A stretch of 64,000 bases of DNA. Origin: Plantactinospora soyae. GTDB lineage: Bacteria > Actinomycetota > Actinomycetes > Mycobacteriales > Micromonosporaceae. The notes beneath the pieces are model-generated. The model saw only the letters and a list, made by a program, of their open reading frames with translations, searched no databases and was not told where the DNA came from. Position numbers and translations under genes: made by a program. The stretch is from contig NZ_JADBEB010000001.1 in NCBI RefSeq assembly GCF_014874095.1, positions 9,610,001 to 9,674,000 of the forward strand, in the 5' to 3' direction. This document shows positions 1 to 64,000 of the stretch, one piece after another. Position 1 is the stretch's first letter. Each line of letters begins with the position of its first letter.

Positions 1-945
1 TACGCCGCCGCCCGGCACATCACCGTCGTACCCGAGATCGACCTGCCCGGACACACCAACGCGGCACTGAACGCGTACGGCGAACTCGCCCCGGACGGCG
101 AGGCGCCACCGGAGTACACCGGCACCGACGTGGGATTCAGCGCGGTGGACGTCGACAACGAGCGGACGTACCAGTTCGTCGACGACGTACTCGGCGAGGT
201 GGCCGCGCTGACCCCCGGCCCGTACCTGCACGTCGGCGGGGACGAGGCGTTCACCCTGGGCTCGGCCGACTACACGCGCTTCATGGACCGGGTCCAGCGG
301 ATCGTCACCGGGCACGGCAAGCGCGTCCTGGGCTGGCACCAGCTCGCGGTGGCCGAGCACAGCCCCGGACGGGTCATCCAGTACTGGGGCACGTCGACCG
401 AGGACCCGGTGGTCACCGCCGCCGTGCGGGGCGGCGCGAAACTCGTGCTCTCCCCTGGCAACCGGACCTACCTCGACATGAAGTACACCGACGCGACCCC
501 GCTCGGCAAGGACTGGGCCGGACTGGTCGAGGTCCGGGCCGCGTACGACTGGGATCCCGGCAGCTATCTGACCGGGGTACCCGCCGGGGCGGTCCTGGGC
601 GTCGAGGCGCCACTGTGGACGGAGACGATCCGGACGGTCAGCGACGTCGAGTTCATGACGTTTCCCCGGCTGCCGGCCATCGCCGAACTCGGCTGGTCAC
701 CTGCGTCGACCCACGACTGGGCGGACTTCCGGGTCAGGCTGGCCGGCCAGGGCGCCCGGTGGAGCACGGCGGGGATCACCTTCCACCGCTCGCCCGAGGT
801 GCCGTGGGCGGGGGCGCCGGTCGTACCCGAGCCCCGGCCCGCCGTCGCGGCGACGACCGTCCCCGCTACGCCGCCGGCCGACGCACCGCCGGCCACCACA
901 CCGGACAGCCCACCCGGCGACGACCAGCCGCTCGCCATCACCTGA
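1..945 (+). CDS. beta-N-acetylhexosaminidase, GH20 (C-terminal part, cut by window edge)
   Basis: This is the C-terminal part of a glycoside hydrolase family 20 enzyme, which removes terminal GlcNAc or GalNAc from chitin- or glycan-derived sugars by substrate-assisted catalysis. The frame is open from base 1, so the start and N-terminal domains lie outside the window. Barrel motif VPEIDLPGH is near the left edge. The signature HVGGDEAF contains the catalytic Asp-Glu pair, encoded at 241-246. Later segments EAPLWTET and LPAIAELGW fit the sugar-binding end of the barrel. About 40 Pro/Ala/Thr-rich residues follow the barrel and look disordered. Export cannot be judged without the N-terminus. The family call is strong; the natural substrate is not known. 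Confidence 0.9.
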   Translation, partial: YAAARHITVVPEIDLPGHTNAALNAYGELAPDGEAPPEYTGTDVGFSAVDVDNERTYQFVDDVLGEVAALTPGPYLHVGGDEAFTLGSADYTRFMDRVQRIVTGHGKRVLGWHQLAVAEHSPGRVIQYWGTSTEDPVVTAAVRGGAKLVLSPGNRTYLDMKYTDATPLGKDWAGLVEVRAAYDWDPGSYLTGVPAGAVLGVEAPLWTETIRTVSDVEFMTFPRLPAIAELGWSPASTHDWADFRVRLAGQGARWSTAGITFHRSPEVPWAGAPVVPEPRPAVAATTVPATPPADAPPATTPDSPPGDDQPLAIT

Positions 946-978
946 TCAGTCGACCCTTCAGCCGATCCGACTCAGCGG

Positions 979-1076
979 CCCGGGACTCGGCCACGCCTCG
1001 GCCGCCCGGGACTCGGCCACGCGTCAGCCGCCCGGTAGTCGGCCACGCGTCAGCCGCCGGAGTCGGCCAGTTCGGC
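979..1076. repeat. 26-bp tandem repeat spanning the 3' end of dusB
   Basis: Three 26-bp units (979-1004, 1005-1030, 1031-1056) and a partial fourth follow one another. The dusB stop codon lies in the third unit (1050-1052). The second unit repeats the same TGA context at 1024-1026, and in the first the TGA has become CGA. The array therefore looks like tandem duplication of the last bases of dusB, stop included, into the downstream spacer. Confidence 0.8.
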
Positions 1077-2243
1077 GCCGGCCGGCACCTCGTCGCTGTC
1101 CCGGTCCGCCAGCCAGCCCTCCGGCAGGTGGACCTTGCCGGGCGAGTTCGTCCGCCCCCGGGGCTGGCCGAGCGTCTCGACCGGAAACGGCTCGGCCGGA
1201 TCGAGCTTGCCCAGCAGATCGTCCAGTTCGGTCAGACCGCTCACCATCGCCAGCGCCCGGCGCAGCTCACCGCCGACCGGGAAGCCCTTCAGGTACCAGG
1301 CCACGTGCTTACGGAAGTCCACACATCCGTCCCGCTCGGCGGTGTCCGGCCGGTCCCCTCCGGCGAACCATTCGACCAGCAGCTCGGCGTGCCGGCGCAT
1401 CGTCACCGCGACCTCGCCGAGGGCCGGCAACTTGCGTACGTCCCGGCCGTCGAAGGCCGCCGCCAGATCCGCGAAGAGCCACGGCCGGCCCAGGCAGCCA
1501 CGGCCGACGACGACGCCGTCGACCCCGGTGTGCGCCACCATCCGGAGCGCGTCGTCTGCCTCCCAGATGTCCCCGTTGCCCAGCACCGGTACGTCGAGCG
1601 CCTGCTTCAGCGTGCCGATGGCGTCCCAGTCCGCGGTGCCGGAGTACCGCTGCGCGGCCGTACGCCCGTGCAGGGCCACCACCGCCGCACCGGCGTCCTG
1701 CGCGGCGAGCCCGGCCTCGACGTACGTCAGATGGTCGTCGTCGATGCCCTTGCGCATCTTCACCGTCACCGGCACCCCGGCCGGCGCGGCCGCCTGCACC
1801 GCCGCCCGGACGAGCCGGGCGAACAGCCGGCGGCGCCACGGCAACGCCGCCCCACCGCCCTTGCGGGTGACCTTCGGCACCGGGCAGCCGAAGTTCAGGT
1901 CGATGTGATCGGCCAGGTTCTCCTCGACCACCATCCGCACCGCCGCCGCCGTCACCGCCGGATCGGTCCCGTAGAGCTGGAGGCTGCGCGGCCGCTCGTC
2001 GCCGTCGAACGCGATCATCCGCAGCGTCTTCGGATTCCGCTCCACCAGCGCCCGCGTCGTCACCATCTCGCAGACGTAGAGCCCGCCACCCTGTTCACGA
2101 CAAAGACGCCGAAACGCGACATTCGTTATCCCCGCCATCGGCGCCAGCACCACCGGCGGCCACACCTCGTGCGAGCCCGCAAGGAAGGGCCCCTTCTTAT
2201 CGTTTTCAGTAGAAGAAGGGCCCCTTCTTAACTGCTCACCCAT
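1050..2243 (-). CDS. dusB: tRNA-dihydrouridine synthase (DusB-like), with repeat element inside its N-terminus
   Basis: This FMN enzyme reduces uridine to dihydrouridine in the D-loop of tRNA in the cytoplasm. Family motifs run in order: VVLAPMAGITNVAFRRLC (FMN site), DLNFGCPVPK with the catalytic Cys, VTVKMRKG with the active-site Lys, ALHGRTAAQRYSG, VLGNGDIW and VVVGRGCLGRPW. The ATG at 2243 is chosen because GGAAGG lies about 7 bases upstream. Between MGEQLR and GSHEVWPPVV the gene reads straight through a palindromic repeat (2181-2231) that adds the peptide [15 protein letters not shown], absent from ordinary DusB N-termini as I know them. A GTG just after the insertion could be used instead but has no clear ribosome site. 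The 397-residue length is otherwise normal. Confidence 0.93.
   Translation of the reverse strand: MGEQLRRGPSSTENDKKGPFLAGSHEVWPPVVLAPMAGITNVAFRRLCREQGGGLYVCEMVTTRALVERNPKTLRMIAFDGDERPRSLQLYGTDPAVTAAAVRMVVEENLADHIDLNFGCPVPKVTRKGGGAALPWRRRLFARLVRAAVQAAAPAGVPVTVKMRKGIDDDHLTYVEAGLAAQDAGAAVVALHGRTAAQRYSGTADWDAIGTLKQALDVPVLGNGDIWEADDALRMVAHTGVDGVVVGRGCLGRPWLFADLAAAFDGRDVRKLPALGEVAVTMRRHAELLVEWFAGGDRPDTAERDGCVDFRKHVAWYLKGFPVGGELRRALAMVSGLTELDDLLGKLDPAEPFPVETLGQPRGRTNSPGKVHLPEGWLADRDSDEVPAGAELADSGG
2181..2231 (-). repeat. palindromic hairpin element, copy A, inside dusB
   Basis: Two GC-rich arms built on AAGGGCCCCTTCTT flank a short T-rich loop (TATCGTTTTCAGTAG on the plus strand). The core closely matches copy B at 3306-3354, in opposite orientation. 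The dusB frame passes through the whole element without a stop. Related copies are at 14435-14502 and 40557-40604. Confidence 0.85.
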
Positions 2244-2349
2244 AGCAGACCTTCCGCCATCCCGGTGCGTCGTGCACAGCACCCCTGGTTATCCACAGCC
2301 TTCGCAAAACGGCCCTGCCACGGTACGTGACCTCGGGCAGCCTGCACCA

Positions 2350-3393
2350 ATGACCACAGCGAGCCAAGACCATGATCCAGAACCGGACATCGAGGAACTT
2401 GCCGCCCGTCAACAGCAGATCGTGACCCGGCGCCAGCTACACGGCGCCGGCATCGACGACATGCACATGTACCGCCAGACCCGGCGCGGTCGGTGGCAAC
2501 GCGTCCTGCCGGCGACGTACGCGCTCGTGAGCGGCACGCTCACCGACGAGCAGCAACGCATCGCCGCCGCACTCTACGTGGGTCGGAGCGCGCAGATCAC
2601 CGGCCTGGCGGCCCTGCACTGGTACGGATTCCGCTACTCGCCGAAGGCGGACCGGATGCGCCTGCTCGTTCCGCACACAGCGCGCCGCGCCTCGGCCGGG
2701 CATGTGGTGGTGTGCCGTGCTCTCAGCCTGGACGAGTACGCCCGCGACGGCGGTCTGTACCGGATCTGTTCACCCGCACGCGCGGTCGTCGACGCCTGCC
2801 GGGAACTGCGCGATCTCCGTACCGTGCGGTCGGTCATGGCCGAGGCGATCCAGCGCGACTTCACCGATCTACCGACCCTCGACGGGGAGGTGGTTCGCGC
2901 GGGCCGCAGCCGTACGGCGCTGGTCAGGCAGGCGTTCAGAGAGGTCCTGCACGGCGTACGGTCGTCGCCGGAGGCGGAGCTGCGGGTGTGCCTCGCCGCG
3001 AGCCGCGAGCTTCTCGAGATCGTCTGGAATCCCCGGTTGCTCGGCCCGGACGGCTCCCGCCTGCCCACCCCGGACGGCTACCTCGCGGACGCCGCGATCG
3101 CGCTCGAGGTCGACTCGCAGGAGTTCCACCTGGCCCCGGCCGACTGGCGTCGCACGATGGACCGGCACAACGAACTGAGCCGGTACGGAGTGCTGGTCCT
3201 GCACTTTCCGCCGAGTCAGATCCGGCGGGAACCGGAGCGCGTCCGTCACCTGGTGGAGGACGCGTACCGGTCCCGCCGGGGGTACGGCGCCACGTGCCAG
3301 GTGTTAGTAGGGGGCCCTTCTTCTACAGAAAACGATAAGAAGGGGCCCTTCCTTGCACCACCTCAGCAGCCGGGGAGGCGCTCGATCAGGTAG
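2350..3393 (+). CDS. AbiEi-like / DUF559-type endonuclease-fold protein with repeat-derived tail
   Basis: The N-terminal half ([45 protein letters not shown]) resembles the winged-helix region of AbiEi-type antitoxin proteins. The C-terminal half, around [17 protein letters not shown] and [16 protein letters not shown], resembles DUF559 proteins of the Vsr/PD-(D/E)xK nuclease fold. Such proteins are common in actinomycetes and their role is not settled; no toxin partner adjoins it. The ATG at 2350 is preferred over an upstream start at 2272 because the extra residues look non-conserved. After CQVLV the frame runs into palindromic element copy B, gaining [15 protein letters not shown] and then residues read antisense from the glyS 3' end. 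It therefore overlaps glyS tail to tail by 31 bases. Family assignment is moderate. Confidence 0.75.
3306..3354 (+). repeat. palindromic hairpin element, copy B
   Basis: Arms GGGCCCTTCTT and AAGAAGGGGCCC surround a loop containing GAAAACGAT. The element lies within the last codons of the upstream plus-strand gene and nine bases beyond the glyS stop on the minus strand. It could therefore also act as a transcription terminator for glyS. Confidence 0.85.
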
Positions 3394-4742
3394 GACTCGA
3401 CCTGGGAGAGGGAGACCCGCTCCTGGGCCATGGTGTCCCGGTTCCGGACCGTGACCGCGTCGTCGTCCAAGGTGTCGAAGTCGACCGTCACGCAGAACGG
3501 GGTGCCGATCTCGTCCTGGCGGCGGTAGCGGCGGCCGATCGCCTGGGAGTCGTCGAACTCGACCGCCCAGCGCTTGCGGAGGGCGGTGGACAGGTCCCTC
3601 GCCTTCGGGGAGAGGGCGGGGTTGCGGGACAGTGGGAGGACCGCCACCTTCACCGGCGCCAGGCGCGGGTCGAGGCGCAGCACGGTGCGCTTGTCCACCC
3701 CGCCCTTGGTGTTCGGCGCCTCGTCCTCGTCGTACGACTCCAGCAGGAAGGCGAGCACCGCCCGGGTCAGGCCGGCGGCCGGCTCGATGACGTACGGCAC
3801 CCAGCGCTCCTGCTTCTCCTGGTCGAAGTACGACAGGTCGACGCCGGAGTGCTTGCTGTGCGTGGAGAGGTCGAAGTCGGTACGGTTCGCGATGCCCTCC
3901 AGCTCGGAGAACTCGGTGCCACCGAACCGGAAGCGGTACTCGATGTCCACGGTCCGCTTCGAGTAGTGCGAGAGCTTCTCCTTCGGGTGCTCGTAGAACC
4001 GGAGGTTCTCCTCGGACAGGCCGAGGTCGAGGTACCAGTTCCAACGCTCCCGCAGCCAGTACTCGTGCCATTCCTCGTCGCTGCCGGGCTCGACGAAGAA
4101 CTCCATCTCCATCTGCTCGAACTCCCGGGTACGGAAGATGAAGTTGCCCGGGGTGATCTCGTTGCGGAACGACTTGCCGGTCTGGGCGATGCCGAACGGC
4201 GGCTTCTTCCGGGCCGAGGCGGCGACGTTGTTGTAGTTGACGAAGATGCCCTGTGCGGTCTCCGGCCGGAGGTAGTGCAGGCCCTCCTCGCTCTCCACCG
4301 GACCGAGGTAGGTCTTCATCAGGCCGTTGAACATCTTCGGCTCGGTGAAAGTGCCCTTGTTGCCGCAGTTCGGGCAGTTCAGCTCGGCCAGCGAGGCCGG
4401 CGGCTGGCCGTGCTTCTCCGCGTACGCCTCTTCGAGGTGGTCGGCCCGGAACCGCTTGTGGCAGGACTGGCACTCGGTCAGCGGGTCGACGAACGCGTCG
4501 AGGTGGCCGGAGGCGGCCCAGACGTCCCGGGAGAGGATGACCGCCGAGTCCAGGCCGACGATGTCGTCGCGCTGCTGCACCATGGTCCGCCACCACTGGC
4601 GCCGGACGTTCTCCTTCAGCTCCACGCCGAGCGGACCGTAGTCCCAGGCCGACCGGGTGCCCCCGTAGATCTCGCTGGACGGGAAGACGAAGCCTCGACG
4701 CTTCGCGAGACTGACGACGGCGTCGATACGGTCGGCTGGCAT
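3363..4742 (-). CDS. glyS: glycine--tRNA ligase, single-chain dimeric type
   Basis: This cytoplasmic class II synthetase charges tRNA-Gly. The N-terminal part shows [22 protein letters not shown] zinc-ribbon insertion has two Cys pairs, CQSCHKRF and CPNCGNKG. Motif 2 is in [20 protein letters not shown], and the region [20 protein letters not shown] follows. The C-terminal anticodon-binding domain includes [20 protein letters not shown]. At 459 residues it has the usual length for the alpha-2 type. The ATG at 4742 follows an excellent AGGAGGT ribosome site. A hairpin element lies just past the stop. Confidence 0.97.
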
Positions 4743-4989
4743 GGTTACCTCCTACACCGGCTGGCGGCCGGCGGGGACAGGGTCGAGACGGTCAACGGGG
4801 ACAACGGTCGCGGGCGTTGGACACCGACGGTGTCCGGGCCCGGATCAGTCGGCGCCGTGCACAACGAACGGTACGGCCACCGAGCCCAGCAGGTTACTCC
4901 AGGGTCGGGGCCGTACCGCCAGCGCCCGGCCGCCCACCGGGCCACCGAACCGGACACCGCCGACCCACCGCGCCGGCTCGGCCGGGCCC

Positions 4990-5053
4990 GGCTACCCGAC
5001 GTCGCAGACCTTCAGGCCGCCGGCTACCCGATGTCGCAGACCTTCAGGCCGCC
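4990..5053. repeat. 32-bp tandem duplication of a gene's 3' end, stop codon included
   Basis: Two 32-bp units (4990-5021 and 5022-5053) differ at one position. The right unit holds the last codons and TAG stop (5024-5026) of the minus-strand gene ending at 5024. The left unit repeats them, with a second TAG at 4992-4994, just downstream of the real stop. Confidence 0.85.
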
Positions 5054-5809
5054 GGCCGAGTCCTGGTCGAGCAGGGCCCGGAGGCTGTCCTGGCCGCCGC
5101 TGGCGTAGGTGACGTCCACCGGCACACTCAGTTCCGTCGTGAGCGACACGTCGCCGACCTGGAACGAGGCGATCTCCGGCTCGGAGCGCACCCGGCGCTG
5201 GAACTCCGCCGGCGACTCCTGCTGCTGGGTGGAGTCGCAGAGCAGCGAGTACGCCTTGCCGAACTCCTCGTCGTCGACCGCGTCGAGGTACTCGCCGACC
5301 ACCGTCCGGGCCTGCTCGTTCAGCGCCTCGGAGCCGGAGACCAGCAGGCCGACCAGCGCCGCTCCGCCGCCTCCGCAGAAGAGCACCACGGCGAGGGCAG
5401 CCACCCCGATCCCGAGCCAGAGCCGTATCCCGCGCCCCTCGGAAGGGGGTGCGGCGAACGGTGGCGCGGCACCGGGGCCGGGCGGCGGGGCGGGCACGCT
5501 CGGCGGCACCGGCCCGAAGCCGTACGGCGTCGGCGGTGGCCCGTACCCGGCGGGGACGCCGTAGCCGGCACCGGGCTGCCCGTAGCCGGCCGGCGCCTGA
5601 TAGCCGGCGGGCGCACCGTAGCCGGCAGGTGTCTGGTAACCGGTGGGTGTCTCGTAACCACCAGGGGGCCCGTACGCGGCAGGCGGGCCGGGGGTGCCGG
5701 GCGGGGCAGGCTCGCCGGTCTGGGCGGGTGCGTCAGCCGGGGCCGGGCCGTCGGCCATGGCGGGCCCGGGATAGGACGCCGGCCCACCGGGCGGTCCGGG
5801 AACGGTCAT
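5024..5809 (-). CDS. Pro/Gly/Tyr-rich single-pass membrane protein with extracellular domain
   Basis: The first 125 or so residues are low-complexity and cytoplasmic by topology, with repeats such as AGYGAPAGYQAPAGYGQP. One membrane helix follows (LWLGIGVAALAVVLFCG), then LLVSG and a folded extracellular domain of about 110 residues (EALNEQARTVVGEYLDAVDD to the end). That domain resembles the DUF4878/NTF2-like domains seen on many actinobacterial membrane proteins, with two Cys (SLLCDST and KVCDIG) that could pair. No enzyme motif is seen and the function is unknown. The last 32 bases are duplicated downstream of the stop. Confidence 0.85.
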   Translation of the reverse strand: MTVPGPPGGPASYPGPAMADGPAPADAPAQTGEPAPPGTPGPPAAYGPPGGYETPTGYQTPAGYGAPAGYQAPAGYGQPGAGYGVPAGYGPPPTPYGFGPVPPSVPAPPPGPGAAPPFAAPPSEGRGIRLWLGIGVAALAVVLFCGGGGAALVGLLVSGSEALNEQARTVVGEYLDAVDDEEFGKAYSLLCDSTQQQESPAEFQRRVRSEPEIASFQVGDVSLTTELSVPVDVTYASGGQDSLRALLDQDSAGGLKVCDIG

Positions 5810-5833
5810 GGAGCAAGGGTAGTGCCCGACGCA

Positions 5834-6175
5834 TCACCGGCCGGAGTCAGCGGCCCGGTCGCTCGGCGTGACTTCGACCCGGCCGTCCGGTTCGGCGCTG
5901 GCGAGTGCCTCGTACGCGGAGGGCTCGTCGAGCGACTCGGCGAGCAGCGGGGTGGCGTGGATCTTGACGTCGAAGGCGCCCAGAGCCCGGCGGTAGGTGC
6001 CGACCGACTCCCACTCCGTGATCAGGCACCAGTGGTTCGGGTCGTCGAGGGCCCGGAGCAGTTGACCACGACGGTAACCAGGTCGGGCGGCGAGCGCGGC
6101 GAGCGCGGCGTGGGCCCGCTCGGTAAAGGCCGGGGCGGCGTCCTCCGCGACCACGAACCGGTTCGTGACGAGCAC
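5834..6175 (-). CDS. antibiotic biosynthesis monooxygenase (ABM) family protein
   Basis: This is a small single-domain protein of 113 residues with a ferredoxin-like pattern: MLVTNRFVVAEDAAPAFTERAHAAL, then PGYRRGQLLRALDDPNHWCLITEWESVGTYRRAL and FDVKIHATPLL. The pattern fits ABM/quinol-monooxygenase-like proteins, which are dimeric and act on quinones, haem or polyketides, or serve unknown roles. The start is the GTG at 6175, preceded by GGAGGAGGC at good spacing. The tail after SLDEPSAYEAL looks disordered. No pathway gene adjoins it, so the substrate cannot be inferred. Confidence 0.75.
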   Translation of the reverse strand: MLVTNRFVVAEDAAPAFTERAHAALAALAARPGYRRGQLLRALDDPNHWCLITEWESVGTYRRALGAFDVKIHATPLLAESLDEPSAYEALASAEPDGRVEVTPSDRAADSGR

Positions 6176-6271
6176 CGGGTGCCTCCTCCAATCGTCGGTC
6201 GGCCAGCGGTTCGGGGTGTCGCGCCCGACAGCTCACCGGCCGGAGAATCGATATCTCGTAGAGTCTGTGGG

Positions 6272-6529
6272 ATGCAGCGTACGCAGAGTGTTCTGCTGGT
6301 CCGCCTGGCCCGGGCCAATCCGACGTCGGTCTTCCTCGGCGTCCTGGTGCTGGTCCTGGTCGCCCTCTTCGCGCCGGGGATCATCGGTGGGGCACTGCTG
6401 CTGGCTCTCGCCGTCGGCCTGGCCGCCCTGCTGATGACCACCTGGCCGGTGCAGACCCCCGCCACCCGGACGATCCGACTGGTGGTCCTGGCCCTGCTGT
6501 CCATCGCCGCGCTGACCAAGATCCTCTGA
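6272..6529 (+). CDS. small integral membrane protein (DUF6703-like)
   Basis: An 85-residue protein with three hydrophobic stretches: NPTSVFLGVLVLVLVALF, PGIIGGALLLALAVGLAALL and TIRLVVLALLSIAALTKIL. The arrangement, and the phrase ANPTSVFLG near the start, recall the small actinobacterial membrane family DUF6703. That match is from memory and tentative. No function is known. The stop context AAGATCCTCTGA is repeated several times downstream in a tandem array. Confidence 0.7.
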   Translation: MQRTQSVLLVRLARANPTSVFLGVLVLVLVALFAPGIIGGALLLALAVGLAALLMTTWPVQTPATRTIRLVVLALLSIAALTKIL

Positions 6530-6631
6530 CCCGAAACACCGAGATCCTCTGATGGAGCCACCGAGATCCTCTGATCGAACCACCGAGATCCTCTGATCGA
6601 ACCACCAAGATTCTCTGACCGAACCACCGAG
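6515..6631. repeat. 22-bp tandem repeat carrying repeated stop codons
   Basis: Five units start at 6515, 6538, 6560, 6582 and 6604, followed by a partial one. The first unit overlaps the last codons and TGA of the upstream small membrane gene. Each later unit repeats (G/A)AGATCCTCTGA with minor change. The array lies between that gene and the zinc operon operator. Confidence 0.9.
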
Positions 6632-6674
6632 CGGGAACCCGACGTGAAGCACTCTCATGCAAGCATGCGTTTTT

Positions 6675-6693
6675 GACAATCATTCTCATTGTC
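6675..6693 (+). promoter_or_regulatory. Zur-type operator upstream of znuA
   Basis: The arms GACAAT and ATTGTC form a perfect inverted repeat around CATTCTC, giving the AT-rich Fur/Zur-family box pattern in otherwise GC-rich DNA. It sits 16 bases before the znuA ATG and overlaps TTGACA at 6673-6678, a possible -35 element. Zinc-bound Zur binding here would block transcription of the uptake operon. The likely regulator is encoded at 9968-10375. Confidence 0.8.
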
Positions 6694-6709
6694 GCGGAGA
6701 GTGGATGAC

Positions 6710-7687
6710 ATGCTGATCCGCTCCGCCCTCCGTACCGTCGCCGTCGCCACCACCGGGCTGCTCGCGCTGGCCGGCGCCGCCGCCTGCGCCGCCGACGGCG
6801 CCGGCACCGATCCCGACCGGGTCGACGTCGTCACCGCGTTCTATCCCCTCCAGTTCGTCACCGAGCGGGTCGGCGGAGACGCCGTCCGGGTGACGAACCT
6901 CGCCAAGCCGGGCGCCGAGCCCCACGACCTGGAGCTCAACCCGGGCCAGGTCGGCCAGGTCAGCGACGCGGAGCTGGTGGTGTACCTCGCGGGCTTCCAG
7001 CCGAGCGTGGACGAGGCGGTCGAACAGCAGGGCGGCGACCGGGCCTTCGACGTGGCGACCGTGCAGCCGCTGCTGGACGCGGCGGCCGGCGGCCACGAGC
7101 ACGAGGGCGAGGGCGCGGACCACACCGGCGAGGCGGCCGGCGCCGAGGAGGACGCGGAGGGCACCCGCGGCAAGGACCCGCATGTCTGGCTGGACCCCAC
7201 CCGGCTGGCCGGCATCGGCGACAAGCTCGCCGAGCGGCTGGGCGCCGCCGACCCGGACCGGGCCGCCGACTACACCGCGCGGGCCAAGGCCCTGCGCACC
7301 GACCTGGAGACCCTGGATTCCGAGTACGCCCAGAGCCTGCGGACCTGCCAGCGGCGGGAACTGGTGACCAGCCACACCGCCTTCGCCTACCTGGCCCAGC
7401 GCTACCAACTGGAGCAGATCGGCATCTCCGGCCTCACCCCGGAGGATGAGCCGGCCCCGCAGCGGCTCGCCGACGTCGCCGCCGAGGCCCGGGAGCACGG
7501 CGCCAGCACGATCTTCTTCGAGACCCTGGTCAGCCCGAAGGTCGCCGAGACCATCGCCCGGGAGATCGGGGCGAAGACCGCGGTGCTGGACCCGATCGAG
7601 GGCCTGCAGCCGGGCAGCACCGGCGACTACCTTTCGGTGATGCGCACCAACCTGCAGACCCTGAAGACCGCACTGGGCTGCTCATGA
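6710..7687 (+). CDS. znuA: zinc ABC transporter substrate-binding lipoprotein
   Basis: The protein captures Zn(II) outside the cell and delivers it to the ZnuB permease. A lipoprotein signal with the lipobox region LAGAAACAAD is followed by a cluster A-I metal-binding fold. Likely ligands are His in AEPHDLELNP, His in KDPHVWLDP and His in TSHTAFAYL, with the late acidic segment GDYLSVM. Between the first two lies a mobile His/acid-rich loop (GGHEHEGEGADHTGEAAG), typical of zinc-specific members. The ATG at 6710 is chosen because GGAGAG lies upstream; an in-frame TTG at 6689 would put the operator inside the gene. It overlaps znuC by four bases. Confidence 0.93.
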   Translation: MLIRSALRTVAVATTGLLALAGAAACAADGAGTDPDRVDVVTAFYPLQFVTERVGGDAVRVTNLAKPGAEPHDLELNPGQVGQVSDAELVVYLAGFQPSVDEAVEQQGGDRAFDVATVQPLLDAAAGGHEHEGEGADHTGEAAGAEEDAEGTRGKDPHVWLDPTRLAGIGDKLAERLGAADPDRAADYTARAKALRTDLETLDSEYAQSLRTCQRRELVTSHTAFAYLAQRYQLEQIGISGLTPEDEPAPQRLADVAAEAREHGASTIFFETLVSPKVAETIAREIGAKTAVLDPIEGLQPGSTGDYLSVMRTNLQTLKTALGCS

Positions 7688-8445
7688 TCAATTCTGTGGT
7701 CTCCGTCGAGCACGGGGTGGTCGCCTACGACAACCGTCCCGTGCTCCGGGACGTTTCGCTACGGGTGACGGCCGGCGAGGTGGTCGCCGTACTGGGGGCG
7801 AACGGGTCCGGCAAGTCGACCCTGATCCGCGCCGTCCTCGGCCTGGTGCCCCTCTCCGCCGGTACCGTCACGCTGTTCGACACCCCGCAACGCCGGTTCC
7901 GGCAGTGGTCCCGGATCGGGTACGTGCCGCAGCGGATCGGCGCCGGCAGCGGCGTACCGGCCACCGTCGCCGAGGTGGTCGCCTCCGGCCGACTGGCCCG
8001 ACGGGGCGTACTGCGCCCGCCGGGGAGCGCGGACCGGACCGCGGTGGCCGAGGCGCTGCACGCGGTCGGGCTCGCTGACCGGGCCGGTGACCCGGTGGCC
8101 ACCCTCTCCGGAGGCCAGCAGCAGCGCACCCTGATCGCGCGGGCGCTGGCCGGCCAGCCGGAGCTGCTCATCCTCGACGAGCCGACCGCCGGGGTCGACT
8201 CGGCCAGTCAGGACGCGTTCGCCGAGGCGCTGCGCGGTTTCGTCGCCGGGGGCGGAACGGTGCTGCTGGTCGCCCACGAACTCGGCCCGCTCGCCGCGCT
8301 GATCACGCGGGCGGTGGTCGTACACCACGGGGAGATCGCGCACGACGGCGCGGTGCCGGAACCGGCCGGTCATCACGCCGCGCCTGGACACGAGCATGTC
8401 CACCCGCACGCGCCGGAGGAATCGGTGGGAATGTGGGGGTCATGA
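7684..8445 (+). CDS. znuC: zinc ABC transporter ATP-binding protein
   Basis: This ATPase powers zinc import with ZnuA and ZnuB. It shows Walker A (GANGSGKST), the Q-loop region YVPQR, the ABC signature LSGGQQQR, Walker B (LLILDEP) and the switch His in VAHE. The C-terminus ends in a His-rich tail (GHHAAPGHEHVHPHAPEE), which may bind zinc; that is an inference. The start lies in an ATGA overlap with znuA. The gene is 253 residues, a normal length. Confidence 0.93.
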   Translation: MINSVVSVEHGVVAYDNRPVLRDVSLRVTAGEVVAVLGANGSGKSTLIRAVLGLVPLSAGTVTLFDTPQRRFRQWSRIGYVPQRIGAGSGVPATVAEVVASGRLARRGVLRPPGSADRTAVAEALHAVGLADRAGDPVATLSGGQQQRTLIARALAGQPELLILDEPTAGVDSASQDAFAEALRGFVAGGGTVLLVAHELGPLAALITRAVVVHHGEIAHDGAVPEPAGHHAAPGHEHVHPHAPEESVGMWGS

Positions 8446-8467
8446 GCGAGCGAAGCGAGGAGGGGTC

Positions 8468-9544
8468 GTGAGCCTGTTCCAGTACGACTTCATGATCCGG
8501 GCCCTGATCGGCGCCCTGGTGATCGGGCTGACCGCGCCGGCGCTCGGGATCTACCTCGTGCAGCGACGGATGTCGCTGATCGGCGACGGGATCGGGCACG
8601 TCGCGCTGACCGGTGTCGGGGTCGGCCTGCTGCTCAACCGGTCCCCGGTGGTCATGGCGGTGATCGTCGCGGCGGTCGCCGCCGTCGCGATCGAGCTGAT
8701 CAGGGAACGCGGGCGCACCTCCGGGGACGTCGCGCTGGCGATGCTCTTCTACGGCGGAATCGCCGGTGGCGTGATGCTGGTGGGACTCTCCGGCAGCAGC
8801 AGCAACGCCAACCTGATGGCGTACCTCTTCGGCTCGCTCACCACCACCTCGCCGGAGGATCTGGTAGTGATCGTGGTGCTCGCGGTGGTGGTCCTGGTCA
8901 CGATGATCACGCTGCGACCGGCGCTCTTCGCGATCTCCCACGACGAGGAGTACGCCCGGGTCTCCGGCCTGCCGGTCCGGGCGCTCAACCTGCTGCTCGC
9001 GGTCACCACGGCGGTGACCGTCACCATCGCGATGCGCGCGGTCGGGTTGCTGCTGATCAGTGCCCTGATGGTGGTGCCGGTGGCCACCGCGCAACTCTTC
9101 ACCCGGGGCTTCCTCGGCACCATGCTCTCCGCGATGGGGCTCGGCCTGCTGGCCTCCGGCTCCGGGGTGTGGCTGGCCGGTACCGCCAACACCGCGCTCG
9201 GGGCCACCATCGTGATCCTGGCGATCGGGCTGTTCCTGGTGGTGGCCGTCGGGGTCTCGCTGCGCCGGGCGGTGGGCCGGCGCAGGGCCGTACCGCGACC
9301 GGCCGGGCTGGTGGAGCCGTGCGACGTGGTGCTGGAGTCCGCTCGGCGGGCGGCGCTGGACCCGGCGGCGACCCTGTCGGCAGACCGATCGGCCGGCGGA
9401 TCGGCGGGCGCATCGCCGGGCGGATCCCGGCCGGACGAGCCGACGGTGGACCGCGACCCGGAAGAGGAACTGTCGGCGGGTTCCGGCGGGACGGTGCCCG
9501 GTTCGGCACCGGCGCGGCCGGTCGGCGTACTGCGGAAGGGCTGA
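8468..9544 (+). CDS. znuB: zinc ABC transporter permease
   Basis: A hydrophobic protein of the ABC-3 permease family forms the membrane channel for zinc. About eight to nine helices are visible, beginning FMIRALIGALVIGLTAPALGIYLV, with the family segment RMSLIGDGIGHVALTGVGVG and later LLLISALMVVPVATAQLF. The GTG at 8468 is chosen because AGGAGGGG precedes it and the next residues (SLFQYDFM) match the usual N-terminus. The hydrophobic part ends near residue 275. The remaining 80 residues are a polar, Pro/Gly/Ala-rich tail, longer than is usual in this family. It is the third gene of the operon. Confidence 0.92.
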   Translation: MSLFQYDFMIRALIGALVIGLTAPALGIYLVQRRMSLIGDGIGHVALTGVGVGLLLNRSPVVMAVIVAAVAAVAIELIRERGRTSGDVALAMLFYGGIAGGVMLVGLSGSSSNANLMAYLFGSLTTTSPEDLVVIVVLAVVVLVTMITLRPALFAISHDEEYARVSGLPVRALNLLLAVTTAVTVTIAMRAVGLLLISALMVVPVATAQLFTRGFLGTMLSAMGLGLLASGSGVWLAGTANTALGATIVILAIGLFLVVAVGVSLRRAVGRRRAVPRPAGLVEPCDVVLESARRAALDPAATLSADRSAGGSAGASPGGSRPDEPTVDRDPEEELSAGSGGTVPGSAPARPVGVLRKG

Positions 9545-9597
9545 CGCCCGGACGGTGGAATTGACCTTGTGCTCACCGGCCGCCGGGCGGTCTGCCG

Positions 9598-9618
9598 TTA
9601 ACATTGGTTACCGTTACG
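9598..9618 (+). promoter_or_regulatory. possible operator of the ArsR/SmtB gene
   Basis: The segment just before the ATG at 9621 contains TAACATTGGTTA, a small perfect inverted repeat, followed by a further GTTAC. It is AT-rich relative to its surroundings and placed where an autoregulatory operator would be. It does not match the Zur box at 6675-6693. This is a position- and symmetry-based suggestion only. Confidence 0.35.
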
Positions 9619-9620
9619 GG

Positions 9621-9920
9621 ATGACGAGCACGAACGGCTACGAGGCCTTTGCCGGCGCTGGAGAGCTGCTTCGTGCCCTGTCCGCACCGATCCGGCTCGC
9701 CATCGTCAGCGAACTCGCCGGCGGCGAGCGGTGCGTACACGAACTGGTCGAGCAGCTCGGCGCGCCGCAGCCGCTGGTCTCCCAACACCTGCGGGTACTC
9801 CGGGGCGCGGGCGTGGTCCGGGGCTCCCGACGCGGTCGGGAAATCGCCTACGCCTTGGTCGACGAGCACATCGCGCATATCGTGGCGGACGCGGTCAGCC
9901 ACTCGGGAGAGGCCACATGA
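9621..9920 (+). CDS. SmtB/ArsR-family zinc-sensing repressor
   Basis: A 99-residue winged-helix repressor. LLRALSAPIRLAIVSEL begins the DNA-binding domain and QPLVSQHLRVLRGAGVV is its recognition-helix region, followed by the wing (GSRRGREIAYAL). The last helix reads DEHIAHIVADAVSHSGE. Its spacing Asp-x-His, then His eleven residues after that His, then Glu three later, is exactly the alpha-5 zinc site of SmtB/CzrA. No Cys-x-Cys alpha-3 site is present. Members with this site release DNA when zinc is plentiful. It lies between znuB and zur, so it may co-regulate zinc homeostasis or control zur itself. Confidence 0.88.
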   Translation: MTSTNGYEAFAGAGELLRALSAPIRLAIVSELAGGERCVHELVEQLGAPQPLVSQHLRVLRGAGVVRGSRRGREIAYALVDEHIAHIVADAVSHSGEAT

Positions 9921-9967
9921 CGCGGCCCCCGGGACAGGCATCAGACGCGACGCAGCGGGAGGGTGAC

Positions 9968-10375
9968 ATGACGACGGCGGACAGCGGCACAGCCCTGCGC
10001 AACACCCGCCAGCGCACCGCCGTGAGCGCACTGCTCGCCGAGGTGGAAGGCTTCCACAGCGCCCAGGACCTGCACGCGATGCTGCGTACCCGGGGCGAGC
10101 GGGTCGGGCTGACCACCGTCTACCGCACCCTCCAGGGGCTGGCCGACGCGGGCGAGATCGACGTGATGCGACCGCCGGGCGGGGAGCACCTCTACCGCCG
10201 GTGCAGCGAGGGACACCACCACCACCTGGTCTGCCGGGCCTGTGGCCGTACGGTCGAGGTGGAGGGGCCGGCGGTGGAGAGCTGGGCCGAACGGGTCGCC
10301 GCCAAACACGGGTACGCCGACGTCAGCCACACCCTGGAAATCTTCGGCACCTGCCCGGACTGCGCCCGCCGCTGA
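9968..10375 (+). CDS. zur: Fur-family zinc uptake repressor (Zur)
   Basis: The 135-residue protein has the Fur fold: an N-terminal winged helix (NTRQRTAVSALLAEVEGFHSAQDLH, VGLTTVYRTLQGLADAG) and a metal-binding dimer domain with HHHHLVCRACG and a second Cys pair, CPDC, for the structural zinc. Its place directly after znuABC and an SmtB-type sensor argues for Zur rather than iron Fur. The ATG at 9968 follows GGGAGGGTGAC. An upstream in-frame ATG at 9917 would overlap the previous stop (ATGA) and cannot be excluded. Confidence 0.9.
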   Translation: MTTADSGTALRNTRQRTAVSALLAEVEGFHSAQDLHAMLRTRGERVGLTTVYRTLQGLADAGEIDVMRPPGGEHLYRRCSEGHHHHLVCRACGRTVEVEGPAVESWAERVAAKHGYADVSHTLEIFGTCPDCARR

Positions 10376-10395
10376 GCTGAGGCACGCTGGCCGGC

Positions 10396-11010
10396 ATGAG
10401 GATCTATGCCGACCGTGTCCCGACCGCCGCCCGTCAACTCCTCACCGACCTGCTCGTCGTCGCCTGGATCTACCTGTGGATCCGTGCCGCCATGGGGCTG
10501 CACGATCTGGTCCAGAAGCTCGCCGTACCCGGACAGAAGCTGGAGGGGGCCGGCGGCGGGCTGGCCGACAACCTCGCCGACGCCGGCGGCAAGATCGGCC
10601 GGCTGCCGGTGGTCGGCGACGAGTTGACCAGCCCGTTCGAGCAGGCGGCTGGGGCGGCTCGGGCAATGGCCGACGCCGGCCGGGACCAGCAGGAACTGGT
10701 CGGCGACCTCGCGCTCGCCCTCTCGCTGGCGCTGCTGGTCTTTCCGCTCGGAGTGGTACTGCTCGGCTGGTTGCCGCTGCGGCTGCGCTGGATGCGCCGG
10801 GCCGCCGCCGCGCGGGCACTGCGGGCCGCGCCGGCCGGGCGGGATCTGCTGGCGCTGCGGGCGCTGGCCACCCAGCCGCTGCGCAAGCTGACCAGGATCG
10901 ACCCGGACGTGGCCCAGGCGTGGCGGCGCGGCGACGACGCGGCCGTCGACGCGCTGGCCGCACTGGAACTACGCGCCCTCGGGCTCCGGGCCGCGTCGAC
11001 CCGCCGCTGA
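10396..11010 (+). CDS. membrane protein of unknown function
   Basis: A 204-residue protein with an N-terminal hydrophobic helix (LLTDLLVVAWIYLWIRAAMGL), a hydrophilic middle rich in Gly, Ala and Asp, and a second strong helix (LVGDLALALSLALLVFPLGVVLLGWLPL, read in two parts) followed by an Arg-rich cytoplasmic tail with RMRRAAAARALRAAP-like composition. The topology suggests two membrane passes with an external loop of about 80 residues. No enzymatic motif is recognised. It starts 20 bases after zur on the same strand and may be the last gene of that run. Confidence 0.75.
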   Translation: MRIYADRVPTAARQLLTDLLVVAWIYLWIRAAMGLHDLVQKLAVPGQKLEGAGGGLADNLADAGGKIGRLPVVGDELTSPFEQAAGAARAMADAGRDQQELVGDLALALSLALLVFPLGVVLLGWLPLRLRWMRRAAAARALRAAPAGRDLLALRALATQPLRKLTRIDPDVAQAWRRGDDAAVDALAALELRALGLRAASTRR

Positions 11011-11030
11011 CGGTCCCGCCTTACCGCCGT

Positions 11031-11218
11031 CTCACCGTCTCACCGTCTCACCGTCCCGACGTCCCGACGTCCCGACGACAGGCCAGCCAGGGTTCGGAAG
11101 CCCGGCGACCACCGACGGCCAGGGTCCGGAAGCCCGGCGACCACCGACGGCCAGGGTCCGGAAGCCCGGCGACCACCGACGGCCAGGGTCCGGAAGCCCG
11201 GCGACCACCGACGGCCGG
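11031..11218. repeat. 32-bp minisatellite in a 342-base gap without genes
   Basis: The gap 11011-11352 holds no supported gene. First come short repeats of CCGTCTCA and CCGACGTC (about 11031-11079). Then four 32-bp units follow, the last three starting at 11114, 11146 and 11178 and identical to each other. Each unit contains GGAAGCCCGGCGACCACC. They lie upstream of the aldo/keto reductase gene; no promoter motif is evident. Confidence 0.85.
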
Positions 11219-11352
11219 CGTACCCCGTTGGCCAATGCCGGTCCGGCCGGGCAAGAATGTCGGGGCGGACGCCCATGATCGTCTGTCGGTGGAGGTACGC
11301 CGCCACACCCCCGCGCCGGTCCGCCTCCGGCGCCCGCGCAGCGAGGAATGTC

Positions 11353-12321
11353 GTGACTGGAACACCGCACCCGACCGAGGAGTTCCCCCGCCGCCCGCTG
11401 GGCGCGACCGGCCTGTCGGTCACGCCGGTCTGCATCGGCGGCGGGCCGCTGGGCAGCATGCCGGACCTCTTCGGGTACGACGTCAGCGCCGATCGCGGCA
11501 CCGAGACCGCCGTGGCCGCGTTCACCGGCCCGTTCAACTTCCTCGACACCGCCGCCGGTTACAGCGACGGCGACAGTGAAGAACGGATCGGCGCCGCGGT
11601 GAAGCGGATCGGCGGCGTACCGGAGGGGTTCGTCCTCGCCACCAAGGTCGACCGGGACTTCGGCACCGGGGACTTCTCCGGCGAGCAGGTACGCCGGTCG
11701 GCGCAGGGCAGTCTGCACCGCCTCGGCCTGGACCGGCTACCCCTGGTCTACCTGCACGATCCGGAGAACATCAGCTTCGAGGAGGGCATGGCGCCGGGCG
11801 GGCCGGTCGAGGCGCTGCTGGCCCTGCAACGCGAGGGCGTCATCGGGCACCTCGGCGTGGCGGGCGGCCCGGTGGAACTCATGGCGCGGTACCTGCGTAC
11901 CGGGCTCTTCTCGGCGCTCATCACGCACAACCGCTGGACGCTGGTGGACCAGTCGGCCGGGGACCTGCTCGACGAGGCGATCTCCCTCGGCGTCGGCGTG
12001 GTGAACGGGGCGCCGTTCGGCGGCGGCATCCTGGCCAAGGGCACCGCCACCTTCACCAAGTACGCCTACCGGCAGGCCGACGACGAGGTGCTGCGCCGGA
12101 TCCGGGCGATGGAGGAGGCGTGTGCCGCGCACGACGTACCGCTCGCGGCGGCGGCGTTGCAGTTTTCCACCCGCGACCCCCGGATCACCTCGACCATCGT
12201 CGGGGTGTCCCGCCCGGAGCGGATCGCCGAAACCGCGCGGCTGGCCACCTGGGACATCCCCGAGGAGCTGTGGGAGACCCTGGCTCCACTCGCCGCACCG
12301 AAGGAGTTCTGGCGCTGGTGA
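11353..12321 (+). CDS. aldo/keto reductase
   Basis: An NADPH-type aldo/keto reductase of 322 residues with a TIM-barrel pattern. The catalytic Asp and Tyr are in FLDTAAGYSDGDSEERIG, the Lys in VLATKVDRD, and the His in LVYLHDPE. C-terminal cofactor-binding residues are near ITSTIVGVSRPERIAE. The sequence style is closest to the aldose 1-dehydrogenase / L-fucose dehydrogenase branch, but substrate cannot be fixed. The GTG at 11353 is chosen because GAGGA lies a few bases upstream and the conserved core starts soon after. A strong bidirectional terminator follows. Confidence 0.88.
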   Translation: MTGTPHPTEEFPRRPLGATGLSVTPVCIGGGPLGSMPDLFGYDVSADRGTETAVAAFTGPFNFLDTAAGYSDGDSEERIGAAVKRIGGVPEGFVLATKVDRDFGTGDFSGEQVRRSAQGSLHRLGLDRLPLVYLHDPENISFEEGMAPGGPVEALLALQREGVIGHLGVAGGPVELMARYLRTGLFSALITHNRWTLVDQSAGDLLDEAISLGVGVVNGAPFGGGILAKGTATFTKYAYRQADDEVLRRIRAMEEACAAHDVPLAAAALQFSTRDPRITSTIVGVSRPERIAETARLATWDIPEELWETLAPLAAPKEFWRW

Positions 12322-12383
12322 GCGACCCGGATCGCCGGTCCCCGGCACCCTGCCGCACTTGACGCCGGGGTCGACCTCGACGG

Positions 12384-12422
12384 CCGTCCTGGGCGGCCTT
12401 CCCGACAGGGCGCCCAGGACGG
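12384..12422. terminator. bidirectional hairpin terminator between convergent genes
   Basis: A perfect 12-bp stem (CCGTCCTGGGCG with CGCCCAGGACGG) encloses a 15-base loop. It sits between the stops of the plus-strand aldo/keto reductase and the minus-strand acyl-CoA dehydrogenase. GGTCCTTTC follows on the plus side. U-tracts are weak, as is common in actinomycetes. Confidence 0.8.
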
Positions 12423-12429
12423 GGTCCTT

Positions 12430-14406
12430 TCAGGGCGGCGGGATCCGTCGGCGTACGTCCTGCGCGGTCGACGGGCCGGGCTGCCAGGGCGCCACCCACG
12501 GGTGGTCGTCGGGCGGGGTGATCACACCGGACTCCAGGAACGCGTACCGGCCGGCGAGGATCCGCTTCGCCGCCGCCGCGTCGACGGAGTCGGTGTTCTC
12601 CCACAGCGCCCGGAACAGCGCGGCCACCCGTACCCGGGCCTGCCGGCAGAACAGGTCGGCCAGTTCGACGCCCTCCGGCCGGGTCTCCCGTTCGGCGTGC
12701 GCCCGTACGCAGACCGCCGACATCGCGAACAACTCCGCTCCGATGTCGACGATCCGGCCGAGGAATCCCTGCTTACGCTCCAGTTTTCCCTGCCACCGGG
12801 ACATCGCCCAGAACGTCGACCGGGCCAGTTTGCGGGACGCCCGCTCGACCTGCCGCAGGTGGCCGGCGAGGACGCCATACTCGGCGTACCCGCCCGGGTT
12901 CTGGCCGCGACCGACCGCGAGCGACGGCAGCCACCTCGCGTAGAATGCACCGGCCTTCGCCCCGGCCCGGACCTTGCGGCCGAGTTCGGCCTCCGGGTCG
13001 ATTATGTCGCCGGCCACCGACAGGTGGGCGTCGACCGCCTCCCGGGCGATGAGCAGGTGCATGATCTCGGTGGAGCCCTCGAAGATCCGGTTGATCCGCA
13101 GGTCGCGCAGGATCTGCTCGGCTGCGGCCGGGCGCTCGCCCCGGGCGGCCAGCGAGTCGGCCGTCTCGTAGCCGCGCCCGCCCCGGATCTGGATCAGTTC
13201 GTCGGCGATCTGCCAGGCCATCTCGCTGGCGTAGAGCTTGACCAGCGCCGCCTCGATCCGGATGTCGTTGGTGTCGTCGTCGGCCAGCAGGCAGCAGAGG
13301 TCGAGCATGGTCTCCATGCCGTACGTGGTGGCGGCGATGAAGGCCAGCTTGCTGGCCACCGCCTCGTGCTCGCCGACCGGCCGACCCCACTGGACCCGGT
13401 CGGCGGCCCACTCCCGAGCCACGTTCAGCGACCACTTGCCGGCGCCGACACACATCGCCGGCAGCGAGAGCCGTCCGGTGTTCAGCGTGGTCAGGGCGAT
13501 CTTCAGACCCCGTCCCTCGCCACCGATCACGTTCTCGGCGGGTACGAGCACGTCGGAGAAGCGGGTCACGCTGTTCTCCAGCCCGCGCAGTCCGAGGAAG
13601 GCGTTGCGCCGCTCGACGGTGATCCCCGGCGAGTCGGCCTCGACGACGAACGCGGTGATCCCGCCGCGCCGGCCCTCGGCCTTCGGCACCCGGGCCATCA
13701 CCACCAGCAGGTTCGCCACGCTGCCGTTGGTGGCCCACAACTTGACCCCGTTGAGCCGGTACCCGGTGCCGTCCTCAGTCGGCTCGGCGATGGTGCCCAG
13801 CCGGGCCGGATCGGAGCCGACGTCGGGCTCGGTGAGCAGGAACGCCGACACCTCACCGGCGGCGAGTCGGGGCAGGAAGCGCTGCTTCTGCTCGTCGGTG
13901 CCGAACATCTTCAGCGGCTGCGGCACCCCGATCGACTGGTGTGCCGAGAGCAGCGCACCGATCGACGGGTTGACCGAACCGGCCAGCATCAACGCCCGGC
14001 AGTAGTGCAGGTTCGACAGGCCTAGGCCGCCGTACCTCTCGTCGATCTTCATTCCGAAGGCGCCGAGCCGGGCCAGTCCCTGGAACACCTCATCGGGAAT
14101 GTGCGCGTCGCGCTCGATCGCGGCACCGTCCACTTCGGTCCGGACGTACGTGCCGAGCCGGTCGAGGAACTCCTCCGCCTTGGCGGCGCGTTCGGGATCT
14201 GCGGTCGGCCACGGGTCGATCAGGTCGAGCCGGAACCGGCCGAGGAAGAGTTCCTTGCCGAAGCTCGGCTTGCCCCACTCGGACTCCCGGGCCGCCTCGG
14301 CGACCTGCCGGGCCTCCCGCTCGGTGACCTGACCGGCCTCTTTCGGCAGTGGACCGACTCCGTCGGATCCGTCCGCCGCCGACCTGCTGTGCTCCGTTGT
14401 GGTCAC
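12430..14406 (-). CDS. acyl-CoA dehydrogenase, long VLCAD/ACAD9-like form
   Basis: An FAD enzyme that introduces the alpha-beta double bond into acyl-CoA esters at the start of beta-oxidation. After a 50-residue polar leader come the N-terminal helical domain (RLGAFGMKIDERYGGLGLSN), the FAD-contacting strand region (FLLTEPDVGSDPARL, LWATNGSVANLLVVMAR) and the helical C-domain. There GRGYE and RINRIFEGSTEIM hold the position of the catalytic Glu. About 190 further residues follow, giving 658 in total, like VLCAD/ACAD9 proteins with a C-terminal extension. The GTG at 14406 has AGGGGG upstream. A 25-bp perfect palindrome lies in its 5' region. Confidence 0.93.
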   Translation of the reverse strand: MTTTEHSRSAADGSDGVGPLPKEAGQVTEREARQVAEAARESEWGKPSFGKELFLGRFRLDLIDPWPTADPERAAKAEEFLDRLGTYVRTEVDGAAIERDAHIPDEVFQGLARLGAFGMKIDERYGGLGLSNLHYCRALMLAGSVNPSIGALLSAHQSIGVPQPLKMFGTDEQKQRFLPRLAAGEVSAFLLTEPDVGSDPARLGTIAEPTEDGTGYRLNGVKLWATNGSVANLLVVMARVPKAEGRRGGITAFVVEADSPGITVERRNAFLGLRGLENSVTRFSDVLVPAENVIGGEGRGLKIALTTLNTGRLSLPAMCVGAGKWSLNVAREWAADRVQWGRPVGEHEAVASKLAFIAATTYGMETMLDLCCLLADDDTNDIRIEAALVKLYASEMAWQIADELIQIRGGRGYETADSLAARGERPAAAEQILRDLRINRIFEGSTEIMHLLIAREAVDAHLSVAGDIIDPEAELGRKVRAGAKAGAFYARWLPSLAVGRGQNPGGYAEYGVLAGHLRQVERASRKLARSTFWAMSRWQGKLERKQGFLGRIVDIGAELFAMSAVCVRAHAERETRPEGVELADLFCRQARVRVAALFRALWENTDSVDAAAAKRILAGRYAFLESGVITPPDDHPWVAPWQPGPSTAQDVRRRIPPP

Positions 14407-14434
14407 GGCAACCCCCTCGGCTACAACTGCTGGC

Positions 14435-14502
14435 CTGAGGTGTGAGGAAGGGCCCCCGCATATCGTTTTCTGTTGTAGCGGGGGCCCTTCCTCACACCTC
14501 AG
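14435..14502. repeat. palindromic hairpin element, copy C (25-bp perfect stem)
   Basis: Arms at 14435-14459 and 14478-14502 are perfect reverse complements over 25 bases. They enclose an 18-base loop with ATCGTTTTCTGT, the same loop core as copies A and B. The inner arm sequence differs from A, B and D (CCCGC instead of CTTCTTA-type bases), and the partner arm changes to match. It lies upstream of the acyl-CoA dehydrogenase gene. Confidence 0.92.
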
Positions 14503-14994
14503 CGGGTACGGACAACGCTACGCCGATTTGTTACCCGTCGGTAGCGCGAGTTATGCCAAGCGCGCAGCTCCGCCGGATGCGGGTCACCGCCGGATGCGGG
14601 TCACCGCCGGCCCTTCCACTGACGCCAGCCGCCAGCCGCGCTCGGTGACCTGGACACCAGAGGCGCTATCGGTTGGCCATAACGCCTCTGGTGTCCAGGT
14701 GAGGGCGGTCGCAGGTCGAACTCCTCCCGAGGTGAGCGCCGCAGGCCGAACGGGTGAAGGGCGGCAACCCCCCGACTGGGGGGCGGCCGAGGCGAGGCAG
14801 TGCCGGTGGGCGCACAGGCTGGGCAGCCGGCAGTCTTCGTCACGGACACCTGCCGCCGGCCGAGCCGGGCCGAGCCCACATAGCCGGCCCAAGCAGCAAC
14901 GATCCCAGCCCCAGCCCCAGCCCGAGCCGGCGACAGTGACAGCGACAGCGACGACGGCGACAAGCGACAAGCGGCAACGGCGACGGCGACGGCG
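14503..14994. other. gene-free stretch with simple repeats
   Basis: No coding sequence with recognisable features is seen here. It contains a short direct repeat (CCGGATGCGGGTCACCG twice near 14575-14600), the large palindrome at 14648-14700, and near 14890-14990 a run of CCCAG and GACAGC/GGCGAC-type simple repeats. It may be decayed sequence belonging to the neighbouring aldo/keto reductase remnant. Confidence 0.5.
14648..14700. repeat. 18-bp perfect inverted repeat, second palindrome type
   Basis: The arms 14648-14665 and 14683-14700 are perfect reverse complements over 18 bases and enclose a 17-base loop that contains TTGGCCAT. Neither arms nor loop resemble the AAGGGCCC-type element 150 bases away. 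There is no neighbouring gene end that would need a terminator. It may be a mobile palindrome of another family. Confidence 0.8.
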
Positions 14995-15580
14995 TCAGGT
15001 GACCGGCTGGGCGGCGCCGTTCCAGACCGGCGGGGCGTACCCGGCCGGCTTGTCGCCGATGCCGAGACCCCGGGTTCACGATCCACGACTGGTACTCCGG
15101 GGTGAACATCGAGTACCCCCCCGCCAACCGCACGGCGCTGGCCTCGTCGAGCCGGCGGCGCGCATCCGACGGGATCTCGAAGTCGAGCGCGGCCATGTTG
15201 CTCGCCAACTGCTCGGGGCTGCTCGCCCCGATGATCGCCGAGCCGACGCTCGGTCGAGTGGCCACCCAGTTGATCGCCACCTGGGCCATGCTCCGGCCCA
15301 GCTCGGCCGCGACGCCTTCCAGCACCTCGATCACCCGCCACTCCCGCTCGCCGATCGGCCGCTGGTGCCCGCCCGGCGCACCGAGCCGGCCGTCGCCGGC
15401 CAGACCGTCGCCGGTCCGCCGGTACTTGCCGGTGAGCAACCCGCCACCGATCGGGCTCCACGCGGTCAGCCCCAACCCCAGAGACTGGGCCATCGGTACG
15501 AACTCCGGTTCGACGCCCCTGGCGATCAGCGAGTACGGCAACTGGAGGCTGATCAGCGGAGTTCCCGGCCGGCGACTCAA
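14995..15580 (-). pseudogene. aldo/keto reductase remnant, 5'-truncated and frameshifted
   Basis: The open segment encodes the C-terminal half of an aldo/keto reductase: LISLQLPYSLIARGVEPEF, LGLTAWSPIGGGLLTGKYRR, then VAINWVATRPSVGSAIIGAS with the NADPH-binding loop. The N-terminal half, including the catalytic Asp, Tyr, Lys and His, is missing; the next gene upstream ends 57 bases away. Near 15040-15058 the plausible frame shifts. After WIVNPG the adjacent frame continues with GDKPAGYAPPVWNGAAQPVT and a TGA at 14995, which reads like the true C-terminus, whereas the original frame runs on into low-complexity residues. It is most likely non-functional. Confidence 0.8.
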
Positions 15581-15636
15581 CCCGGCCCGACCGGCACCGG
15601 CCTGATCGCCGGCCAGCCCGACGCCCCGCCGGATGA

Positions 15637-16092
15637 TCAGGCCTGGCCGCCCCTGCGGGGGTGCAGCCGGACGACCGGGATGTCGCGCGAGGTCTTCTGC
15701 TGGTACGCGTCGTACGGGGCGAACACCTCAACCAGATGCGGCCACACCCGGGTCTTCTCCTCGGGCAACAGCCTCTCCGCGCGGGCGGGGAAGCGATCCG
15801 CGCCCACCCGCAGTCGTACGTCCGGGTTCTCCGCGACACTTCGAAACCACAGCGGATGCGCGTCGCCGCCACCGTTGGACGCGACGACCAGGTACGACTC
15901 GCCGTCCCGGCCGTAGATCAGCACAGTGCGGTGCCAGCCGCCACTGCGCCGGCCCCGATAGTCCAACAGGAGACACGGCGCCCCGTTCACGGTGGTTCCC
16001 TTCGTACCGCCGGACTCCTCGTACACCTGCGCCTGCCTGGCCACCCATTTGACCGGACTGATTCTCACCACCTCGTCGGACGCGTCCGACAT
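15637..16092 (-). CDS. deazaflavin (F420)-dependent nitroreductase family protein
   Basis: A 151-residue split-beta-barrel protein of the DDN family, whose studied members use reduced F420 to reduce quinones or nitro compounds. Family features are the strand pair PCLLLDYRGRRSGGWHRTVLIYG and the segment YLVVASNGGGDAHPLWFRSV, where the cofactor phosphate-binding residues lie. WPHLVEVFAPYDAYQQKTSRDIPVVRL closes the domain in the usual way. The ATG at 16092 follows GAGAGGTGG. Its substrate is unknown, and no F420 biosynthesis gene lies nearby. Confidence 0.88.
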   Translation of the reverse strand: MSDASDEVVRISPVKWVARQAQVYEESGGTKGTTVNGAPCLLLDYRGRRSGGWHRTVLIYGRDGESYLVVASNGGGDAHPLWFRSVAENPDVRLRVGADRFPARAERLLPEEKTRVWPHLVEVFAPYDAYQQKTSRDIPVVRLHPRRGGQA

Positions 16093-16127
16093 GCTTCCAC
16101 CTCTCCCGCTCCCCGACCGGCTGACGG

Positions 16128-16601
16128 CTAGGCCCCGGCCTGAGCGGCGGGAAACCACTTCTCCCGTACGGCCGCGAATCCGTCGTCAGGTTGCCCGTCC
16201 GCGATCGGCTGGGAGAACTCCCAGACGTAGCCAAACGGATCGACACATTCGAAGACCCGGTCGCCCCACGCCTCGTCCATCGGCTCGCACGTGATGGTGC
16301 ATCCGGAGCCTCGGCAGTACTCGTAACTCGCGTCGAGGTCATCCACGCCGAGACCGATCGCCACGCCGAGACCCCGGGGCCCGGCCTGGGTCTGCCGTTC
16401 ACGCTCACTGTCGGCAAACGGCATGCCCCGGAGGGCGTCGACGATCAGGTGGACCTCTCCCCGTTGCAGGATCGTCATCACCGGGCGACCCTCCGGATCC
16501 GGCACGGTCCCCACCTCGTCGAACCCGAACCCACGGTAGAACCGTGCGGCCTGGTCAACGTCGGTGACCCGCAGTCCCACCCGGAACGCTGCTGCTACCA
16601 C
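16128..16601 (-). CDS. VOC (glyoxalase/bleomycin resistance-like) family protein
   Basis: A 157-residue protein with the paired beta-alpha-beta modules of the vicinal oxygen chelate fold: VGLRVTDVDQAARFYRGFGFDEVGTV in the first, and VDDLDASYEYCRGSGCTITCEP then RVFECVDPFGYVWEFSQPI in the second. The signature DPFGYVWEF is typical. Members act as dioxygenases, isomerases or drug-binding resistance proteins. The GTG at 16601 is chosen for GGGAGGCGAC upstream. It diverges from a TetR gene across two operators, so it is probably that regulator's target. Confidence 0.85.
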   Translation of the reverse strand: MVAAAFRVGLRVTDVDQAARFYRGFGFDEVGTVPDPEGRPVMTILQRGEVHLIVDALRGMPFADSERERQTQAGPRGLGVAIGLGVDDLDASYEYCRGSGCTITCEPMDEAWGDRVFECVDPFGYVWEFSQPIADGQPDDGFAAVREKWFPAAQAGA

Positions 16602-16622
16602 GTCGCCTCCCTCATCTCCGAA

Positions 16623-16668
16623 TTTGCGTATGCCATACGCAAACTGATTTGGGTACGGTATACGCAAA
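16623..16668. promoter_or_regulatory. pair of matching operators between VOC and TetR genes
   Basis: Two 21-bp sites with the same layout are present. The first, 16623-16643, is TTTGCGTA-N5-TACGCAAA, a perfect palindrome. The second, 16648-16668, is TTTGGGTA-N5-TACGCAAA with one mismatch. Their centres are 25 bases apart. They fill the 81-base divergent promoter region, and are the likely binding sites of the adjacent TetR protein. Confidence 0.85.
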
Positions 16669-16682
16669 CAAGGGAGATGTCC

Positions 16683-17459
16683 ATGCCCGGTGCATCCCAG
16701 GGCCCCGGTGACCCGGCCCGGACCTTCGAACTGCTGTGGAACCTGCGGGAGCACTCCGGTCGGGGTCGTCCGTCGGGGCTCACCGTCGAACAGATCACCA
16801 CCGCCGCGATCGAGGTCGCCGACTCCGTGGGCCTGAACGACCTGTCGATGCGCAGCGTCGCGGAACGCCTCGGCGTCGGCACCATGTCGCTGTACCGACA
16901 CGTACCCGGCAAGGAGGAGCTGCTCGACGTCATGATCGACCGGGTCAGCGCCGAGGTCGTCCGCCGGAACGAGGACGGTCACGGCGACTGGCGGTCACGG
17001 CTGGAGCAGGTCGGCAGGGCCAACCGCGCGATGTTCGAGCGCCACCCCTGGCTGCTGCGGCTCTTTCCCCGGCGACCGCCGCAGGGACCGGGCGTGATCG
17101 CGAAGTACGACGCCGAGCTGCGAGCCGTCGAGGGAATCGGGCTGACCGACGTCGAAATGGATTCAGCTCTCGCCCTCGTACTCGGATACGTCCGGGACGC
17201 GACCGCGCGGCTCCTGGAGTGGAAGACCGTCTCCGAGCGGACCGGGCAGAGCGACGACGAGTGGTGGAGCACCGTCGCGCCGCTGCTGGACCGGGTGCTC
17301 GACCGGGAGCGGTACTCCCTCGCCGTCCGGGTCGGCACCTCGGCCACCACGCACTACGAGGGAGTTCACGACCCCGAGCACGCCTACGAGTTCGGCCTGC
17401 AACGCGTCCTCGACGGCATCGAGTCGTTCGTGAACGGCAACAGCCGCCGCTCCGGCTAG
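16683..17459 (+). CDS. TetR-family transcriptional regulator
   Basis: A 258-residue repressor with an N-terminal helix-turn-helix (LTVEQITTAAIEVADSVG, LSMRSVAERLGVGTMSLYRH, VPGKEELLDVMID). The C-terminal helical ligand domain resembles the TetR_C group found in drug-responsive members (RSRLEQVGRANRAMFERHPWL, MDSALALVLGYV). The ATG at 16683 is chosen because AGGGAG lies seven bases upstream; the ATG at 16677 would be too close. It likely controls its own promoter and the divergent VOC gene through the two palindromes. The inducer is unknown. Confidence 0.9.
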   Translation: MPGASQGPGDPARTFELLWNLREHSGRGRPSGLTVEQITTAAIEVADSVGLNDLSMRSVAERLGVGTMSLYRHVPGKEELLDVMIDRVSAEVVRRNEDGHGDWRSRLEQVGRANRAMFERHPWLLRLFPRRPPQGPGVIAKYDAELRAVEGIGLTDVEMDSALALVLGYVRDATARLLEWKTVSERTGQSDDEWWSTVAPLLDRVLDRERYSLAVRVGTSATTHYEGVHDPEHAYEFGLQRVLDGIESFVNGNSRRSG

Positions 17460-17601
17460 GCCGCGCGCCATCGGCCGCGACCCCACCGCCGGCTGACCGC
17501 CCGCCGGCCCCCGCACGCCGACATCGGAGCCGGGTCGTGAACTGTTTTCCCGCGGCCTGCGGATAACAGGCGATGATGCCCTGCTCCACGAAAGGCCGTG
17601 C

Positions 17602-18216
17602 ATGAATCGTCTAAGACGGGTCAAGGCTGTCGACGTCAGTACGCTGACCGACGCGGCGGTCATCGAGCGGTCCGTCCGGGATCCCGAGAGCTTCGCGGTG
17701 ATCTTCGACCGGCACGCGCCGTACATCCATCGCTACCTGGCGCGGCGGCTCGGTGCCGGAGTTGCGGACGACATGGTCGCCGAGACGTTCCTGGCGGCGT
17801 TCCGTCGTCGGGAGCGTTTCGACACCGCCCACCCCGACTCCCGGCCGTGGCTGTACGGGATCGCCACCAACGTCGTCAGCCAGCACCGGCGCGAGGAAGA
17901 GCGCGAATACCGGCTGCGGCAGGCGTACGTCCCGGCGACGAGCGAGGCGTCGCACGCCGACCGGGTCGCCACGGTGGTGACCGCGCAGTCGCTGCGCCAG
18001 GTGTTGTTCGGTGCGCTGGCCGGGCTCTCCTCCGGCGACCGCGATGTACTGCTGCTGGTCGCGTGGGAGGAGTTGACCTACGACGAGGTGGCCACGGCAC
18101 TGGCGATCCCGGTCGGCACCGTCCGTTCACGACTTCACCGCGCCCGCAAGCTGCTCCGCGCGGGACTGGGCGGCGACTCCACCAGCACGATCGAGGAGGC
18201 ACTGAGCAATGGATGA
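17602..18216 (+). CDS. ECF-type RNA polymerase sigma factor
   Basis: A 204-residue sigma-70 family protein. Region 2 is ESFAVIFDRHAPYIHRYLARRLG through VADDMVAETFLAAFRRRERF and PWLYGIATNVVSQHRR. Region 4 is LAGLSSGDRDVLLLVAWEELTYDEVATALAIPVGTVRSRLHRARKLLR, read in parts. It lacks regions 1 and 3, as ECF factors do. Upstream, GTGAAC at 17537 and GGATAA at 17561 are 18 bases apart and could be an ECF-type promoter. Its gene overlaps the next by eight bases; that neighbour is the usual partner of this sigma group. Confidence 0.93.
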   Translation: MNRLRRVKAVDVSTLTDAAVIERSVRDPESFAVIFDRHAPYIHRYLARRLGAGVADDMVAETFLAAFRRRERFDTAHPDSRPWLYGIATNVVSQHRREEEREYRLRQAYVPATSEASHADRVATVVTAQSLRQVLFGALAGLSSGDRDVLLLVAWEELTYDEVATALAIPVGTVRSRLHRARKLLRAGLGGDSTSTIEEALSNG

Positions 18217-19117
18217 TCTGCGACTGCTCCAGCAGGCGGGTCGGGAGATTCCGCTGGCAACCCCCGACCAGTTGGCGCCGGCCCGTGACCGGCTCCTGGC
18301 CGCGATGACCACCACGCCCGCCACGCCCACGACGATCCGACGCGAGGCCCGCCGGGGCTGGCGGTTCGTGTTCGGCGGTGTGGCGGCGGCGGGTGTTGCG
18401 GCGGCGATCGTCTCGGTACTCGTGCTCGCTCCCGATCGGGTCGGCGGTGACCTGCCGGCAGCCAGGGCCGACGCCAGCCAGGTGCTGCGGAACGCGGCGG
18501 CGGCGGCGCTCCGGCTGCCCGACGCCACCCCTCGCCCGGACCAGTTCATCTACACCCGGACCCAGGAAGGCAAGGAGACGCGCGAGAGCTGGCTGTCGGT
18601 GGACGGGACCAGGGACGGCCTGGTGAGAACGGCCTCCGCCGACGGCGGTAGCAATTCCGTCCTTCCCGGCTGCCGGGACGGACGGGCCGCCGTGGTGAAG
18701 GGCGACCAGGTGCTTCCAGGCCGGACCGAACCGTGCACCCTGGAACCCGGGTACCGCTCCGACCTGCCAACCGACGCGGCTGCGATGGGGGCCTATCTCA
18801 CCGAGAACCGCAGCGGCGAGCCCGGTTCGGTGAACTCCGCCGGCAAGGACGTGTACTACTTCGCCGGAGCCTACCTACGACCACGGACACGCGCCGCACT
18901 GTACGAGGCCGCGGCGACGGTACCGGGTCTACGCGCCGTCGAGAACGTCACGGACGGCGCCGGCCGGCCGGGCATCGGAATCGCCTGGCCGTCAACGGGC
19001 CGATCGGGCGAGATGATTCTCGTCTTCGAGCCCGAGAGCTACGCCTTCCTCGGCGTCTCGGGAGCGTCGGCGGTGCTGGACCTCGCCGTCGTGGACAAGG
19101 TCGGGCAGACCGGCTGA
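18209..19117 (+). CDS. CU044_5270-type membrane protein, likely sigma factor partner
   Basis: A 302-residue protein with a cytoplasmic N-terminus (MDDLRLLQQAGREIPLATPDQLAPARDRLL), one membrane helix (FVFGGVAAAGVAAAIVSVLVL) and an external C-terminal domain of about 220 residues. The layout and the phrase DQFIYTRTQEGKETRESWLSVDGTRDG agree with the CU044_5270 family encoded beside ECF sigma genes in actinomycetes. A role as anti-sigma factor or sensor is inferred from the coupled gene pair. No zinc anti-sigma motif is seen. Confidence 0.8.
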   Translation: MDDLRLLQQAGREIPLATPDQLAPARDRLLAAMTTTPATPTTIRREARRGWRFVFGGVAAAGVAAAIVSVLVLAPDRVGGDLPAARADASQVLRNAAAAALRLPDATPRPDQFIYTRTQEGKETRESWLSVDGTRDGLVRTASADGGSNSVLPGCRDGRAAVVKGDQVLPGRTEPCTLEPGYRSDLPTDAAAMGAYLTENRSGEPGSVNSAGKDVYYFAGAYLRPRTRAALYEAAATVPGLRAVENVTDGAGRPGIGIAWPSTGRSGEMILVFEPESYAFLGVSGASAVLDLAVVDKVGQTG

Positions 19118-19168
19118 CCTCCCGTACCCCCATGGGGCGGGCCGCCACGGGGCGGCCCGCCCGGCGGC

Positions 19169-20086
19169 TCAGGAGGGCACCGTAGCGGATCCGGGTACGC
19201 GGCGCAGTTCGGTAAGCGCGTACCGGGCCACTCCCTCCACCACCGTGATCCCCGCCGACTGGCTCGCGTGATGATCGGAGAGGACGGCAATCAGCCAGTC
19301 CCGCCCCGGTTCGGTGATCCGCCCGACGCTGTTGACCAGCCAGCGCCCCTGGTCGGCGTCGACGGTCGTCCAGCCGTTCTTGACGTAACTCGCCGTACTG
19401 TCCGGCCCGGCCGCAGCGGTGATGCCCCACCGCTGGTCCCGTCGAACCTGGCGCATGAAGCCGAGCAGCAGGGCGCGGCTGTCGCCGGTCAGTGGGCTGC
19501 CCGGGGTGACGATCGACGCCAACAGCCGGAGCTGGTCGGCGGCGGTGGTCGTCGTCATCCCCCAGCTCGGATTCGGCGTGGTCGCCCGCAGCCCGAGGGT
19601 ACGGTTCGCGGCGGTCAGCCCGGCGCGGTAGCCGATCGTCTGCCACAGGCTGCTCGCCGCGTCGTTGTCACTGGCCACGATCATCGATCGGGCGAGTTGC
19701 CGCTCGGTCTGGCTGAGTTCTCCACCCTGTGTCTGTCGGCGCAACAGCAGCGCCGCGAGGATGTCGACCTTGACGATGCTGGCGGTCTGGAACCGCCGGG
19801 TGCCGACGGTGACTTCCAGGCCCGTCACCTGGTCCCGTACGGCGAGCCCGATTCGACCACCGATCTCCTTCAGGTGCTTCTCGAGCCGAGCCCTTGCGAT
19901 GGCCTGGTGGTCCGGGGTCGGGCTGGGCCGTACCGGCGTCGCGGTCGGTCCCGGTACCACCGGTGTGGCGACGCTCGGATCCGCCCACCGACGGGCCAGC
20001 CCGGTGCCGAGTACGCCGAGACCGGCCAGTGCGGTGGCGGCCGAGACGAGGACCTCCCGCCGCCCCAGCCCGCGCCGGTTAGCCAA
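19169..20086 (-). CDS. class A beta-lactamase-fold serine hydrolase
   Basis: An exported 305-residue protein. The N-terminus RRGLGRREVLVSAATALAGL resembles a Tat signal. The penicillin-recognising motifs are present: SxxK in TASIVKVDIL, SDN as ASDNDAASS, and a KTG-like KNG in YVKNGW. The omega-loop region (NRTLGLRATTPNPSWGM) has no Glu where class A enzymes carry Glu166, so efficient beta-lactam hydrolysis is doubtful. It may be a peptidase or a binding protein. The start is a TTG at 20086, overlapping the preceding lipoprotein gene by eight bases, so the two are probably co-expressed. Confidence 0.8.
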   Translation of the reverse strand: MANRRGLGRREVLVSAATALAGLGVLGTGLARRWADPSVATPVVPGPTATPVRPSPTPDHQAIARARLEKHLKEIGGRIGLAVRDQVTGLEVTVGTRRFQTASIVKVDILAALLLRRQTQGGELSQTERQLARSMIVASDNDAASSLWQTIGYRAGLTAANRTLGLRATTPNPSWGMTTTTAADQLRLLASIVTPGSPLTGDSRALLLGFMRQVRRDQRWGITAAAGPDSTASYVKNGWTTVDADQGRWLVNSVGRITEPGRDWLIAVLSDHHASQSAGITVVEGVARYALTELRRVPGSATVPS

Positions 20087-20843
20087 GGAGATCGCCCAGT
20101 TTCGCCGCCGCCGCGTACGCCGCCTGCTCGTCCACCGGATCCGGAAAGGTCAGGGTCGAGAGCCGGTCACCACGGCGTACGGTCACGAAGAGCATCACCC
20201 TGGCCGGCGCCCCGGACGACTCGATCCGTCCTCGGACGAGCAGCGCGTCCTCGGTCGGGAAGTCCGCCTCGACCACCGCGAACGAGAGTGCTCCGCCCAG
20301 GACCGGATACTCCGCGCAGGTCCCGACGACCCGTCGCACGTCCGTGATGGCCCGCGCCGCCCAGCCGGGCTCGTACGCCTCGACGACGTGTGTCGCGATC
20401 AGGCTCGCCTGCCCATGCTGGTAGCGGCGCTGCACCGCGTCCCGTCGGTACCCCTGTGCCGGATAGTCCTCGTTCCGGTAGGCCGGGCAGTCGGCCTGCA
20501 GCCACGGCCAGGGCGGCTTCTCCGGCGGGGACGGGGTCTCCCGCCATCCTGCCCCGAGCCAGCTGGGCGGAAGCAGGGCCGCGTCGAGCGCGCCCGTTCC
20601 AGTGGCCGCCGTCGGCTGCACGGGAACGGGTGCCGCCGTCGGCTCCAGGGGAACGGGCGCTGCCGTGGGCTCCACGGGAACGGGTGCTGCCGTCGTACCC
20701 CCGGATCCTGGAGCTGGCTCCCGACCGCATCCGGCGGTCGACGTGGCGACCCCCAGCGCGGCCGCCAGCAGGATCGCCCTGGCCCACGGCCTGGCCTGCC
20801 ATGACCGGTCAGCCGCCACCGGCGGCCCTACGCGAAGTGTCAC
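20079..20843 (-). CDS. putative lipoprotein with Pro/Val repeats
   Basis: A 254-residue secreted protein. The signal peptide ends in the lipobox-like region TSTAGCGRE. A linker carries three tandem copies of a 10-residue unit (TAAPVPVEP-like), encoded by 30-bp DNA repeats near 20621-20700. The folded remainder contains two Cys (ADCPAYRN, VVGTCAEY) and no enzyme motif that I recognise. Its composition resembles sensor-like or periplasmic binding lipoproteins of actinomycetes. It is the first gene of a two-gene unit with the beta-lactamase-fold gene. Confidence 0.75.
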   Translation of the reverse strand: MTLRVGPPVAADRSWQARPWARAILLAAALGVATSTAGCGREPAPGSGGTTAAPVPVEPTAAPVPLEPTAAPVPVQPTAATGTGALDAALLPPSWLGAGWRETPSPPEKPPWPWLQADCPAYRNEDYPAQGYRRDAVQRRYQHGQASLIATHVVEAYEPGWAARAITDVRRVVGTCAEYPVLGGALSFAVVEADFPTEDALLVRGRIESSGAPARVMLFVTVRRGDRLSTLTFPDPVDEQAAYAAAAKLGDLLG

Positions 20844-20907
20844 GCCTTAACGACGGCGGCAGCGGACGGCGGGGTTGCGCGCCGTGGGAATACTCTCGGC
20901 CGGGCTA

Positions 20908-21010
20908 CTCGGCTTCAGGGCCGGCGGACCGGCCGGAACGCTCGATTTCAGGGCCGGCGGGACCAGCCGAAATACTCGATCTCGGGGCCGGCGGACCGGC
21001 CGGGCTACTC
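20908..21010. repeat. 33-bp tandem repeat in an intergenic gap
   Basis: Three imperfect units begin at 20908, 20941 and 20975. Each begins CTCG and contains GGGCCGGCGG. They occupy most of the gap between the lipoprotein start and the end of the GGDEF-EAL gene. No gene is seen in this gap. Confidence 0.75.
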
Positions 21011-21098
21011 GCCGCAGGCTCGTTCACGGGCCCTCGCGGGCCGTTCGAGCCGGTGGGCGTCTGCTAGCCCGGCCGGTCCCTCCCCCCGGCCCCCCGGG

Positions 21099-22994
21099 CT
21101 ATCCCGTCGCGGCCCGCAGCCCGCGCTCCGGATCGGCGTAGTCGGCCTCGGCCGGGGCCGACACCGGTCGGTGCGGGGTGTTGACCGGTTTGGGCTTTCC
21201 GACCAGGTACCCCTGGGCGAAGTCCACCCCGTAGTCGCGGAGCAGGTTCATCGTCACCTCGTCCTCGACGTGCTCGGCCGCGGTACGGATACCCAGTGCC
21301 CGACACATGTCGACGATCGACCGCACGATGGTCCGGTTCGCCGCCGAGTGCTGGATACCGGAGATGAACTCGCCGCCCACCTTCACCAGGTCCACCGGAA
21401 AGTAGGTGAGGAAGGCGAACGGGACGTACCCCGACCCGAAGTCGTCGAGGGCGAGCTGGCAGCCGATCTCCCGGATCCCGTGCGCGAAGTTGTGCGCCTC
21501 GGTCAGGTTCGCGATCCGCGCCGTCTCGGTGATCTCGAAGGTGAGCTGGCCGGGATCGACGTCATAGTGCCGGATACTGCGTTGGACGTGCTCGAGCAGA
21601 TGCGGGTCCCCGAGCGACCGGCTGGACAGGTTCACCTGGTAGTGCGAGGTGTGCGCTCCCCGGGCGATCAGTTCCATGGTGCGGTCGATGACCCACCGGT
21701 CGATCGGCAGTACCTCGTCGATCCGCTCCGCGTCGCCGAGCAGGGTCGACGCCGAGTGGGCCTTGCCGCCCTCGTCCATCAGCCGGAGCAGGATCTCCTG
21801 CCGGGTGATCTGGTTGAGCCTGAGGTCCAGGATCGGCTGGGTGTAGAGGGTCAGCCGGTCGTCGGCGAGGTACGCCCGAACCCGGTTGCGGCAGATCTCC
21901 CGGCGCTCGTCGGCGGGCGCCGGCTGGTCCAGCGCGACACACGGAACGCCCGACTCCCTGGCCTGGCGCCAGGCCGTCTCCGCGTCGACGAGCAGGTCGA
22001 TCCCCCGCGTCTCGTCCCGGCCCTGGTAGCGGACCAGACCACCGACCGCGTCGAGCCGCAGCCGGGCCTGTCCGACCACGAAGGGTTGGGCCCGGATGCC
22101 GTCCACGACGGCCTCGGCCAGCGCGGCCGCCGAGTCGAGAGTCGTCCGGTGCATCAGCACACCGAACTCGCCGAAGCCGGTACGGCCGCAGACGTCCGCG
22201 CGCCGGGCGGCCCGACGGACGACCGTGGCCACCGCCGAGGCGAGCCGGTCCTGGTCGTCGGTGCCGGTGCCGCCCGCCGGAGCCACCGGCTCGACGGCCA
22301 CCACCAGGAGTACGCCGGAGCCGGCCCGCGACGCGGTGTCGATCTCGTCGGCGAACCGCTGCCGGCTGAGCAGACCGGTGGCCGGATCACGCCCGGCGAG
22401 TTCGGTCCGCACGGTCTCCCGACGCCGGGCCAGCCGGACCCGTTCCTGCCGGGCCAACTCGATTTCGGTGATGTCCTGCCCGGTGACGACGATCCCGTAC
22501 GGGCGGTTGTCCCCGTCGACGACGAACTCGACGTGACAGTGCACGTACCGGGTGACCCGATCCGGACGCACCACCCGGTACGTCGTCTCCTTCACCGTCC
22601 GCTCCCGCCACGCGGCCTCGACGGTCCGGCGTACCTCGGTGGCGTCGTCGGGATGGATCAGCCGGGTCAGCAGTCGGATCGAGGGTCGGACCGTGCCGGG
22701 CGGATAGCCGAAGATCAGCGACATCTCGTCCGACCAGGTCAGCTCCTCGCTGGCCCGTACCCAGGTGAGGGTGCCGAGCTTGGCGAGTTGGGCCGCTCGG
22801 CTGATCCGCGCCGCCTCGTCGACGTCGGGCGCCAGCGGGTCCCGTAGATCGATGTCGTCGATCAGGTCCCGCCCCTCGGAAACCGCGCGCTGGTACTCCT
22901 GCTGGACCCGACGGGTGGACCGCCGGGCCCGGGCCCGTTCCAACTGGCTCAGTGTCTGGTTCGAGGCCAGCGCGAGGATGTCGTCGAGGTTCAT
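21099..22994 (-). CDS. PAS-GGDEF-EAL protein (cyclic di-GMP turnover)
   Basis: A 631-residue soluble signalling protein. A PAS domain comes first (LGTLTWVRASEELTWSDEMS to VVTGQDITEIELARQ), then a GGDEF domain (RDPATGLLSRQRF) whose signature is degenerate (GRTGFGEFGVLM), then an EAL domain. The EAL part keeps most metal and catalytic residues: EILLR, NLSSRSL, FEITETA, ALDDFGSGY and QGYL. However, the usual KID after DDFG is KVGG. The pattern suggests a phosphodiesterase or c-di-GMP receptor with a non-catalytic GGDEF. Its ATG overlaps the stop of the upstream sigma factor gene (ATGA), so the two are translationally coupled. Confidence 0.9.
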   Translation of the reverse strand: MNLDDILALASNQTLSQLERARARRSTRRVQQEYQRAVSEGRDLIDDIDLRDPLAPDVDEAARISRAAQLAKLGTLTWVRASEELTWSDEMSLIFGYPPGTVRPSIRLLTRLIHPDDATEVRRTVEAAWRERTVKETTYRVVRPDRVTRYVHCHVEFVVDGDNRPYGIVVTGQDITEIELARQERVRLARRRETVRTELAGRDPATGLLSRQRFADEIDTASRAGSGVLLVVAVEPVAPAGGTGTDDQDRLASAVATVVRRAARRADVCGRTGFGEFGVLMHRTTLDSAAALAEAVVDGIRAQPFVVGQARLRLDAVGGLVRYQGRDETRGIDLLVDAETAWRQARESGVPCVALDQPAPADERREICRNRVRAYLADDRLTLYTQPILDLRLNQITRQEILLRLMDEGGKAHSASTLLGDAERIDEVLPIDRWVIDRTMELIARGAHTSHYQVNLSSRSLGDPHLLEHVQRSIRHYDVDPGQLTFEITETARIANLTEAHNFAHGIREIGCQLALDDFGSGYVPFAFLTYFPVDLVKVGGEFISGIQHSAANRTIVRSIVDMCRALGIRTAAEHVEDEVTMNLLRDYGVDFAQGYLVGKPKPVNTPHRPVSAPAEADYADPERGLRAATG

Positions 22995-23572
22995 CCCCGC
23001 CCCCGTTCCGCCGGCGACTCGAATCCCGCCTGCTGCGCGAGTTCCTTCAACCGGCGCCGAGCCTCCTGTCGGTAGGCGCGTACCGTGTTGTAGGCGATGC
23101 CGAGCACCTGGGCGATCTCCAGATCGGACCAGCCGTCGAAGGCCATCGTGAAGACCTCCGCCTGGCGCGGCGGCAACTGTGGCAACCAGCCGCGCAGCAG
23201 CTCCCGCGCCTCCGCGGAGTCGGCCGGCTCGGCGAGGCGTTCCGGCGGCACCTCCTCCAGGCACAGCTCCACGTCCTGGCGGTACCGTCGCCGCAGGACC
23301 AATAATTTGTACCGCGCGGTCTTGTACATCCAGGCCAGCGGCTTCTCGTAGTCGCGGATCTGCTCCCACTTGTCCCGGGCGGTGATGAACGCTTCCTGTA
23401 CGGCGTCCTCGACCAGCCCACGGTCTGCGCACTGGCTCGACAGAAAGCGCTCGACCTGGACGATGTTCTGCTGACAGAACTCCTCGAAGCTCAGATCCGG
23501 CTCCGTCTGCCCCCGGTCCCCCAACCGGGCGGCCGACTCGGCCCGCACCATCGCGTTGTCCCCACTCCTCAT
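22991..23572 (-). CDS. sigma-70 family (ECF-like) sigma factor
   Basis: A 193-residue protein with region 2 (FCQQNIVQVERFLSSQCADRG, LVEDAVQEAFITARDKWEQI, PLAWMYKTARYKLLVLRRRY) and region 4 (LPPRQAEVFTMAFDGWSDLE, IAQVLGIAYNTVRAYRQEAR). The ATG at 23572 follows GAGGTGGCGG. The stop overlaps the next gene, which encodes a PAS-GGDEF-EAL protein, suggesting that sigma activity and c-di-GMP signalling belong to one circuit. No anti-sigma gene adjoins it. Confidence 0.88.
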   Translation of the reverse strand: MRSGDNAMVRAESAARLGDRGQTEPDLSFEEFCQQNIVQVERFLSSQCADRGLVEDAVQEAFITARDKWEQIRDYEKPLAWMYKTARYKLLVLRRRYRQDVELCLEEVPPERLAEPADSAEARELLRGWLPQLPPRQAEVFTMAFDGWSDLEIAQVLGIAYNTVRAYRQEARRRLKELAQQAGFESPAERGRG

Positions 23573-23645
23573 GCCGCCACCTCGCTGCGCTCGGCGTCGT
23601 CATGAGATCTCAACCTGAGCCAACCGATTCGCTCGCTGCGCTCGT

Positions 23646-23951
23646 TCATGCCGCCCTGCTCCCGCCTGTTCGACGGGAGCCGTACAGTTCCAGGCCACGA
23701 AGTTCGACGATCCGGTGTCCGTCCCGGTCCCGCTCGTCGATCCGTACGTCCGCCTGCGCACCGCCGGCAAGCCGGATCAGACCCGTGGTCCGGGCCTGGG
23801 TCCGCGCCGACCATTCCCGCTCAGACTGCATCCGCGTCCGGTGTCGGATGTAGCCGCGCAGCAAACCTCCGAGCCCTAATCCCCCGATCAGGCCCACCAC
23901 GGCCGCTGCCACCGAACTCCCGGTCGACAGCCCCCCCAGCAAATCTGCCAT
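23646..23951 (-). CDS. small single-pass membrane protein
   Basis: A 101-residue protein. One N-terminal helix (SSVAAAVVGLIGGLGLGGLL) is followed by a basic stretch (RGYIRHRTRMQSEREWSART) and a hydrophilic tail (GGAQADVRIDERDRDGHRIVE). The ATG at 23951 is chosen for GAGAGGCGAGG upstream. No family is recognised. It precedes the sigma factor gene by 73 bases on the same strand and could be part of that unit. Confidence 0.65.
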   Translation of the reverse strand: MADLLGGLSTGSSVAAAVVGLIGGLGLGGLLRGYIRHRTRMQSEREWSARTQARTTGLIRLAGGAQADVRIDERDRDGHRIVELRGLELYGSRRTGGSRAA

Positions 23952-24178
23952 CCTCGCCTCTCGCCATCCGTAGTTACCGTGCCGCGTATAACTCTCCGTC
24001 AAGGCCGTCGGCGTAGGGGGCGACCCGCTGGGGCGAAGATGGCAATGATCAAAAAAGCGTTGCCTAGCTGGGAGACTTCCGCTGATCAGACAACGTAGAC
24101 AGGCCGATCATAGGAGTATGGCTACTGTCCAGTATGGATTGCACAGAGTAACTTCCGGCTCAGTTGAGCGTGGTCAGT

Positions 24179-24691
24179 TCAGGAGCGCGGCAGGTAATCG
24201 CGGTCCGGAAGCTCGTCCTCGTCGTCATCGTCCTCGCCCTCGGTCCAGTTGCGGCGCATGAACGGCAGGGCGGCCCAGAACGTCAGGAACCACAGGCCCG
24301 TCAGCCCACTGAGTACGAACGCCACCGGGCGGGGCAGGATGAAGTCCGTAATCAGCAACACCGAACTGACCATCGCGATCAGCATGAACGCCAGGCCACC
24401 GGTGGCCATGCTGTGCGCGTACCGGACCAACTCGGGCTTGCGCCCCTGCCGGAACAGTGCCCGGTGGAACGCGACCGGCGAGATGATCAGTGCGGTGGCC
24501 GCGGCGGCGGCGAGCAGCGCGACGACGTAGGTGTCCTTCTGGAACTCCGTGGCCCTCGGGAAGCCGTTGCTGAACGGCAGCGTGAGCAGGAACGCGAAGA
24601 GGATCTGCACCCCGGTCTGCGCCACCCGCAACTCCTGCAACAGGTCGGCGAAATTCCGCTGCCAACGCTGCTTTTCGGTCTCCACGGCCAC
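24179..24691 (-). CDS. DUF6328-like four-helix membrane protein
   Basis: A 170-residue protein that begins with a polar segment (ETEKQRWQRNFADLLQELRV). Four membrane helices follow: QTGVQILFAFLLTLPF, TYVVALLAAAAATALIISPV, MATGGLAFMLIAMVSSVLLI and FVLSGLTGLWFLTFWAALPF. The acidic tail is GEDDDDEDELPDRD. The pattern NFADLLQELRVAQTGVQILFAFLL is characteristic of the actinobacterial DUF6328 family, whose function is unknown. The GTG at 24691 is preferred because GGGAGG lies seven bases upstream; a GTG at 24709 is possible. Confidence 0.8.
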   Translation of the reverse strand: MAVETEKQRWQRNFADLLQELRVAQTGVQILFAFLLTLPFSNGFPRATEFQKDTYVVALLAAAAATALIISPVAFHRALFRQGRKPELVRYAHSMATGGLAFMLIAMVSSVLLITDFILPRPVAFVLSGLTGLWFLTFWAALPFMRRNWTEGEDDDDEDELPDRDYLPRS

Positions 24692-24824
24692 CCGGGCACC
24701 TCCCGCCACTGATCGGGCCGATCCCGATCAAGTTCGGAGCAGTTTGCCCCGCGCGGCCGAAAGTGAAACGCGAGTCGGATTCGTCGCGTGCTCCCATCAT
24801 GCGGTCTGCTCCGGATGGCCCACC

Positions 24825-24930
24825 CGCGCGTCCCCGGTCCGGCCGTCCCGCGGCATCCCCCGCCCGCGCGTCCCCGGGCCGAGCGTCCCCGGCATCCCCC
24901 GTCGGCGCGTCCCCGGTCCGGGCGTCCAGT
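24825..24930. repeat. 40-bp imperfect tandem repeat
   Basis: Units at 24825-24864 and 24865-24904, plus a partial third, share CGCGCGTCCCCGG near the start and GGCATCCCCC near the end. They fill much of the gap between the DUF6328-like gene start and the SIS-domain gene stop. No gene is seen here. Confidence 0.7.
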
Positions 24931-24947
24931 GTCCGCGCCTTCGCGGG

Positions 24948-25697
24948 TCAGGCGCCCCGGCGGATCCGACCCGAGTAACGGGCCTCCAGGGCGTTGTTGT
25001 GCCCGTCGCTGTCCGGGATGTTCGCCGAGAGGTAGACCGGCGGCGTCTCTCCCGCCTCGACCAGCCGGCGGACCACCTCCACCACGATCTGCTGGGCGAG
25101 CAGCGCGGCGGTGATCGACGACACCGCACCGACCGCGCCGCCACCGGGCAGCGGCAGCGTCGCGTCGCCGTACGGAGCGCCGTTGTCGAGCACCACGTCG
25201 GCCAGGTCACCGAGCTTGCGGCCGGACGGATGCCGGGACGGCACCCCGTCGGAATGCTCCCGGGAGGTGATCGCGATCAGCCCGTGCCCGCGCTCCTTCA
25301 CCAGTGCCGCGAACTCGACGATGGTGCCGTTCACGCCCGAGTTCGAGGCGATCACGAAGACGTCCCGGGGGTCGATCGGGGAGAGCTCGTAGAGCCGGTG
25401 CGCCACCGTCGGATCCCGCTCCAGGGTGGGACCGAGGATCTCGATCGACTCACCACCGCGCAGTACCAGGTCCCGTAGCGCGATCCGGTTCGTCGGCACC
25501 AGGCCGCCGGCCCGACCGGCGATCTCCATGGCCAACGCCTCCGAGTGGCCGGTGCCGAACGCCTGCACCACGCCCCCGCCCCGGAGGGCAGTCGTGATCA
25601 GGTCGGCCGCCCGGCGTACGCCGTCCCGCTGGCCGGCCGCCACCCGCCCGATCGTCTCGGTCACCACGTCGAGATAGCCCTGTGCGCTCAGTGTCAC
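24948..25697 (-). CDS. SIS-domain sugar isomerase/phosphosugar-binding protein
   Basis: A 249-residue protein with a single SIS domain. The phosphosugar-binding loop is VVQAFGTGHSEALAMEIAGRAG, with VFVIASNSGVNGTIVEFAAL and LIAITSREHSDGVPSRHPSG further on. The family is annotated as sugar isomerase domain-containing protein. Related proteins act on or sense phosphorylated amino sugars, and the exact reaction is not known. The GTG at 25697 has GGAGG upstream. It diverges from the thiamine transporter operon and shares no obvious function with it. Confidence 0.85.
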   Translation of the reverse strand: MTLSAQGYLDVVTETIGRVAAGQRDGVRRAADLITTALRGGGVVQAFGTGHSEALAMEIAGRAGGLVPTNRIALRDLVLRGGESIEILGPTLERDPTVAHRLYELSPIDPRDVFVIASNSGVNGTIVEFAALVKERGHGLIAITSREHSDGVPSRHPSGRKLGDLADVVLDNGAPYGDATLPLPGGGAVGAVSSITAALLAQQIVVEVVRRLVEAGETPPVYLSANIPDSDGHNNALEARYSGRIRRGA

Positions 25698-25824
25698 GAA
25701 TCCTCCGATTTACTGGGCCGCCCAGCCTAACCGGGGCAGGGTGTCGACCACCACATCTGGCCGCCCCACCGCTATCGGCAGGGTCCGATCCGGTGCTAGC
25801 GTCTGCGAAACAACTGCACATCCG

Positions 25825-25908
<84 letters not shown>

Positions 25909-25925
25909 GGTCGAGTCTCCAGCCG

Positions 25926-25956
25926 CGCCGTAGTCCGGACAATCCGGACTGCGGCG
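25926..25956 (+). terminator. hairpin downstream of the TPP aptamer
   Basis: A 14-bp stem (CGCCGTAGTCCGGA with TCCGGACTGCGGCG, one G-U pair) closes on a 3-base loop. It lies 18 bases after the aptamer and 41 before the ykoE ATG. It could act as a terminator controlled by TPP, though no U-tract follows, so control by another mechanism is possible. Confidence 0.65.
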
Positions 25957-25997
25957 TGCGTCCTGCCTGGTTCGCTGCGCGACTGGGAGGCAAGATC

Positions 25998-26588
25998 ATG
26001 AAGCAATCCAGCGACACCCGATGGCGCACGGTCGACATCGTCGTCGCGTCGGTCATCGCCGTCGCGTTCGGCGTCATCTTCTGGGCCTGGAACATGGTCT
26101 GGAGCGCCACCGAGGGCGCCTTCACCTTCTTCCCGCCGGCCCAGGCGGTCATCTACGGCGTCTGGCTGCTGCCCGGCGTACTCGGTGGGTTGGTGATCCG
26201 CAAGCCCGGCGCCGCGCTGTACTGCGAGTTCGTCGCGGCCTTCGTCTCGGTGCTGCTCGGCAGCCAGTGGGGCATGGTCGCCATCCTCCAGGGACTCGCC
26301 CAGGGTGTCGGCGCGGAGGCGGCCTTCCTCGCCGTCCGCTACCGCTCCTTCCGGCTGCCGGTGGCGATCGGATCCGGGGCCCTCGCCGGGCTCGCCGCCG
26401 CCCTCTTCGACCAGTGGCGCTACTACTCCGAGCTCGACTTCGACTCGTTCCGGCTTCCGGTCTTCCTGCTCACGGTGGTCAGCGCGGCCGTCGTGGCCGG
26501 GGCCGGCAGTTGGGGGCTGACCCGGGCGCTGGCCCAGACCGGCGTACTGGACCGGTTCCCCGCCGGTCGCGAACGTACCGCCGTCTAG
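25998..26588 (+). CDS. ECF transporter S component for thiamine or its precursor (YkoE-like)
   Basis: A 196-residue integral membrane protein with about five to six helices, starting TVDIVVASVIAVAFGVIFWAWNMV. The segments PPAQAVIYGVWLLPGVLGGL, KPGAALYCEFVAAFVSVLLGSQWG and QGVGAEAAFLA match YkoE-type substrate-binding subunits. With the ATPase and T component it imports thiamine or its hydroxymethylpyrimidine moiety. The preceding TPP riboswitch supports this role. The ATG at 25998 follows GGGAGGCAAG. Confidence 0.92.
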   Translation: MKQSSDTRWRTVDIVVASVIAVAFGVIFWAWNMVWSATEGAFTFFPPAQAVIYGVWLLPGVLGGLVIRKPGAALYCEFVAAFVSVLLGSQWGMVAILQGLAQGVGAEAAFLAVRYRSFRLPVAIGSGALAGLAAALFDQWRYYSELDFDSFRLPVFLLTVVSAAVVAGAGSWGLTRALAQTGVLDRFPAGRERTAV

Positions 26589-26632
26589 CCGGCGGCGGAA
26601 CAGGGCGAGGAGTCGGACGAGACGGTGCTGCG

Positions 26633-28087
26633 ATGAGCGCGGTCGAACTGCGCGGATTCGGGTGGCGGCATGCCGGGCGGCGGGCCTGGGCGGTCCGCGA
26701 CGTCGACCTGCGCGTCGAGCACGGCGAACGGGTACTGCTGCTCGGCGCCTCCGGAGCCGGCAAGAGCACCCTGTTGGCCGCGCTCGGCGGGCTGCTCGCC
26801 GAGGACTCCGGCGAGCAGGAGGGCACCGTCGAGATCGACGGGCTGGACCCCCGCAAGGCCCGGGAACGGGTCGGCATCGTCTTCCAGGACCCGGAGACCC
26901 AGCTGGTGATGGCCCGGGCCGGCGACGACGTGGCGTTCGGGCTGGAGAACAGGGGCGTACCGGCGGCGGAGATCTGGCCCCGGGTCGAGTTGGCGCTGCG
27001 CCGGGTCGGCTTCCCCTACGGACTCGACCGATCGACGGCGGCGCTCTCCGGCGGTGAGCAGCAACGGCTCGCCCTGGCCGGCGTACTCGCGCTCCGGCCC
27101 GGCCTGCTGCTACTCGACGAGCCGACCGCCAACCTGGATCCGGCCGGCGCGTCGCTGGTCCGCGATGCGGTGGACGCCGCGATGGACGACGACACCACGC
27201 TGATCCTGGTCGAACACCGGGTGTCGGAGGCCCTGCCGCTGGTCGACCGGGTGGTGGTACTGGAGCCCGGTGGCGGGGTGCGGGCCGACGGGCACCCGGA
27301 GGCGGTCTTCGCGGCGCACGGGCCGGCGCTGGCCGCCGCCGGGGTCTGGGTACCGGGCCCGCCGCCGGCATCCCGGCGGGCGGTCGCCCCGGCCGGCGAC
27401 GTGCTGCTCACCGCCGAGCGGCTCGGCCTGGCACCCCGGCTGGCCCCGACCGACCTTCGGGTACGCGCCGGCGAGGCGCTCGCCGTACTCGGACCCAACG
27501 GCACCGGCAAGTCCACCCTGGCACTGCTGCTCGGCGGCCTGCTCCGCCCCGGGGCCGGCCGACTGTCGGCCACCGAGGCACTGGCCGGGCGGTACGCCCG
27601 CACGGCTCCGCACCGGTGGCGGGCACCCGTACTGGCCGGCCGGATCGGGTCGGTCTTCCAGGATCCGGAGCACCAGTTCGTCAGCAACACCGTCTTCGAC
27701 GAACTGGCGCTCGGGCCACGCCGGACCGGTCAGCCCGAGGCGACGGTGAAGTCCACGGTGGACGGACTGTTGGACCGGCTTCGGCTGGACCAGTTGGCCG
27801 GCGCCAACCCGTACACCCTGTCGGGTGGGCAGGCGCGGCGGCTGAGCGTGGCGACGGCGCTGGCCACCGCACCCCGGCTGGTGATCCTGGACGAGCCCAC
27901 CTTCGGTCAGGACCGGCGTACCTGGATCGAGCTGGTCGACCTGCTCGCCGGGCTGCGCGACGCCGGACACGGCATCGTCACCGTCACCCACGACATCGAC
28001 TTCGTATCGGCGCTGGCCGACCGGACCGTGTCGCTCGACGACCGGTCGGCGGCGCACGACGACGTACCGGCGGGGTGGGCCGGATGA
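26633..28087 (+). CDS. ECF transporter ATPase, two fused ATP-binding domains (YkoD-like)
   Basis: A 484-residue protein with two ABC ATPase domains in one chain. The first has Walker A GASGAGKST, signature LSGGEQQR and Walker B LLLLDEP. The second has GPNGTGKST, LSGGQARR and LVILDEP. Both carry the FQDPE Q-loop typical of ECF ATPases (VFQDPETQL and VFQDPEHQF). It drives uptake through the YkoE-type S and YkoC-type T components. The ATG at 26633 has only a weak ribosome site. Its stop overlaps the next start (ATGA). Confidence 0.92.
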   Translation: MSAVELRGFGWRHAGRRAWAVRDVDLRVEHGERVLLLGASGAGKSTLLAALGGLLAEDSGEQEGTVEIDGLDPRKARERVGIVFQDPETQLVMARAGDDVAFGLENRGVPAAEIWPRVELALRRVGFPYGLDRSTAALSGGEQQRLALAGVLALRPGLLLLDEPTANLDPAGASLVRDAVDAAMDDDTTLILVEHRVSEALPLVDRVVVLEPGGGVRADGHPEAVFAAHGPALAAAGVWVPGPPPASRRAVAPAGDVLLTAERLGLAPRLAPTDLRVRAGEALAVLGPNGTGKSTLALLLGGLLRPGAGRLSATEALAGRYARTAPHRWRAPVLAGRIGSVFQDPEHQFVSNTVFDELALGPRRTGQPEATVKSTVDGLLDRLRLDQLAGANPYTLSGGQARRLSVATALATAPRLVILDEPTFGQDRRTWIELVDLLAGLRDAGHGIVTVTHDIDFVSALADRTVSLDDRSAAHDDVPAGWAG

Positions 28088-28884
28088 TCCCCTACCAGCC
28101 GATCGCGAACTCTGCCGCCCCGCTGGCCCGGCGCAACCCGGTGGCCAAGCTCGCCGCCGCGCTGGTCGTCTCGATCGCGCTGATCGTCACGGTGGATCCG
28201 GTCGCCCCGGCGGTGGCGATCGGGCTCGAACTGGCCGTGGTACCCCTGTTCGGAGTCCGGTACGCGGCGCTGGCCCGCCGGGCCTGGCCACTGCTGCTCA
28301 GCGCCCTCGGCATCCTGTGCACCCTGGTGCTCTTCGCCGCCGAACGCACCGGACCGACGCTGTTGCAGGCCGGCCCGCTCCTGGTCACCACCGGCGTACT
28401 GGTCACCGCGCTGGGGATGGCGCTCCGGGTGATCGCGGTGGCGCTGCCCGGCGTACTGGTCTTCGCGACCACCGACCCCACCGACCTGACCGACGCGCTG
28501 ATCCAGAACGTCAAGGCGCCGCCCCGGTTCGCGATCGGCGCGCTGGCCGCCTTCCGCCTGGTCCCGCTGCTCGCGCTGGAGTGGCAGATGTTGAGCATGG
28601 CCCGGCGGGCCCGGGGCATCGACGCCGGCCGCAACCCGCTGGCCCGGCTCCGGCTGTTCGGCTCGACCGCGTTCGCGCTGCTGGTCGGCGCGATCCGCCG
28701 GGGTACCCGACTGGCCACCGCGATGGACGCCCGGGGCTTCGACTCGGGCTCGCCGCGTACCTCGGCGCGCCGGCAGCGGTTCACCCGGGCCGACGCCGCC
28801 CTGATCGCCGGGGCGGTGGTGCTGGCCGCCGGGGCGCTCGCGGTCAGCGTCGCCCTCGGCGCGTTCCGCCCGGTAGTCGGCTGA
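28084..28884 (+). CDS. ECF transporter transmembrane (T) component
   Basis: A 266-residue EcfT/CbiQ-family protein with several helices (KLAAALVVSIALIVTVDPV, WPLLLSALGILCTLVLF, LLVTTGVLVTALGMALRVIA). The two characteristic Ala-Arg-Gly coupling motifs are in LSMARRARGIDAG and ATAMDARGFDSG, which contact the ATPase grooves. It is the third gene of the riboswitch-controlled operon and is translationally coupled to the ATPase gene by ATGA overlap. Confidence 0.92.
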   Translation: MIPYQPIANSAAPLARRNPVAKLAAALVVSIALIVTVDPVAPAVAIGLELAVVPLFGVRYAALARRAWPLLLSALGILCTLVLFAAERTGPTLLQAGPLLVTTGVLVTALGMALRVIAVALPGVLVFATTDPTDLTDALIQNVKAPPRFAIGALAAFRLVPLLALEWQMLSMARRARGIDAGRNPLARLRLFGSTAFALLVGAIRRGTRLATAMDARGFDSGSPRTSARRQRFTRADAALIAGAVVLAAGALAVSVALGAFRPVVG

Positions 28885-28965
28885 CCGGGCCCCGATTCCC
28901 CGCCGACCGCCATCGGCTCCGGCTCGGCGGATCGACGGGCCGCCGGCCACTCGACGCCCGACGCG

Positions 28966-30882
28966 TCAGGCCGGCTCTTCGATGGTGATGTTCCGGAAGG
29001 TGACCTGGTACAACACCTTTCCAGAGTCGTCGGGCCGGTCGGGGAAGACCCCCAGGACCACCCGTCCGGCAACCGGCTGGGCGTCGCGTGCCTGGCCGAT
29101 CCGCTGCCCGTCCCGGTAGAAGCTGAGCTGTTCACCGTGCGCGACGATGCCGACCCGGACCGGGGTACGGGCAGTCAACCCACGCCCCGGCTCGAACCGG
29201 AAGCTGCCGGCCGGAGTCGTCGCGTCGACCCCATGTGCCACCAGGTAGTAGCCGTCCGGACAGATCCGCAGGGCGTGACCGCCGGCCCGATCGGTGAACC
29301 GGAACCAGATCGCTGCGCAGGTGTCCGGTTCGGTCAGCGTGACCTCGACCTCCACCCGGACGTCGGGCCAGATGTCCTGCGGCCCCGGACACCGGTACGG
29401 GCCCGCGCTGCGCTTCGTCACCACCAGGCCGTCGTCGAATCCGCAGCTGACCTCATGGTCGTCGTCGGTCCTCGGCCGCCACAGCGACGCGGCGGTGAGC
29501 GGGTCGGTCACGACGGCCTTGCCGGCCCACGGCGTCCCGTCTGGCTGACCGGTCGACGCCGGTGTCCCTCCGGTCGATGTCGAGGTCGCCGGTGGAGTCC
29601 CGCCAGCACCGGCCGGCAGGCTCGGTGAACCATTCGGCTGCGCGTTCCCCGACGCCTCGAACGGCAGCACCCCGCTGGCGTAACCGGCCCAGAGACCGCC
29701 GCTGGCCAGGAGGATGACGGCCAGCACGACGGCGGACACCCGGCTGGGCCGGCGCCGCGCGGCACGCTGTCCCGGCTGGGCCGGGGATCCCGCCGACGGG
29801 CCCGAAGCCGCCGGGGCGGTGGTACGGACCGGCGACGCCGCACCGGCCGCCACCGGAACACCGGCACCTACGCCGGGACTGCCCCACCGGGTGGTGGCGT
29901 CCGGGTCGTTCTCCGGCACCGGGTCGGTGCCCAGCGCCGTCTCGGCCAATGGTCGCTGATCGGTGACGGCCTGTGCCTGCTCGGCCGCCGCCAGCAGATC
30001 GGGTTGGCCGGCGAGCGCGGAGGCCACCGCACCCGATCGACCCGGCCCGCCGCCCAGCAACCGGTCCAGCAGCTCCCGCGAGGTCGGCCGCTGACCCGGG
30101 TCCTTGGCCAGCGCCTGCTCGACCAGTTCCCGCAACGGGCCGGCCAGTACGCCGAGGTCAGGTTCCTGGGTGAGGATCCGTACGGCGGTCGCCGCCGGTG
30201 TCTCGGCGGCGAACGGGGTCCGTCCGGTGCCGGCGTAGGCCACCACCGCACCCCAGGCGAAGACGTCCGCGGCCGGGGTGAGTACGCCCTTGGTCGCCGA
30301 CTCGAACCGCTCCGGTGCCATGTAGGCGACGGTCCCGATCACCTGATCGGTCCGGGTGCCGGCGCCGGTGCCGGCCACAGCCCGGGCAATGCCGAAGTCG
30401 ATCACCTTCGGGCTGCCGGGCGGCAACAGCACGTTGCTCGGCTTGAGATCGCGGTGGATCACCCCGGCACCGTGGATCGCGGTCAACGCGGTCGCCATCC
30501 CGACCGCCAGCCCGTGCAGGTTTCCCGAGGTGAGCGGGCCCCGCTCCGCCACGACGCTGGACAGGCTTGGGCCGTCGACGTACTCGGCGATCAGGTAGGG
30601 CGGATCGTGGTCGGGGTCGGCGTCGAGGACTTCCGCCGTGCAGAACGGCGGTACCTGTCGGGCACGCTTGACCTCGCCCCGGAAACGTCGGCGGAACTCG
30701 GGGTCGTGCGCCAGGTCGGGGCGGATCACCTTGACCGCGACCATCCGGCCGGTGGTGGCCAGGCGTGCCAGGTAGACGGTGCCCATGCCGCCCTCGCCCA
30801 ACCGTCCGATCAGCTCACACGGGCCGAGTTGCCGCGGATCACTGGACCGGAGCGGCTGCGCCCCCGCGACGTCGCCCGTCAT
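28966..30882 (-). CDS. transmembrane Ser/Thr protein kinase with extracellular jelly-roll domain
   Basis: A 638-residue PknB-like kinase. The kinase domain has the glycine loop LGEGGMGTVY (28-37), Lys51 in VAVKV, the catalytic HRDLKPSN with Asp145, and DFG at 162-164. A Pro/Ala linker leads to a membrane helix (AVVLAVILLASGGLWAGYA, near 385-403). The extracellular part of about 180 residues has Cys pairs and the segments GYYLVAHGVD and LSFYRDGQRIGQARD, which resemble concanavalin-like (LamG/3-keto-glycoside hydrolase type) sugar-binding domains. It may sense a glycan outside the cell; that is inference. It appears to be a single-gene unit. Confidence 0.92.
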   Translation of the reverse strand: MTGDVAGAQPLRSSDPRQLGPCELIGRLGEGGMGTVYLARLATTGRMVAVKVIRPDLAHDPEFRRRFRGEVKRARQVPPFCTAEVLDADPDHDPPYLIAEYVDGPSLSSVVAERGPLTSGNLHGLAVGMATALTAIHGAGVIHRDLKPSNVLLPPGSPKVIDFGIARAVAGTGAGTRTDQVIGTVAYMAPERFESATKGVLTPAADVFAWGAVVAYAGTGRTPFAAETPAATAVRILTQEPDLGVLAGPLRELVEQALAKDPGQRPTSRELLDRLLGGGPGRSGAVASALAGQPDLLAAAEQAQAVTDQRPLAETALGTDPVPENDPDATTRWGSPGVGAGVPVAAGAASPVRTTAPAASGPSAGSPAQPGQRAARRRPSRVSAVVLAVILLASGGLWAGYASGVLPFEASGNAQPNGSPSLPAGAGGTPPATSTSTGGTPASTGQPDGTPWAGKAVVTDPLTAASLWRPRTDDDHEVSCGFDDGLVVTKRSAGPYRCPGPQDIWPDVRVEVEVTLTEPDTCAAIWFRFTDRAGGHALRICPDGYYLVAHGVDATTPAGSFRFEPGRGLTARTPVRVGIVAHGEQLSFYRDGQRIGQARDAQPVAGRVVLGVFPDRPDDSGKVLYQVTFRNITIEEPA

Positions 30883-30943
30883 TCCGATTCGCCCCCACTG
30901 CCCCGCAGTCCAGCTACCCCGTCATCGAAAAGCGGGGTAAGTA

Positions 30944-31276
30944 TCACACTGGACCTGCCCCGCCGACACCCTGGGGAGCGGCCACCTCCGGCGCGACCAG
31001 CTGTCGGACCCACTCGCGCGGCTCGTCCCGGACATCGGTGCGCGGTGTTCGGACGAGCAGGTGAGCCGAGCCGTCCGTGGCGACCACGAGCGGCTCCGGA
31101 TCCCCGGTCGCCCCGAACCGGGTGGCCGCCGGGTCGGTCTCCGGGAGCTGACTGTGCACCGGGCCGGCGCCGACCGGTACCGCTCCGATCCGGGCCCGTA
31201 CCCCGGATTCCGCCAGTTCCCGTACCGCCGCGACGATCCGGCGTTCCGGCCGGGACCGCAGATCCGCGCGATACAC
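30944..31276 (-). CDS. conserved-looking hypothetical protein, start uncertain
   Basis: About 110 residues with a regular, folded-looking sequence: RPERRIVAAVRELAESGVRARIGAVPVG, then DPEPLVVATDGSAHLLVRTPR. No family is recognised. The frame is open much further upstream, to 31585, but there it overlaps the small gene at 31407-31673 and is low-complexity. The GTG at 31276 is the best start I can support; a TTG near 31300 is possible. It follows the small gene on the same strand. Confidence 0.5.
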   Translation of the reverse strand: MYRADLRSRPERRIVAAVRELAESGVRARIGAVPVGAGPVHSQLPETDPAATRFGATGDPEPLVVATDGSAHLLVRTPRTDVRDEPREWVRQLVAPEVAAPQGVGGAGPV

Positions 31277-31406
31277 GCGCCCGCCACCGGAGCGTCCCAA
31301 GAGGACTTGGCGTGCGGCTCCGGCGGAGGCGGCGGGTAGCCACCCCCACCGGAGCTGAATATCTGCTCGGGTATCCGGGCGGGCCGAGGTCGGCGGGGAT
31401 CGAGAC

Positions 31407-31673
31407 TCAGCTACGCCGGAAGGCGTACTGGCGGGACGCGGAGGCGCCGCGACCCCGACCCACCCCGCTGAACTGGCCGGCACCCCGGCGTACGGGACCG
31501 GCCTTCGGCGCGGACGGCTGGTGGTCCGCCCCGCCGTCGTCGCCGGGCAGCACGACCGGCGCGGCCAACTCGACCGCCTCGACATCCTGGCGTTCTACCC
31601 GGACCGGAACACCGGCTCCGCTGGACTTGGCGGCGGACCTGTCGGTGCTGCGGGACTTTCGCTTGGCAGGCAT
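31407..31673 (-). CDS. small basic protein ending in QYAFRRS
   Basis: An 88-residue protein with a Lys/Arg/Ser-rich start (MPAKRKSRSTDRSAAKSSGA), a short hydrophobic and acidic middle (VEAVELAAPVVLPGDDGGAD) and a Gly/Arg-rich tail ending QYAFRRS. An excellent ribosome site, AGGAGGAGA, lies before the ATG at 31673. I recall similar short actinobacterial proteins with this ending but no function. The basic Gly/Arg tail would suit nucleic-acid binding; that is a guess. Its stop lies 131 bases before the next proposed start. Confidence 0.65.
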   Translation of the reverse strand: MPAKRKSRSTDRSAAKSSGAGVPVRVERQDVEAVELAAPVVLPGDDGGADHQPSAPKAGPVRRGAGQFSGVGRGRGASASRQYAFRRS

Positions 31674-31944
31674 ACGGTGTCTCCTCCTGGTGGGGGCGCC
31701 CTGCTTTCGCAGCGGCAGTGGCGCGCTGGGAAAAGGGATCACCGGGAGTCCGGTCACCAGAGGTGTCGCCGAGAAGGCGGGAAGGTACGGACGCCCGGAG
31801 CGCTCACACCCACCCCGCACGGCGGCGGGCGGGTCGGCGCGAATGAAGGGGAATCAGTACCGCATGCCGTCCACCATAGCCCCACCCACCGACCGGGCGC
31901 ATCCGATTTATCGCGGACCGGTCGGCGAGCGGGGAGCGGGGACC

Positions 31945-32023
31945 GTCAGCCGTGAGCCGTGGAGCCGTGGAGCCGTGAGCCGTGAGCCGTGAGCCGTGAG
32001 CCGTGAGCCGTGAGCCGTCAGCG
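31945..32023. repeat. 7-bp microsatellite (GTGAGCC) downstream of uppS
   Basis: About eleven near-perfect copies of the heptamer GTGAGCC, two of them with an extra G, lie 20 bases past the uppS stop. They are in the 369-base gap 31674-32042. The rest of that gap holds no gene. It contains the promoter region of the small gene at 31407-31673. Confidence 0.9.
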
Positions 32024-32042
32024 GATCATCGGCTGCCGCCGG

Positions 32043-32867
32043 TCAGTGCTTCGACGGCTCCGGCGCGACCGGGTTGGGCAGGGCTCCGCCGAATCGCCGG
32101 TCGCGCTGGGCGTACAGCTCGCAGGCGTACCAGAGGTGCCGGCGGTCGAAGTCCGGCCAGAGGGTGTCCAGATAGATCAGCTCGGCGTACGCGCTCTGCC
32201 AGAGCAGGAAGTTGGAGATGCGCTGCTCCCCCGACGGCCGGAGGAACATGTCGACCGCCGGCACCTCCGGGTGGTACAGGTAACGCGAAATCATCTTCTC
32301 GTTGACCTTGTCCGGATTCACCTTGCCGGCGGCGACGTCCCGGGCGATCGCGGCGGCGGCGTCGGCGATCTCGGCCTGGCCGCCGTAGTTGACGCAGAAC
32401 TGAAGGGTCAACGTCGAGTTGCCCCGGGACATCTCCTCGGCCGTCTGCAACTCGGAGATCACGCTCTTCCAGAGCCGGCCGGTACGACCGGACCAGACGA
32501 CCCGGACCCCGAGGTCCACCAACTGGTTCCGACGCCGCCGGATGACGTCCCGGTTGAAGCCCATCAGGAAGCGCACCTCGTCCGGCGAACGCCGCCAGTT
32601 CTCGGTCGAGAAGGCGTACGCCGACAGGTACGGGATGCCGAGTTCGATGGCTCCCTCGATGGTGTCGAACAGGGAGTATTCGCCCTGCTCATGCCCCTTG
32701 GTCCGGGGGAGTCCCCGCTCCTTGGCCCACCGGCCGTTGCCGTCCATCACCACGGCCACGTGCCGGGGCAACGCCTCGGCGGGCAACGCGGGGGGCCGGG
32801 CCCCGGACGGGTGCGGCGTCGGCGGCGTCGGCGGCCGGCGATCTCCCCTGGTCATCGATCGGATCAC
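32043..32867 (-). CDS. uppS: isoprenyl transferase (undecaprenyl diphosphate synthase family)
   Basis: A cis-prenyltransferase that extends farnesyl diphosphate to the long-chain carrier lipid for cell wall synthesis. Motifs are [20 protein letters not shown] with the catalytic Asp, [20 protein letters not shown] and [20 protein letters not shown]. The start is taken as the GTG at 32867, which overlaps the recO stop (GTGA) and has AGGAAG upstream. An ATG at 32855 is the alternative. The first 30 residues are Pro-rich and probably disordered. Confidence 0.95.
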
Positions 32868-33703
32868 TGCGCTTCCTTCGCTACGTCCGTCGCGCCCGGC
32901 TGCGGGACGTGTCGTGCCCGCTCCGCACGCTCGCCGACCGAACCCCTGTCGACCAGCGGCAACGAGCGTAACCCCCGCTCCAGATGCCATTGCAGGTGCG
33001 CCGCCACCAGCCCACTGCACTCCCGGCGGTGCGGCGGGTCGGCGCCGTCCGCGACCCGCCAGTCGCCGGAGACGAGCGCGGCCATCAGGTCGAGGGTGGC
33101 CGGGGCCGGATGGGCCGCGCCGGGTGGCCGGCAGTCCGGGCAGACACACCCCCCGGCCGGTACGGAGAACGCGCCGTGCCGCCCCGGCGTCCCGCAGACG
33201 GCACAGGCGACCAGTGCGGGCGCCCAGCCGGCCAGCGTCATCCCACGCAGCAGGTACGCGTCCAGCACCAGCGTGCTGGCGTGCTCCCCGTCCGCGAGTG
33301 CCCGCAGTCCGCCCAGGGTGAGTTGGAACAGCCGCAGCGACGGCTCGCGCTCCACCGGAGTGAGCCGTTCCGCCGTCTCCGCGATCGCGCTGGCGGCGGT
33401 GTAGCGGGGATAGTCGGTGACCAGCCCCTTGCCGTACAACTGGATCGCCTCGACCTGGCTGACGGTGTGCAGGGAGCTGCCATGCTCACCCTTCGGGTCA
33501 CCGGCGAGTTGGAGGTCGACGTGGCCGAACGGCTCCAGTCGGGCCCCGAACCGCGACATGGTCCGGCGTACCCCCCGGGCGACCGCCCGGAGCCGGCCGT
33601 GCCGCCGGGTGAGCAGGGTGATGATCCGGTCGGACTCGCCGAGCTTCTGCACACGCAGCACCACCGCGTCGTCGCGGTAGAGCTGTCGGCGGTACCCGGG
33701 CAT
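32864..33703 (-). CDS. recO: DNA repair protein RecO
   Basis: RecO works with RecR to load RecA on SSB-coated gaps. The N-terminal OB-fold region is [45 protein letters not shown], read in parts, and GHVDLQLAG follows. A helical domain and a zinc site (CAVCG with CVCPDC) complete the family pattern. The length of 279 residues is typical. It is coupled to uppS by a GTGA overlap, an arrangement common in actinomycetes. Confidence 0.95.
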
Positions 33704-33868
33704 CTGCCCATTGTTGCCTGCTGGCCGACCGGCGCGGCCGGCGCGGTCGGCCCGGTCCGCGCGGTCGACCCCGAGTTCCGACCCTGAGCCGGCCTCAGGG
33801 TCGGTTCGGGGGTCAGTCGGTGGGGCGCCCGGATACCTGGCCGGTCCGCACCGGCATAGCCTTTCGGC

Positions 33869-34663
33869 ATGCTGCTTTCCCGGACCGTCACCCACTCCGC
33901 CATGGCGGGTGCGGCCGCCCTGATCGCCCTGATCTCCCTCTCCGCCTGCAACGGCCTGGCGGAGCAGAGACTCACCTTCGACCGCACCGAAGACGTCAAG
34001 GTCACCGAGATCGAGATCGCCCCTGGCTCCGGCGACGTGGAGGTACGGACCGGAGCGGTGACGAACGTCCGGATCAAGCGGGTGGTGCAGTACCGTGGCG
34101 ACGAGCCGACCGGGGCCACCTATCGGATCGACGGCACGAAGCTGCATCTGGACACCGACTGCGGTCGGAACTGCGGGGTGTCGTACGAGGTCCTCGCCCC
34201 CGAGGGGGTGGCGGTACGCGGCACGCACGGCTCCGGCGACGTCTCGCTGACCGCGGTGTCGGAGGTCGACCTCGAGGTGGGCTCCGGCGAGATCAACGTG
34301 ACCGACGCGAGTGGCAAGGTACGGGCCCAGACCGGCTCCGGCGACATCAGCCTCAGCCGGGTACGGGGAGAGGTTTCCGCGCGGGCCGACTCCGGCTCGA
34401 TCGAGGGCCGCGACCTGGGCCCCGCAAAGGTGCAGGCGGAAACGGGATCCGGCAACATCACGCTGAGCCTCACCGCCGTGGCATCGATCCAGGCCCACGC
34501 GTCGAGCGGATCCGTCGAGCTGATCGTGCCCACCGGCGACTACCAGGTACGGGCGACCGCCGAGTCGGGTTCGACCAACCTCGCGGTGCCGAACGTCGCC
34601 ACCGCGACCGCCACGCTCGACGCGCGGACCGGCAGCGGCGACATCAGCATCCAGCGGAGCTGA
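33869..34663 (+). CDS. DUF4097 beta-helix lipoprotein
   Basis: A 264-residue exported protein with a lipobox (SLSACNG). The mature part is a series of short beta-strand repeats with the recurring phrase GSGDV/GSGDI/GSGNI (HGSGDVSLTAV, TGSGDISLSRV, TGSGNITLSLT, TGSGDISIQRS). This is the hallmark of DUF4097 right-handed beta-helix adhesin-like proteins, whose role is not known. It carries two Cys (DTDCGRNCGV) that could form a disulphide. Its last 20 bases overlap the convergent acyltransferase gene. Confidence 0.88.
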   Translation: MLLSRTVTHSAMAGAAALIALISLSACNGLAEQRLTFDRTEDVKVTEIEIAPGSGDVEVRTGAVTNVRIKRVVQYRGDEPTGATYRIDGTKLHLDTDCGRNCGVSYEVLAPEGVAVRGTHGSGDVSLTAVSEVDLEVGSGEINVTDASGKVRAQTGSGDISLSRVRGEVSARADSGSIEGRDLGPAKVQAETGSGNITLSLTAVASIQAHASSGSVELIVPTGDYQVRATAESGSTNLAVPNVATATATLDARTGSGDISIQRS

Positions 34664-35882
34664 CGCTGCCGGTCGCCTTCGACGACACCCTCCCGCTCCC
34701 CCGCTGACGCGGGACGGGTGGCGCGGCGCCCGACGCCGAGATCGGCGTACGTTGTGCCACGAAACGGATCTGCGGGGCGGGTGCGGTGCCGACCGGCCGG
34801 GCCGGTGCCCGCACTCCCGCCGCCGTGGCATCGACCGGAACGGTTCGGGGCGGGACGACCGCGGGCGTCGTACCCTGGACCGGCACGGCCCCGCCGGGAA
34901 GCAGGCAGGGTCGTCGCCGGGCCGCCAGGTCCTCGACCCAGCCGAACGCCATGACCGCGATCGTCACCAGCACTGCGACGCCGGCCAACCGGGCCAGCAG
35001 GCCGGCCGTACTGGAGTGCCGCAGGCCGACTCCGGACAGCAGCGGGTCGAGGGCGATCACGAAGGGCATGTGCCAGAGGTAGACGGTCAGGGCCCGGCTG
35101 TTCAGTACGGTCACCGCGCGGCCGACCGGCGCGCGCCGGTCGACCCAGGCGGCGGCCGCGGGCGCCAGCCCGAACACCAGGAGCACGAAGGCGGCGGACC
35201 AGAGGGCGTTGCCGATCCGGATGTCGTTGAGGTCGTAACCGCGTGGCCCCGGATGGGTGAAGATCCAGGCGGCTCCGGCGGCGCCCACCGCGACGACGAG
35301 CGACACCAGCAGCCGCCGGGACAGCCGCCGCAGCATCCCGTCGTGATGGGCGAACCCGAGCAGCCAGGCCCCGAAGTAGAGCCCGAAGTCCCGGAGCACC
35401 GCCGGTGCGCCCGGGTAGCCGAGTTCGACGACAAAAAGCAGCAGGTACGGCGCCAGCAGGGTGGGCAGGGGCCAGCGACGGAACAGCCGGCGGGCCAGCG
35501 GCGAGACGAGCACGAACCACAGGTAGTCGCGCAGATACCAGATCACGCTCAGCGCCAGCGCGCCCCAGGCGTTGACCGGTGGATCGGCCAGCGGCACCAC
35601 CCAGAACAGCAGCCGCCAGGACACCGGCAGCCCGGTGAGCAGCATCGCCGGTACGAAGAGTGCCGCCACCAGCCACAGCGACGGCAGCAGGCGGCGCAGT
35701 CGGCGCCCGATCGCCGCCGTGCCCCAGCGGTCGCAGGAGGCGGCCATCAACGACCCGGCGAGCGCGAACATCACCGACATGGCGGGGAACGCCAGGGTCA
35801 GAAAGGCCCAGCCGGTGACGTGATAGACGACGACTCGGACGATCGCAAGGAATCGGAGCAGATCAAAGTACCGGTTTCGCAT
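34644..35882 (-). CDS. acyltransferase-3 family membrane protein
   Basis: A 412-residue integral membrane protein with about ten helices and the family start RYFDLLRFLAIVRVVVYHVTGW, including the conserved His. Such proteins move acetyl or other acyl groups onto sugars, peptidoglycan, antibiotics or lipids. Further motifs include ALSVIWYLRDYLWFVLVSPLARR and ALTVYLWHMPFVIAL. The last 90 residues are cytoplasmic, Pro/Ala-rich and probably disordered. The substrate is unknown. It converges with, and slightly overlaps, the DUF4097 gene. Confidence 0.9.
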   Translation of the reverse strand: MRNRYFDLLRFLAIVRVVVYHVTGWAFLTLAFPAMSVMFALAGSLMAASCDRWGTAAIGRRLRRLLPSLWLVAALFVPAMLLTGLPVSWRLLFWVVPLADPPVNAWGALALSVIWYLRDYLWFVLVSPLARRLFRRWPLPTLLAPYLLLFVVELGYPGAPAVLRDFGLYFGAWLLGFAHHDGMLRRLSRRLLVSLVVAVGAAGAAWIFTHPGPRGYDLNDIRIGNALWSAAFVLLVFGLAPAAAAWVDRRAPVGRAVTVLNSRALTVYLWHMPFVIALDPLLSGVGLRHSSTAGLLARLAGVAVLVTIAVMAFGWVEDLAARRRPCLLPGGAVPVQGTTPAVVPPRTVPVDATAAGVRAPARPVGTAPAPQIRFVAQRTPISASGAAPPVPRQRGSGRVSSKATGSVSSAGC

Positions 35883-36163
35883 CAGCCTGCATCTGTGCCG
35901 GAGGGGAGCTTCCGGAAGCCTTCCTACCCCTCACGACCGCCCGCGGAACCGCTCTACGGGATCCTCGCGGGTGAACGTCTCGCAAAATTGCGGCAAATCG
36001 CCGTCACTCCGGCGACCACTGAATCGCCGGCACGCGGCTCACCAGGCATTTCACCCCTGGGGTACGCGCCCGGGTACGCCCCCGGCGGCCGGCCGTACGG
36101 AACGGTCGGCGGCCGGAGACGCCCGAGGCGGCTGGGCGCCCAGTGGTCGGGCCGGAGGACGGC

Positions 36164-37054
36164 TCAGAAGCCGAGTTTGCGGAGCTGCTTCGGATCCCGC
36201 TGCCAGTCCTTGGCCACCCGCACGTGCAGGTCGAGGTAGACCCGGGTACCGAGGAGTTCCTCGATCTGCTGCCGGGCCCGGGTGCCGACGTCCTTGAGCC
36301 GGCTGGCCCTGGCCCCGATCACGATCGCCTTCTGGCTGGAGCGCTCCACGTAGACGTCGGCGTAGATCTTCATCAGCCGGCCCTCGAGATTCATCTCCTC
36401 CACGACCACCGCGATGGAGTGCGGCAGCTCGTCCCGGACCCCCTCCAGCGCCGCCTCCCGGATCAGCTCGGCGACCAGGATCTGCTCGGGTTCGTCGGTG
36501 ACCATGTCGTCGGGATAGAGCTGTGGCGACGCGGGCAGGTACTTCGTCATCACGTCGACCAGGGTCTCCACCTGGTACCCGGAGACCGCGCTGACCGGGA
36601 CCACCTCGGCGAACTCGCCGAGTTCGGTGGCCGCGAGGAGTTGCTCGGCCAGCCGCTTCTTGTCCACCAGATCGGCCTTGGTCACCACGGCCAGCACCGT
36701 CGGCTTCAGCTCGGCCAACTCGCCGGTGATGAACCGGTCGCCCCGCCCGATCGGCTCGTCGGCCGGGATGCAGAGCCCGATCACGTCGACCTCGCTCCAG
36801 GTCTGCCGGACCAGGTCGTTCAGGCGCTCGCCGAGCAGCGTACGCGGGCGGTGCAGGCCCGGCGTGTCCACCAGGACAAGCTGCGACTCCGGCCGGTGCA
36901 GCACCGCGCGGATCACGTGCCGGGTCGTCTGCGGCTTACTGGAGGTGATGGCGATCTTCTGGCCGACGATGGCGTTGGTCAGCGTCGACTTGCCGGCGTT
37001 GGGACGCCCGACGAAGCAGGCGAAGCCCGCCCGGTAGCCGGCGACCTGGCTCAT
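36164..37054 (-). CDS. era: GTPase Era
   Basis: Era binds 16S rRNA and assists 30S maturation. The G domain has GRPNAGKSTL (G1), KPQTTRH (G2), VLVDTPG (G3) and VVTKADL (G4). The C-terminal KH domain follows, with HSIAVVVEEM and KAIVIGARASRLKDVGTRAR. The ATG at 37054 is preferred because GGAG lies five bases upstream; a GTG at 37060 overlaps the preceding stop. At 296 residues it is normal. It is the last gene of the phoH-ybeY-CNNM-cdd-era run. Confidence 0.96.
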   Translation of the reverse strand: MSQVAGYRAGFACFVGRPNAGKSTLTNAIVGQKIAITSSKPQTTRHVIRAVLHRPESQLVLVDTPGLHRPRTLLGERLNDLVRQTWSEVDVIGLCIPADEPIGRGDRFITGELAELKPTVLAVVTKADLVDKKRLAEQLLAATELGEFAEVVPVSAVSGYQVETLVDVMTKYLPASPQLYPDDMVTDEPEQILVAELIREAALEGVRDELPHSIAVVVEEMNLEGRLMKIYADVYVERSSQKAIVIGARASRLKDVGTRARQQIEELLGTRVYLDLHVRVAKDWQRDPKQLRKLGF

Positions 37055-37056
37055 CG

Positions 37057-37452
37057 TCACTCCAGCACCGTGCCGAGCAGGGTGCCGTCCGGGGCGGCGA
37101 CGTGGATCGGCGCGTCGGCCGCCAGGTCCCGTACGGCGGCGTGGCCGGCCCCGTCGAGCGTCGACGCCTCGGTCACCACCGCGCCGGCCTCCAGCCGGGT
37201 GGCCCCGGCGGCGACCGCCGAGGCGACCGCGAGCTGCAACGCGGTGATGGTCAGCGACGGCAGCGAAACGCTGGCGGCGGCGTACGTCCGGCCGTCCTGA
37301 TCTCGCACCGCCGCTCCCTCGACCGCGCCGATCCGGCCCCGGGCGCCTCGGGCCAGGATCACCAGTTTGGCGTCCTCGGCGGTCAGGTCGACCGTCGCCG
37401 ACGGAGCATGACGCCCCATCGGTGCGGCCGGTACGGGGGACGACTCAGGCAT
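37057..37452 (-). CDS. cytidine deaminase homologue without catalytic zinc ligands
   Basis: A 131-residue protein whose order of elements follows cytidine deaminase: AEDAKLVILARGARGRIGAVEGAAVRDQDG, then RTYAAASVSLPSLTITALQLAVASAVAAGA. In active enzymes this region holds the zinc ligand and catalytic Glu (C/H-A-E) and, later, PCxxC. Here the first reads TAL and the second is absent. It is therefore probably not a deaminase. This degenerate form sits between the CNNM/CBS gene and era and overlaps the former by eight bases. A structural or regulatory role is possible but unproven. Confidence 0.8.
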   Translation of the reverse strand: MPESSPVPAAPMGRHAPSATVDLTAEDAKLVILARGARGRIGAVEGAAVRDQDGRTYAAASVSLPSLTITALQLAVASAVAAGATRLEAGAVVTEASTLDGAGHAAVRDLAADAPIHVAAPDGTLLGTVLE

Positions 37453-38875
37453 CGGCGGGTTGCCTCTCCTCAGACCGGGAGTGCTGCTCCCGAGTTGACG
37501 GTGTGCCCCGAAGTTCGGGGTCGGTACGGGTCGGGCGGTCCCGGTCGTCCGCCTCGGTGACCCGGCGGACCAGTACGGAGTCGATGTGGTTGCGCCGGCC
37601 GGTGGTGCCCTCCGCGATCAGGTGCAGCCCACCGACGTCCGCCGCCGCGCCGGGGATCGGCACCCGGCCCAGCGCCTGGGCGAGCAGCCCGCCGACGGTC
37701 TCCACCTCGTCGGCGGGGAGTTCGACGTCGAACAGCTCGCCGAGGGTCTCGACCGGCAGTCGGGCGGTCACCCGGACCTCGCCGTCGTCGAGCCGTTCCA
37801 CGGGCGGGCGCTCGACGTCGTACTCGTCGGTGATCTCGCCGACGATCTCCTCCAGGATGTCCTCGATGGTGACCAATCCACCGGTGCCGCCGTACTCGTC
37901 GACGACGACCACCATGTGGGTACGGGCCGCCTGCATCTCGGAGAGCAGATCGTCGACCGGCTTGGACTCGGGCACGAACGTGGCGCTGCGCATGACGTCG
38001 GAGACCGCCCGGTCGTCGGCGGCGTTGGGGTCGCCGCCCTGGGTCTGCCGGATCACGTCCTTGAGGTAGAGCACCCCGAGCACGTCGTCCACGCTCTCCC
38101 CGATCACCGGGATCCGGGAGAAGCCGGAACGGAGGAAGAGCAGCAGCGCCTGGGGCAGCTTCTTGTGTGCCTCGATCCAGACCATCTCGGTACGCGGCAC
38201 CATCACCTCGCGGACGATGGTGTCACCGAGGGCGAAGACCGAGTGGATCATCTGCCGTTCGCCGTGCTCGACCACGCCGCGCTGCTCGGCCAGGTCGACC
38301 AGCTCCCGCAGCTCGACCTGGGTGGCGAACGGGCCCTCCCGGAAGCCACGGCCCGGCGTCACCGCGTTGCCGATCAGGATGAGCAGCGAGGCGAGCGGGT
38401 TCAGCACCCGGCCGAACCAGCGGACCAGTGGCGCGGTGACCCGGCCGACGGTGTAGGCGTGCTGCCGGCCGATGGTCCGGGGTGCCACCCCGACGACCAC
38501 GAAGCTGACCACCGTCATCGCGCCCGCGGTGACCAGGGCGGCGGTCCAGCCCGCGCCGAAGGTGTCTACCGCGACCAGGGCGACCAGGACGGTCGCGGTC
38601 AGCTCGCAGAGCAGCCGCAGCAACAGCAGCAGGTTGATGTGCCGGACCGCGTCGGTCGCGACGATCTGCAGGGTACGTGCCCCGCGTACGCCGTCCCGGG
38701 CCAGTTCACCGGCCTGGGCCGGCGAGACCGCGCCGAGCGCGGCGTCGGCCATCGCGAAGATCCCGGCGAGCACCACCAGCCCGGCGGCGAAGAACAGCAA
38801 CTGAAGATCGGGTAGGCCGCCGGGCGCACCGGCGGACGCCAGGGACGCGGGCAGCGCCGCTAAGTGACCAGGCAT
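37445..38875 (-). CDS. CNNM transmembrane-CBS pair-CorC domain protein (hemolysin C/TlyC-like)
   Basis: A 476-residue membrane protein. The N-terminal CNNM domain has about four helices (LLFFAAGLVVLAGIFAMADA, TAALVTAGAMTVVSFVVVGV). Two CBS domains follow (VREVMVPRTEMVWIEAHKKL, VSDVMRSATFVPESKPVDDL, with EYGGTGGLVTIEDILEEIVG) and a C-terminal CorC_HlyC domain (RVTARLPVETLGELFDVELP). Relatives take part in magnesium or cobalt transport. The start forms a TGATG junction with ybeY. A disordered acidic and basic tail of about 45 residues ends the protein. Confidence 0.93.
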   Translation of the reverse strand: MPGHLAALPASLASAGAPGGLPDLQLLFFAAGLVVLAGIFAMADAALGAVSPAQAGELARDGVRGARTLQIVATDAVRHINLLLLLRLLCELTATVLVALVAVDTFGAGWTAALVTAGAMTVVSFVVVGVAPRTIGRQHAYTVGRVTAPLVRWFGRVLNPLASLLILIGNAVTPGRGFREGPFATQVELRELVDLAEQRGVVEHGERQMIHSVFALGDTIVREVMVPRTEMVWIEAHKKLPQALLLFLRSGFSRIPVIGESVDDVLGVLYLKDVIRQTQGGDPNAADDRAVSDVMRSATFVPESKPVDDLLSEMQAARTHMVVVVDEYGGTGGLVTIEDILEEIVGEITDEYDVERPPVERLDDGEVRVTARLPVETLGELFDVELPADEVETVGGLLAQALGRVPIPGAAADVGGLHLIAEGTTGRRNHIDSVLVRRVTEADDRDRPTRTDPELRGTPSTREQHSRSEERQPADA

Positions 38876-39342
38876 CACTGGGCCCGCGTCGCGCGCCAGC
38901 TGTCCAGGAGCCGGGCCTGTAACGCGAACATCTCCCGCTCCTCCTCCGGCTCCGCGTGGTCGTACCCGAGCAGGTGCAGTACGCCGTGCACGGTCAGCAG
39001 GTGCAGCTCGTCGTCGGACGAGTGCCCGGCGGCCGCGGCCTGCTTGGCGGCGACCTCCGGGCAGAGCACGATGTCGCCGAGCAGCGCCGGCTCACCGCCG
39101 TTCACCTCGCCCGGCCCGTGGTCGACGCTGCCCTCGTCCATGGGAAAGGCGAGTACGTCGGTGGGGCCGTCCCCACCCATCCAGCGGTGGTTCAGCTCGG
39201 TCATGTACTCGACGTCGACGAGGAGCACCGACAGCTCGGCGAGTGAGTTCACACCCATCTCGTCGAGGGCGTGCCGGGCGACGGCGAGCACCGCGTCGGT
39301 GTCGACGGTGGTACCCGACTCGTTGGCGATCTCGATGGACAA
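38875..39342 (-). CDS. ybeY: endoribonuclease YbeY
   Basis: A zinc-dependent RNase needed for 16S rRNA 3' processing and ribosome quality control. The metal site is [11 protein letters not shown] with three His. The substrate-groove segments are [22 protein letters not shown] and [13 protein letters not shown]. The TTG at 39342 is chosen because AGGGG lies upstream and the product starts SIEIANESG in line with homologues. A GTG at 39360, directly after the phoH stop, would add six residues. Confidence 0.94.
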
Positions 39343-39360
39343 CTGGTTCCCCTGATGCAC

Positions 39361-40425
<1,065 letters not shown>

Positions 40426-40556
40426 GGGTCGGGCCCGAGGCCCTGTGCCACCTGCTTCCGATCTCGGCGCCGCGCCTGGTGGCGCGACGTGCTGACGTTG
40501 CAGTCATCGTATCCGTTCAACGCCGACGGCACGCTGCCCATTTCCGCCCGGCGGTT

Positions 40557-40604
40557 AGGAAGGGCCCCTTCTTATACAAAAAGCGATAAGAAGGGGCCCT
40601 TCCT
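40557..40604. repeat. palindromic hairpin element, copy D
   Basis: A perfect 18-bp stem (AGGAAGGGCCCCTTCTTA at 40557-40574, partner at 40587-40604) encloses a 12-base loop, TACAAAAAGCGA. The arms equal those of copies A and B but the loop is diverged. It begins one base beyond the stop of the minus-strand serine hydrolase gene, so it may serve as its terminator. Confidence 0.92.
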
Positions 40605-40605
40605 T

Positions 40606-41994
40606 TCATCCGAAGGTCTCCTGGGAGCGGGTGAAGCGGTAGGTCGCCCAGTGCATCTTGATCACGTTGCCGTGTTCCTCGTCGCGGGTGAGGCGGAGGA
40701 GTTCGCCGGTTTCGCGGCCGGAGATCGTGCGGAGAATGTCGGGGCGGTCCGGGAGGGGTTCGAAGATCGCTGGGGGCTTGCCGGCGGGGTCGGCGGCGCC
40801 GCGGGCCTGGAGGGTGCCGTCGCGCCAGGAGAAGACGTATTCGAAGCCCTCGCCCCACCAGCGGCCGAGCAGTCCCCGGTACGCCTCGGGGGCGGGCTCG
40901 CCGGGGGTCCAGGGTTCGATGTCGGCGGGGTCGTCCCGGGCCGAGGCGGCGAGCAGTTGGTGCGACAGTTCGTTCACCGCGACCCCGGTGCCGGAGGAGC
41001 CGAGCACCGCACAGCCCATCGCGCCGGGCGTACCGGCACCGCCGCGCCGGCCGTAGACGCTGGCCAGGAAGCCGGGCATGGCGCCGTCGTGGCCGACGTG
41101 CAGCACCCGCTCACCGGCGACCGACCGGGAACCGCCGGACCGGTCACCCTGGGGCACCAGGATCAGGCCGAGTCCGAAGCCGGCGCCCCAGAGCACCTCG
41201 TCGGTGACCGTCAGCGGCCAGCGCATCTCGTCGAGGGTGGCCGGCCGGAGCACCGCGCCGGCCGGGTCCAGTGCCGCCGGGTCGGCCAGGAAGGCCGCCC
41301 AGCGCGCCATGTCGGAGGCGGTGCTCCAGAGCTGTGCCGCCGGCCCGAGCGCGCCGAGGTCGGTGTTCGGCTCCGGCCGGGCGTGGTCGGAGTACGGGTC
41401 CACCAGGAACCCGGTCGCCGACTCCGGTCCCGGGGCGAGGCTGGTGTCGGCGAGCCCGAGTGGGCCGAGTACCCGGTCGGCGAGCACCTCGGCCCAGGTT
41501 CCGCCCCGGATCCGCGCGACGGCCTGGCCGAGCAGCGCCGCACCCAGGTTGGAGTAGTGGAACCGCCGGGCCGGTGGCAGCACCCGCTCGGCCCGGGCCA
41601 GGTCGGCGAGGAACTCCTCGAGTCGCGGGGTGTGCAGGGTGTCCCAGATGTCGCCGTACGGCTCGCGCTGCACGCCGGAGGTGTGCGACAGCAGCCGGCG
41701 TACGGTCAGTTCGCCGTGCTCGGGCACGTCGAGGTGCGCCCCGATCGGGTCGTCCAGGTCGAGCAGGCCCTCGTCGCGGCACTGCAGCACGAGTACGGCG
41801 GTGAAGGTCTTGGTGACCGAACCGATCCGGAACGTCGTCCGCTCGTCCAGCGGTGCCGCGCTGCCGGTGGACCCCACCGTGCAGGTCCACGGCGCACGGT
41901 CGGCACGGTGCAGCGCGACGGAGACCGCCGGTATCCGCGACTCCACCTGCGCCTGCCGGACCATCCGCCCGAACTGTCGACCCACCTCGGTCAC
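40606..41994 (-). CDS. class C beta-lactamase-like serine hydrolase
   Basis: A 462-residue protein of the penicillin-binding/beta-lactamase class C superfamily. The nucleophile motif SxxK is in RIGSVTKTFTA, the Tyr motif in FHYSNLGAALLG, and the third motif is HVGHDGAM (H-x-G). RLLSHTSGV is also typical. The last 100 residues form an added domain (EAYRGLLGRWWGEGFEYVF). No signal peptide is visible, so it is probably cytoplasmic, like many esterase or D-aminopeptidase members. The GTG at 41994 has GAGGGGG upstream. Confidence 0.9.
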   Translation of the reverse strand: MTEVGRQFGRMVRQAQVESRIPAVSVALHRADRAPWTCTVGSTGSAAPLDERTTFRIGSVTKTFTAVLVLQCRDEGLLDLDDPIGAHLDVPEHGELTVRRLLSHTSGVQREPYGDIWDTLHTPRLEEFLADLARAERVLPPARRFHYSNLGAALLGQAVARIRGGTWAEVLADRVLGPLGLADTSLAPGPESATGFLVDPYSDHARPEPNTDLGALGPAAQLWSTASDMARWAAFLADPAALDPAGAVLRPATLDEMRWPLTVTDEVLWGAGFGLGLILVPQGDRSGGSRSVAGERVLHVGHDGAMPGFLASVYGRRGGAGTPGAMGCAVLGSSGTGVAVNELSHQLLAASARDDPADIEPWTPGEPAPEAYRGLLGRWWGEGFEYVFSWRDGTLQARGAADPAGKPPAIFEPLPDRPDILRTISGRETGELLRLTRDEEHGNVIKMHWATYRFTRSQETFG

Positions 41995-42062
41995 ATCTGC
42001 CCCCTCACCAAGATCGCCGATGATATCGCCTGGTCATCGAGGTGGTGGCGGGGCGGGTGGGC

Positions 42063-42413
42063 TCAGCGGGCGCGCATCGGACCCAGCGGCTCGCCGCCGA
42101 GCACGTGGGCGTGCGCGTGGAAGACCTCCTGGCCGCCGAACGAGCCGGTGTTGAAGATCAGCCGGAAGCCGTCGGCGAGCAGCCCCTCGGTCTCGGCCAC
42201 CACCGCCGCGGTGCCGAGGACGTCGCCGGCCAGCGCGGGATCGGCCTGGGTCAGCGTCGCCACGTCCGCGTAGTGCTCCTTCGGGATCACCAGCACGTGC
42301 ACCACCGCCTGCGGGCTGATGTCGCGGAAGGCGAGCGTGGTGTCGGTCTCCCGGACCACGGTGGCGGGAATCTGGCCCGCGACGATCCGGCAGAAGAGGC
42401 AGTCGATTTCCAT
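42063..42413 (-). CDS. HIT-family (Hint-like) nucleotide hydrolase
   Basis: A 116-residue protein with CLFCRIVAGQIPATVV at the start, the middle segment HVLVIPKEHYADV and the His triad in EVFHAHAHVLGG. Hint proteins hydrolyse adenosine phosphoramidates and similar nucleotide conjugates. The length and layout are standard. It lies 68 bases from the serine hydrolase start, on the same strand, in the region between phoH and rsmE. Confidence 0.95.
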   Translation of the reverse strand: MEIDCLFCRIVAGQIPATVVRETDTTLAFRDISPQAVVHVLVIPKEHYADVATLTQADPALAGDVLGTAAVVAETEGLLADGFRLIFNTGSFGGQEVFHAHAHVLGGEPLGPMRAR

Positions 42414-42446
42414 CCCCGGAATCGTAGGGTGCGCCGGGCCGGATCG

Positions 42447-42660
42447 CCGGCCGGCCGGGCCGGGTCCGCCGATCTACGGCCGGCCGGGCCGGGTCCCGCC
42501 GATCTACGGCCGGCCGGGTCCCGCCGATCTACGGCCGGCCGGGTCCCGCCGATCTACGGCCGGCCGGGTCCCGCCGATCTACGGCCGGCCGGGTCCCGCC
42601 GATCTACGGCCGGCCGGGTCCGCCGATCTACGGCCGGGCCGGGTCCGCCGATCTCCGCTG
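42447..42660. repeat. 25-bp minisatellite in a 351-base gap
   Basis: The unit starts GATCTACGGCCGGCCGGGTC and recurs at 42471, 42501, 42526, 42551, 42576, 42601 and 42625, with a diverged copy at 42650. The gap 42414-42764 contains the divergent promoters of the HIT and SDR genes and no other gene. CGGCCGGCCG within each unit can fold back on itself. Confidence 0.95.
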
Positions 42661-42764
42661 CGCCGGGTCCCCGACTTCCGCCGGACCGGAGCACCGAGTT
42701 CCGGGCGGGTCGGCCGGCGAGGGGTGGGTGCCGGATCTTCGGCGGGCCCCGGCATCATGATCGG

Positions 42765-43526
42765 ATGACTGGACGAGCGGTACTGGTGACGGGGGCGTCC
42801 CGAGGGATCGGGCGTGCGGTGGCGATGGCGTTCGCCGAGAGCGGAGACCGGGTCGCGGTGCACCACCGCGACTCAGCGCCGCTGGCCGGGCAGCTCGCCA
42901 CGGCACTGCCCGGCGAGGGGCACATCGTGGTCCAGGCCGACCTGGCCGACCCGGCCGCCGTACAGGCCATGGTCGACGACGCGGCCGCCCGGCTCGGCGG
43001 GCTCGACGTACTGGTGAACAACGCCGGGACGTTCGGTCCGCTGGACGACGCGCACCCGGTCTTCGACACGTCCTACGAGCAGTGGCAGCAGCAGTGGCGC
43101 CGGACGATCGACGTCAACCTGTTCGGCGTGGCCAACACGATCTGGTGCGCCGCCCGGCACCTGCGGGACCGGGGCGGGCGGATCGTCAACGTCTCGTCCC
43201 GGGGCGCCTTCCGGGGCGAGCCGAGCCAGCCGGCGTACGGCGCCAGCAAGGCCGGACTGAACTCGCTCGGTCAGTCGCTCGCGGTCGCCCTCGCCCCGTA
43301 CGGCATCGCGGTGGCCACGGTCGCGCCCGGCTTCGTGGAGACCGACATGACCAACGAGCACCTCAAGGCAGCCCGGGGCGACGCGATCCGGGCGCAGAGC
43401 CCGTTCAACCGGGTCGCCCGGCCCGAGGAGATCGCCGCCGCCGTGCACTGGTTGGCCTCGCCCGAGGCGGAGTGGGCCTCGGGCACCATCGTCGACCTGA
43501 ACGGCGCCTCCTACCTGCGTACCTGA
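42765..43526 (+). CDS. short-chain dehydrogenase/reductase
   Basis: A 253-residue NAD(P)-dependent oxidoreductase. The cofactor motif is TGASRGIG, with LVNNAG in strand 4. The catalytic Ser is in NVSSRG and the YxxxK in YGASKAGLN. The PGFVETDM loop follows. It resembles 3-oxoacyl-ACP reductase-like SDRs, but the substrate cannot be inferred. The ATG at 42765 is the only sensible start. It precedes the GH3 gene by 92 bases on the same strand. Confidence 0.92.
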   Translation: MTGRAVLVTGASRGIGRAVAMAFAESGDRVAVHHRDSAPLAGQLATALPGEGHIVVQADLADPAAVQAMVDDAAARLGGLDVLVNNAGTFGPLDDAHPVFDTSYEQWQQQWRRTIDVNLFGVANTIWCAARHLRDRGGRIVNVSSRGAFRGEPSQPAYGASKAGLNSLGQSLAVALAPYGIAVATVAPGFVETDMTNEHLKAARGDAIRAQSPFNRVARPEEIAAAVHWLASPEAEWASGTIVDLNGASYLRT

Positions 43527-43618
43527 ACCCGCCAGGCGGTTCGGTTCGGGTCCGACGGATAACGCCGGGCGGCTCCGGCTGGCAGGATGATCGATATCTG
43601 GGCCAGCGGAGGTGCGGG

Positions 43619-46189
43619 ATGACGGTCGGTCGGCGGAACGAGACGGTGCTCGACGGGGACGGCAGGGCCGTCGGTCGGGACGAGGCGGTGTACGAACGGG
43701 CACTGGCCACACTCGACCTGGAGGCCAAGGTACGGCTGCTCTCCGGCCAGGACTTCTGGACCCTGCCGGCGATCGCGGAGATCGGCCTCGACTCGCTGGT
43801 GATGTCGGACGGTCCGATCGGGATACGCGGGGTCCGCTGGACTCCGGACGATCCGTCGATCGCGCTGCCCAGCCCCACCGCGCTCGCCGCCACCTGGGAT
43901 CCCGGGCTGGCCCGCCGCGCCGGTCGGCTGCTCGGCGCGCAGTGCCGCCGCAAGGGCATCCACCTGCTCCTCGCCCCCACCGTCAACCTGCACCGCAGCC
44001 CGCTGGGCGGACGGCACTTCGAGTGCTACTCCGAGGACCCGCTGCTCACCGCCGAGATCGGCGTGGGCTACCTGACCGGCGTCCAGGACCTGGGTGTGGG
44101 TGCCACCGTCAAGCACTTCGTGGCCAACGACTCGGAGACCGACCGGTTCACCGTCGACGTACGGGTCTCCGAGCGGGCGCTCCGGGAGATCTACCTCGTT
44201 CCGTTCGAGCGGATCGTCGCCGCCGGGGCCTGGGCGGTGATGGCGGCGTACAACGGGGTCAACGGCAGCACCATGACCGAGCACGGCGGGCTGCTGCGGG
44301 ACCTGCTCAAGGACGAGTGGGGCTTCGACGGGGTCGTCGTCTCCGACTGGACGGCGGCCCGGAGCACCGCGGCGACGGCCAACGGCGGGCTCGACGTGGT
44401 GATGCCGGCCGCCGGCGATCCGTGGGGCGCGGCACTGGTCGCCGCCGTCCGCGACGGCACCGTCGACGAGGCGGTCGTCGACGACAAGGTACGGCGGGTA
44501 CTCCGGCTCGCGGGCCGGTTGGGGCTGCTCGACGGCGTACCCCCGGCGGTGGATCCGTCCGACCGGCCCACCGCCGGAGACGGCGCCGCCGTCGCCCACG
44601 AGGTGGCGACCCGCTCGTTCGTGCTGGCCCGCAACGCCGACGACCTGCTGCCGTTGGACGCCGGCCGGCTACGCCGGGTCGCGGTGCTCGGCGCGCTCGC
44701 CGACGACGCCCGGATCCAGGGTGGCGGCAGCGCGCTCGTCGCGCCGCCGCACGCGATTTCGCCGCTCGCCGGCCTGTCCGCCGCCCTCCCCGACGTCGAG
44801 ATCGGGTACGCGGTCGGCGCCGACCCCCGGCTCCGGCTGCCGGCCGCCGGCGGCGTGCAGTGGACGCCGATCACCGCGACCCTGCGGGCCGACGACGGCC
44901 GGGTGCTCTACCGGGCGGAGTTGGACCGGGCCACGGTGCGCTGGATGGGCGACCTGCCGGACGGGGTCCGGCCGGCCGAGCTGGCCAGCATCGAAATCTC
45001 CGCCCGGTACACCCCGATGGCCGGTGGCACGCACCAACTCGCCATCGACGGCTTCGGGCTGTTCACCCTCGCCCTGGACGGCGTCGAACTCTTCGACGGC
45101 CCGCTCTTCGACGAGGCGGAGGAGCCCGACGCGGTATTCCGCTCCCCGGTCGAGCGCCGCTTCGACGTCCCGGTACGCGCCGGCGAGGCGGTCGAGGTAC
45201 GGCTCACCCGGCGGGTGGTCGACGGCCTTGTCGGGTACGTCTCGTTCACGCTCGGCCATCGCGGCCCGGTTCCGGGCCCGGTCGACGCCGCCGGCCCCGC
45301 ACCGGAGGTGACCAGGCCAGACGCGACCACGACGGCCTCCGGCCCGGCCACGACGGCACCGGACAGCTCCGGAGCGGCCGAGGCGGCGCTGCTCGACGAG
45401 GCGGTCCGGGTGGCGGCCGGCGCCGACGTGGCGGTGGTCGTGGTCGGCACCACCGAGGAGGTGGAGTCGGAGGGGTTCGACCGGACGTCGCTGGCCCTGC
45501 CCGGCCGGCAGGACGAGCTGGTGTTCCGGGTCGCGGCGGCCAATCCCCGGACGGTCGTGGTGGTGAACGCCGGCTCCCCGGTACTGATGCCCTGGGCCGA
45601 CGAGGTCGCGGCGATCCTGCTCACCTGGTTTCCCGGTCAGGAGGCGGGCACGGCGCTCGCCGACGTACTGCTCGGTCGGGCCGAGCCGGGCGGACGGCTG
45701 CCCACCACCTGGCCGCGCCGGCCGGAGGACTGCCCGGCGCTGGACACCACTCCGACGGACGGGGTGCTCGACTACTCCGACGGGATCTTCGTCGGCTATC
45801 GCGGCTGGCAGGCCGAACCGCTGTTCCCGTTCGGACACGGGCTCGGCTACACCGACTGGGACTACCGGTCGCTGACCGTCGAGACCGGACCGGACGGGCC
45901 GGTCGCGGTGGTCACGGTCCGGAACACCGGCGACCGGGTCGGCCGCGAGGTGGTGCAGGTGTACGTCGGCCCGCGCGTCGCCGAGCCGGACCGACCGGTC
46001 CGCTGGCTCGCCGGCTTCGCCGCTGTCGAGGCGGCTCCCGGCGAGTCGGTGACCGTCCGGGTGACCCTGCCGGCGCGCACCGCGCAGGTCTGGACGGCGG
46101 ACGGCTGGCTGACCAGAACCGGGAGCTACCGGGTCGAGGCGGCCCGCAGCCTCGCCGACCTCCGGCTGACCGCCGAACTCGACCTCTGA
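43619..46189 (+). CDS. glycoside hydrolase family 3 beta-glucosidase with PA14 insert
   Basis: An 856-residue cytoplasmic-looking enzyme that removes terminal beta-linked sugars. The N-terminal barrel has LLAPTVNLHRSPLGGRHFEC, KHFVANDSETDR and the nucleophile Asp243 in VVSDWTA. The second domain (RRVAVLGALADDARIQGGGS, then VVVVGTTEEVESEGFDR with the likely acid Glu) is interrupted near residues 410-560 by a PA14-like insert (GTHQLAIDGFGLFTLALDG). A fibronectin-III-like domain ends it. The ATG at 43619 has GGAGGT upstream. It has no signal peptide, so it probably acts on imported oligosaccharides. Confidence 0.93.
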   Translation: MTVGRRNETVLDGDGRAVGRDEAVYERALATLDLEAKVRLLSGQDFWTLPAIAEIGLDSLVMSDGPIGIRGVRWTPDDPSIALPSPTALAATWDPGLARRAGRLLGAQCRRKGIHLLLAPTVNLHRSPLGGRHFECYSEDPLLTAEIGVGYLTGVQDLGVGATVKHFVANDSETDRFTVDVRVSERALREIYLVPFERIVAAGAWAVMAAYNGVNGSTMTEHGGLLRDLLKDEWGFDGVVVSDWTAARSTAATANGGLDVVMPAAGDPWGAALVAAVRDGTVDEAVVDDKVRRVLRLAGRLGLLDGVPPAVDPSDRPTAGDGAAVAHEVATRSFVLARNADDLLPLDAGRLRRVAVLGALADDARIQGGGSALVAPPHAISPLAGLSAALPDVEIGYAVGADPRLRLPAAGGVQWTPITATLRADDGRVLYRAELDRATVRWMGDLPDGVRPAELASIEISARYTPMAGGTHQLAIDGFGLFTLALDGVELFDGPLFDEAEEPDAVFRSPVERRFDVPVRAGEAVEVRLTRRVVDGLVGYVSFTLGHRGPVPGPVDAAGPAPEVTRPDATTTASGPATTAPDSSGAAEAALLDEAVRVAAGADVAVVVVGTTEEVESEGFDRTSLALPGRQDELVFRVAAANPRTVVVVNAGSPVLMPWADEVAAILLTWFPGQEAGTALADVLLGRAEPGGRLPTTWPRRPEDCPALDTTPTDGVLDYSDGIFVGYRGWQAEPLFPFGHGLGYTDWDYRSLTVETGPDGPVAVVTVRNTGDRVGREVVQVYVGPRVAEPDRPVRWLAGFAAVEAAPGESVTVRVTLPARTAQVWTADGWLTRTGSYRVEAARSLADLRLTAELDL

Positions 46190-46232
46190 TTCCGGCTCGG
46201 GGAGGGCGGTGCGTCGACCGGTGGCCCGAGCC

Positions 46233-46976
46233 TCACCACCGGCCGAGGCGGGCCGAGAGTACGGCGAGCGCGGCGACTCCGGCGGTCGAGGTCCGCAACA
46301 CCTCGGTGCCGAGCCGTACCGGCACCGCCCCGGCCGAGGTCAGCGTCTCCAGTTCGGTGGGCGACACGCCACCCTCGGGGCCGACCACCAGCACGATCCC
46401 GCCGGTCGTCGGCAGGTCCACTGTGGCAAGTCGGGGTTCCGCCTCCTCGTGCAGGACGAAGCCAGCCGCCGCCCCGGTGATCCGTGCCGCGACCAGTCGG
46501 GTCGACTCGTCCGGTGCCGCCGCGGTTCCGGAGACCACCGGCAGCCAGGGCCGGCGGGCCTGCTTGGCCGCCTCCCGGGCGGTCGTCACCCACCGCTCAC
46601 GCGCCCGGCCGCCCCGGTCGCCCCGCCACTGCGCGACGGAGCGCTCGGCCGCCCAGGGCACGATCTCGTCCGCCCCGACCTCGGTCATCGCCTGTACGGC
46701 CAGCTCGCCCCGATCGCCCTTGGCGATGCCCTGTACGACGACGAGCCTCGGGTCGGGCGGCTCGACGTACCGCCGGGTGGTGACGGAGGCCGTCAGGGTG
46801 CCCCGGCCGACGGCGGTGACGACGGCGGTGGCCGTGCCGCCGCGCCCGTCGGCGAGCAGCAGTTCCTCGCCGGTACGCAGTCGTTGTACGGTCGCCGCGT
46901 GGTGCCCCTCCGGGCCGTCGAGGGTGACGACGTCATCGGAGGGTAGCGACTCGACCAGGAACAACGGCGCACTCAC
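46233..46976 (-). CDS. rsmE: 16S rRNA m3U1498 methyltransferase RsmE
   Basis: A 247-residue SPOUT-class methyltransferase. The N-terminal PUA-like domain contains GPEGHHAATVQRLRTGEEL. The C-terminal knot has GIAKGDRGELAVQAMTEVGA, EAAKQARRPWLPVVS, the SAM-binding VLVVGPEGGVSPTELE and RLGTEVLRTSTAGVAAL. It modifies U1498 of 16S rRNA, using intact 30S subunits. The start is the GTG at 46976. Its place next to dnaJ and hrcA is conserved in many Gram-positive genomes. Confidence 0.95.
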   Translation of the reverse strand: MSAPLFLVESLPSDDVVTLDGPEGHHAATVQRLRTGEELLLADGRGGTATAVVTAVGRGTLTASVTTRRYVEPPDPRLVVVQGIAKGDRGELAVQAMTEVGADEIVPWAAERSVAQWRGDRGGRARERWVTTAREAAKQARRPWLPVVSGTAAAPDESTRLVAARITGAAAGFVLHEEAEPRLATVDLPTTGGIVLVVGPEGGVSPTELETLTSAGAVPVRLGTEVLRTSTAGVAALAVLSARLGRW

Positions 46977-47033
46977 GGCGAGCAGGTTAGCTCACCGGGG
47001 CGTGGCCGTACCCGGGAAGTGGCCCCGACGCGA

Positions 47034-47082
47034 ACCGGCCCGCCGGCCGGACTGGTCGTCCGGTCACGGTCGGCGGGCCGGT
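47034..47082 (-). terminator. possible hairpin terminator after dnaJ
   Basis: A 12-bp perfect stem (ACCGGCCCGCCG with CGGCGGGCCGGT) encloses a 25-base loop, starting 13 bases past the dnaJ stop on the minus strand. There is no U-tract, and the long loop weakens the case. Confidence 0.45.
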
Positions 47083-47095
47083 CCGGCCGCTGTCG

Positions 47096-48232
47096 TCAGG
47101 CGTGGCCGTTGAAGGCGTCGCGCATCCGGGAGAAGAAGCCGCCCTGCTTGCTCAGCTCGGCGACCTCCTCGCCCCGGGTCTTGGCGAAGTCCCGCAGCAT
47201 CCGTTCCTGGTCGGCGTCGAGTTTCGTGGGCGTCCGGACGTCGAGGTGGACGTAGAGGTCACCCCGGCCGGTACCGCGCAGGTGCGGTACGCCCCGGGCC
47301 CGCAGCCGCAGCGTCGAGCCCGGCTGGGTCCCCGGCTTGACGTCGACCGGCTCGTCGCTGTCCAGCGTCTTGATGGTCAGTCGGGTGCCCAGCGCCGCCG
47401 CCGTCATCGGCACCGTCACCCGGCAGTGCAGGTCGTCGCCCTTGCGGGAGTAGACGTCGTGCGGTCGCTCGTGGATCTCGACGTACAGGTCTCCGGCGGT
47501 GCCGCCACCGGGGCCGACCTCGCCCTGCTGGGCCAGCCGGATCCGCATGCCGTCCTCGACCCCGGCCGGGATCTTGACGGTCAGCGAACGCCGGGTACGC
47601 ACCCGGCCGTCACCGGCGCAGGTGGGGCAGGGGTGCGGGACGACCGTGCCGTAGCCCTGGCAGACGGTGCACGGCCGGGACGAGACGACCTGGCCGAGGA
47701 AGGTGCGCTGCACCGACTGCACCTCGCCCCGCCCGCCGCACGCCTCGCAGGTGGCGAGGTGGGTGCCCGCCGCCGTACCGGCGCCGGAGCAGGTGGTGCA
47801 GAGCACGGCGGTGTCCACCGCGATCGGTGCCTCGACCCCGAACGCCGTCTCCGGCAGGTCCAGTTCGAGCCGCAGGATGGCGTCGGCACCGGGCCGGGTA
47901 CGGGGTCGCGGTCCCCGAGAGCCACCAGCGGCTCCGAAGAACGCGTCCATGATGTCCTGGAAGCCGACGAACGGTCCGCCGGCGCCCCCCGGGCCCGCGC
48001 CGGGGCCGCCGCCCGGAGCGAGCGGGTCCCCACCAAGATCGACAATCTGCCGCTTCTGGTCGTCGGAGAGGACCTCGTACGCGGCGTTGATGTCCTTGAA
48101 CTTCTCGTGTGCCTCCGGATCCGGATTCACGTCCGGGTGGTACTGCCGCGCCAACTTCCGGTAGGCACGCTTGATCTCGTCGTCGGAGGCGTCCCGGCTG
48201 ACGCCGAGAATCCCGTAGTAGTCCTTGGCCAC
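47096..48232 (-). CDS. dnaJ: chaperone DnaJ (DnaJ2-type)
   Basis: A 378-residue Hsp40 co-chaperone. The J domain has [21 protein letters not shown] and the HPD motif. A Gly/Pro-rich linker follows, then four zinc-binding repeats ([32 protein letters not shown]) and the substrate-binding C-domain ([20 protein letters not shown]). It stimulates DnaK; dnaK and grpE are not in this window. The GTG at 48232 is preferred to an ATG at 48250 because it gives the standard N-terminus. It lies 66 bases after hrcA, so the pair is probably one heat-shock operon. Confidence 0.95.
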
Positions 48233-48298
48233 TGCGTTCCGTGTCCTCATGTCTGTCTCGCGTTACCGTCCGCCGGTCGTCTCAGGTGAGCTTTGGGG

Positions 48299-49321
48299 TC
48301 AGTTCTGTGCCAGAACGTCGCCGACGTAGCGTGCCACGGCCCGCACCGTGGCGATGGTGCCCGGGTAGTCCATCCGGGTCGGGCCCAGCACGCCGAGGCC
48401 GCCGAGGATGGTCGCCCCCGGACCGTATCCGGTGCTGACCACCGAGGTGGCCCGGAGATTGTCTATCTCGTTCTCGTCGCCGATACGGACCTGGAGTGTG
48501 TTCGGTTCGACCTCACCGATCAGCTTGAGCAGGATGACCTCCTCCTCCAGCGCCTCGAGGATCGGTCGCAGCGAACCCTGGAAGTCGAGCAGCCCGCCAC
48601 GGGCCAGGTTGGCGGTGCCGGCCAGGGCGATCCGCTCCTCGTGCCGCTCGACCAGGGTCTCCATCAGCACGGTGGCGAGGGTGGTCATCGCCGGGGACAG
48701 GCCCGGCGCCACCTCGTCGATCAGGGCCTGGACCAGCGGCGGGGTCTCGGCCAGCTTCTGGCCGCCGAGCCGCTCGTTCACCAGCCGGCGCAGGTCCGTC
48801 ACGTCGTCGGCGCTGATCGGTGCCGGCAGTTCGACCAGGCGCTGCTCCACCCGGCCGGTGTCGGCGATCATGACGAGCATCAGCCGGGTCGTGGAGATCG
48901 GCACGAGTTCGAGATGCCGCACCGACGACCGGGCCAGGCTCGGGTACTGCACCACGGCCACCTGCCGGGTCAACTGGGCGAGCAGCCGCACCGTGCGGTG
49001 CACCACGTCGTCGAGGTCGACCGCGCCGATCATGAAGCGTTCGATCGCCCGGCGCTCGGCCGGGGTGAGCGGCTTGACCCGGGAGAGCCGGTCCACGAAG
49101 AGCCGGTAGCCGCGGTCGGTGGGCACCCGGCCGGCACTGGTGTGCGGCTGCCGGATGTAGCCCTCCTCCTCCAGCACGGCCATGTCGTTGCGGACGGTGG
49201 CCGGGGACACTCCGAGCTGGTGGCGCTCGACCAGCGCCTTGCTGCCGACCGGTTCCTGGGTGGCGACGTAGTCCTCCACGATCGCGCGCAGCACGTCGAG
49301 CTTGCGGTCGTCGAGACCCAT
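48299..49321 (-). CDS. hrcA: heat-inducible transcription repressor HrcA
   Basis: A 340-residue repressor that binds CIRCE and is released when GroEL is occupied. The winged helix is in [20 protein letters not shown] and [20 protein letters not shown], followed by [19 protein letters not shown]. The C-terminal part ([39 protein letters not shown]) is the dimerisation/GAF-like domain. The ATG at 49321 has GGGAGGTGAGG upstream. A CIRCE operator lies 76 bases before it. Confidence 0.96.
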
Positions 49322-49396
49322 CCTCACCTCCCTGCGACGCCCCGGCCCCGGCACCGATACGGCCGGGGCGGCCACGACGGTCGGGCCACGGTTTCC

Positions 49397-49423
49397 CTGG
49401 CACTCGACTGTAGCGAGTGCCAG
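49397..49423 (-). promoter_or_regulatory. CIRCE operator
   Basis: CTGGCACTC-N9-GAGTGCCAG is a perfect inverted repeat and matches the CIRCE consensus (TTAGCACTC-N9-GAGTGCTAA) except in the outer bases. Its position upstream of hrcA predicts HrcA autorepression and heat induction of hrcA-dnaJ. Confidence 0.95.
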
Positions 49424-49598
49424 TCTACGACCAAGGTGTACCGGACGCGATGATCGTTTGGAAGGGCTGCCTGAGCCCGGACAACAGGCTTGCCCGGACA
49501 CCCTACCCCGGCGGACCTAACAGGCACGGTCGGCTATTGTCCAGATCCGATCGTGGGCGTGGCTGGCGTCACTTGATCCGGGCCCCTACCGTGGCCCC

Positions 49599-50240
49599 AT
49601 GACTGAACCACCTCGCCCTCCCGGAGACTACGGCCCGGGTGGTCCGCCACACGATCCGTACTCGCCGGGCGCTCAGCCGCCGACCTCCGGCGGTGGCGCA
49701 TATCCTCCGCCGACCTCCGGCGGCGGTGCGTACCCCCCGCAGGACGGTTATCCCCCGCAGGACGGTTACCCCCCACAAGGTGGTTACCCGCAGGGTGGTT
49801 ACCCCCCACAGGGTGGTTACCCGCAGGGCGGCTATCCGCAGGGCGGTTACCCGCCACCCGGTGGCCAGTACGGCGGCCCGGCTCCGGCCGGCTACGCCAA
49901 CAGCGACGACAAGACCTGGTCCCTGGTCGCCCACTTCGGCGGCGCCGCCGGCGCCTTCGTCGGCGGTGGCGCGGGTGGCTGGATCGCCCCACTGATCGCG
50001 TTGCTGGTCCGCGGCAAGGAGTCGCCGACGGCTCGGGCCCACGCGCTGGCGGCCCTCAACTTCCATATCCTCTGGTCGATCATCGCGATCGTCGGTTACA
50101 TCCTGATCTGCGTCTTCATCGGCATCCTGGTCGTGCTTGCCGCATGGCTCATCGCCTCGATCTTCGGACTCATCGCCGGGCTCAAGGCGGTCAACGGCGA
50201 GCTGTACAAGTATCCGATGTCGATCAATATGATCAAGTAG
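49599..50240 (+). CDS. DUF4870 membrane protein with Pro/Gly/Tyr-rich N-terminus
   Basis: A 213-residue protein. The first 100 residues are low-complexity with repeats of PPQGGYPQGGY type, encoded by near-identical DNA units at about 49740-49860. The C-terminal domain starts DDKTWSLVAHFGGAAGAFVG and has three to four helices (WIAPLIALLVRG, AALNFHILWSIIAIVGYILI, LVVLAAWLIASIFGLIAGL), the DUF4870 pattern. Its function is unknown. It is divergent from hrcA and shares its style of tail with the protein at 5024-5809. Confidence 0.88.
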   Translation: MTEPPRPPGDYGPGGPPHDPYSPGAQPPTSGGGAYPPPTSGGGAYPPQDGYPPQDGYPPQGGYPQGGYPPQGGYPQGGYPQGGYPPPGGQYGGPAPAGYANSDDKTWSLVAHFGGAAGAFVGGGAGGWIAPLIALLVRGKESPTARAHALAALNFHILWSIIAIVGYILICVFIGILVVLAAWLIASIFGLIAGLKAVNGELYKYPMSINMIK

Positions 50241-50299
50241 CCAGATCCTCGTCGTGCTGGCGGGGGCCCGGGCGACCGGTCTCCCGCCGCCCCTCGAGG

Positions 50300-51523
50300 T
50301 CAGGGCAGCAGGTCCCGGACGACCGCGTCGGCGAGCAGTCGCCCGCGCAGGGTGAGCACGGCCTGCCCCGAGTCGTACGCCGCCCCGTCCAGCAGTCCGG
50401 CGTCGCGGGCCCGGTCCGCACCCGCCCGACCCGGGTCGTCCAGGACCGTCAACGGCAGTCCGGCGGACAACCGCAGCCGCAGCATCACGTCCTCGACCCG
50501 CTGCTCCACCGCCGACAGCAGCTCCCGGGCCTGACCGGGGGACGTCCCCGCACCGAGCCGGGCCGCGTACGTCGCCGGGTGCTTGACGTTCCACCAGCGC
50601 ACCCCGCCGACGTGGCTGTGCGCCCCCGGACCGAGGCCCCACCAGTCCCCGCCGGCCCAGTAGAGCAGGTTGTGCCGGCACCGCGCGGCCGGCGTCCGGG
50701 CCCAGTTGGACACCTCGTACCAGGAGAAACCCGCACCGGACAGCGCCTGCTCCGCGGCCAGGTAACGGTCCGCCGCGACGTCGTCGTCCGGGTACGGCAG
50801 CTCGCCGCGCCGCATCCGGGCCGCCAACCGGGTGCCGTCCTCCACAATCAGGGCGTACGCGCTGACGTGGTCGACGCCGGCGTCGATCACCGCCGCCAGC
50901 GACCCCGCGAAGTCGTCGGCGGTCTCCCCCGGCGTCCCGTAGATCAGGTCCAGGTTGACGTGGTCGAACCCGACCTCCCGGGCCTCCCCGACGGCCTGGA
51001 GCGCACGGCCGGCGGTGTGCCGGCGGTCGAGGATCGCGAGCACTCCGGCCGCGGTCGACTGCATGCCGAGGGAGATCCGGTTGTAGCCGGCGGCCCGCAG
51101 CTCCTTCAACGACTCCCGGGTCACCGACTCCGGGTTCGCCTCCGTGGTGACCTCGACGTCGCCGGCCAGGCCCCACAGCCGATCGATGCCGTCCAGGATC
51201 CGGGCGAGGTCGTCGGCGGGCAGCAGGGTGGGCGTGCCGCCGCCGACGAAGACCGTGTCGACCCGGGCCGGTGGCCGGTCCCCCAGCACCCGACCGGCCA
51301 GCGCCAGCTCGGCGAGGACCTGGTCGACGTAGCCGTCTTGGTCCGTGCTTCCCCCGAGTTCACCCGGGGTGTACGTGTTGAAGTCGCAGTAGCCGCACCG
51401 GCTCGCGCAGAACGGCACGTGGACATAGACGCCGAAGCCCCGCGCCCCCACGGCGGCGCGGGCGGCGTCGGGCAGCGAGCCGTCGACGGGTACGGGTTCA
51501 CCCTCTGGGAGCACACCAGGCAT
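50300..51523 (-). CDS. hemW: radical SAM haem chaperone HemW
   Basis: A 407-residue HemN-like protein. The radical-SAM cluster motif is YVHVPFCASRCGYCDFNTY (Cys-x3-Cys-x2-Cys). Further motifs are VFVGGGTPTLLPADDLARIL, NPESVTRESLKELRAAGYNR and SLGMQSTAAGVLAILDRRHT. HemW transfers haem to acceptor proteins rather than acting as a coproporphyrinogen oxidase. In many bacteria, including actinomycetes, the gene lies between lepA and hrcA, as here. The start is taken at 51523 because no downstream start keeps the conserved N-terminus intact. Confidence 0.93.
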   Translation of the reverse strand: MPGVLPEGEPVPVDGSLPDAARAAVGARGFGVYVHVPFCASRCGYCDFNTYTPGELGGSTDQDGYVDQVLAELALAGRVLGDRPPARVDTVFVGGGTPTLLPADDLARILDGIDRLWGLAGDVEVTTEANPESVTRESLKELRAAGYNRISLGMQSTAAGVLAILDRRHTAGRALQAVGEAREVGFDHVNLDLIYGTPGETADDFAGSLAAVIDAGVDHVSAYALIVEDGTRLAARMRRGELPYPDDDVAADRYLAAEQALSGAGFSWYEVSNWARTPAARCRHNLLYWAGGDWWGLGPGAHSHVGGVRWWNVKHPATYAARLGAGTSPGQARELLSAVEQRVEDVMLRLRLSAGLPLTVLDDPGRAGADRARDAGLLDGAAYDSGQAVLTLRGRLLADAVVRDLLP

Positions 51524-51540
51524 GCGACTAGTGTGCCGGC

Positions 51541-52326
51541 ATGACCTCAGCCCCCGATGCGCTCGTCCGGGCGTCGACCACGCACGGAGTGACGACTCTC
51601 ACCCTGGACAGCCCGCACAACCGGAACGCGCTCTCCACCCCGCTGATGACCCAGTTGCTCGCCGGGCTGGCCGAGGCGGCGGCGGACGACACCGTCCGGG
51701 TGGTGGTGCTCTCGCACGCCGGACCGGTCTTCAGCTCGGGCGCCGACCTGAAGGAGACGGCGGCGGCGTACCGGAACGGCGCCGTGCCGGTGGCGATGCT
51801 GGGTGACGTGCTGGCGGCGATCTGGGAGTGCCCGAAGCCGGTGGTGGCCCGGATCGGCGGGCCGGCCAGGGCCGGTGGGGTGGGTCTGGTCGCGGCGGCC
51901 GACATCGCGATCTGCGCCCAGGAGGCGACGTTCGCCTTCACCGAGGTACGCCTCGGGGTGGTTCCGGCGGTCATCTCCTCGACCGTCCTTCCCCGGCTGC
52001 AACCCCGGGCCGCCGCGGAGCTCTACCTGACCGGGGACGTCTTCGACGGGCGCCGGGCGGCCGAGATCGGGCTGGTCACCACGGTGACGACGACCGAGGC
52101 GCTCGACGAGACGGTGGCCTCGTACTGCCTGGCCCTGGTCCGGGGCGCGCCGGGCGCGCTGGCCGGCGCCAAGGAGCTGCTGCGGCGTCCGCCGGCCCAG
52201 GACTTCCGGACCGGGCTGGCCGGGCTGACCGAGCTGTCGACCCGGTACTTCCACTCGGCGGAGGGTCGGGAGGGCGTCGCCGCGTTCGGTGAGAAACGGC
52301 CTCCCCGATGGGTACCCGGGAGCTGA
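51541..52326 (+). CDS. enoyl-CoA hydratase/isomerase family protein
   Basis: A 261-residue crotonase. The first oxyanion-hole segment is SHAGPVFSSGADLKE; the second is RIGGPARAGGVGLVAAADIA. A Glu in TEVRLGVVPAVIS matches the first catalytic position. It probably hydrates or isomerises enoyl-CoA intermediates of fatty or branched acid breakdown. It begins 17 bases from hemW, in the divergent direction, so the two share a short promoter region. Confidence 0.9.
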   Translation: MTSAPDALVRASTTHGVTTLTLDSPHNRNALSTPLMTQLLAGLAEAAADDTVRVVVLSHAGPVFSSGADLKETAAAYRNGAVPVAMLGDVLAAIWECPKPVVARIGGPARAGGVGLVAAADIAICAQEATFAFTEVRLGVVPAVISSTVLPRLQPRAAAELYLTGDVFDGRRAAEIGLVTTVTTTEALDETVASYCLALVRGAPGALAGAKELLRRPPAQDFRTGLAGLTELSTRYFHSAEGREGVAAFGEKRPPRWVPGS

Positions 52327-52442
52327 GTGTCCCGGGCGTCGGGACGGCACATTCCGGACCGGATACGACGTTTTGAACCTGCTGTGCCGAAGATTTTGGC
52401 CAGCCGACGTACGCTGTGCGCACTATCGGACAGGGGGTGGCG

Positions 52443-53297
52443 GTGCGGACTCGGGCGATGGTGGCGGCGGGAGTCGCGCTGGCAGCGGTCGCCGGTTTCG
52501 GCGTCTACCTGAGCGCCCGCGAGTTCGGGCACAAGCTGCCCCTGCCGCAGGCCGCGCGCGGCTGCGTGGTCGAGGCGGACGGTCGGGTCGCCCTCAACGC
52601 CGAACAGATGGCCAACGCGGCGACGATCGCGGCCGTCGGCATCCGGCGCAAGATGCCCGAGCGGGCCGTGGTGGTGGCGCTGGCGACCGCGTTCCAGGAA
52701 TCCCGGTTGCGCAACCTGGCCGGCGGCGATCGGGACTCGATCGGGCTCTTCCAGCAACGGCCGAGCCAGGGCTGGGGTACGCCGGAACAGATCCGCGATC
52801 CCCGTTACTCCGCCACCAAGTTCTACAACGCGCTGCGCAAGGTCCGTGGCTGGGAGCGGATGGAGGTCACCGACGCGGCGCAGAAGGTGCAGCGCTCGGC
52901 CTTCCCCCGGGCGTACCAGCAGTGGGCGGACGAGTCGACCGTGCTGACCCGGGCCCTGCTGGGCAACGCCACCGGCGCGGTGGCCTGCACCGTGGGCCGG
53001 GAGCCCGCGATGCGCGGGAACGCGGCCGCCGCCGCCCTCACCGCCGGCCTGAAGCTCGACTGGGGCCGGCTGGAGACGTCGGTACCGGCGGAGTTGACCG
53101 GCCTGGCCGTGCCGGCCACGGACGTGCAGGCGGGCTGGCGGTACGCACACTGGCTCGTGTCGCACGCCGACGACCACGGGGTGAAGACCGTCCGGTTCGC
53201 CAACCTGGAATGGAGCGCGGACGGTGGCGCCTGGTCGCAGGTACGGGGCGACTCGGCCACGCCGAACCAGGTGATCGCCGAGGTCTTCGCCGACTGA
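52443..53297 (+). CDS. secreted lysozyme-like/transglycosylase-like protein
   Basis: A 284-residue protein with an N-terminal hydrophobic anchor (TRAMVAAGVALAAVAGFGVYL). A domain follows whose motif VVALATAFQESRLRNLAGGD with SIGLFQQRPSQGWGTPEQIR resembles lytic transglycosylases, the Glu of QESRL being the candidate catalytic acid. The next segment, DPRYSATKFYNAL, agrees. The family is common in actinomycetes as hypothetical proteins. The GTG at 52443 is chosen for AGGGGGTGG directly upstream. Peptidoglycan is the likely substrate but this is inference. Confidence 0.75.
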   Translation: MRTRAMVAAGVALAAVAGFGVYLSAREFGHKLPLPQAARGCVVEADGRVALNAEQMANAATIAAVGIRRKMPERAVVVALATAFQESRLRNLAGGDRDSIGLFQQRPSQGWGTPEQIRDPRYSATKFYNALRKVRGWERMEVTDAAQKVQRSAFPRAYQQWADESTVLTRALLGNATGAVACTVGREPAMRGNAAAAALTAGLKLDWGRLETSVPAELTGLAVPATDVQAGWRYAHWLVSHADDHGVKTVRFANLEWSADGGAWSQVRGDSATPNQVIAEVFAD

Positions 53298-53536
53298 ACG
53301 GTGCCCTGGGGTGGCGACTTTCGCTAACCCGCAGTGATTGCACAAACGGTCATACCGGTAATTTTCGCCCGATCGTCGAACAGTTTTGTTGCGCTCAGTC
53401 AAGCTCTCACTGCCCTCCGTACCGCCGGGTCACCCACGCCTATCCACCGGCGGAGCGTGCCGGTCGGCCCCTTGCCAGGAGGGTTAGGATCGGCAGCCTG
53501 TGTGCTCAGAAAGAGTTTCACCCTTATGGGGAGGGG

Positions 53537-54448
53537 ATGGACACGGTGTTCGATTACGGCGGCCGGACCGGATACGAGCCGATCAGTGACACGGACCGCA
53601 AGGAGTTCCACGAGCAGGGCTTCATGTTGCTCCGCAACGTCCTGACCGAGGACCACCGCGCGGCCCTGGAGGAGGCGGTCGACCGGGTCTACGCCGAGGA
53701 GAAGGCCGCCGGCAACACCACCAAGGACGGCACGCTGCACCTGCTCGGCTTCCTGGAGCGGGACGAACTCTTCGGCGAACTGCTCACCCATCCGATCGCC
53801 TTCCCCTACATGTGGGGCCTGGCCGGATGGAACATCTACACCCACCACAACCACCTGGACGTCACTCCGCCGGCCCTGGAGCCGGAGAAGCCGTACTGGG
53901 GCTGGCACCAGGACGGCTACCGGCAGAACTCGGACCCCGAGACGATGGACCCGAACCTGCCCCGGCCGATGTTCTCGCTCAAGGTCGCCTACGTGCTCTC
54001 CGACCTGTCGGAGAAGGGCCGGGGTGCGACCAAGGTGATCCCCGGCAGCCACCTGTGGAACTCGCTGCCGCGCCCGGCCGACCTGTCGGTGCAGAACCCG
54101 GATCCCGAGGGCACCGTCGAGATCGCCGCCAACCCCGGTGACGCGTTCATCTTCGACCGGCGCCAGTGGCACTCGCGGTCCACCAACCTGTCCAGCATCA
54201 CCCGCAAGATGCTCTTCGTCGGGTACACCTACCGGTGGATCCGACCGCTGGACGAGCTGCACCCGGACAAGGACGGCCAGTGGTACGCCAACCGCACGCC
54301 CGTACAGCGCCAGCTGCTGGGCGAGGGTACGCACACGGCCAACTACTGGGGCATCAACTGGAACGGCTACGTGGACGACGAGATCCCGCTGCGCAAGGAA
54401 CTCAAGGAGCGGGGCCAGCTCGACCGCAGCATCCCCTGGCTGCGCTGA
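53537..54448 (+). CDS. phytanoyl-CoA dioxygenase (PhyH) family protein
   Basis: A 303-residue Fe(II)/2-oxoglutarate oxygenase. The double-stranded beta-helix carries the His-x-Asp pair in WGWHQDGYRQN and the distal His in DRRQWHSRSTN. An Arg in SITRKMLFVGY may bind 2-oxoglutarate. It starts with YEPISDTDRKEFHEQGFMLL, typical of the family. Members hydroxylate lipids or natural products, ectoine among them; this one has no biosynthetic neighbours. The ATG at 53537 follows GGGGAGGGG. A strong terminator follows, so it is probably a single-gene unit. Confidence 0.9.
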   Translation: MDTVFDYGGRTGYEPISDTDRKEFHEQGFMLLRNVLTEDHRAALEEAVDRVYAEEKAAGNTTKDGTLHLLGFLERDELFGELLTHPIAFPYMWGLAGWNIYTHHNHLDVTPPALEPEKPYWGWHQDGYRQNSDPETMDPNLPRPMFSLKVAYVLSDLSEKGRGATKVIPGSHLWNSLPRPADLSVQNPDPEGTVEIAANPGDAFIFDRRQWHSRSTNLSSITRKMLFVGYTYRWIRPLDELHPDKDGQWYANRTPVQRQLLGEGTHTANYWGINWNGYVDDEIPLRKELKERGQLDRSIPWLR

Positions 54449-54480
54449 TCCGCGGCGGCCTGCTGGGCCGTTGAACCGAT

Positions 54481-54529
54481 CCGGCGTACCGGCCCTGTCC
54501 CACGGCAATGGACAGGGTCGGTACGCCGG
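54481..54529 (+). terminator. strong hairpin terminator after the PhyH gene
   Basis: A 20-bp stem (54481-54500 with 54510-54529, one G-U pair) closes on the loop CACGGCAAT. It starts 33 bases past the stop and is followed by GCATCGTTTAA, which includes a short T-run. Confidence 0.9.
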
Positions 54530-54745
54530 GCATCGTTTAACCCTGGGTAATTCGCGCCACCTCGCCGATAATTCCGGACGGGTCCGGCGCCGATATTGAT
54601 CGCGACGTTCATTCGTGATCCGCTTTCCGCGCCGGACGGTGCGACGACAATCCGGCGGACCGGCGACCAGCAGCCGATGAACGCGACTGATGATCGATCT
54701 GATTCACGTTTTCCGACCGCGTACTCAACGGCGTCGGACAACCGA

Positions 54746-55582
54746 CTAGGTCAGCCGGCCGGACAGCCGGTAGATATCCACGAGAAGATCCCAGAACTCG
54801 TCGTTCAGGGGCCGGCCCTTTTCGTCGGTCAGCTGGTGCGCCGGGCACTTCATCGTCGGGGTCGACGGCACGAGCCGGCTGGGCGGAACGCTCGCGAAGC
54901 GAATCTTCCGCTGACCCTCGGGGCCGATGGTCCGGAACCTGTCCGGCGCGATCCGGAAGGCGCCGCCCACGATGTCCGTAACGGTGAAGCGGGGATGTTG
55001 AATCTCCCTGGGATCGCCCGTCAGGTGCCGCATCCGGACCATCTCCTGCTCGTCGTGCAGGACGGACAGGCTCGCCAGCAGGGGCGTACTGCCCCGGAGC
55101 GTCGCCTCCAGCGCCTGGCCGGACAGACCCACGGTGTCCCGCCCGTACGCGAGCGCGGACTCCAGACAGACCAACGCCTCCAGCATGGCCAGGCTGATGT
55201 TGCGCTTGAACTTGTGCCGCAGCGAGGTCGCCAGCTCCGTGGCGTCGGCACCGGGCACCGGCACCACCTGGTCTTCCCAGACGACGGCGTCCCGATGTTC
55301 GGCCACCACCGCGATCGCGTGATCCAGAATCGCGCTCGGCCGGGCGAAGAGGCCGTCGACGAGATCACGGAATAGTAGGTCGAGCCTTTGCAGGTTATCG
55401 ACAAGATCGCGCTCCGGTGCGGTGCTCCGCAATTCCGTCAGCGCGAAAGAATCTCGCAGTGCCTGGAACCATTCTTCGACCAGCGGCGTGTATACCTCAA
55501 GGTACAGCGCCGCCTTGGGGTGCCGGTACGAGAGCTGTTGGTGTGACACCCTGGTGCTTCCCGGGAAAGATTCCGTGGACAC
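54746..55582 (-). CDS. hypothetical protein, no family recognised
   Basis: A 278-residue protein that looks soluble and mostly helical: FQALRDSFALTELRSTAPER, LVDNLQRLDLLFRDLVDGLF and KFKRNISLAMLEALVCLESA. Its C-terminal third has more strands (FTVTDIVGGAFRIAPDRFR, GQRKIRFASVPP). No catalytic motif is evident; MKCPAHQ holds a Cys-His pair. The GTG at 55582 lacks a clear ribosome site and lies close to an AT-rich stretch, so the mRNA could be leaderless. It stands alone, convergent with the PhyH gene. Confidence 0.7.
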   Translation of the reverse strand: MSTESFPGSTRVSHQQLSYRHPKAALYLEVYTPLVEEWFQALRDSFALTELRSTAPERDLVDNLQRLDLLFRDLVDGLFARPSAILDHAIAVVAEHRDAVVWEDQVVPVPGADATELATSLRHKFKRNISLAMLEALVCLESALAYGRDTVGLSGQALEATLRGSTPLLASLSVLHDEQEMVRMRHLTGDPREIQHPRFTVTDIVGGAFRIAPDRFRTIGPEGQRKIRFASVPPSRLVPSTPTMKCPAHQLTDEKGRPLNDEFWDLLVDIYRLSGRLT

Positions 55583-55837
55583 TTACGGAGCGTAACATCT
55601 AAGATCATTTGGCGCAAATGTGAACATCACAATCACTACTCTAGGTCGCACCGACCACCTGATCTGCCGATCATCCGATCGTACGACCGTCGTGAATTTA
55701 GCGGCTCGGCGCCACCTGCGCCAGACCCGGAACCGGCGGCCCGTACCGGAGGAACGACCTTCGCCGGTTGGCCGGACAAGCACGGGGGCGCCGGCCCGAA
55801 TCGGCCGGCGCCCCCCGTTGCTCGGAGAGTGGAGTGC

Positions 55838-56125
55838 TCAGTAACGGCTCACTCGCCGACGTCGACCAGTTCCGGCGACCAGCGCCACCGCCACGGCAGC
55901 CAGGACAACCTGGATCAGCAACTCGACCCAGTCGATCCCGGGGGTCGCGGTCGCGATGCCGGAGGCACGGGCGATGACCGTACCGAGCAGTGCGGCACCG
56001 ACACCGATGAGCATGGTCAACCAGATCGGCATGTCCTGGCGGCCCGGTACGACGAGACGACCGAGTGCGCCAATGACGAGGCCGACGATGAGCGCGGTGA
56101 TGATACCCCAGACGGTGAGTTCCAC
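55838..56125 (-). CDS. GlsB/YeaQ/YmgE family small membrane protein
   Basis: A 95-residue protein with three helices: GIITALIVGLVIGALGRLVV, IWLTMLIGVGAALLGTVIA and VELLIQVVLAAVAVALVAG. The conserved phrase LGRLVVPGRQDM and the Gly-rich spacing mark the transglycosylase-associated (GlsB/YeaQ/YmgE) family, linked to stress responses but without a known mechanism. It ends in a short basic tail, GRRRRVSRY. It appears to be a single-gene unit. Confidence 0.88.
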   Translation of the reverse strand: MELTVWGIITALIVGLVIGALGRLVVPGRQDMPIWLTMLIGVGAALLGTVIARASGIATATPGIDWVELLIQVVLAAVAVALVAGTGRRRRVSRY

Positions 56126-56199
56126 GGCCGTCCTCCTTCAATCTGTCACGTTGATGTGGTGACAGCTAGATTCCCGAAGGGGGAAAAGCTCAAACCGAC

Positions 56200-56823
56200 C
56201 TAGTGGCACAGACGTCGCGCGGCATCCCGGATCGCCGCATCCATCGTGGCGAAGGCCAGAGGGGGTGGATCCGCCAGAAAGAACCAGGTCAGCTCGGTGG
56301 ACTCGGTCGGGTCGAGCACGATCTCCGGGGCCGCCAGGGTGGCCAGAAAAAAGCTGTCGAGGACCGGTAGAACCTCGTCCTGGAACTCGTAGCTGCCGAC
56401 GTACATGCCGACGAAGTCACCGAGGATGACCTCCACGCCCAGTTCCTCGCGAGCCTCCCGTACGGCGGCCTCGGCCGGGTGCTCCCAGCCGTCGCAGAAT
56501 CCGCCCGGCGTCTCCCAGCGCCCGATCATCGGCTCCGCCGCCCGCCGGAGCGCGAGAAAGCGCGGCCCGGCCTGCTCGAACGGCTCGCCCGGCGCCGACG
56601 ACCCCGCCGGCTCGGCTGACCCGGCCGGCTCGACGCGCCCGACCGGCACAGACAGCCCGACCGGCGCAGGGGCCGGGTCGAGCACGATCAGTCCCACCGT
56701 GGGGCGGGCGTTGACGAAAAGCTGGTACCCGCATCCGACACAGGTCGTCGGGGCGGACGCGGGCAGCGGCGACGCGCACCGGGGGCAGAAGGCGGCGCTG
56801 GGGCCGTACCCCCGGGGTGTCAC
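56200..56823 (-). CDS. NUDIX hydrolase with N-terminal zinc ribbon
   Basis: A 207-residue protein. Two Cys pairs (CPRC and CVGCG) form an N-terminal zinc ribbon, as in NudC-type NADH pyrophosphatases. The Nudix box follows as [20 protein letters not shown] and ELG. Between them lies a Pro/Ala/Gly-rich insert of about 35 residues with EPAG repeats. It hydrolyses a nucleoside diphosphate linked to an unknown group. The GTG at 56823 overlaps the lepA stop (GTGA), so it is translated with lepA. Confidence 0.9.
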
Positions 56824-58700
56824 TTCTTGCCGCCGGCCTTGCCGTCCCCGGAGTCGCCGGTGGAGAGCGCCGCGATGAAGGCCTCCTGGGGTACCTCGAC
56901 CCGGCCCACCATCTTCATCCGCTTCTTCCCCTCCTTCTGCTTCTCCAGCAACTTCCGCTTCCGGCTGATGTCGCCGCCGTAGCACTTGGCCAGCACGTCC
57001 TTGCGGATCGCCCGGATGGTCTCCCGGGCGATCACCCGGTTGCCGATCGCCGCCTGGATCGGCACCTCGAACTGCTGCCGGGGAATCAGCTTCTGCAGCT
57101 TCGCCGCGATCGAGACGCCGTAGTTGTACGCCTTGTCCTTGTGCACGATGGCACTGAACGCGTCGACCGGTTCGCTGTTGAGCAGGATGTCGACCTTCAC
57201 CAGGTCGGAGCGCTGCTCGTCGGTGGGCTCGTAGTCCAGCGAGGCGTAGCCCTTGGTACGACTCTTGAGCTGGTCGAAGAAGTCGTAGATGATCTCGCCA
57301 AGCGGCAGGGTGTAGCGCAGCTCGACGCGGTCGGCGGAGAGGTAGTCCATCCCCTGGAGCGAGCCGCGCCGCCCCTGGCACAGTTCCATCACCGCGCCGA
57401 CGTAGTCGTTCGGGGTCAGCACGGTGGCCCGGACCACCGGCTCGTACACCTCGGCCACCTTGCCGGTCGGGTACTCGCTCGGGTTGGTGACCGTCACCTC
57501 GGTGCCGTCCTCCAGGGTCACCCGATAGACCACGTTCGGCGCGGTCGAAATCAGGTCGAGCCCGAACTCGCGCTCCAGCCGTTCTCCGATGATCTCCAGG
57601 TGCAGCAGGCCGAGGAAGCCGCAACGGAAGCCGAAGCCGAGCGCCGCCGAGGTCTCCGGCTCGTAGTTGAGCGCCGCGTCGTTGAGCTTCAGCTTGTCGA
57701 GCGCGTCCCGCAGGGCCGGGTAGTCGGAGCCGTCGATCGGGTAGAGGCCCGAGTAGACCATCGGCCTCGGGTCCTTGTAGCCACCGAGGGCCTCGGTCGC
57801 CGGCCGGGTGTTGATGGTGACCGTGTCACCGACCCGCGACTGCCGGACGTCCTTGACCCCGGTGATCAGGTAGCCCACCTCGCCGACCCCGAGCGCCCGG
57901 GCCTTCTCCATCTCCGGGGAGACCACGCCGAGCTCCAGCAGCTCGTGCACCGTGCCGAGGGACATCATCTTGATCTTGTCGCGGGCCTCGATCCGGCCGT
58001 CGATCACCCGGACGTAGGTCACCACGCCCCGGTACACGTCGTAGACCGAGTCGAAGATCATGGCGCGGGCCGGCGCGGTCGCGTCGCCGACCGGCGGCTT
58101 GAACTGCCGGACGATCTCGTCGAGCAGGTACTCGACGCCCTCACCCGTCTTGCCGGAGACCCGGATGCAGTCGTTCGGGTCACCGCCGATCAGGTGTGCC
58201 AACTCCTCGGCGTACTTGTCCGGCTGCGCCGCCGGCAGGTCGATCTTGTTGAGCACCGGGATGATGTGGAGGTCGTTCTCCATCGCCAGGTAGAGGTTGG
58301 CCAGGGTCTGGGCCTCGATCCCCTGCGCGGCGTCGACCAGCAGGATGGCACCTTCACACGCGGCCAGTGACCGGGACACCTCGTAGGTGAAGTCCACGTG
58401 CCCCGGGGTGTCGATCATGTTGAGCACGGCCTGCTCGCCCTGCCGGTCACCCTCGCGGATGGTCCACGGCATGCGGACCGCCTGGCTCTTGATCGTGATG
58501 CCGCGTTCCCGTTCGATGTCCATCCGGTCGAGATACTGGGCGCGCATCTGCCGGGGGTCGACCACGCCGGTGAGCTGCAACATCCGGTCGGCCAGCGTCG
58601 ACTTGCCGTGGTCGATGTGAGCGATGATGCAGAAGTTCCGGATGCGGCCGGGATCGGTGGCACCAGGAGAGTTCGCGCCGGGGTCGGGCGTCGGTGGCAC
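56820..58700 (-). CDS. lepA: elongation factor 4 (LepA)
   Basis: A 626-residue translational GTPase that can back-translocate or remodel stalled ribosomes. G-domain motifs are [49 protein letters not shown] and [13 protein letters not shown]. The LepA-specific C-domain ends with [20 protein letters not shown] and [20 protein letters not shown]. The GTG at 58700 gives a normal length, though no clear ribosome site is seen. The frame is open to 58805, where a longer low-complexity leader could begin. The stop overlaps the NUDIX gene. Confidence 0.96.
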
Positions 58701-59002
58701 GGCGGTCCGTTCTGCTTGGGCTGACGACGATGGGCCTTCTATGTTCCCATGCCGCCCGGCGGCACCCGGCCGAGGCCGGCGGATCACCACCGCGAGTTCG
58801 GTCACGGCCAGACGCCGAACCGGTCACCATGCGATTCCGCACTCACTCCGACCCGGTCGCCACCCGACTCCGACCCGGTTGCCATGCGACTCCGCGCCCG
58901 CCGCCGAACCGGTCACCAGGCCCCGAGAGACGAGGGACGAGGCGATCATCTCGGCGAGCCGTTGTCCGGGTACGGCAACCGGGCCAGGGCAGACTTGTCG
59001 GC
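58701..59002. other. 302-base gap with imperfect direct repeats
   Basis: This divergent region between lepA and the phosphotransferase gene holds no gene. From about 58814 to 58921 short phrases recur, such as GAACCGGTCACCA (twice), CGACCCGGT (twice) and CATGCGA(T/C)TCCGC (twice). They suggest repeated local duplication. No promoter could be assigned with confidence. Confidence 0.5.
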
Positions 59003-59986
59003 ATGGCCGCTATCTCGGTACCGCCCCGACCGTACGACGCCACCGCCGTACGGCCCGGCTGGGCCGACCTTCCGACCGAGCTGCGAGCCGCGATCGACGC
59101 CCGGCTGGGGGCCAGGGTCAACTGGGCGAGCACCGCCGGGGGCGGATTCACCCGTGGGTTCGCGGCAGTACTACAGACCGTGGCCGGGGACCGGGTCTTC
59201 GTCAAGGCGGCGTCACTGATCGACCAGCGGCACCTGAGCGACTGGTACGCGCGGGAGGCCGCGATCAACGCCGTACTGCCGACCGAACTCGCGGTCGCCC
59301 GGCCCCGCTGGACGCTCACCGCCGCCGGTCACTTCGTAATCTGTCTGGACGCCATCGACGGACGAATGCCCGGTCTCCCCTGGGTGCCGGCGGAGCTGGA
59401 CGCGACCCTGGCGGCGTACGCGACCGTCGCCGAGGCGTTACGCAAGCCCCCGCCCGGCCTGATCGCGCTCGGTGCGCCCCGGCTCGACGAGCTGGTTCGT
59501 GCCGATCTCGCCTGGTGGGGCGAGCTGGCCGCCGGCCGCGAGACGCTGCCGAACCTGCCCGACGTGGCCCGGCACCGGCTGCCCGAACTGGCCGCACTGG
59601 AGGCCAGGTTGCCCGGGTACGTCGAGAGCACGTCCATGTCGCACGGTGACCTCCGGGTCGACAACGTCCTGCTGAGCGGCTCGGGCACCGCCTGGTTCTG
59701 CGACTGGACGTGGCTCTGTTTCGGGCCCGCCTGGTTCGACCTGGCCAGTCTCCTGGTCACCGCGTACGCCAGCGGGCTCGACGCCGACGAACTGTTCGGC
59801 AGCCACCCGGCGGCGTACGACGCACCGGCCGACGGCCTGGACGCCGTGCTCGCCGCGCTCTCCGGATACTGGCTGGTACGCGCTGCGGCCGGGCCGAGCA
59901 CCGCCTCGCCGCACATCCGGGGACATCAGCGGTGGAGCGGGGAGATGGCGCTCGGTTGGCTGGCCGAGCGGCAGGGGTGGGGATGA
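59003..59986 (+). CDS. aminoglycoside phosphotransferase-fold kinase
   Basis: A 327-residue protein of the APH/choline kinase family. The catalytic loop is SHGDLRVDNVLL (Brenner motif with the base Asp) and the metal-binding Asp is in WFCDWTWLCFGPAWFDLASL. The N-lobe has VFVKAAS with the ATP-binding Lys. Members phosphorylate small molecules and confer drug resistance only in some cases, so the substrate is open. The ATG at 59003 is followed by a short polar leader. It is adjacent to rpsT but probably separately transcribed. Confidence 0.88.
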   Translation: MAAISVPPRPYDATAVRPGWADLPTELRAAIDARLGARVNWASTAGGGFTRGFAAVLQTVAGDRVFVKAASLIDQRHLSDWYAREAAINAVLPTELAVARPRWTLTAAGHFVICLDAIDGRMPGLPWVPAELDATLAAYATVAEALRKPPPGLIALGAPRLDELVRADLAWWGELAAGRETLPNLPDVARHRLPELAALEARLPGYVESTSMSHGDLRVDNVLLSGSGTAWFCDWTWLCFGPAWFDLASLLVTAYASGLDADELFGSHPAAYDAPADGLDAVLAALSGYWLVRAAAGPSTASPHIRGHQRWSGEMALGWLAERQGWG

Positions 59987-60137
59987 GCCGTTTTGGCCTC
60001 GAAGCCCGCCACCTGGTAACGTAGCTCTTCGCGCGTGCCGACACGGCTGCGTTGTGACCTGCATCGTCGCGCCGCGCATCAAAGCAAACGAAACCCTAGC
60101 TACCAGGCTGAGCTAGCTACCAGGACGAGGCTGTCGC

Positions 60138-60404
60138 GTGGCGAACATCAAGTCCCAGATCAAGCGCAACCGGCAGAACGAAAAGCGCCGGTTGCGCAAC
60201 AAGTCGGTCAAGTCGTCGCTGAAGACCGCCATCCGTAAGTTCAACGAGGCCAGCGAGAGCGGAGACGCCACCAAGGCGACCGAGCTCATGCGGGACGCCT
60301 CGCGCAAGCTCGACAAGGCGGTCAGCAAGGGCGTGATCCACCAGAACCAGGCGGCGAACCGCAAGTCTGCGATCGCCAAGCGGCTGCAGTCGCTCTCCGC
60401 CTGA
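60138..60404 (+). CDS. rpsT: 30S ribosomal protein S20
   Basis: An 88-residue basic protein that binds 16S rRNA. The family pattern is complete: [37 protein letters not shown] and [20 protein letters not shown]. The start is the GTG at 60138. Upstream, the direct repeat GAGCTAGCTACCAGG-like (near 60098-60124) is AT-richer than its surroundings and probably belongs to the leader. A strong hairpin terminator follows 23 bases past the stop. Confidence 0.98.
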
Positions 60405-60427
60405 CGTAACACCACACACCTGACGCG

Positions 60428-60455
60428 TGGCCCCGAGCCGGCTGGCTCGGGGCCA
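60428..60455 (+). terminator. hairpin terminator after rpsT
   Basis: A perfect 12-bp stem (TGGCCCCGAGCC with GGCTCGGGGCCA) encloses the loop GGCT and is followed by TCCGTTGTTG. Position and structure are typical. Confidence 0.92.
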
Positions 60456-60474
60456 TCCGTTGTTGCCCCGGGGA

Positions 60475-60649
60475 CTCCGTTCTCGAGAGCTCCGTTCTCG
60501 AGAGCTCCGTTCTCGAGAGCTCCGTTCTCGAGAGCTCCGTTCTCGGGGGCTGCATTATCGCCTCGGGGCCATCGTTGCTGTCTTGGGGCTCCTTATCGCC
60601 TGGGCTCCTTATCGCCTGGGCTCCTTATCGCCTGGGCTCCTTATCGCCT
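60475..60649. repeat. two minisatellites (15 bp x5 and 16 bp x4)
   Basis: Five 15-bp units (CTCCGTTCTCGAGAG) run from 60475 to 60549, the last one diverged. Four 16-bp units (GGGCTCCTTATCGCCT) run from 60586 to 60649. Both lie in the 384-base gap 60405-60788 after the rpsT terminator; no gene is seen there. Confidence 0.95.
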
Positions 60650-60788
60650 CCGGGCCGTCCTCGTTGCCCTCGATACAGCGGAGGTATCTCAGGCCGGGCA
60701 CCCATCGTTGCCCCGGCGATCCGGTTTCGGCTCGGCGGGCCCGGGCCGACACCCTCAAAAGGGCCGGCCGGCGCCGCCGCGCCGCCGG

Positions 60789-61943
60789 TCATTCGTAGCG
60801 GCGCTTGGCCGACTGGCGTCCGCGCTGCCGGACGGTGTCGGTCGGATCCAACCGGACCAGCCAACGCCGGACTGGACGCTGGTCGAGTCGTTCGCCCGGC
60901 CCACGGTTCATCGGCTTGCCGCCACCGGCCCCTGGCAGGGACCCGGCCTGTTGCTGACCCTGTGCCGGCTGGTCCTGCGCCGCTCCGGCCTGCACCCGGC
61001 CAGCCGCCTTCCGCCGACCGGGCCCGGCATCACCAGCGGTCGTCCGCTCGGCCGCGCCGGCATTGGCCCACTCACCGGCACCCGCCCGCTCGGCAGCACT
61101 CGCCCGATCAGCGGCACCGGCATTCGCCCGGTCTGCGGCACCGGCCCGCTCGGCAGGTCCGGCCCGCTCGGCAGCACTCGCCCGCTCGGCAGCACCGGCA
61201 TTCGCACGCCCGGCCGCACCGGCATTCGTCCGCTCGGCCGCTCGGTTTGCGACCGGCGTCGGGCTGGGGCGGGACGGGACACCGGACGACGCGGGGTCCC
61301 CACCGGACGGCATGACCCGGTCCGACGTCCGGATCCGGTCGGTGTCCTGACGACGGGCGCGGTGGGGGACGTCGACAGTCGGCCGTGGCCGCTGATCCTG
61401 ATCCGGCCGGAACCCACCCCGACCGCCACGTTCCAGCCGCGCCCAGACCGCCGCACTCATCCCCGCCGGGCGAGCCGCCGGATCGATCCGGTCCAGGGGT
61501 CGACGATCCGGATCGGGCGTACCGGACGCCGGGACTGCGGCATCGGTTCCGGCAGCGGCTCCGGATCCGGCTCCGGTCGCCGGAGCGGCCAGACCGGGCC
61601 CGGTCAGCGTCTGCCTCGGTACGCTGGCCCGTCCGACCGCCGGCTGGATCTCCCGGCGAAAGCGCTCTCGTTCCTGTGCCGGTACCCGCGCCGCCGACCG
61701 GACCACGGCGGCGGCGACCACGTCGTTGACCTTCACCATGACCGCGACGGTCGCGGGCAGGACGAGTACCCCCCACCAGCTCACCAACTCGGCCAGCGCG
61801 AGCAGCAGACCGAGCGCCACTGTTCCCTCGAAGAAGACGAAACACAGCGTTCCGCCCGGATCGACGTGCCGGAGCCGCAGCGCCCGCGCGTACAACGGGC
61901 GTAACCGCTCCTCCTCGACGGACATGGCGGCTGCCGCGGTCAT
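60789..61943 (-). CDS. membrane protein with long Ala-rich repeat region
   Basis: A 384-residue protein. The N-terminal 80 residues are well ordered: SVEEERLRPLYARALRLRHV, PGGTLCFVFFEGTVALGLLLALAE (read in parts) and WGVLVLPATVAVMVKVND, which suggest two membrane helices. A hydrophilic region follows with repeats such as AGAADRANAGAADRASAAER, encoded by GC-rich DNA repeats at about 61040-61250. The C-terminus RPVRRWLVRLDPTDTVRQRG is again regular and probably conserved. No family is recognised. Its ATG at 61943 overlaps the holA stop (ATGA); an ATG at 61925 is an alternative. Confidence 0.75.
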   Translation of the reverse strand: MTAAAAMSVEEERLRPLYARALRLRHVDPGGTLCFVFFEGTVALGLLLALAELVSWWGVLVLPATVAVMVKVNDVVAAAVVRSAARVPAQERERFRREIQPAVGRASVPRQTLTGPGLAAPATGAGSGAAAGTDAAVPASGTPDPDRRPLDRIDPAARPAGMSAAVWARLERGGRGGFRPDQDQRPRPTVDVPHRARRQDTDRIRTSDRVMPSGGDPASSGVPSRPSPTPVANRAAERTNAGAAGRANAGAAERASAAERAGPAERAGAADRANAGAADRASAAERAGAGEWANAGAAERTTAGDAGPGRRKAAGRVQAGAAQDQPAQGQQQAGSLPGAGGGKPMNRGPGERLDQRPVRRWLVRLDPTDTVRQRGRQSAKRRYE

Positions 61944-62914
61944 CGCGAAACGCTCGCCTTGCGAGCGGCCACGACCGCGACGACGGCACGTTCCAACGCG
62001 TAGCCACGGTCATCGGCCCCGCCCTTGACGGCGGCGTTGCACTCGGCGGCGGCGTACATCGCGTCGGCCAGTCCCTCCGGGGACCAGCCCCGGCCGACCC
62101 GCTGCGCCTTCTCGATCTTCCATGCCGGCATACCGAGGCTGCTCGCCAACTGGTACGCGCTGCCCCGGCCCGCCGAGCTGACCCGGGCCACCGTCCGTAC
62201 CCCGTCGGCGATCGCATCGGCGACCGGGACCGGATCCACGCCGACGTGCAGCGCCCAGCGCAGCGCCTCCAGGGCCCCGGGCAGGTCACCGGCCATCGCC
62301 GCGTCGGCGACCGTGAACCCGCTCACCTCCGCGCGTCCCCGGTAGTACCGGGCCACCGTGTCGGCGCCGATCCGCCCGTCGGTGTCGGCGAGGAGTTGCG
62401 AGCAGGCGGAGGCGAGTTCGCGCAGATCGTTCCCGACCGCCGCGAGCAGCGCCTCGGCCGCGTCCTCGGTGCACCGTCCACCGCCACGCCGTACCTCGTC
62501 CCGGACGAACGAGACCCGGTCGCGGTGTCCCTTCAGCTTCGCCGCCGGTACGACCTCCGCGCCCGCCGCCCGCAGCCCGTCGGCGAACGCCTTGCCCTTC
62601 GCCCCACCGGCGTGCGCCACCACCAGGTGCACCTCCGGGTCGGGGTTCTTCGCGTACGCCAACAGGACGGCGACCAGGTCCTTGCGGGCGTCCTGTCCAG
62701 CCCGGACGATCAGCACCCGCCGACCGCCGAACAGGGACGGGCCGAGCAGTTCGGCGATCTCCCCCGGATTCAACGCCCCCGCTTCGTGGTCGTGTACGTC
62801 GACACCCGGATCGGCGGTCTTGGCCGCTTCGACCGCGCCGGCCACGGCCCGGGTGGCAAGCAGTTCCTCATCACCGAGGACGAGTAGGACGGGAGCGAGG
62901 CTGACGGGGGTCAC
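61940..62914 (-). CDS. holA: DNA polymerase III subunit delta
   Basis: A 324-residue clamp-loader subunit that opens the beta sliding clamp. The start region PVLLVLGDEELLATRAVAGA matches the family. LLGPSLFGGRRVLIVRAGQD, AKLKGHRDRVSFVRDEVRR, ALLAAVGNDLRELASACSQL and the C-terminal helices (KIEKAQRVGRGWSPEGLADAM) follow in order. The GTG at 62914 is chosen from the expected N-terminus, although its ribosome site is weak. It belongs to the conserved comEC-holA-rpsT-lepA neighbourhood. Confidence 0.93.
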   Translation of the reverse strand: MTPVSLAPVLLVLGDEELLATRAVAGAVEAAKTADPGVDVHDHEAGALNPGEIAELLGPSLFGGRRVLIVRAGQDARKDLVAVLLAYAKNPDPEVHLVVAHAGGAKGKAFADGLRAAGAEVVPAAKLKGHRDRVSFVRDEVRRGGGRCTEDAAEALLAAVGNDLRELASACSQLLADTDGRIGADTVARYYRGRAEVSGFTVADAAMAGDLPGALEALRWALHVGVDPVPVADAIADGVRTVARVSSAGRGSAYQLASSLGMPAWKIEKAQRVGRGWSPEGLADAMYAAAECNAAVKGGADDRGYALERAVVAVVAARKASVSR

Positions 62915-63018
62915 TAGGTCATCGTCGCACGTGGCAAGTGCCCATCGGGCCTGGTCACCCCGCTCGCTGCGGCTGACCCTGCACTTAGCGCAAATCCAGA
63001 CATTTACCTTAAGCCTGA

Positions 63019-63062
63019 CATTCTTCGTTGGCGTCGCGTCCATTCTTTGTTGGCTTCGCGTC
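63019..63062. repeat. 22-bp tandem direct repeat
   Basis: Two units (63019-63040, 63041-63062) of CATTCTTCGTTGGCGTCGCG type differ at two positions. They lie in the AT-richer 215-base gap between holA and the GNAT gene, where promoters for both genes should be. Confidence 0.8.
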
Positions 63063-63129
63063 GAATTCGGTCGGCTCAGGCAGCGCTGGGCACCGCCTAC
63101 CCACAGGTGTGCCGGCGGCTGGGATTACC

Positions 63130-63723
63130 GTGTTCGAGGTGAGTCAACGGACCGATGTCGGTGGAACTGCTGACGCGAGCCCTCTCGTGATCGGGCCTGC
63201 GACCGAGGATGACCTGCCGGCAATCGTAGAGATCCTCAACTACACGGCGGCGAACTCGATCGCCTCGTTCGCCACCCGACCGACCAGCGTGGCCGAGCGG
63301 CGGAACTGGTTCGAGCAGTTCTCCTCGACCGGGCCGTACCAGCTGTTCGTCGCTCGGCGCGGCAACCTGGTCCTGGGCTACGCCGGCAGCCAGCGCTACC
63401 GCGACCACGAAGCCTTCCGGGAGACGGTCGAGGTGTGCGTCGGGCTGGAGGTCGGTTGCCGGGGCCAGGGCGTCGGTACGTCGCTGTACCGCGCGCTGTT
63501 CGATCGCCTCGCCGACGAGCCGGTGCACGTTGTCCTCGCGGGTATCGCCATGCCCAACGACGCGTCGGTCGCACTGCACCGGAAGTTCGGCTTCACGGAG
63601 GTTGGCACGTTCCGCGAGTACGCGGTCAAGAACGGCCAGTACCTCAGTTCGCTGTGGATGCAGCGCCTTTCGCCGACGGTCGTGGCTCAGGACGGTCGAG
63701 CCGTACCGAGCCCAGCCGCCTGA
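63130..63723 (+). CDS. GNAT acetyltransferase, phosphinothricin acetyltransferase-like
   Basis: A 197-residue protein of the GNAT fold. IGPATEDDLPAIVEILNYTA and the segment RRNWFEQFSSTGPYQLFVAR match the phosphinothricin/methionine sulfone acetyltransferase branch, and VGCRGQGVGTSLYRALFDRL is the acetyl-CoA loop. FRETVEVCVGLEVGCRGQGV and HRKFGFTEVGTFREYAVKNG also fit. The GTG at 63130 is the most likely start; a GTG at 63139 is possible. The amine substrate is not known. Confidence 0.88.
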   Translation: MFEVSQRTDVGGTADASPLVIGPATEDDLPAIVEILNYTAANSIASFATRPTSVAERRNWFEQFSSTGPYQLFVARRGNLVLGYAGSQRYRDHEAFRETVEVCVGLEVGCRGQGVGTSLYRALFDRLADEPVHVVLAGIAMPNDASVALHRKFGFTEVGTFREYAVKNGQYLSSLWMQRLSPTVVAQDGRAVPSPAA

Positions 63724-63742
63724 CCACCCGGTTCGTGGCCGT

Positions 63743-64000
63743 TCACCGCCTCGAAGGATCGCCCGGGTCCAGCCCTCGCACCGCGACTCCGAGCCGGCCA
63801 CCGCCGTCCCGGACCACCGCCAGGTCCCCGTCGGTGTCGGTCCGCAACACCCTGGCCCCGGAGCGGGTCAACCGGGCCAGCACCGCCGGGCTGGGGTGCC
63901 CGTACCCGTTGTCGACGCCCACCGGCACCAGTGCCACCGCCGGGTCCACCGCATCGAGGAACGCCGGTTCCTGGTACGCGGATCCGTGGTGGGCGAGTTT
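63743..64000 (-). CDS. comEC: ComEC/Rec2-type protein, C-terminal end (cut by window edge)
   Basis: Only the last 85 residues are in the window. KLAHHGSAYQEPAFLDA contains the HHGS segment of the beta-lactamase-fold domain at the end of ComEC. DPAVALVPVGVDNGYGHPSP and VLRTDTDGDLAVVR are standard for that domain. ComEC forms the DNA channel in competent bacteria. The gene lies next to holA, as is usual. The rest of the gene extends beyond the right edge. Confidence 0.85.
   Translation of the reverse strand, partial: KLAHHGSAYQEPAFLDAVDPAVALVPVGVDNGYGHPSPAVLARLTRSGARVLRTDTDGDLAVVRDGGGRLGVAVRGLDPGDPSRR

Follow-up and report, generated by a model that had tools for sequence, protein, structure and literature searches.

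A dispersed hairpin repeat that appears to encode the N-terminal residues of DusB in Plantactinospora soyae, and an adjacent AbiEi-like gene that may maintain it

RAYT genes have either REPs or terminal inverted repeats at their sides, and REPs of the CGTC type seem to be without a dedicated transposase, as set out in the passages of the source cited here (PMC3733652). EDxHD is named as a family of homing endonucleases in the portion of another source relied upon (PMC6083498). The present locus brings together a dispersed hairpin repeat, the tRNA dihydrouridine synthase gene dusB and a divergently oriented single gene, and lies in a 64-kb window of the genome of Plantactinospora soyae (G000; 9.7 Mb, one contig), to which all positions refer (Table 1). 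In this genome, DusB seems to begin with residues encoded by the repeat, the start of the gene having moved upstream over the repeat. The explanation that we consider rather probable joins this shift of the dusB start, over a copy flanking the neighbouring gene, to a repeat population that is kept or spread by that gene. Among the open-licence papers listed, none described this pairing of gene and repeat, as judged by titles and the openings of abstracts.

Table 1. Features of the dusB region and of the repeat copies in the 64-kb window.
Feature	Position	Strand	Remarks and basis
dusB (tRNA dihydrouridine synthase B)	1050..2243	-	ATG 2243 to stop; reading, Pfam/NCBIfam, model
Hairpin repeat core at dusB, 54 nt	2179..2232	-	with arms about 68 nt (2172-2239); encodes DusB residues 5-22 in frame
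Ribosome-site-like GGAAGG	2250..2255	-	6 nt before ATG; direct reading
DnaA-box-like TTATCCACA	2289..2297	+	dusB/divergent-gene intergenic region; reading
Divergent gene, candidate mobiliser	2350..3393	+	AbiEi-like N-terminal part, Vsr/homing-endonuclease-like C-terminal domain; Pfam, model, fold search, alignment
Second repeat copy	3303..3356	+	3' end of divergent gene, beside convergent glyS-like end; encodes C-terminal tail
glyS-like gene (presumed name)	3363..4742	-	adjoins dusB upstream in congeners G002-G004, which are without the cassette
Fourth repeat copy, divergent	14442..14495	-	
Third repeat copy	40554..40607	+	

The product of dusB matches its family strongly (Pfam Dus, E 2.3e-88; NCBIfam DusB, E 1.5e-107), and the frame from ATG 2243 runs free of stops through the repeat into the DusB body. 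Both the in-frame reading of the hairpin element and the good ribosome site in front of the ATG, as given in a preliminary description of this DNA, were recovered, whereas the element does not follow six codons and add 15 residues, as stated there, but has a core that begins after four codons and encodes 18. By reading, no ATG, GTG or TTG lies in frame inside the element, and translation is predicted to begin at ATG 2243.

The consensus of the repeat core, drawn from a non-random sample of 41 copies (those of the window together with those in fetched loci), is GTTAGGAAGGGSCCCTTCTTCTACARAAARCGATAAGAAGGGGCCCTTCCTTRC, with outer arms CTGAGGT/ACCTCAG. A BLAST search of the whole genome with the dusB repeat gave 40 matches (40 of 201 candidates scored; best non-self E 4.7e-19), and half-sites with up to 2 mismatches number 597, as against 1 for the reversed control pattern; the repeat at dusB is thus not a chance occurrence, and its earlier designation as a multi-copy palindrome stands. 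Sampling found 4 copies in 120 kb in addition to the 4 of the window. A strand bias suspected from the listing of half-sites was dropped, as both orientations are present among the 40 BLAST matches. The dusB copy folds as a DNA hairpin (z -4.25; none of 200 shuffles as good), and the best-preserved copy of the window (the fourth of Table 1, folded as 14435-14502) has a perfect 25-bp stem and an 18-nt loop (z -13.4). Each unit consists of two inverted palindromes, and the units are dispersed and mostly extragenic, as in REPINs. With coding calls taken from a home-made score of G+C by codon position and not from annotation, 18 of the 41 copies lie between convergent and 17 between codirectional genes; the others are 2 between divergent genes (dusB being one), 1 in the C-terminus of the divergent gene, 2 inside coding sequences and 1 unassigned. 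The 3' end of a called gene is within 25 nt of 35 of the 41 copies. Away from dusB, the repeats would mostly be placed at stop codons, with rare copies in frame within proteins.

At orthologous sites the repeat is present in some congeners and absent in others. Site E2 carries it in G000 and G001, and none is recognisable in the other five congeners; site E6 carries it in G000, G001 and G006, is empty in G005 and has no repeat in G002-G004. At site E5 it is found in G000 and G001, and a divergent repeat is found in G004, which is without the divergent gene. The spacer orientation at E5 (L103, orthologs L271 and L273) is opposite between G000 and G001.

Judged from sequence, true in-frame inserts of the repeat do exist elsewhere in G000, in 2 of 30 loci (L105-L134) and in unrelated proteins. 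One (L113, 1467-1520) is in frame inside an MBL-fold hydrolase, at a turn between two strands; of the three PDB alignments shown, one ends ahead of LGRGPSSTKSDKKGPFLQTD and the other two place 19 residues of it in gaps. The other (L134, ~1467-1520; at ~3.06 Mb of G000) occupies, again in frame, the linker of a helicase-nuclease (UvrD_C + PDDEXK_1); among the congeners compared (G002-G006), G006 has a related repeat peptide and G002-G005 have other linkers. The analogy with the palindromic elements of Rickettsia, drawn in the preliminary description, therefore holds for the repeat family, which appears to behave in an RPE-like manner on rare occasions, but not for an insertion at dusB. In a scan of 20 loci fetched for long open frames (19 from G000 and 1 from G001, with L350 left out), no locus showed coding signal both before and after the repeat, and one (L379) has a repeat-encoded C-terminal tail. 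Such tails are also seen where the C-terminus of the divergent gene product runs into the 3' repeat (L195-L197, L226, L233, L236); in the model of the G000 protein, the tail encoded by the second repeat copy is part of a stretch with pLDDT < 50 (residues 327-347).

The history of the dusB copy was followed by comparison of the 5' region of dusB in 67 loci, 7 from genomes of the genus and 60 from the family, the latter chosen by us, mostly as repeat-rich genomes or near relatives, among the matches listed (297 of 300 genomes matched). The comparison of DusB N-termini that had been suggested earlier indeed separates loci with the repeat pair (35 of 67) from loci without, with the element mostly outside the coding frame. 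Of the 31 element-bearing loci outside the genus, 30 have a stop in the dusB frame within the repeat or beyond it, the exception being G283, whereas within the genus the frame is open in all 4; as G283 is open outside the genus, an open frame alone proves little. Downstream of the repeat, TACACT followed by GTG ~6 nt later is present in 31 of the 35 element-bearing loci, and is read, from sequence, as a putative leaderless promoter and start of dusB. The congener G005 is among them: its old start is intact, with TACACT-7-GTG after the element, and its upstream ATG does not share the dusB frame. The motif is missing in G000, G001, G006 and G016; by reading, G016 has a different box and an ATG lying further downstream. 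Three of the 7 genomes of the genus (G000, G001 and G006) share an ATG, preceded by a ribosome-like site, from which the frame stays open across the repeat, and the distance from this ATG to the DusB body differs by multiples of three. There is no repeat at dusB in G002-G004, where the glyS-like gene lies directly upstream. The closed frames outside the genus, the old start in G005 and the shared in-frame ATG of G000, G001 and G006 argue that the coding sequence grew upstream over this old repeat, which is a flanking copy of the divergent gene. The ancestral start would have been the GTG ~6 nt after the TACACT box, leaderless and downstream of the repeat; in the lineage of the window genome it would have decayed, translation moving to the upstream ATG with its ribosome-like site. 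Through this shift, evident in the sequence and presumed for translation, the repeat would have become coding.

The consequences for the protein are suggested by the DusB model (mean pLDDT 78.9; residues 1-15 with pLDDT < 50), in which strands 20-22 (FLA, repeat-encoded) and 25-27 (HEV) form an N-terminal hairpin. Many relatives have LxLG or LxIG at the position of the N-terminal strand, and LGLG or LELG is still present after the repeat in G001 and G006. The G000 sequence is 15 nt shorter than that of G001 and the old LxLG piece is gone; this shortening removed the LxLG strand, such that the last codons of the repeat (Phe-Leu-Ala) replace it. As modelled, the repeat-encoded FLA supplies the first strand of the N-terminal hairpin of DusB in G000. 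The dusB locus would then be a case in which a repeat turned into protein through loss of a downstream start and not through insertion, its codons taking the place of a conserved strand.

Two other accounts of the dusB copy may be weighed against this start shift. The preliminary description held that a mobile palindrome had jumped into an existing dusB coding sequence and was tolerated there as an insert that keeps the frame. The open frame across the repeat in G000, G001 and G006 is as such a jump would leave it, and the copies in the MBL hydrolase and the helicase-nuclease illustrate that the same repeat can be accommodated in proteins; yet 31 genomes from outside the genus carry the repeat at the matching position upstream of the start, 30 of them with a closed frame, and G005 keeps the old start downstream of it. 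These sequence comparisons largely refute an insertion into dusB, which we regard as very improbable. It may instead be supposed that the repeat is still 5' untranslated, DusB starting at GTG 2165 (MWPPVVLAPMAG), and that the open frame is an annotation trap. According to the part of the REP literature cited, misannotation may make extragenic REPs look like part of N-terminal coding regions (PMC3733652), and in G005 the start does lie downstream of the repeat. Initiation at GTG 2165 would, however, cost DusB both strands of the modelled N-terminal hairpin, and this GTG, by reading, lacks a good ribosome site as well as a TANNNT box, whereas the upstream ATG and its ribosome-like site are kept in frame in three genomes whose lengths differ by multiples of three. 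An untranslated repeat in G000 is thus unlikely, though less so than an insertion, and the upstream shift of the dusB start remains our preferred reading.

The divergent gene that shares this intergenic region has an above-threshold Pfam match to AbiEi_4 (E 4.6e-8); REase_MTES_1575 (E 0.0027) falls below its cut-off, as do AbiEi_1 and two others at E ≤ 1, and at this same limit neither Y1_Tnp nor a known transposase domain was matched in Pfam. Its model (pLDDT 89.0) resembles the AbiEi antitoxin 6y8q (E 1e-5) and Rv2827c (1zel, E 2.4e-4) in fold. The C-terminal domain matches the catalytic domain of I-Bth0305I (3r3p) moderately (E 0.017; TM by target 0.68-0.70). We take I-Bth0305I to be a member of the EDxHD family. 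In an alignment of 42 homologues, E208 (40), D/E247 (40), E253 (40), D255 (39) and H260 (39) are conserved, and 9 of 28 homologues from the class deviate at one or more of the catalytic-like sites. The gene has one match at E ≤ 1e-20 in G000 (7 of 26 candidates scored).

Within 1.6 kb of dusB, the divergent gene is found in 37 of the 67 loci, with repeat half-sites near both of its ends in 36 of these and both halves at both ends in 34; in G276 the near 3' copy is missing. The repeat pair at dusB follows the gene closely, being present in 35 of the 37 gene-bearing loci, the remaining 2 of which retain a single recognisable half, and absent from all 30 loci without the gene. The intergenic region has further conserved motifs. 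DnaA-box-like TGTGGA in the 260 nt before the DusB body occurs in 35 of 37 gene-bearing loci (at least two in 26), in 1 of 30 others and, for a control stretch taken from the same 37 loci, in 9 of 37; the longer TGTGGANAA in 24 of 37, 0 of 30 and 0 of 37, respectively; and TGTGNTAYG in 35 of 37, 0 of 30 and 0 of 37. The motif at 2289-2297 resembles a DnaA box, and it is a guess that expression of the divergent gene is linked to replication.

Across the family, the gene was scored as present by a match at E ≤ 1e-20, and genomes with at least 20 half-sites (our cut) were considered repeat-rich (55 of 300). The gene is found in 46 of these 55 genomes vs 19 of the 245 others; within genus g4, 30 of 32 genomes with the gene are repeat-rich vs 4 of 74 without. 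The Fisher values, compiled by hand (9e-20 for genus g4, 9e-30 for all genomes), are not corrected for ancestry, which the genomes share, and so overstate the association. Three of the 46 gene-bearing repeat-rich genomes have a damaged gene, with the match in two pieces in G146 and G279 and the middle missing in G090. Nine repeat-rich genomes are without an ortholog. By profile search, short C-terminal pieces persist in G124 (E 7.4e-8) and G135 (E 1.8e-11) besides distant paralogs, distant paralogs alone are found in G041, G091, G116, G174 and G202, and G103 and G234 have no homologue at E ≤ 1e-5. In the gene-bearing G297, which is repeat-poor by pattern, the repeats are of a separate variant (a sample of 240 kb gave 5 copies and no G000-type copy), and the gene-less congener G004 has, besides the divergent repeat at E5, 1 divergent copy in 280 kb sampled, which the counting pattern missed; zero counts therefore understate, and low counts mean few copies, not none.

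Diverged homologues of the gene often have flanking repeats of their own. In the family, similarity between 5' and 3' flanks exceeds 200 shuffles at 13 of 21 loci, some of the repeats being of a GGGSCCC type and others of different sequence; the negatives are L228 (contig end), L230, L231 (3/200), L235, L239, L241, L243 and L244. In the class Actinomycetes, under a rule of score ≥ 24 with at most 1 of 100 shuffles, related repeats are found on both sides at 20 of 28 loci vs 8 of 120 control genes from eight genomes; the class negatives are L278, L281, L286, L287, L291, L292, L297 and L301, and L284 passed on a tandem-like array. At a score of at least 35, the counts are 11 of 21 for the family, 15 of 28 for the class and 1 of 120 for the controls. 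Five of 14 in-family paralog loci (L304-L317) passed the flank test, one of the 14 having too short a flank. At least one flank copy folds as a hairpin (z < -2.5) in 12 of the 13 family loci and 10 of the 20 class loci, and both copies do so in 6 and 6. The notion that all class flanks are hairpins was dropped, since neither copy reaches z < -2.5 in 10 of 20, and those that do not fold look like terminal inverted repeats. Also rejected was the idea, raised by the unflanked L230 and L239 with LDEID, that intact catalytic-like residues are a condition for flanking: in the class set these residues are intact at 13 of 20 flanked and 6 of 8 unflanked loci.

Of four class genomes sampled over 100 kb each, two had one cognate repeat apiece away from the gene, and the single cross-match in other genomes is weak (E 0.008). 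TGATCA...TGATCA hairpins occur in 9 of 45 genomes searched, with 1 to 90 on each strand and 0 for the control; the hairpins of G055 look like another family. G055 contains 53 copies of TGATCAAGGGA-N-TCCCTTGATCA (e.g. C1:249681-249736); the copies listed span 56 nt, with a variable, non-palindromic middle, and look like a different repeat or regulator site. By eye, otherwise unlike flank repeats at class loci L276-L303 share a centre (e.g. CTATAG, CTAGATCG, CTATTGG, GCATAGGCG), which might be a recognition core.

In the explanation that we favour, the dusB palindrome would be one member of a population of hairpin repeats of ~54-68 nt, most likely maintained or spread by the single-copy gene beside dusB through its AbiEi-like DNA-binding part and its Vsr/EDxHD-homing-nuclease-like domain. 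The two copies beside this gene would be its own flanking repeats, and the gene itself is probably inherited vertically at this place. The predicted nuclease would cut at the hairpin or its target and repair would copy the repeat; mobilisation by the gene product, including binding or cutting of its cognate repeat, is what we infer from structure, position, co-occurrence and presence or absence at orthologous sites. More tentative, and falling slightly short of an even chance, is the extension to a class-wide family in Actinomycetes, selfish or domesticated, in which a repeat-flanked AbiEi-Vsr-type nuclease gene spreads repeats by homing-like cut and repair. The class flanks that do not fold and the repeats in the gene-less G004 slightly lowered our confidence in both the favoured explanation and its class-wide extension.

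The same observations may be viewed otherwise. Were the repeats bidirectional terminators or regulator sites, with the gene encoding their binding protein or being an unrelated resident, their closeness to the 3' ends of called genes (35 of 41) would be expected; the repeat-free orthologous sites of relatives, the repeats on both sides of the divergent gene, the other flanking repeats often seen with diverged homologues and the copy inside the folded domain of the MBL hydrolase all run counter to such a role, which we hold to be improbable. To much the same degree we doubt a view of the gene family as an ordinary insertion sequence, bounded by terminal inverted repeats and with the dispersed copies as its MITEs. 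The inverted orientation of flank repeats in most positive loci and the half of the positive class loci whose flanks do not fold do fit an insertion sequence, but the gene is single-copy in the group of the window genome and stays beside dusB in 37 of 67 loci, unlike a jumping element; known transposase domains are absent from it in Pfam, and eight loci (L229, L238, L240, L277, L293, L298, L299 and L303) have repeats in direct orientation with at least one copy folding as a hairpin. Maintenance or spread of the repeats by the neighbouring gene would, if true, constitute an analogue of the REPIN-RAYT system in which a restriction/homing-endonuclease fold stands in for the HUH transposase and the repeats can turn into protein sequence. 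A pairing with an unrelated nuclease-like protein would mean that REP-like populations arose more than once, and it offers an enzyme-substrate pair that is directly testable.

Among known systems, the likeness to REPINs and RAYTs, as portrayed in the sections cited, lies in the two inverted palindromes per unit, their high copy number and mostly extragenic position, their occurrence beside a single-copy gene, repeats that differ by gene lineage and occasional intragenic copies (PMC3116915, PMC3733652). The present gene differs in being AbiEi-like and Vsr/homing-nuclease-like without a Y1/HUH transposase match, and no GTAG or CGTC tag was noted in the repeat by eye. An N-terminal AbiEi_4 match and the 6y8q fold are shared with the AbiEi antitoxin of the AbiE type IV toxin-antitoxin system, as far as the cited part of its description extends (PMC3985639); in contrast to AbiE, there is no adjacent toxin gene, the divergent gene standing alone between the divergent dusB and the convergent glyS-like gene, and an extra nuclease-like domain and flanking repeats are present. 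I-Bth0305I appears to be similar in fold to the C-terminal domain, in which E/D/E/D/H residues are conserved, whereas no intron was seen here and the predicted nuclease is fused to an AbiEi-like part. With the palindromic elements of Rickettsia, in the excerpted account (PMC10969869), the repeat has in common that dispersed palindromes lie in frame inside unrelated proteins; it differs in being shorter (18-19 codons), in its placement mostly at stop codons and in its unrelated host, and at dusB the start appears to have moved upstream over the repeat in place of an insertion.
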